Shown here: piece by piece, positions 1-18,000 of the stretch
How positions within the stretch are numbered: position 1 is the first letter of the stretch
How the letters are laid out: each line of letters starts with the position of its first letter
Assembly: GCA_030630395.1 (NCBI GenBank)
Contig: DAOVNE010000004.1
Span: 1 to 18,000, forward strand
DNA: 18,000 nt
From: Candidatus Eiseniibacteriota bacterium
GTDB lineage: Bacteria; Joyebacterota; Joyebacteria; Joyebacterales; Joyebacteraceae
Reading direction: 5' to 3'
The notes under the pieces: model-generated
Told to the model about the DNA's origin: nothing
What the model saw: the letters and a program-made list of their open reading frames with translations, nothing else
Databases searched by the model: none
Program-made: the position numbers and the translations under genes

Positions 1-28
1 CCAGGATTCTGAGGTGGTTCTTGGCCAT
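1..28 (-). CDS. Response regulator, N-terminus only (partial)
   Basis: Only the first nine codons lie in the window, reading M-A-K-N-H-L-R-I-L from an ATG at 28. A basic start followed by a hydrophobic strand (xxxRIL) is how CheY-type receiver domains begin, where V-V-D-D-[DE] normally follows. A GGGGAG Shine-Dalgarno lies nine bases before the ATG. The gene follows the histidine kinase on the same strand after a 75-nt gap, which is a standard two-component arrangement. From context it would be the kinase's partner, possibly NtrC-like. With nine residues visible, this call rests on position and the start motif alone. Confidence 0.5.
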
Positions 29-103
29 CCGGACATGCTCCCCGATATGCTCGAATGCTCGCCGGGCTGTCGTGGCGTCCACGCTGCCCTGACAAGCCGG
101 CCG

Positions 104-1951
104 CTAGCCCAAGCCTCCGCTCGATTTTCCAGGCGATGTCGTGAACACCATCGAGAACGTCGTTCCCGTCCCCTTCGTGCTCGTGACATGGATGTGGCCG
201 CCGTTCTGTTCCACAAGCCGCGATACTATCGTCAATCCCAGCCCGGTTCCTGTCGGCTTCGTCGTGTAGAACGGTTCGAACAGCTTCGCCTGCTCCTGCT
301 CACTCATCCCATCACCGGTGTCTGTGACTTCAATAGCGACGTGCGGCGGTCGCGCGTCTGCGCTCGCCAGGGTCGCGCCACCCTCGGGAGCAACGATCGT
401 CGTTGTCACCTTGAGCGTCCCGCCGTCTCCCATCGCTTCCATTCCGTTCAGAAGCACATTGAGAAGCGCCTGACGCACCTGTCTCGCATCCACGAGGATG
501 TGCGGCAGCTTCTCGGCCAGCTCGGTGACGATCTTGACGTTCTTGAAATCCGCATCCTCCGAAACGAGCGAGAGCGCGTCCTCGACGATGGCGTTCGTGT
601 CGCTCGGACGGATCTCAGCAACGACAGGCTTCGCGAAATCAAGCAGCTCCTGCACGACTCGATCAAGTCGCTCAACCTCTTCGATCATGATATCGGAGTA
701 TCGCTCCTCCTCAGACCCCGGACTGAACTTGCTGCGGAGGAACTGTGCAAACCCTTTGATCGAGCTTAGGGGATTGCGCACCTCGTGAGCCACGCCGGCC
801 GCAAGTCTGCCGAGTGAGGCGAGGTGACGTCCTCGCTCCAACTCACCCTTCAGCTCCTCGATCTCGCGCAGGTCCTGGTAGAGCAGGACCGCTCCCGCTC
901 GCTTCCCGTCCTCGCCCCGGAGCAGCGATGCGCTAACCGAGACGGGGATCTTCTCCCCCCCGACGACGGCTATCGCTTCCACTTCCACTATGTTCTTCTC
1001 ACCGCGCAGCACGAGGTCTACTCCCACGCTCTCCGGACCGGGATCGAGACCGGCCACATCGTCGAGAGCTCGTCCAACCACGTCGGCATTACCCAGTCCA
1101 AACAGAGTGCGCGCCCGCGAGTTCACGGTCACGATGTGCCCATCGGCGTCGACGGACATCAGCCCGTTCGCCATGCTTTCAATGACGTTCTCCGTGTACG
1201 TGCGCATGTTGGCGAGCGCCGTCTGCGTCGTACGATATGCAGACGTCACAAAGAGGAAGTAGATGGCGGCTCCACCGACCACGATCAGGATGGTGGCCAG
1301 AAGAATGGTGCGATTGCGCGAGAGGGCGAACGTCGCCTCGATCTCACTGGGATCGAGCGCCACTACTCCGTAGACGCGTGTTGGGTGCGACAGATCGATA
1401 GGCCTTCCCAAGAGCTCGGACAGGCGTACTACCACTGCCTGCATGTCACAGCGCGGCCTCATTCTGCGCCCGAACTGTCGTGGTGGCGGCTCGCAGAGCA
1501 TTGCCGGATGTATGTCGATGGCCGTCACGTACTGCTGAAGGGTGTGCCCCTCGATGGTAACGCGCTTCTTGTGAATGGGTGATGCGTCCAGTCTGTCCTC
1601 CGCCGGCAGCCAGCCGATGTGAGGTGCGCCGACCATCGCAGTGTCGCTGTGCGCGACAACAATTCCATCGGAATCGAGAAGGGCAAGATACTCAGCCTGG
1701 CTGCGGTTGGCAGCTTCGGAGAGGAAGAACTCGAGACGTGACAGCTGCCACCTGGGAGAGACAAGCTCGGTTCTGAGATCGGTACTCAGAAACATGAGCA
1801 TCGCGCCTGCCTTGCGCTCCATGCCGTCAGCCACGTGCAGCCGCCCTCTTTCGATGTCGCGCATCGATGTGACCACGACCACGGCTGCGATAACGAAGAC
1901 GCCGACGATGATCGACGTAATGGGGATGTATGTGACTCGGGACCTTCTCAA
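104..1951 (-). CDS. Membrane-bound PAS-domain sensor histidine kinase (NtrB/ZraS-like)
   Basis: A 615-aa sensor kinase. Residues 8-30 are a transmembrane helix and about 31-212 an extracytoplasmic sensor region, with a PDC/Cache-like stretch (LALLDSDGIVVAHSD) near 89-103. Residues 215-237 form a second helix. A PAS domain spans about 252-360 (VIESMANGLMSVDADG). The HisKA phosphorylation box is GVAHEVRNPLSS with His389. The ATPase has an N-box near 498-505, G1 DTGDGM at 544-549 and G2 GTGLGL at 568-573, so all catalytic elements are present. The start is TTG at 1951: a stop codon lies just upstream in frame and GGGAG sits six bases before it. The class usually pairs with sigma-54-dependent response regulators, and a regulator follows directly. 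It lies 223 bp beyond the peptide operon on the same strand and may have its own promoter. Its ligand is unknown. Confidence 0.93.
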   Translation of the reverse strand: MRRSRVTYIPITSIIVGVFVIAAVVVVTSMRDIERGRLHVADGMERKAGAMLMFLSTDLRTELVSPRWQLSRLEFFLSEAANRSQAEYLALLDSDGIVVAHSDTAMVGAPHIGWLPAEDRLDASPIHKKRVTIEGHTLQQYVTAIDIHPAMLCEPPPRQFGRRMRPRCDMQAVVVRLSELLGRPIDLSHPTRVYGVVALDPSEIEATFALSRNRTILLATILIVVGGAAIYFLFVTSAYRTTQTALANMRTYTENVIESMANGLMSVDADGHIVTVNSRARTLFGLGNADVVGRALDDVAGLDPGPESVGVDLVLRGEKNIVEVEAIAVVGGEKIPVSVSASLLRGEDGKRAGAVLLYQDLREIEELKGELERGRHLASLGRLAAGVAHEVRNPLSSIKGFAQFLRSKFSPGSEEERYSDIMIEEVERLDRVVQELLDFAKPVVAEIRPSDTNAIVEDALSLVSEDADFKNVKIVTELAEKLPHILVDARQVRQALLNVLLNGMEAMGDGGTLKVTTTIVAPEGGATLASADARPPHVAIEVTDTGDGMSEQEQAKLFEPFYTTKPTGTGLGLTIVSRLVEQNGGHIHVTSTKGTGTTFSMVFTTSPGKSSGGLG

Positions 1952-1990
1952 GCCGGACTCCCGGGGAGGCTTCTATCGACACTCTCGCCC

Positions 1991-2016
1991 GCCGTCCACG
2001 ACGGCCGTCCACGGCG
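1991..2016. repeat. Tandem 13-bp repeat upstream of the histidine kinase
   Basis: Two adjacent copies of GCCGTCCACGRCG differ at one base (A or G). They lie 40-65 bp before the kinase start, in the gap between the permease and kinase genes. Because GCCG and CGGC occur on both sides, the stretch can also fold on itself. It could be an operator or an incidental GC-rich repeat. I see no convincing gene in the surrounding gap (1952-2174), and no clear intrinsic terminator for the upstream operon. Confidence 0.4.
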
Positions 2017-2174
2017 GCCGTGCCGACGTGGCTGTGCCAAGACTCGATGCGGACGGGTGCGCAAGTCGGAATACAGCAGTTTTTGATTAGACACCAGGAG
2101 AGACGAGGAGAGCAAGGACAATCGCGGAGAGTGCACCGTACGGGAGACAGGTGCGGTTTGTGTGAGATGGAGCG

Positions 2175-3014
2175 TCAGTACTCACGAAGCGTTCCGGTGA
2201 CCCGGACATGGTCGCACGCTCGTCCGAGAACAATGAGGCCGACCACGACCGAGACAGCGGCCGATACCAGGAGAAAGACAAGGTGTGTGGTGGTGGACGC
2301 GGCGCCGGCAATGGCGGTGGACGCGGCCTGAGTCGACCCGCGAAACCCGGCCCGGACCACAGGGAGAACGTGCGATGTGGGAAACACCCAGGCTGCCCTC
2401 TGCAGCCAGATGGGCATGAGCGAGACCGGGAAGTAGACACCGCCGAGCAATCCTGAAAGCGTTCCGAACGCCCACGACACGGGCTCCCCCTCCTTGAAGA
2501 TCATGATGAGGCCGGCCGAGACAAGCCCGATTCCACTCACTGTCAGGGAGTAGAGGATCACTGCCGCAAGCGCAGTGAGTGTGACCGGAATCGTCACATT
2601 GAGCAGGACCAGGACGATCACTGCCAGCCCGAGCACTGCGCCCTGTCCGATGATGGTCTCCGATAGCCCCGCCAGGAACACGAGCAACGTGATGGACCTG
2701 CCGCTCGACACGAGTTGCTCGAAGGTACCCTGGAGTTGTTCCCGCCTGACGGCCTTGCGGAAGGCGTGAAGCCCCGAGGCGGCGACACCGTGAACGGCTA
2801 CACCGATGAGCGCGAAGGCCGTGTAGGTCATCCCCACTTCATCCTCGAAGCCGGGCCCCGCCAGTTCCACGACCCTCCCCACAAACAGAAAGGTGATCGC
2901 GGACAGGATAAGTGACGCGAACCCCAGAAGCAGCTTCGACCGGTAGCTCGCGTACGTCAGTGCGCTCCTCACAACGAAGGCCCAGGCGAGATTCATGACG
3001 TCCCGTGACATCAT
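2175..3014 (-). CDS. ABC-2 type transporter permease
   Basis: A 279-aa polytopic inner-membrane protein with about six hydrophobic segments: roughly residues 28-48, 64-84, 108-138, 144-172, 180-202 and 245-266. The layout fits the ABC-2 family that exports drugs, lipids, polysaccharides or peptides. The stretch GGVYFPVSLMPIWLQ at about 191-205 is the typical ABC-2 motif before the penultimate helix, where a P-x-x-x-[LM]-P pattern is common. The ATG start overlaps the stop of the ATPase gene by 4 nt, so the two are translationally coupled and form one transporter. It has no peptidase domain, so a leader peptide would not be cleaved by this exporter. It is the last gene of the peptide operon and is the likely export route for the modified peptides; that substrate is inferred from context. 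Confidence 0.9.
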   Translation of the reverse strand: MMSRDVMNLAWAFVVRSALTYASYRSKLLLGFASLILSAITFLFVGRVVELAGPGFEDEVGMTYTAFALIGVAVHGVAASGLHAFRKAVRREQLQGTFEQLVSSGRSITLLVFLAGLSETIIGQGAVLGLAVIVLVLLNVTIPVTLTALAAVILYSLTVSGIGLVSAGLIMIFKEGEPVSWAFGTLSGLLGGVYFPVSLMPIWLQRAAWVFPTSHVLPVVRAGFRGSTQAASTAIAGAASTTTHLVFLLVSAAVSVVVGLIVLGRACDHVRVTGTLREY

Positions 3015-3676
3015 TCACACCCCAATTCCACGACCTGTTCGCAGAAGCGCGACTCCCCCATCCTGTGAGTCGCCATCACGAGGGCGCATCCGTCCTTGAG
3101 CCTCCGCTCGATCGCGGAACACACGAGAGCGCACCCGACGACGTCCAGAGAAGCAAACGGCTCATCCAGAAGAAGGAGCTCCGGCCCACCAAGAAAGGCC
3201 CTCGCCACAGCCAGTCGCGAGCCGGTTCCCCTGGAAAGCCGGCCGGCGCGCACGTTCAGCCACGGCTCCAGACAAAGCTCTTCCGCCACGCGGTCGATGG
3301 CCGAAGACAGTCCCCTGCCACTAAGACCGGCGAGACGCCCGAAGAATGCGAGGTTCATTCTGGTCGTCAGCCTCACATAGAACGAGCGCTCGGCGCCAAG
3401 GGAGACCCCTACACGGCGTCGAACATGCGCTGCCCGGTGAGTCACGTTGAAGCCGCAGACTACGGCACGCCCGAGCGACGGCTTGAGGAGTCCGGTGGCA
3501 ATGCGGAGCGCCGTGCTCTTTCCGGCGCCGTTCGGACCGATGAGAGCGGCCGCCTCGCCCGGCGCCACGGTGAAGCTGAGATCTCTCAGCGCGTCCAGTC
3601 TCTGCCCGCGGCGCAGGAAGTGTTTGCCGACGCCTGTGAACTCCAGGGCCTTCATTGCAGAACCCATAACTCTCAC
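3011..3676 (-). CDS. ABC transporter ATP-binding protein
   Basis: A 221-aa ABC ATPase that powers the permease encoded next to it. Walker A is GPNGAGKST (47-55), Walker B LLLLDEP (167-173), the D-loop follows at SLD, and the H-loop is His204. The signature is LSRGTGSRLAVARA (147-160) rather than LSGGQ. The Q-loop position reads GAERSFYVRLT, with Glu in place of Gln; both features are common in the ABC-2 exporter ATPases that carry an ERSFY-RLT motif. The start is GTG at 3676, which overlaps the TGA of the FG-GAP gene by 4 nt. ATG codons at 3667 and 3655 are alternatives, and MKALEF at 3655 aligns best with the usual domain start. At about 220 residues it is slightly short, but the core motifs are intact. 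Confidence 0.93.
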   Translation of the reverse strand: MRVMGSAMKALEFTGVGKHFLRRGQRLDALRDLSFTVAPGEAAALIGPNGAGKSTALRIATGLLKPSLGRAVVCGFNVTHRAAHVRRRVGVSLGAERSFYVRLTTRMNLAFFGRLAGLSGRGLSSAIDRVAEELCLEPWLNVRAGRLSRGTGSRLAVARAFLGGPELLLLDEPFASLDVVGCALVCSAIERRLKDGCALVMATHRMGESRFCEQVVELGCE

Positions 3677-5139
3677 CGTTCATTCCCGCCCGCTGCGACC
3701 CCATCAGCCACAACCCCGCCGGCGACCACGCGGAACTCGAACGCCTTGATACTCTGGGTGCGCGCGCTTATCACGATGAGATCATCCCCGCCGTCGCCGT
3801 TCACATCACACACGAGCACATCCGACACCCCGATGCCATCGGGGAGAGCAACGATCTCCTCGCCTGTTTCCCGCCTGAGCACCTGGGCGCCTCGCTCATG
3901 CCACGCCACGAGACACGATACGGCGGCTCGGCCTGATCCTGCGTTCCCGAGCGCGACGGGCACGGGCGCGTCGTAGACATCACCTCCGAGGTCAACTTCC
4001 CAGACGCGCCTCTCCCACTTGGGCGCTGCCGCGTACAGCATGCCGTCACTACAGCCAAAGACAAGCTCACAGCCGGCTGAGCCATCCACATCGACCGGCG
4101 CCATCTCGCCTATCGGTTCCCCGGTCCCTGCGATCGCGTCTCTGATGAAACGCGGCAGTCGCTTGCTGGCTAGCACTTCCCTGTGAGACTCGTTGCCGAA
4201 CAGCACGCGAACCAGTTCATCGCCTGTCGCTCCATCCAGAACGATAAGTGCGCCGGCGAAGCAACCGACGGCGACCTCGTTGTACCCATCACCGGTCAGA
4301 TCTGCGACGACGGGCACATTGCTGGCGACACCCTCGGGGTTCAGGCGGCCCTTCTTACCCAGCTTCAAGCTCCAGAGATCGTCGCCGGCCGATGAGACAC
4401 ATTTGAGGACGTTCGCGTTCTCCACGACCAGGATCTCCGACGCACCGTCCCCGTCGATATCGGCGCACTTGAGCTTCGACAACCCGTCCCCGAACACGCT
4501 GCTGTCATGCGTAGCGATCCTTCTCCAGCGTTCGACGAGGCCGGGAAGTTCCAGGGCCACCATGTAATCGCTCTTGTCGCCGCGAACAGTCACGATTATG
4601 AGTTGCTCTCCGGATGTCGTTCGCGCAACGCCGACACCACGGACCTTCCCTGACAGCCCGCACTCCGCGAGGGCCTTGCCGGTGGCGCCGCTCTGAATCA
4701 GAACGCTGCACGCGAAACACGTCACTACATCCCCCCCCGGAGAGCCCGGGAGGTCGACCGCGAGCACATGGACCGCAGCCGCGTAATCGGCGCGCCAGAT
4801 CTCAACCTCTTCCTCGAGTTCGAGCGCGATCACCGTGGAGGATTCCCTCCCCTTGCCCATTGTCACGATGGCATCGCGAATCCCATCCCCGTCGAGGTCC
4901 GCAAGAAGCGCCTCGGCGACGTTCGCGCCCGCGACGCCGAGGTTCATCGCCCACAGTTCGTTCAGCCTCACTGAGCCGGCGACCACCGGCGAGGCTATGT
5001 CCGACGTCGAGGACGCCTCCACGCCGGCACCGGCATGCGCCGCGGTGAGTGCCCCTGCACACAGGATCGCTGCGACTGTGATGACCCCTATCGATCGCGT
5101 CGCCATGGCGCCCACAGAACACCCACACGCGGCTCTCAT
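3673..5139 (-). CDS. Secreted FG-GAP/VCBS beta-propeller protein
   Basis: A 488-aa exported protein. A signal peptide lies at about residues 14-37: MATRS, then a hydrophobic core, ending at AHA-GA. At least five calcium-binding FG-GAP-like loops follow: DLDGDGIRDA (81-90), DIDGDGASE (227-235), DLTGDGYNE (280-288), DVDGSAGCE (350-358) and DVNGDGGDD (445-453). Each sits between short beta-strands, as in a seven-bladed propeller. It also has several Cys residues. The start at 5139 is supported by AGGGGGA a few bases upstream; it begins ten bases after the second peptide's stop, and its own stop overlaps the ATPase start. Lying between the precursor peptides and their probable exporter, it may bind, display or sense the exported peptide. 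That role is inferred from gene order only. Confidence 0.88.
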   Translation of the reverse strand: MRAACGCSVGAMATRSIGVITVAAILCAGALTAAHAGAGVEASSTSDIASPVVAGSVRLNELWAMNLGVAGANVAEALLADLDGDGIRDAIVTMGKGRESSTVIALELEEEVEIWRADYAAAVHVLAVDLPGSPGGDVVTCFACSVLIQSGATGKALAECGLSGKVRGVGVARTTSGEQLIIVTVRGDKSDYMVALELPGLVERWRRIATHDSSVFGDGLSKLKCADIDGDGASEILVVENANVLKCVSSAGDDLWSLKLGKKGRLNPEGVASNVPVVADLTGDGYNEVAVGCFAGALIVLDGATGDELVRVLFGNESHREVLASKRLPRFIRDAIAGTGEPIGEMAPVDVDGSAGCELVFGCSDGMLYAAAPKWERRVWEVDLGGDVYDAPVPVALGNAGSGRAAVSCLVAWHERGAQVLRRETGEEIVALPDGIGVSDVLVCDVNGDGGDDLIVISARTQSIKAFEFRVVAGGVVADGVAAGGNER

Positions 5140-5148
5140 CTCTTCCCC

Positions 5149-5316
5149 CTAGTAATCGACGAGACAGACGTCTCTGTTGCCGCAGCTTCCGAAATCAAAC
5201 CCGCACTGATCGACAGAGCCGCAGTCTCCCCAGTCAATGAAGATGTAGCACAAGAGCGAGTCCGGCACAGCACCCGACGAGTCCGGACCGCCGTTCGCCA
5301 ACCTGAGATGATTCAT
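5149..5316 (-). CDS. Cys/Asp-rich RiPP precursor peptide 2
   Basis: A 55-residue peptide from ATG 5316 to TAG 5149, with AAGGGG eight bases before the start. It begins MNHLRLANG, matching the neighbouring peptide's start (MKHMKLANG), and then runs through a Ser/Pro/Asp linker to a core with five Cys at 23, 32, 38, 45 and 51. Each Cys is followed at short range by Asp: C23-D28, C32-D36, C38-D41, C45-D49 and C51-D54. Two CxxxDxC modules (CGSVDQC and CGNRDVC) and the end CLVD have direct counterparts in peptide 1. CxxxD spacing is the crosslinking motif of freyrasin-type ranthipeptides, in which a radical SAM enzyme joins Cys sulfur to the Asp beta-carbon. It sits 38 nt after peptide 1 and 10 nt before the FG-GAP gene. 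It has no Gly-Gly cleavage site and no signal peptide. Confidence 0.85.
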   Translation of the reverse strand: MNHLRLANGGPDSSGAVPDSLLCYIFIDWGDCGSVDQCGFDFGSCGNRDVCLVDY

Positions 5317-5354
5317 CGTCTGATCCCCTTCCCAAACATCACCGCCCCCTGCAC

Positions 5355-5534
5355 CTACCCCGTATCAATGAAGCAGTTGTCATGCTGCTCGCATCCGCAC
5401 CCAGCATCCAGGATCCAGCAGAGATCCGACGAAGGACACTGTGAATAATCGACAAAACATATCTCGCTCGTCTCCGATTGCGCCGCGACCTCGGCCGTCC
5501 CTCTGATGCCGTTCGCCAGCTTCATGTGCTTCAA
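5355..5534 (-). CDS. Cys/Asp-rich RiPP precursor peptide 1
   Basis: A 59-residue peptide beginning MKHMKLANG and ending CFIDTG. Six Cys lie at 26, 33, 39, 46, 48 and 54. Cys-Asp pairs are C26-D29, C33-D37, C39-D43, C48-D52 and C54-D57. The CxxxDxC units are CPSSDLC and CEQHDNC. I chose the TTG at 5534 because AGGGGGTGAT, almost a perfect anti-Shine-Dalgarno complement, lies at ideal distance from it, and because the resulting nine-residue start aligns without gaps to MNHLRLANG of peptide 2. A GTG at 5543 (overlapping the radical SAM stop) and an ATG at 5525 are alternatives. Immediate coupling to a SPASM radical SAM gene makes it the probable substrate. The chemistry is inferred from the ranthipeptide family and has not been shown here. 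Confidence 0.87.
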   Translation of the reverse strand: MKHMKLANGIRGTAEVAAQSETSEICFVDYSQCPSSDLCWILDAGCGCEQHDNCFIDTG

Positions 5535-5539
5535 CCCTA

Positions 5540-7996
5540 TCACCCCCTCTCTCTCACCCTTGTCTCATCACTCACCTTTGCTTCGCGGTGGGCGTCGCCT
5601 CGCGCCCGACCACGCAGGCGCCTCCGCTGCTCCTCCGGAAGCTCCGCATACAGCCACATCGAGAGTTCGATGATCCTCCTCCGTACCGAACACCGCACCG
5701 CATCGTGCCCCACGGATTCGTGCGGCATCGTCTCCAGATCGTGATAGCAGGGGCCACCGCACAGGTCACGTGCCCAACAGTTGAGACAGGCGGACGATGC
5801 TGCCCGCAATCTCCCAAGCAGTGACGCGATCGCCCCGCGGTCGATGCCACCGGCCACGTGTCCCACGGCGAAGGCGCCGTTGCCGGCGAATCTGTGGCAG
5901 AGATAGAGCGTCCCGTCCGTCGCAACACAGAGATAGCGCGCCCCGGCGCCACACGGAGAGTCGCGGCGAGACCCGCTGGCCAGGAGCGCCATGGGCTCGG
6001 TGAAGCTGCTCACCGACGGGCGCGAGCCGCTTAGGAGCGCGTCGAGTTCCGATTCGGCAAGTGCTTCGAACTCAGAGCAGAGCCTGCGGGCGAACTCCGT
6101 TTTCATGCTCGTCCCACTCACCGGCGCCAGGTGCACCATGGAGAAGCCGAGCCCCGTGAGATGCTCCACAAGGGCGGTCAGTGATCCCGATGACTCGGTC
6201 ACGGTCGCCCGAACACCCACATTGAAGCCGGGAGGCAACTCCTTCAGATTGCGGATGATGTGCGCGTAGGATCCATCGCCGTTTCGGAAGCGGCGATTGG
6301 CATCGTGATCCTCCTCGCTGCCGTCCATGCTGATGAGACAATCGATCCCGAGTTCGGCGAGAAGCTCCGCGGTGCCTGGTCTGAGCAGTGTTCCGTTCGT
6401 TGTCATATGGAAGTGGATCTGCCGCCCCACCTCCTTGGCCCGCTCCCTCGCGTATCGAACGACCGGCCGGAGCAGCTCCGTCGCAAGGAGAGGCTCTCCG
6501 CCGAAGAACACGATTGACACCTCCGGCTCGCCGAACGACTCGCGCATCAGGACGTCGACGGCCTTGAAGGCGACATCTTCGGTCATGGTATCACCGGCCG
6601 TGCTCTCCTCATGACGTCCGCCGCCCACCCGAGAGGCCGGCGCAGCTCCGAGATAGCAGTAGGTGCACGAGAGATTGCAGATATTGCTCACATTGAGCGC
6701 GAGCGACTTGATGGATATCTCGATCGCCCCGGCCTGTCGCCCGTCTTGACAGGGCTTCCCATCGGACGCCAATCCCGCCACCTCGGATATGCCGGTTCGG
6801 ACGGAGGCCGCGCCGTGGTTGAGCTCGAGTACGGCCCGCTCAGCCTCGGGCGCCCGTCTCCTGAGCCACCTGATGGTGTCCCGGGCGACGGTGTCTGCCT
6901 CGAAGAAGAACCCGGACGCCGGATCGAATGCGAACTCCTTCCCTGCCACACTGAACGTGTGCAGCTCACGCGCCGCCACGATTGCGCGCGCGACGGAGTC
7001 GTCCGGATCGAAGCCATGCGAGACGGAGCCGCATGGGTCGGAGTCGTGCGCATCGGGCGCACCCGGAATCGAGCAGTGCTCCGGATCGGTTCGGGCGGCT
7101 CGCGCCTCAAGTGACAGACGGCGGGTCATTCGGGCGTTACCGCGGGCGGCGTCGCGAAGCACGGCGCCCAGGAACTCCGCGAGCTCTGGGCATGGGAGAT
7201 CCTCTGCCGCAGCGAGTGCGCGCGCGTAGCACGCCTCCATCGTTCCAGTGACTCTCTTCAGTGCGCCGGACTCGACCGCCATCCTGATGAGACCTCTCGC
7301 CGACAGCCCCTCCGGGAGTTCGGTGCGGCCGCTCCACCGAAGGAGCATCCACACTGTCGCCGACGGCCGATGCGCTTCCAGATCCTCGCGAAGATCGACC
7401 AGATCATCGGCCAGCTGGTAACCGGCGTGGTACTCCTCTATCAGCCGTTCCATGACTGGAAGAAGATCCGGACGCCCACCGAGAGTGGCCACGGCAGCCG
7501 CCGTGACCTTGAGCGGTGACATCTTCCTTCCCAGATGGAGAAGCGTGTGATCGAGTTCATCATCTCCGACGGCCCCGACACCTCCGTCACCGTGGTGGAT
7601 CGACAGCTCCCACTCGAGGCTTGAGAAGTACTCATCCATGAACCGGTCGTAGTGCTGCCAGAACTCGCTCTCCCGAGGCAAGAGCTCGCCGTACAGGCGA
7701 ACGAACTCGGACAGACATCTGTCACAGAAGCCCAACGCTCTCGGGCCGGCGTCACTTGTGCCGTCCAGGAATCCATCCTGGGAAAGGAAGTGCGCTGTGG
7801 CGAATGCGTTCCCCAGAGACATCGCTCTGGCGGCATCACGGTCGCCCTCAAACCGTATGCCCTCGATCAGAAGGAACGGAAGCGCGACGGCGATGTTGGT
7901 CGGTCTGATGCCCCTGTCCGACATCGTGTTCTCCGAACGGAGACGACTGACGGACGACTCGAAGCTGGACGCGACGATGCGCAGTTCCTCCTGCAT
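5540..7996 (-). CDS. Isoprenoid-synthase-like / radical SAM-SPASM peptide maturase fusion
   Basis: A protein of 818 aa (833 if a GTG at 8041 is used). Numbering is from ATG 7996, preferred because the 15 codons before it lose the gene's strong G/C third-position bias. Another ATG at 7924 has GGAG before it. Residues about 30-300 resemble a class I isoprenoid synthase: DGFLD (74-78, a degenerate DDxxD) and QLADDLVDLRED (194-205, the second Asp-rich motif). Residues about 346-395 (HTFSVAGKEFAFD) match the N-terminal region of SCIFF/QhpD-type maturases. The radical SAM cluster is C440-xxx-C444-xx-C447, followed by GGEP at 499-502. The C-terminal SPASM domain has C682, C690, C700, C737, C740, C746, C750 and C769, including CLNCWARDLCGGPC, so it probably carries auxiliary Fe-S clusters. 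It probably crosslinks the two peptides encoded just downstream. Confidence 0.9.
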   Translation of the reverse strand: MQEELRIVASSFESSVSRLRSENTMSDRGIRPTNIAVALPFLLIEGIRFEGDRDAARAMSLGNAFATAHFLSQDGFLDGTSDAGPRALGFCDRCLSEFVRLYGELLPRESEFWQHYDRFMDEYFSSLEWELSIHHGDGGVGAVGDDELDHTLLHLGRKMSPLKVTAAAVATLGGRPDLLPVMERLIEEYHAGYQLADDLVDLREDLEAHRPSATVWMLLRWSGRTELPEGLSARGLIRMAVESGALKRVTGTMEACYARALAAAEDLPCPELAEFLGAVLRDAARGNARMTRRLSLEARAARTDPEHCSIPGAPDAHDSDPCGSVSHGFDPDDSVARAIVAARELHTFSVAGKEFAFDPASGFFFEADTVARDTIRWLRRRAPEAERAVLELNHGAASVRTGISEVAGLASDGKPCQDGRQAGAIEISIKSLALNVSNICNLSCTYCYLGAAPASRVGGGRHEESTAGDTMTEDVAFKAVDVLMRESFGEPEVSIVFFGGEPLLATELLRPVVRYARERAKEVGRQIHFHMTTNGTLLRPGTAELLAELGIDCLISMDGSEEDHDANRRFRNGDGSYAHIIRNLKELPPGFNVGVRATVTESSGSLTALVEHLTGLGFSMVHLAPVSGTSMKTEFARRLCSEFEALAESELDALLSGSRPSVSSFTEPMALLASGSRRDSPCGAGARYLCVATDGTLYLCHRFAGNGAFAVGHVAGGIDRGAIASLLGRLRAASSACLNCWARDLCGGPCYHDLETMPHESVGHDAVRCSVRRRIIELSMWLYAELPEEQRRRLRGRARGDAHREAKVSDETRVRERG

Positions 7997-8097
7997 GTCG
8001 AATCGGCTTCGTCTGTTGGCTGGTGCCGGTACTGCTGCCACTATTAGGTTTGACCCGTTGGGGAGTATCCGTGGATTCAGAGGTAGGTACTGCAGGA

Positions 8098-8113
8098 AGC
8101 AAGTTGCCGACCA
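8098..8113 (-). promoter_or_regulatory. Sigma-54 (-24/-12) promoter candidate for the peptide operon
   Basis: The minus strand reads TGGTCGGCAACTTGCT, preceded by C. This matches the sigma-54 consensus YTGGCACG-N4-TTGCW at the TGG of the -24 element, at the G ending that element, and at all of TTGCW, with the required ten bases between GG and GC. Transcription would begin near 8087, leaving a leader of about 90 nt before the ATG at 7996. A sigma-54 activator is encoded next door, and two dyads lie at enhancer-like distances upstream. Four of the eight -24 bases differ from consensus or are weakly conserved, so the call is probable, not certain. Confidence 0.6.
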
Positions 8114-8184
8114 GCTCAGACGGACTGAGACTGAGCAGGGTCGATATCATTGCAGGCAGCGCAAAGGGACGCGAATATAGAGAA

Positions 8185-8208
8185 CGGCGTGGCCTCATGG
8201 CCACGCCG
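8185..8208. promoter_or_regulatory. Perfect 10-bp dyad, probable activator site
   Basis: The arm CGGCGTGGCC is followed by a TCAT spacer and the exact reverse complement GGCCACGCCG. Its centre is about 109 bp upstream of the predicted sigma-54 transcription start, the classic spacing for an enhancer-binding protein. It is not followed by a T run on either strand, so an intrinsic terminator is unlikely. The Fis-type HTH at the C-terminus of the neighbouring activator, or the response regulator at the window edge, could bind it. Confidence 0.55.
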
Positions 8209-8264
8209 CGCACTGCCTGAACTGTCTACTTGGATTACATACTACATCGCCCTTGAATGCGGAG

Positions 8265-8307
8265 AGCCGGCAGGCGAATTGTGGAAGGTTGCTCGCGCCT
8301 GCCGGCT
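8265..8307. repeat. 12-bp inverted repeat with 19-nt loop
   Basis: AGCCGGCAGGCG (8265-8276) and its exact reverse complement CGCCTGCCGGCT (8296-8307) are separated by 19 nt. The centre lies about 200 bp upstream of the predicted operon start, a distance still usable by a sigma-54 enhancer. No T run follows. It could alternatively be a stable RNA hairpin if the region is transcribed. Its arms differ from those of the dyad at 8185-8208, so the two may serve different proteins. Confidence 0.5.
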
Positions 8308-8517
8308 TCGTGGGCTGGACCCCATCCTGGGAGGAGAGTGCAGCTGACCAGTGGTGCGGGACGGATGAAGTCCATGTGGAGAGCTGTTGGGTGCTGCCTC
8401 GTTGGTGTCACTCCTTGTTGTCACCCCGTGTTTCTTCTCTATCGTAGCAGCTACCGGCAGGTGCCAGGAGGTGTAGCAGCTGTTCAAGTTCAGCCGAGGA
8501 ACGGCGAGGCTATTCCG

Positions 8518-8766
8518 ATGAGCAGGATCACGATTATTATCTTAACTCTCGCCGCGCTCGGCATGGCTACTCTCTCTCTTCTATGTCATCTCCCCGATGA
8601 ATCCGGAGAGCCTGTGATTCCTGGAAGGGAGGAGGGCCATAGACCGACCGCTCTCGCCCCCCTGATAATCTCACTCACGGCCACACCCCCTTCCAAGTCC
8701 TGTTGTCAAAGTTCTAACCTCCTTAAGGGCAGACATCGTGCCAGTTTGGGCCAATCGGCCCCCTAA
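8518..8766 (+). CDS. Possible small membrane protein (weak)
   Basis: An 82-residue frame beginning MSRITIIILTLAALG, with one hydrophobic helix at about residues 4-23, then a polar tail with Cys59 and Cys60 as a CC pair. GAGG lies eight bases before the ATG. It ends as SLLCHLP after the helix, which is not a proper lipobox. Codon third positions are less G/C-biased than in neighbouring genes, and it resembles nothing I recognise. It is the only gene-like frame on the plus strand between 5.5 and 13.4 kb, and it could be chance. A frame extending it upstream to ATG 8365 is also open. Confidence 0.25.
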   Translation: MSRITIIILTLAALGMATLSLLCHLPDESGEPVIPGREEGHRPTALAPLIISLTATPPSKSCCQSSNLLKGRHRASLGQSAP

Positions 8767-8825
8767 TCGTGCTCCCGATCAGCAGAGCTAAACCACCTAC
8801 CCTCTGCAAGTTACGGCACCCGTGA

Positions 8826-8921
8826 GTAAGTTGACCAGGTCTCATATCGGTGAACGGTGGCAGGTTTTGACCGCAGATCGGACGCTCTTGAAGGGGATTG
8901 CCGCTAACTTGGTCAAGTAAC
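8826..8921. repeat. Imperfect inverted repeat of a GTnA-n-TTGACCA-n-GT motif
   Basis: GTAAGTTGACCAGGT on the plus strand near 8826-8840, and GTTACTTGACCAAGT on the minus strand near 8907-8921, share the TTGACCA core and flanking GT/A/GT bases (about 12 of 16 positions). The cores are about 72 bp apart. A pair of facing copies suggests a protein-binding site, but no nearby plus-strand gene is clearly served. No function is assigned. Confidence 0.35.
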
Positions 8922-9019
8922 AGCAGTTACGCGACCGTCACGTTTACGACGCCGTGTCAGAGATTGGACGCTTCCGGAGAGCCTGAGGGACGCCTCCCGA
9001 GTGGCCCTGAGCGGCAATG

Positions 9020-9042
9020 AAAAACGGGCCGACTTCGGCCCG
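9020..9042 (-). terminator. Intrinsic terminator of the sigma-54 activator gene
   Basis: On the minus strand CGGGCCGA, then a tight loop, then TCGGCCCG is followed directly by TTTTT. This is a textbook Rho-independent terminator, about 70 bp after the stop of the TPR/GAF/sigma-54 activator. It separates that transcription unit from the promoter region of the peptide operon. Confidence 0.88.
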
Positions 9043-9113
9043 ATACGGATGGAGTTCGGTAGTTGACTTGTGGTGAGATCGACGGCGGCACGCGTAGTCG
9101 CTCACAGGCAGGG

Positions 9114-12100
9114 CTACCCGATTCCGTGCTTCTTCATCTTCGCGTGCAGACCCGTGCGCGATATGCCCAGGATCTCGGCTGCCTGCTGCTTGTTCCACCC
9201 TGTGCGGTCGAGCGCCTCGAGGATCCGGCTTCGCTCCAGCGCGTCAACCTCATCCCTGAGCGACCGGCGGCCACCCTCATCGGCCTCGGCGCCCGTACCC
9301 ACATCGACACGAGTCCTGATCTCGGGACTCATCTTGTCCATGCCGATGGTCTCGCCGCTCTTGGTCAGGGCAACACCGCGACGGACTTCGTTCTCCAGCT
9401 CTCGCACGTTGTTTCCACGCCATCCGTGCCTCAGGAAGAGCTCCCTCACTTCTCGCGTGAACCCGGGGATCGTCTTCCCCTCTCGCTTCGCGTAGAGCTC
9501 AAGGAAGTGGTCCATCAGCCCCGGGATGTCCTCCGGGCGCTCCCTGAGCGGAGGCACTTCTATCGTAATGGCGCAGAGTCTGTAGAACAGGTCCCGTCTG
9601 AATTCGCCGCTCTCGACGTCCTTTCGCAGGTCCCTGTTCGTGGCGGAGACGACGCGGGCATTGCTCGTCCTCGTGACGCTCTCTCCCACCCTCCGGAACT
9701 CGCCATTCTGGAGGAATCTCAGGAGCTTCACCTGGAGCCCGGGACTCATCTCACCTATCTCGTCGAGGAAAAGCGTTCCATTGGCCGCGGCCTCGACAAG
9801 GCCCTGTCGATCGCGGTCGGCATCCGTGAAAGCACCCCGGACGTGCCCGAAGAGCTCGCTCTCCTGGAGGTTTGCAGCGATGGCGCCGGAGTTCAGGGCC
9901 ACGAACCTTCCGGTGGCCGTCGTGCTGCTGGAGTGGATAGCCTTGGCAACCAGCTCCTTGCCGACACCCGATTCTCCGCGTATGAGAACCGGAACACGGC
10001 TGTCCTCCAGCTGTTCGATCGTAGCCAGGATCTGGACCATCTCGGGGCTTCGCGTGATGAGCCCGACCGTCTCAGCCGAGTCTAGCAGCTTATCGGCCTC
10101 CTCGTCCGTCGAGCGCAAGACCATGGTCCCACCGACGCGTGAGTGGGTGAGGCCAAGCACCCGGCCTGACGCACTCAGGAACTCCACGTCGCTCTGCGTA
10201 AACGCAACCGACCTGTCACCTCGAGAGCGATCCGCGTACACGAGGTAGACTCGCTCGCGGTCGAACCCGACTTCCACCGGCAGGAGCGCGAGCGCGCCCA
10301 CTTCGGGTTGGGTGAAGGCACCGTGGGAATGTCCGTTGCTGACGACGAGAGGACGCGAATGACCGCGTTTCGAAACCGTCGTCCGCACGAACCGGCTCAC
10401 ATCCGACACCCCTCTTCCCGTGGTATCGACCGAAGTCGTCACCGACGTGGCGCCTCCTTCGGCGACCTGGAAGAGAACCAGCCGGTCCGCCGACAGAGCG
10501 CTCGCCAACTCTCCGGCGAAGCGATGGAGGTCGTCGGGACTCGGCTCCGTCGTCTCAAGGAACCTGTAGCCTTTGGCAATCAGTGCGTACCGACCCCGGC
10601 GAACTACTCCCGCGTCTGCCAGAATCGCATCCAGCTCCATGAGTGCGGCGTCGATTCTAGCCAGACCATGGCTGTCGTGCGCCGCCTCGAATCTGAGTCG
10701 TGCGCTCTCCAGCCACCTGCGCGCACGGTCGGGCAGTCCGCTCGCCTTGAGCGCCTTGCCGCGTTCAAACTCACATTGCGCCACCCAGTTCGGCAGGCCG
10801 ATGCGCGCAAAGATGGCGGCCGCAGACGAGAGCCTGGCTTCGATCAGATCGATCGGCGGTTCGTCCCCGACCGATGATTCCCTGAGGCCGATACCATCCG
10901 TGAGCGCCGCCCTCGCGAGCTCGAACGACTCGCCGATGCGACGCAGTATCTCCTCTGCCCTGTGTATGAGAACCTCGGCGGCGGTCCGTTCCCCCTTCGC
11001 GTAGCAGACACCGGCCAATACGCGGAGGGTCGCACCCTCTTCGAGGCTGTCGTTGATCTCACGCGTGAGCTTGATGCCATCGGAGCAGTCACGCTCCGCC
11101 TCGTCGAGCCTGCCGAGTTCCATGTAGACTTCGGCGCGCCTCCTCAGGACCTCGCCCACAACGTCGCTGTTTGACGAAAGTCTGTAAGCGCATCCGAGCG
11201 CTCGATTGAACTTCCTAAGCGCCTCCTCATACTCGCCGCGATCCATCTCCAGATGACCGATGAACTCGAGAGCCAGAGCCTCGGCCCTCAAGTACCCGTT
11301 CTCCTGGCTTGTCGAGAGAGCGTTCTGGAAGAGCCTCTGTGCCTCTCCCCACTCGCGCCGCATGCGGAAGATGTTGCCGAGCGCCGACTCCGCGGCCACG
11401 AGGCCACGAGTCGCGCCGATCTGCCCGTAGAGCGCGCGTGCTTCGTTGAGCTTAGTCTCCGCCTCACCCCAGCGGGAGAGCTTGTAGAGGATGATGCCGA
11501 GGTTGGTGAGACGGTCCGCGATTGCCATCGCGTGACCGAGTCTCCGGTCGATGGTGAGAGCACTGTCGATGTACTCGAGCGCGCCGTGGAAGTCGCCCGA
11601 CCGCTTCGCCAACACGCCCAGGTTATTGTAGGCGGCAGCGAGTCCGGCTTCATCGCCGAGGCGCTTCTGTGTTACGAGGTAGTCTGTGAAGTAGTCGCGC
11701 GCCGCCTTGATGTTGCCCAGTTCGGCGTTCGCGATGCCCAGGACCTTGCCTGCCTCAGCCAGAAGCGGGCTGTCAGGCCTTGTTCTCAGGATCTCGTAGG
11801 CCTTCCGTCCTGCACGCAGCGCCTCGTCGTAGCGTCCGCTCTCGATCTCGACGCGGGCGAGCACGACGTTCGCATCGGCCCACGCTGATCCATCATCTTC
11901 ACTGAGATCGAGGTCGTCCAGTGTCGCGCACTTGCGCCTGGCGTCATCGTAACTGCCGAGACCAAGGTGGCACTTCGCGATCCTCACCAGAAGGGCGGCG
12001 GCCTCAGGGTCGGTGAGCTTCTCACGAAGCTCCCCGACCTCGGCCTGTTCGAAATAGCTCAGCGCATCAGTGTAGCTATCGGATTCGAGATAGACATCGC

Positions 12101-12212
12101 CCAAGCGCATCGCCGCGACTGCAGCATCTCTGCCGCTTTGCGACTTCAGCACCTTCTCGAACGCTTTCAACATCTCGCGTTCCGGCGCTTTGTCTTTTCC
12201 CTTGTCGCTCAT
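9114..12212 (-). CDS. TPR-GAF-sigma-54 AAA+ activator with Fis-type HTH
   Basis: A 1032-aa enhancer-binding protein without a receiver domain. Residues about 25-510 are tandem TPR-like helical repeats (for example AAAYNNLGVLAKRSGDFHGA from 192 and ALALEFIGHLEMDRGEYEEA from 312). About 555-695 looks like a GAF domain. The AAA+ domain spans about 710-950: Walker A GESGVGKE (746-753), sigma-54-contact loop GAFTDA (793-798), Walker B GTLFLDEIGEM (812-822) and an arginine-finger region FRRDLFYRL (871-879). A Fis-type HTH fills 985-1030 (NKQQAAEILGISRTGLHAKMKK). The loop has Asp where GAFTGA has Gly. The protein should remodel sigma-54 RNA polymerase in response to a ligand or partner sensed by the TPR/GAF half. 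It is encoded beside an operon with a sigma-54-like promoter, so that operon is a likely target. Confidence 0.93.
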   Translation of the reverse strand: MSDKGKDKAPEREMLKAFEKVLKSQSGRDAAVAAMRLGDVYLESDSYTDALSYFEQAEVGELREKLTDPEAAALLVRIAKCHLGLGSYDDARRKCATLDDLDLSEDDGSAWADANVVLARVEIESGRYDEALRAGRKAYEILRTRPDSPLLAEAGKVLGIANAELGNIKAARDYFTDYLVTQKRLGDEAGLAAAYNNLGVLAKRSGDFHGALEYIDSALTIDRRLGHAMAIADRLTNLGIILYKLSRWGEAETKLNEARALYGQIGATRGLVAAESALGNIFRMRREWGEAQRLFQNALSTSQENGYLRAEALALEFIGHLEMDRGEYEEALRKFNRALGCAYRLSSNSDVVGEVLRRRAEVYMELGRLDEAERDCSDGIKLTREINDSLEEGATLRVLAGVCYAKGERTAAEVLIHRAEEILRRIGESFELARAALTDGIGLRESSVGDEPPIDLIEARLSSAAAIFARIGLPNWVAQCEFERGKALKASGLPDRARRWLESARLRFEAAHDSHGLARIDAALMELDAILADAGVVRRGRYALIAKGYRFLETTEPSPDDLHRFAGELASALSADRLVLFQVAEGGATSVTTSVDTTGRGVSDVSRFVRTTVSKRGHSRPLVVSNGHSHGAFTQPEVGALALLPVEVGFDRERVYLVYADRSRGDRSVAFTQSDVEFLSASGRVLGLTHSRVGGTMVLRSTDEEADKLLDSAETVGLITRSPEMVQILATIEQLEDSRVPVLIRGESGVGKELVAKAIHSSSTTATGRFVALNSGAIAANLQESELFGHVRGAFTDADRDRQGLVEAAANGTLFLDEIGEMSPGLQVKLLRFLQNGEFRRVGESVTRTSNARVVSATNRDLRKDVESGEFRRDLFYRLCAITIEVPPLRERPEDIPGLMDHFLELYAKREGKTIPGFTREVRELFLRHGWRGNNVRELENEVRRGVALTKSGETIGMDKMSPEIRTRVDVGTGAEADEGGRRSLRDEVDALERSRILEALDRTGWNKQQAAEILGISRTGLHAKMKKHGIG

Positions 12213-12262
12213 GGTCCTGTCCCTGCGCTAAGGTCAGGAAATTCGGACGAACATCAGAACAC

Positions 12263-12613
12263 TCAGAGGATCCAGAACATCCAGTTCAGGACCATCCGCA
12301 TCCGCACGCTCCACAGTCCGCCTTGTGCAATGAACTGCTTCGCAACTTGTCCGTCGCCACCGTCTCCAGGATCGCCGATTTCACCAGGAACCTCCGGATC
12401 CGGGATGTCCTCCGGGTCACCTGGCATCGCGTCGCCCCAACGATCATCGTCACCACCGACTTCCCCATCACCGTCCATGTACGTGATCGAAGAGTCCACC
12501 TGAGAGTCGCCGGACGGGCCATCCGTCCGAATCGCTGAGTTCGCCGCTCCCGCAATGAGCAACGAGCCCAGCGCGAGAACCACGAGCAGGATGAGCACCC
12601 TTCTCATGTGCAT
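12263..12613 (-). CDS. Small exported acidic protein of unknown function
   Basis: A 116-residue protein from ATG 12613, with GGAGGT five bases upstream; the ATG at 12607 is an alternative. A signal peptide spans residues 1-27: MRR, then a long Leu/Val core, ending GAANSA. A very acidic, Gly/Pro/Asp-rich low-complexity stretch covers about residues 40-90 (EVGGDDDRWGD, PEDIPDPEVPGEIGDPG). The C-terminal 28 residues are more hydrophobic and aromatic, ending in VLNWMFWIL. It lies 50 bp upstream of the sigma-54 activator gene on the same strand, so the two are probably cotranscribed. It might be an extracytoplasmic partner of the system, but no function can be assigned from sequence. The frame is open further upstream to 12754, but that part lacks a ribosome-binding site. 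Confidence 0.65.
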   Translation of the reverse strand: MHMRRVLILLVVLALGSLLIAGAANSAIRTDGPSGDSQVDSSITYMDGDGEVGGDDDRWGDAMPGDPEDIPDPEVPGEIGDPGDGGDGQVAKQFIAQGGLWSVRMRMVLNWMFWIL

Positions 12614-12651
12614 AGGTACCTCCCTGTGGTTTCTGAGGAGTAGCCTTGTCC

Positions 12652-12739
12652 CTGTACAGCGTTGTTCGCCGCCTAGGGGGTGTGCGTCGACATGCCCCGC
12701 CGGCGGCGGGTTGACGCTACATGGGGGGATCCTGTACAG
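12652..12739. promoter_or_regulatory. Paired CCTGTACAG palindromes upstream of the small-protein/activator unit
   Basis: CCTGTACAG occurs at 12651-12659 and again at 12731-12739; CTGTACAG is itself a perfect palindrome. The copies are exactly 80 bp apart and lie 39 and 119 bp before the ATG at 12613. An imperfect hairpin sits between them at 12684-12717 (GCGTC/GACGC outer arms, CCCGCC/GGCGGG inner arms). Paired identical palindromes fit a repressor that loops DNA, for example the ArsR-fold protein encoded immediately upstream or a LexA-like factor. The regulator itself is not identifiable. Confidence 0.4.
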
Positions 12740-12855
12740 ATTTAACGAGTCCAATTACATTCTAGCGTTTGGGAGGCCATGCTGTCAATGGGAATCCCGC
12801 TTCTGGCGAGCCCCATTCAGGAACAGACGGATTGCTTGGGGCCCTGCCGTACGCC

Positions 12856-13287
12856 CTAGAGCAGGAAATCCTCCAGCTCCTCGCGTTCCCGCACAAGCGG
12901 AGTCGCGTCGGGACGCTCGACTGAGACGGCAGTGCGCCCGCCCGAGGGGCGGGTTCGCTCGCGCTGGGCGCGAGTGCCCTCGCGCACGATGACAGGGCTA
13001 ATGCCGTGCGTGTCGCCGGACCACCTGGCCAGGAGGTCCAGAAGCTCCCGCACACGGGCATCCGGTGAGTCCCAGTCGACCTGGTACCAGACCCAGCGTC
13101 CGTCCTTCTCCTCGACGGCGAGCCCGGCATCTTTCAGTCTCCGAAGATGGTACGAGACCTGCGGTTGCGCGAGTTCAAGCTCGGCGACGATCTGCGAGAC
13201 GTTCTTCCGTGCATCCAGAATCGCGAACAGGACACGCAACCGTGTCGCGTCTCCCAGCTCACATATCATCTCGCCAAGTCGTGTCAT
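12856..13287 (-). CDS. ArsR-fold winged-helix transcriptional regulator
   Basis: About 143 aa from ATG 13287, where GGGGA lies a few bases upstream; a GTG at 13311 would add eight residues. The winged-helix DNA-binding domain is clear: CELGDATRLRVLFAIL, then the recognition helix region AQPQVSYHLRRLKDAGL and the wing VEEKDGRWVWYQV. The ELCVCDL-type CxC metal site of classical ArsR/SmtB sensors is missing, with only one Cys near the N-terminus, so it probably responds to something other than metal. A tail of about 65 residues, rich in Arg, Thr and Glu, follows the domain. It is transcribed divergently from rlmN and may bind the paired palindromes downstream or its own promoter. Confidence 0.88.
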   Translation of the reverse strand: MTRLGEMICELGDATRLRVLFAILDARKNVSQIVAELELAQPQVSYHLRRLKDAGLAVEEKDGRWVWYQVDWDSPDARVRELLDLLARWSGDTHGISPVIVREGTRAQRERTRPSGGRTAVSVERPDATPLVREREELEDFLL

Positions 13288-13400
13288 GCGGTCCCCTGCG
13301 TTGGCGGGCACGATCCCTCACAGTATCGTGACAAGGACTAACATCAGAGCGCCCCGGCAGTCAAGGCCTGTGGCGGCTTCCACAAACGCACATCGCAGTG

Positions 13401-13406
13401 TATGAT
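13401..13406 (+). promoter_or_regulatory. Possible -10 element for rlmN
   Basis: TATGAT matches five of six bases of the sigma-70 -10 element and lies 88 bp before the GTG start of rlmN, in the gap shared with the divergent ArsR-type gene. The -35 position (TTCCAC at 17-bp spacing) is poor, so this is a low-confidence call. Confidence 0.25.
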
Positions 13407-13493
13407 TAGGGTGGAACATGGGAATCGGTGCCGCCAGACCTGAGCGGCGCCTCTGCGCTCCGTAAACGAGACACAACCATAAGGACTCTCTCT

Positions 13494-14537
13494 GTGACGA
13501 ATCGTACTCCCGACCTAAAGGGCATGCTTCTATCGGAGCTCGAGGAGCTGGTCTCTGAGCTGGGCCAGCCACGCTACCGAGCCGATCAGATGGCCGGCTG
13601 GCTCTTCACGAAGGGCATCCAGGACATCTCCGAGATGAAGAACCTCTCCAAAGCGTTCAAAGAGTCCCTAGCCTCCAGGGCATCCGTGACACGTTCCAAG
13701 GTCGTGCGTGCGAAGCGCTCGGCCATAGACGACACCGAGAAGCTTCTGATCGAGTACACTGACGGCGCGCGGATCGAGGCGGTCATTCTGACGGATGACG
13801 AGCGGCACACGGGGTGCATCTCGACCCAGGTCGGCTGCCGTTTCAAGTGCAGGTTCTGCGCAACGGGTGCGATGGGATTCAGGCGTAACCTCTCCCCTGG
13901 CGAGATAGTCGAGCAGGTCCTCCGGTTGCAGAAGCGCCTGGATCCTGTGAGACTCAACAACCTCGTCTTCATGGGGATGGGTGAGCCGCTCGACAACTAC
14001 GACGCCCTTCTGAAGACAATCAGGATCGCCAACGCACCGTGGGGACTCTCAATCGGGGCGCGTCGAATGACGGTCTCGACAGCGGGGATCGTGCCCGGTA
14101 TCAGACGGCTTGCCGATGAGGGCCTCCAGATCAACCTGGCGGTCTCGCTCAATGCGCCAACTCAGGAACTCCGCGCGCACCTCATGCCGATCGCCAGGAA
14201 GTATCCCCTGGACGAGCTGATGGGTGCACTCAAACACTATGCTCAGACCGTCGGGAGACTGGTCACGATCGAGTACGTGCTCATGAAGGGTGTCAATGAT
14301 TCGCCGGAGATGGCCACTATGTTGGGCAGGCTCGCGAGCGGCATGCTGGCAAAGATCAATGTCATTTGCTACAATGAGGTGAAGGGTGCGCGGTACAAGG
14401 CCCCTGACAACGAGACGTTCACGAGTTTCATCACAAGCCTGAGGCGACAGTGCCCCACGGTTGTCCGTAGGATAAGCCGTGGGAGTGACATCGCGGCGGG
14501 CTGCGGGCAACTGTGCGTACTTCCGGACACTAAATGA
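13494..14537 (+). CDS. rlmN: 23S rRNA/tRNA adenine C2-methyltransferase RlmN
   Basis: A radical SAM enzyme that methylates C2 of A2503 in 23S rRNA, and A37 of some tRNAs, using a methylated-Cys intermediate. The start chosen is GTG 13494, with AAGGA eight bases upstream, giving 347 aa, normal for RlmN; GTG 13428 would add 22 residues without a ribosome-binding site. Numbered from the short start, the radical SAM cluster is C115-xxx-C119-xx-C122 (CRFKCRFC). C108 in HTGCISTQVG matches the conserved upstream Cys (E. coli C118). GMGEPL lies at about 161-166. The methyl-carrying Cys is C337 in AAGCGQLC. All catalytic residues are present. Its stop overlaps the next gene's ATG (ATGA), so it heads a plus-strand operon with envelope genes. 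Confidence 0.97.
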   Translation: MTNRTPDLKGMLLSELEELVSELGQPRYRADQMAGWLFTKGIQDISEMKNLSKAFKESLASRASVTRSKVVRAKRSAIDDTEKLLIEYTDGARIEAVILTDDERHTGCISTQVGCRFKCRFCATGAMGFRRNLSPGEIVEQVLRLQKRLDPVRLNNLVFMGMGEPLDNYDALLKTIRIANAPWGLSIGARRMTVSTAGIVPGIRRLADEGLQINLAVSLNAPTQELRAHLMPIARKYPLDELMGALKHYAQTVGRLVTIEYVLMKGVNDSPEMATMLGRLASGMLAKINVICYNEVKGARYKAPDNETFTSFITSLRRQCPTVVRRISRGSDIAAGCGQLCVLPDTK

Positions 14538-15307
14538 GAAGACTCGAAGCGACGATACTAGCAGTTGTTCTGCTCGCTGCTGCTGTGGCCGGGGCGGCGG
14601 TCCCGCTCGACGGCGGTCTGCAAAGCCTCGTTGCGCAGATTGAGGACATCATCCCTGCGACCTGGCGTGTGATCGAGGCCGACACGGCTGCGGCTCCGAT
14701 CGGCTGGTCCGGGGAGAGCGGCGGCATCTACGTGATGGCCGAGGACACGTCGACTCGCTTCTACCACCCCGACGGATTCCACTACTACTCGTTCTACCGG
14801 ATCTGGCTCATGCCTCCCGACTGGGAGGGTGAGATGAAGCTTACTCCATACATCTCAGACAACGCCCCGGCCTGTCTGCTGGGAATGAGCGACGACTACG
14901 CGGCCTTCTACCACTCAGCCGGCGGAAACGTCTGGGAGCGCGGGCCGCGCGAACTGTGCGGCGCGCTCGGTCTCAATAGGATATGCCTCACGGATCTCTC
15001 ACGTCGCGTCGTCGATCTTGAGTTCGATCAGCGACTGCGGACGCGACTACAGAACCTGGAGGAGGAGACAGGAGCGAGTGTCGTCCTGCACCCCCAGCGT
15101 ATCATCGGCCTCACAGGTGATGGACCAAGTCTCTATATGGAGTACGTCGTCACGGGAGAAGTGGATATGGAGGAGAAGAGCCGGCTCGCGGCATTGACTC
15201 AACGCCTCGCGGGCGATGTGTTCTCCTCGTTTCCTGAGATCGAGTCCCTCTACGTTCGTCGATGCAGCAGCGACGCTTTCACCGATACGATCGTCACTCG
15301 CGACTAA
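14534..15307 (+). CDS. Exported protein of unknown function
   Basis: A 257-residue protein with a signal peptide at residues 1-22 (MRR, then Ala/Val/Leu-rich, ending GAA-VP). The mature part is mixed alpha/beta with aromatic clusters (FHYYSFYRIWLMPPDW near 81-96) and two Cys in the middle, near 113 and 141, which could form a disulfide. I recognise no known domain. The start overlaps the rlmN stop by 4 nt, and the outer-membrane barrel gene begins 9 nt after its stop, so it is cotranscribed and probably works in the periplasm with that barrel. It may bind or chaperone an envelope component, but nothing in the sequence shows which. Confidence 0.75.
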   Translation: MRRLEATILAVVLLAAAVAGAAVPLDGGLQSLVAQIEDIIPATWRVIEADTAAAPIGWSGESGGIYVMAEDTSTRFYHPDGFHYYSFYRIWLMPPDWEGEMKLTPYISDNAPACLLGMSDDYAAFYHSAGGNVWERGPRELCGALGLNRICLTDLSRRVVDLEFDQRLRTRLQNLEEETGASVVLHPQRIIGLTGDGPSLYMEYVVTGEVDMEEKSRLAALTQRLAGDVFSSFPEIESLYVRRCSSDAFTDTIVTRD

Positions 15308-15316
15308 GGATGCGCC

Positions 15317-16522
15317 ATGCCACGCTCGATACTGATCACACTGACAGTGGTTCTCTTCGCCCTCACCGGGATTCCGCACGGAGTGGCTGGAGCGGCCGAC
15401 GACGAAGGCGCCTTCATCAGCATAAACACGGCGGAACTCGTCGGGTGGGAAGATGGCAAGGGCTTCAGGCCGACGGCCGATATTTACTACAACCGTGTGG
15501 ATGGCCTGCTGTTCTATGCGGGAGTAGAATACGAACGCTACGAGAGCATGCACCCGCGGCTGGAGGCACGCCGGGGATGGGCTTCGGCAAGAGCAGACAA
15601 CTACTACTTCATCCTGGTCGAGCAGCCACTCTTTTCTGCCGACTCATTCTCACTTGGCGTTTCGCTCTACAATCGGTCTGCCTGGAGCCGCGAAGATGAG
15701 GAGATGATCACCGATATCGAGAACAACCTTCTGGCCCTCTTCTTCCGTCAGGAGTTCCGCAACTACTTCCGGCGCGAGGGCCTCACGATATTCGCAGAGC
15801 ACGAGTTCACCACAGGGGCATCGATCCGCGTAGAGTATGCAAGCGACGAGCTGTCGTCGCTCGACACCAGACAGCATGTCTGGAGCGCCTTCCGCACGAA
15901 GTCCGACTGGGAGGAGAACCCGCCCCTCGAACGCGGGATCCTGGACGGGGCGGAGGAGTACGAAGGCGTCCTCAAGAATCTCACGTGCACATTCGCATTC
16001 GACAACCACGATCCGGTAGAGAGCACCGGCTGGGACGTGACGCTCCGTACCGAGTACGCCGGCAGCGCGACCGGAGGAGACTACGACTACCGCAGGACTC
16101 TCCTCAAGACCCGCCGCTACTTCAGGCTCTCCCCCACCCAGACCCTGAACGTGAGAGTCTCATGGGGAGTTGCGAACGGAACCGATTTCCCATCGCACAA
16201 GCTCTTCCACCTTGGCGGCATGGGGAATCTCAGAGGTTACGACTACAACGAATTCGAGGGAAAACACCTATTCTTCGCGTCCGTGGAGTACGGAGTCCAC
16301 GTGATCGAAGATCTTGAACTCATCTACTTCGCCGATGCGGGCCGTGCGTGGTTCGGCACGGCGCCCACCACGTACGATTCCGATGAGATGAATTACAACA
16401 TCGGTATCGGTCTCAGGCTGGGCGCACCCGGCGTCGGTGATGTGAGAGTAGATGTGGCAAGGCCGGCCACGACTGAGGATGCAGACATCAGAGTCATCCT
16501 ACGTTTGGAGACGGCCTTCTAG
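15317..16522 (+). CDS. Outer-membrane beta-barrel, Omp85/surface-antigen-like
   Basis: A 401-residue protein with a signal peptide at residues 1-26 (hydrophobic core ending GVAGA-AD) and alternating amphipathic strands throughout. The motif HLGGMGNLRGYDYNEFEG (298-315) matches the GG-x-x-x-[LF]RGY signature of the bacterial surface antigen/D15 (BamA, TamA, ShlB) barrel. It is followed by SVEYGV and FADAGRAW, as in that family, and the chain ends in LETAF with the terminal Phe typical of BAM substrates. There is no room for POTRA repeats, so this is a barrel-only family member or a patatin-type partner. AAGGATG precedes the ATG. It is cotranscribed with the exported protein just upstream. Confidence 0.85.
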   Translation: MPRSILITLTVVLFALTGIPHGVAGAADDEGAFISINTAELVGWEDGKGFRPTADIYYNRVDGLLFYAGVEYERYESMHPRLEARRGWASARADNYYFILVEQPLFSADSFSLGVSLYNRSAWSREDEEMITDIENNLLALFFRQEFRNYFRREGLTIFAEHEFTTGASIRVEYASDELSSLDTRQHVWSAFRTKSDWEENPPLERGILDGAEEYEGVLKNLTCTFAFDNHDPVESTGWDVTLRTEYAGSATGGDYDYRRTLLKTRRYFRLSPTQTLNVRVSWGVANGTDFPSHKLFHLGGMGNLRGYDYNEFEGKHLFFASVEYGVHVIEDLELIYFADAGRAWFGTAPTTYDSDEMNYNIGIGLRLGAPGVGDVRVDVARPATTEDADIRVILRLETAF

Positions 16523-16530
16523 AGCGGAAG

Positions 16531-16564
16531 CGCGTGCAGTTGGGGGAAAGCTGTAACGCACGCG
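16531..16564. repeat. 7-bp inverted repeat between barrel genes
   Basis: CGCGTGC (16531-16537) and GCACGCG (16558-16564) are separated by 20 nt in the 95-bp gap between the two barrel genes. No T run follows. It may be a partial attenuator or an mRNA processing structure. Confidence 0.3.
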
Positions 16565-16617
16565 GCAACCCGCATTCGACCCAAAGCCATGCGCGGCGAC
16601 AATCCATGGAGGCAGCG

Positions 16618-18000
16618 ATGCGTTCTCTGCTGGTTGTGTTGCTTGTTGTTCTGCTCTCTATCACGGCATCGGGGACATCACTCTCCGACAGCTGGTTGAG
16701 GGGAGCGAGTTCAGTCGCCCTGAACGATGATGCTACTGCCATCTTCGTGAACCCAGCGGGGCTTGGGATGTACGAGGAATCCGGCTACTACTCGTCGTAC
16801 ACGATGGCAGGTGAGCAGTTCTCCGACTACAAGCTCGCTATGAAGGGTCCAGGCTTTGGCTTCGGATACTCGCGGAGCCAGATGTGGGAGACAACTGACG
16901 GAGGGGACGGTTCGATCTTCCTCCCCGGTGACGACGCCCTCGACACATTCATCGTCGGAATGGCGTTGGGCGGCTTCCGCAAATTCACGATAGGATTCGA
17001 CTACCGCTGGTTCAGACCCAACTTCGGAGACGCGCCCAAGACGGGCACATGGGATGTCGGCATCATGTATCGTCCCGTCGATTTCCTCTCCTTCGGAGGC
17101 ACGGTCACAAACCTCTCCGAGCCCATGATCTTCGGCGAGATCGCCGCCCCCATCACGTACACCGCGGGGCTGGCCGTTCGCCCGATCGGCAACCGCCTTA
17201 CGCTCATGGCCGACGCGAGTGTCGCCAGCGAGCAGGACCTGGAGGACGCCGTCTACACAGGTGGGCTCGAGGCTGAGATTATGGACGGCATGACACTCAG
17301 AGGTTCTGTCCAGTCGTTCACATCCGGGGGCGAGCGGGAGCAGGAGACCAGCTTCGGCTTGTGGTTCACCGGGACGCATTTCGGTGCTGGGGCCTCGACG
17401 AGAAGCCACAGGGACGCGGCGGAGAGTATCTACACGGTCGAGATCGGAAGCTCCGATGAGCGGCTTCGCACGATCCTGAAGCCTGGAGAACAGGTGGCCG
17501 AGATCGAGATCTCAGGACCCCTGAACGACTTCGGGTCGCCCTGGAGCCTCTTCGGCAAGCCGCACGAGGGAGCCCAGTGGGTGATACGCGACATACGGAG
17601 AGCCTCGGAGGATTCGTCGGTCGAGTGTGTTCTTCTCAATATCAGGCCGCTCGGCTCGGGGTTCATGGGCGGGCCCAGCGCGCTCGTCCAGGAGATCCGT
17701 GACGCAATCGTCGCGGCGGGCGAGAAGCACGGGACGCGCTTCGTTGCATTCCTCGAGTACGGCGCCGGGACATCCGAGTACTACCTGGCCTCGGCTGCCG
17801 ACGTGATAGTCATGCCGAGGATCGCGGCGATCGAGGGGCTCGGGCAGTACGTCAACATCATGCGCTTCACCGGAACGACGGAGAAACTCGGCATCGAGTG
17901 GGACTACATCACGGCCGGGAAGTACAAGAGCACCTTCCACTCTATAGGTGCTGGTCCCCTCACCGACGCGCAGCGCGAGGAGGTCCAGTCAATGATCGAC
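16618..18000 (+). CDS. PorV-like beta-barrel fused to SppA/S49 protease (partial)
   Basis: An open frame of 461 codons that runs off the window. The ATG at 16618 has a perfect GGAGG five bases upstream. A signal peptide spans residues 1-19. Residues 20-275 look like an outer-membrane barrel of the PorV/UPF0164/FadL kind: LRGASSVALNDDATAIFVNPAGLG (26-49, broken here into a Gly/Ala loop and the NPAGL motif), then repeated aromatic-ended strands. From about 291 the sequence changes to an S49 peptidase: VAEIEISGPL, GTRFVAFLEY, YYLASAADVIVMP, and AGKYKS with Lys437 matching the catalytic Lys of SppA. The nucleophile Ser domain would lie past the window end. S49 enzymes degrade signal peptides in the cytoplasmic membrane, so joining one to a barrel is unusual. 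Confidence 0.85.
   Translation, partial: MRSLLVVLLVVLLSITASGTSLSDSWLRGASSVALNDDATAIFVNPAGLGMYEESGYYSSYTMAGEQFSDYKLAMKGPGFGFGYSRSQMWETTDGGDGSIFLPGDDALDTFIVGMALGGFRKFTIGFDYRWFRPNFGDAPKTGTWDVGIMYRPVDFLSFGGTVTNLSEPMIFGEIAAPITYTAGLAVRPIGNRLTLMADASVASEQDLEDAVYTGGLEAEIMDGMTLRGSVQSFTSGGEREQETSFGLWFTGTHFGAGASTRSHRDAAESIYTVEIGSSDERLRTILKPGEQVAEIEISGPLNDFGSPWSLFGKPHEGAQWVIRDIRRASEDSSVECVLLNIRPLGSGFMGGPSALVQEIRDAIVAAGEKHGTRFVAFLEYGAGTSEYYLASAADVIVMPRIAAIEGLGQYVNIMRFTGTTEKLGIEWDYITAGKYKSTFHSIGAGPLTDAQREEVQSMID

Follow-up and report, generated by a model that had tools for sequence, protein, structure and literature searches.

Prenyltransferases that resemble PalQ and thioether synthases that resemble QhpD or PapB are each already known. 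PalQ, from the PalQ/PalX/PalP system of Paenibacillus alvei, acts on a C-terminal Trp, and its activity is lost when residues follow this Trp; PalQ also binds its own peptide and forms a homodimer (PMC10853753). The same source describes Q197 of PalQ as the proposed indole-binding Gln and reports that PalQ without D200/D204 retains end-point activity. It also describes ComQ as having no second Asp motif. As for the thioether synthases, QhpD makes Cys-Asp/Glu thioethers (PMC7876137), and PapB makes thioethers at Cys-Xn-Asp, with n = 0-6 (PMC9413430).

The locus that we describe here, from a Candidatus Eiseniibacteriota genome, has a domain homologous to PalQ with counterparts of D89/D93, Q197, and D200/D204. 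It also has RiPP precursors with a conserved Trp and a nearby histidine kinase, as in the PalQ system, but PalQ is a standalone protein with an NHLP-type precursor and a C-terminal Trp (PMC10853753), whereas in our locus a radical SAM enzyme continues the same polypeptide and the precursors have their Trp in an internal position. With QhpD/QhpC the locus has in common a SPASM radical SAM enzyme, a leader start of the MKHLKPxN type and, on our predictions, a Cys-Asp/Glu thioether substrate and ABC export; in contrast, QhpC has about 106 residues or more, carries three thioethers and CTQ, and has QhpA/B/E/F/G as partners in quinohemoprotein amine dehydrogenase, QHNDH (PMC7876137). The freyrasin-type PapB/PapA system is similar in its repeated Cys-Xn-Asp modules and in its maturase profile, but PapA has six CX3D motifs (PMC9413430), and the enzyme here lies in a separate clade and carries the fused prenyltransferase domain. 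The SCIFF maturase CteB (PDB 5wgg) is the best fold match of the RRE-rSAM-SPASM half, but the SCIFF-like precursors in two of our comparison loci (L160 and L164) are without Cys-Asp modules. Finally, ComQ/ComX also involves a peptide Trp prenyltransferase of the isoprenoid-synthase fold, a kinase and regulator, and an internal Trp, but it is described without a radical SAM enzyme and with a highly variable ComX core (PMC4008528).

Gene organization and distribution in the phylum

The window (the whole stretch of 18,000 nucleotides that we analyzed) contains an operon with every gene on the minus strand, as are all features given below. The fusion enzyme (5540..8041) has 833 amino acids if translated from a GTG codon, and its likely start is the ATG at 7996. 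It is followed by peptide A (5355..5534), which has 59 amino acids from a TTG codon or 62 from the GTG at 5543 (it would then overlap the stop codon of the enzyme), and by peptide B (5149..5316; 55 amino acids). Next are an FG-GAP beta-propeller that is syntenic in relatives (3673..5139; PF13517, 5e-11), a DrrA-like ABC transporter ATPase (3011..3676; PF00005, 4e-23; 134 of 312 bits for TIGR01188, which is under the cut-off), and an ABC-2 permease (2175..3014; PF01061, 2e-9). The junctions are 5 nt between the enzyme and A, 38 nt between A and B, and 9 nt between B and the propeller, and then there are two 4-nt overlaps. Gene order, close or overlapping junctions, and peptides of 55-59 residues are thus as given in a preliminary description of this DNA, whose end coordinate (7996) agrees with the ATG start of the enzyme; its count of two precursors is right for the window, but four loci have three peptides each. 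The propeller is probably secreted, as its N-terminus looks signal-like by eye, and of the proteins compared it shows the lowest conservation (40%). No leader protease was found among the eight window proteins that were scanned.

Farther downstream, profile matches and synteny identify a sensor histidine kinase with PAS, HisKA, and HATPase domains (104..1951). In relatives, the kinase is followed by a sigma-54 response regulator (in the window, this gene would fall beyond the end), and this pair is present 3' of the operon in all 10 contigs that are long enough. Upstream of the enzyme is a TPR-containing sigma-54 activator (9114..12212; PF00158, 3e-63; PF13424; PF02954), and a sigma-54 activator is found upstream of the enzyme in the 19 other loci of the phylum as well (L032-L050).

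A sigma-54 promoter-like site (TGGCACGATGTCTGC, 8729..8743) precedes the enzyme by about 700 nt. TGGCA-N7-TGC is aligned in 18/18 loci examined, of 20 (L045 and L050 were left out), with the best sigma-54 match at each locus chosen before aligning. We rejected the identification of this site from the window alone, which has 11 matches as compared to 14 expected by chance; also, an equally good site arises in 26 of 500 shuffled versions of the intergenic sequence. Because the matches in the window are no better than chance, only conservation counts for the sigma-54-like site. Between this site and the enzyme is a small ORF that encodes a hydrophobic peptide of 24 amino acids (MPSAARVKIIIVILLIGIASPFLG, 8490..8564). 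Its C-terminus, LLIGIASP[FV]LG and then stop, is found in 18/18 loci examined, and conservation stops at the stop codon. No Rfam RNA element was found in positions 5100-9200 at E <= 0.1.

The PalQ-like domain is present in all 20 genomes of the phylum that we examined, and in 18 of them both halves of the enzyme are in one open frame. (In G016 the halves are in different frames, and G014 has a fragment of the domain only.) The peptide profile identified 41 places in 19 of the 20 genomes, and 39 of these adjoin the enzyme gene or a piece of it. The other two are on a 3.5-kb contig of G011 (C99), and in that genome contig C127 ends within the enzyme gene. The preliminary description would have been refuted by peptides that lack a radical SAM neighbor; within the phylum, the two places on this short contig are the only ones seen apart from the enzyme.

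Cys-Asp modules, leader, and Trp of the peptides

The spacings in peptide A are C-x2-D, x3, x3, x3, and x2, with one extra Cys, which the remaining members of this genus and the A peptide of G008 share; those in peptide B are C-x4-D, x3, x2, x3, and x2. Our comparison set of 37 peptides came from 18 loci, one of them in the window, and comprised 18 A peptides, 15 B, and 4 that represent a third type (C). Two rows had been dropped before counting: a tblastn ORF of L035 that was spurious, and the B peptide of L045, which has TGA at the first Cys. Excluding any Cys before residue 16, 193 of the 194 core Cys have an Asp at C-x2..5-D (the single misfit is the extra Cys in A of L045), as compared to a mean of 95.6 and a maximum of 120 in 1,000 within-core shuffles. 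This bears out the earlier remark that an Asp follows each Cys at short spacing. Furthermore, none of the five Cys or five Asp varies in any A (18/18), B (15/15), or C (4/4) peptide. In a database search, 103 of 104 matches (E <= 0.01, from 447 candidates) fit the five-module pattern; these matches are not all independent because some are peptides of the same genomes. Neither A nor B has a Pfam or NCBIfam family among the matches listed, in agreement with the earlier impression that the precursors belong to no described family.

Peptide A begins with MKHMKLANG and peptide B with MNHLRLANG; the core runs from the first Cys. The pattern M-x0..3-[LIVMF]-[KRQTS]-x-x-N starts 33 of the 37 operon peptides and 20 of 27 QhpC that were scored (a subset of a longer list that was accepted by a filter, which in 3 of the 7 misses picked an inner Met). 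The background is 42 of 3,744 Met contexts across all six frames of the loci, with the operon peptides included. The leader is therefore QhpC-like, which the preliminary description missed. Across seven loci, pairwise identity is 73-86% in the leader, 22-23% in the spacer, and 58-72% in the core. Compared to the maturase, the core of B is clearly more conserved and that of A slightly more so, and because of this the cores are unlike a variable pheromone. We rejected both a classical bacteriocin and a variable pheromone, as the core is too conserved.

The core Trp of A is in CWILD, directly after the third Cys, and that of B directly follows the first Asp (IDWG). All 103 database peptides that match the pattern have a Trp in the core. 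The exceptions concern its position or identity: a lone A peptide from G005 has no Trp after the third Cys (another Trp is present), and in one C peptide of the four, the residue that directly follows the first Asp is Phe. In both A and B the candidate acceptor is internal, in contrast to the C-terminal Trp that PalQ uses. The Cys/Asp-rich peptides are probably the substrates of the fusion enzyme.

The two halves of the enzyme

The C-terminal half contains radical SAM and SPASM domains (5642..6712), with CX3CX2C at 455/459/462 and SPASM Cys at 697, 715, 752, 755, 761, 765, and 784; all ten of these Cys are invariant in 24 sequences. Residues 346-422 (6776..7006) form an RRE-like region, as judged by position and by predicted secondary structure (a helix, three strands, and three helices) and not by an RRE profile. 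CteB is the best fold match of the RRE-rSAM-SPASM half (E = 7e-22) among Foldseek's top 1000 chains, to which the comparison was confined, so that the absence of other folds carries no meaning. CteB also matches by sequence (E = 1.6e-45), beginning at enzyme residue 359.

Among the matches listed, QhpD (TIGR03906; 254.9 bits, below the cut-off of 453) and PapB (NF047865; 253.1 bits, below 340) are the closest families by profile; the SCIFF maturase profile (TIGR03974) gives 188.1 bits, below 425. (One homologue comparison scored the 7,994 candidates with the most words in common.) In a phylogenetic tree, the eight fusion rows form their own clade (support 99/100), separate from a clade of four PapB rows (100/100; all four score above the PapB family cut-off) and from a clade of QhpD rows (96/99). 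The deep branching order is without resolution, several rows are long-branched or of unusual composition, and of the seven SCIFF rows two (L164 and L165) are known to be above the family cut-off and five are SCIFF by kinship. Given the scores and the separate clade, we rejected assignment of the enzyme to PapB, QhpD, or SCIFF; membership of PapB or SCIFF, the two maturase types that the preliminary description names, is not supported. The locus does have the genomic hallmark of ranthipeptides, that is, a radical SAM/SPASM maturase next to a Cys-rich precursor in which the acceptor residues are closely spaced. Cys-Asp thioether crosslinking, as the preliminary description proposed, is the likely reaction of this half and a well-supported prediction.

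"SPASM radical SAM enzyme" is correct for the C-terminal half but not as a full description, because a second domain precedes it. Residues 16-330 (7052..7996) are homologous to PalQ and form a class I isoprenoid synthase domain. D89-x3-D93 (7763..7777) is the counterpart of PalQ D89/D93 (FARM), and Q209-L-A-D212-D213-L-V-D216 (7394..7417) is the counterpart of PalQ Q197 and of D200 and D204 (SARM) (PMC10853753); the two Asp pairs are the metal residues of PalQ. D89, D93, Q209, D212, D213, and D216 are invariant in three alignments (24, 20, and 15 sequences), and so are their counterparts in 31 PalQ-family proteins; the residue at position two of the first Asp motif is variable (D, G, E, R, and others). 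Conservation of the D200/D204 motif is no proof of catalysis, because PalQ keeps end-point activity without it. The domain matches the PalQ family with a probability of 99.7 and E = 1e-26 (a pairwise profile value, not a database E), versus 11 and E = 0.0027 (also pairwise) for a control profile of the phylum's own polyprenyl synthases from 11 of 24 fetched loci. We recognized the PalQ family from the layout of its clusters and from residue numbers that coincide with those published, and not from the sequence of the P. alvei protein. We rejected a housekeeping polyprenyl synthase: 8 of 20 members match PF00348, with E = 0.02 as the best value, and Pfam gave no such match for the window's own domain. 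Moreover, all 20 genomes encode separate polyprenyl synthases that score over the cut-off, which counts against a housekeeping identity.

In the 30 best-matching PalQ-homologue loci of the PalQ-bearing genus, an NHLP-like peptide ends in Trp in 30/30 by eye and in 28/30 by an automatic pattern; taking the best matches over-represents closer relatives. A related standalone protein in G473 is without the second Asp motif and adjoins four NHLP/Nif11-like peptides with no Trp as read, so activity on Trp need not extend to the wider family. (Peptides of L174-L203, L253, and L255 are called NHLP-like or Nif11-like here as judged by eye.) In G073, another PalQ-like fusion is preceded by a Trp-bearing small ORF and followed by an ABC and propeller set; no radical SAM gene was recognized there (11.8 kb; ORFs of at least 150 amino acids, of which five were scanned). 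At L116, we presume, by eye, a likeness to ABC and CAAX-protease proteins. The survey as a whole suggests that PalQ-like domains form a broader family that is linked to RiPPs and can be fused to different partners. The fused domain escaped the preliminary description, and it is a larger finding than the crosslink idea; the sigma-54-like site, the two-component genes, and the conservation across the phylum escaped it as well.

A proposed pathway and its alternatives

On balance, we favor a bifunctional synthase that would form five Cys-Asp thioethers and prenylate the conserved Trp, with an exporter and the propeller as partners. The RRE-like region would bind the leader motif (most commonly MKHL[KR]xxN) of A, of B, and of C where present. 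The radical SAM/SPASM half would link each of the five core Cys via a thioether to the Asp 2-5 residues on, and the PalQ-like half would use an allylic diphosphate to prenylate the Trp that immediately follows the first Asp (in B) or the third Cys (in A). The ABC-2 exporter would carry the modified peptides out, a protease encoded elsewhere would remove the leader, and the propeller would be a secreted partner. The product may be sensed by the downstream kinase and response regulator, which would then work through the sigma-54-like site, but such genes are common, which counts against this link. The earlier label of a ranthipeptide-type RiPP operon stands insofar as Cys/Asp precursors adjoin a SPASM enzyme, but it is half of the story because a PalQ-like domain is fused to the maturase.

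The Cys and Asp alternate, and such peptides could instead bind metal or form disulfides; this is very improbable given the leader-spacer-core pattern of conservation and the constant SPASM enzyme neighborhood (39/41 places). A crosslinking enzyme whose N-terminal domain is a non-catalytic docking or dimerization module from a PalQ-like ancestor would explain the whole crosslink evidence without prenylation. Because PalQ binds its peptide and homodimerizes (PMC10853753), a PalQ-like domain could serve binding alone, and both the varying position in the first Asp motif and the distant G473 relative without the second Asp motif agree with this. Docking, however, needs none of the six Asp and Gln residues that are invariant in 24 enzymes and, as counterparts, in 31 PalQ-family proteins, and we consider this reading rather unlikely.

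The role of the product is a separate matter. With either chemistry, the crosslinked peptides may be exported small subunits that are seated with the propeller, as QhpC is with the QHNDH subunits, and not free natural products. QhpC is exported by an ABC transporter (PMC7876137), the leader is QhpC-like, QhpD is among the nearest profiles listed, and the propeller lies directly 3' of peptides with a conserved core. But in a general profile scan none of eight window proteins resembles QhpA, QhpE, or QhpG, the propeller is less conserved than the other proteins compared, and the G073 fusion has the ABC and propeller genes with no radical SAM gene recognized on its 11.8-kb stretch; we regard a QHNDH-like role as possible but less likely than not. 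A prenylated, crosslinked autoinducer that is sensed by the downstream kinase, as in comQXPA and pal clusters, strikes us as possible but on the unlikely side: a kinase lies beside the peptide and prenyltransferase in pal (PMC10853753) and com (PMC4008528), and here the kinase and sigma-54 regulator are constant and a sigma-54-like site lies upstream, but ComX is described as most variable in its C-terminal active part (PMC4008528), and the core here is conserved.

More broadly, we tentatively propose, at somewhat less than even confidence, a hybrid RiPP class of lipidated ranthipeptides, in which one polypeptide would crosslink and prenylate peptides that serve not as an antibiotic but as a secreted signal or surface factor, conserved throughout the phylum. 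Both activities as one enzyme were not found in the titles or abstract openings of the open-access literature that we searched, and a word search of a genome paper on Effluviviacota (PMC11323493) gave no match in its main text for RiPP, radical SAM, biosynthetic, secondary metabolite, or quorum. If both halves work, then one polypeptide would stabilize a peptide by thioether rings and lipidate the same peptide, which would make it an attractive tool and a test of how a single leader-binding region serves two catalytic domains. Because the domain is in every genome examined and the peptides are in all but one, the operon offers a testable extracellular trait for a group that is known from MAGs.

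Operon structure and occurrence in the phylum

In the window, the genes lie on the minus strand. A TPR/sigma-54 activator (12212-9114) comes first and is separated by about 1.1 kb (between 9114 and 8041) from the 833-amino-acid fusion enzyme (8041-5540). Next are the putative precursors, peptide A (5534-5355) and peptide B (5316-5149). They are followed on the same strand by genes for an FG-GAP propeller (5139-3673), for the ATPase (3676-3011) and permease (3014-2175) of an ABC-2 exporter, and finally for a histidine kinase (1951-104). Ribosome-binding-site-like sites in relatives, identified by eye, indicate that peptide A starts at M-K-H-L, whose start codon is TTG in the window. The genome is 74% complete.

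We found the N-terminal domain of the enzyme in all 20 genomes examined from this phylum, and in 18 of them it shares a single open frame with the radical SAM half. (G016 has the two halves in two frames and G014 has just a fragment of the domain.) A peptide profile matched 41 places in 19 of the 20 genomes, and 39 of these adjoin the enzyme gene or a piece of it; the other two are on a short contig from a genome whose enzyme is broken off at a contig end. Four loci (L036, L037, L039, and L041) encode a third peptide, C. Genome G005 (contigs C56, C89, and C76) apparently has two copies of the enzyme, one of them divided across contig ends. Among the 31 matches listed at E ≤ 1e-5 from 5.8 billion proteins, 29 span at least 64% of the enzyme, including both halves, and 2 span just 37%.

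A sigma-54 activator is upstream of the enzyme at all 19 other loci (L032-L050). All 10 sufficiently long contigs (L032-L037, L039-L041, and L047) reach a kinase, preceded at L047 by a 1.9-kb gap, and a sigma-54-domain regulator, which was read as a complete protein for L032 only. At an aligned position 582-883 nt upstream of the enzyme, all 18 loci examined match the sigma-54-like pattern TGGCA-N7-TGC, followed by a conserved leader sequence that includes a GGGGGGCGAGTCCGGTCGCTC-like stretch. Between this site and the enzyme is a 24-amino-acid hydrophobic ORF (8490-8564, minus strand), conserved at all 18 loci, as is its ending, LLIGIASP[FV]LG-stop. An Rfam search of 5100-9200, which takes in this region, gave no match at E ≤ 0.1.

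Cys-Asp modules and their predicted maturase

None of the five Cys or five Asp varies within a peptide type across 37 peptides (18 A, 15 B, and 4 C). An Asp partner at C-x2..5-D spacing exists for 193 of the 194 core Cys, as compared to a mean of 95.6 in shuffled sequences (maximum 120). The five-module pattern also fits 103 of 104 database matches, and all 103 contain Trp; in the sole misfit, P0259, the pattern breaks down past the third Cys. The first module is C-x4-D in 98 database matches, and the residue directly after that Asp is Trp in 97 (including P0259) and Phe in one. Peptide A has Tyr in this place and, in 17 of 18 cases, Trp directly after the third Cys. At L045 (G017), a TGA occupies the position of the first Cys of the B peptide (4558-4560), about 80 nt from the contig end; this may be a sequencing error, a nonsense change, or selenocysteine.

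Mean pairwise identity across seven loci is 73% (A) and 86% (B) for the leader, 23% and 22% for the spacer, and 58% and 72% for the core. For comparison, it is 55% for the RRE-radical SAM-SPASM part of the enzyme, 48% for the N-terminal domain, 40% for the propeller, 50% for the ATPase, 58% for both the permease and the kinase, and 74% for the sigma-54 activator. The core of B is clearly more conserved than the maturase, and that of A just slightly more. As judged from this conservation, selection is acting on the leader and core of the peptides. Of the 37 peptides, 33 have a leader that fits M-x0..3-[LIVMF]-[KRQTS]-x-x-N, as do 20 of 27 scored QhpC sequences (QhpC is the substrate of the maturase QhpD), compared with 42 of 3,744 background contexts.

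The CX3CX2C motif and seven SPASM Cys are invariant across 24 enzyme sequences. Among the 25 families shown of 68 matching, the enzyme scored below the cut-offs for the known maturases QhpD (254.9 vs. 453 bits), PapB (253.1 vs. 340), and SCIFF (188.1 vs. 425). CteB, a SCIFF maturase, is a solved-structure match (E = 1.6e-45 by sequence and 7e-22 by fold). In a tree of 49 rows, eight fusion enzymes form a single clade (support 99/100), separate from PapB (100/100), from SCIFF (100/99), and from the clade that contains all 14 QhpC-linked rows (96/99); the deeper order lacks resolution. We consider it very probable that the Cys-Asp pairs become thioether-crosslinked.

Possible prenylation and relatives of the N-terminal domain

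The N-terminal domain is almost certainly homologous to PalQ, the peptide-tryptophan prenyltransferase of Paenibacillus alvei. We surveyed 386 genomes with a domain profile, built in part from G071 and G073, and found matches in the phylum's 20 genomes and in G071, G073, G444, and G473, with a weak match in G449. In G444, the PalQ-like gene adjoins a peptide that we take to be NHLP-like and whose third-to-last residue is Trp; a long ORF resembling the Paenibacillus kinases is nearby. In G473 (L253, 7542-10839), the PalQ-like protein lacks the second Asp motif, and its gene is followed by four presumably NHLP/Nif11-like peptides that share the near-identical start MSQKGIEQLIGK and lack Trp. Because these peptides lack Trp, we lowered our confidence in peptide prenylation, and we re-weighted to match both the alternative that the phylum's peptides are only crosslinked and the reading of the product as a lipidated ranthipeptide. 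On balance, we still lean towards prenylation of the phylum's peptides by this domain, most likely at Trp. That the mature peptide acts as a signal is a tentative suggestion, and its association with the propeller is equally tentative.

In G073 (L204, 3996-10449), a single fusion protein combines the PalQ-like domain with a squalene-hopene-cyclase-like one. A small Trp-bearing ORF precedes the fusion gene, and an ABC ATPase, an FG-GAP propeller, an ABC-2 permease, and an M50 peptidase come after it. A propeller and an ABC-2 exporter thus accompany a PalQ-like domain here too, on an 11.8-kb stretch whose ORFs of at least 150 amino acids (five of them scanned) include no recognised radical SAM gene. 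The cluster is possibly a second kind of prenylating RiPP operon. Close to the weak match in G449 (L254, 1073-8699) are genes for several small proteins, paralogous to one another and roughly 100-130 amino acids long, some with a MPIW[IV]HFEF-like start.

An actinobacterial SPASM radical SAM gene (L116, 977-7731) adjoins a peptide with six Cys-Asp modules similar to those of the phylum and a DLCW stretch that resembles peptide A. Next in line are ABC-transporter-like and CAAX-protease-like genes (both identified by eye). Putative Cys-Asp precursors of this type therefore extend beyond the phylum.
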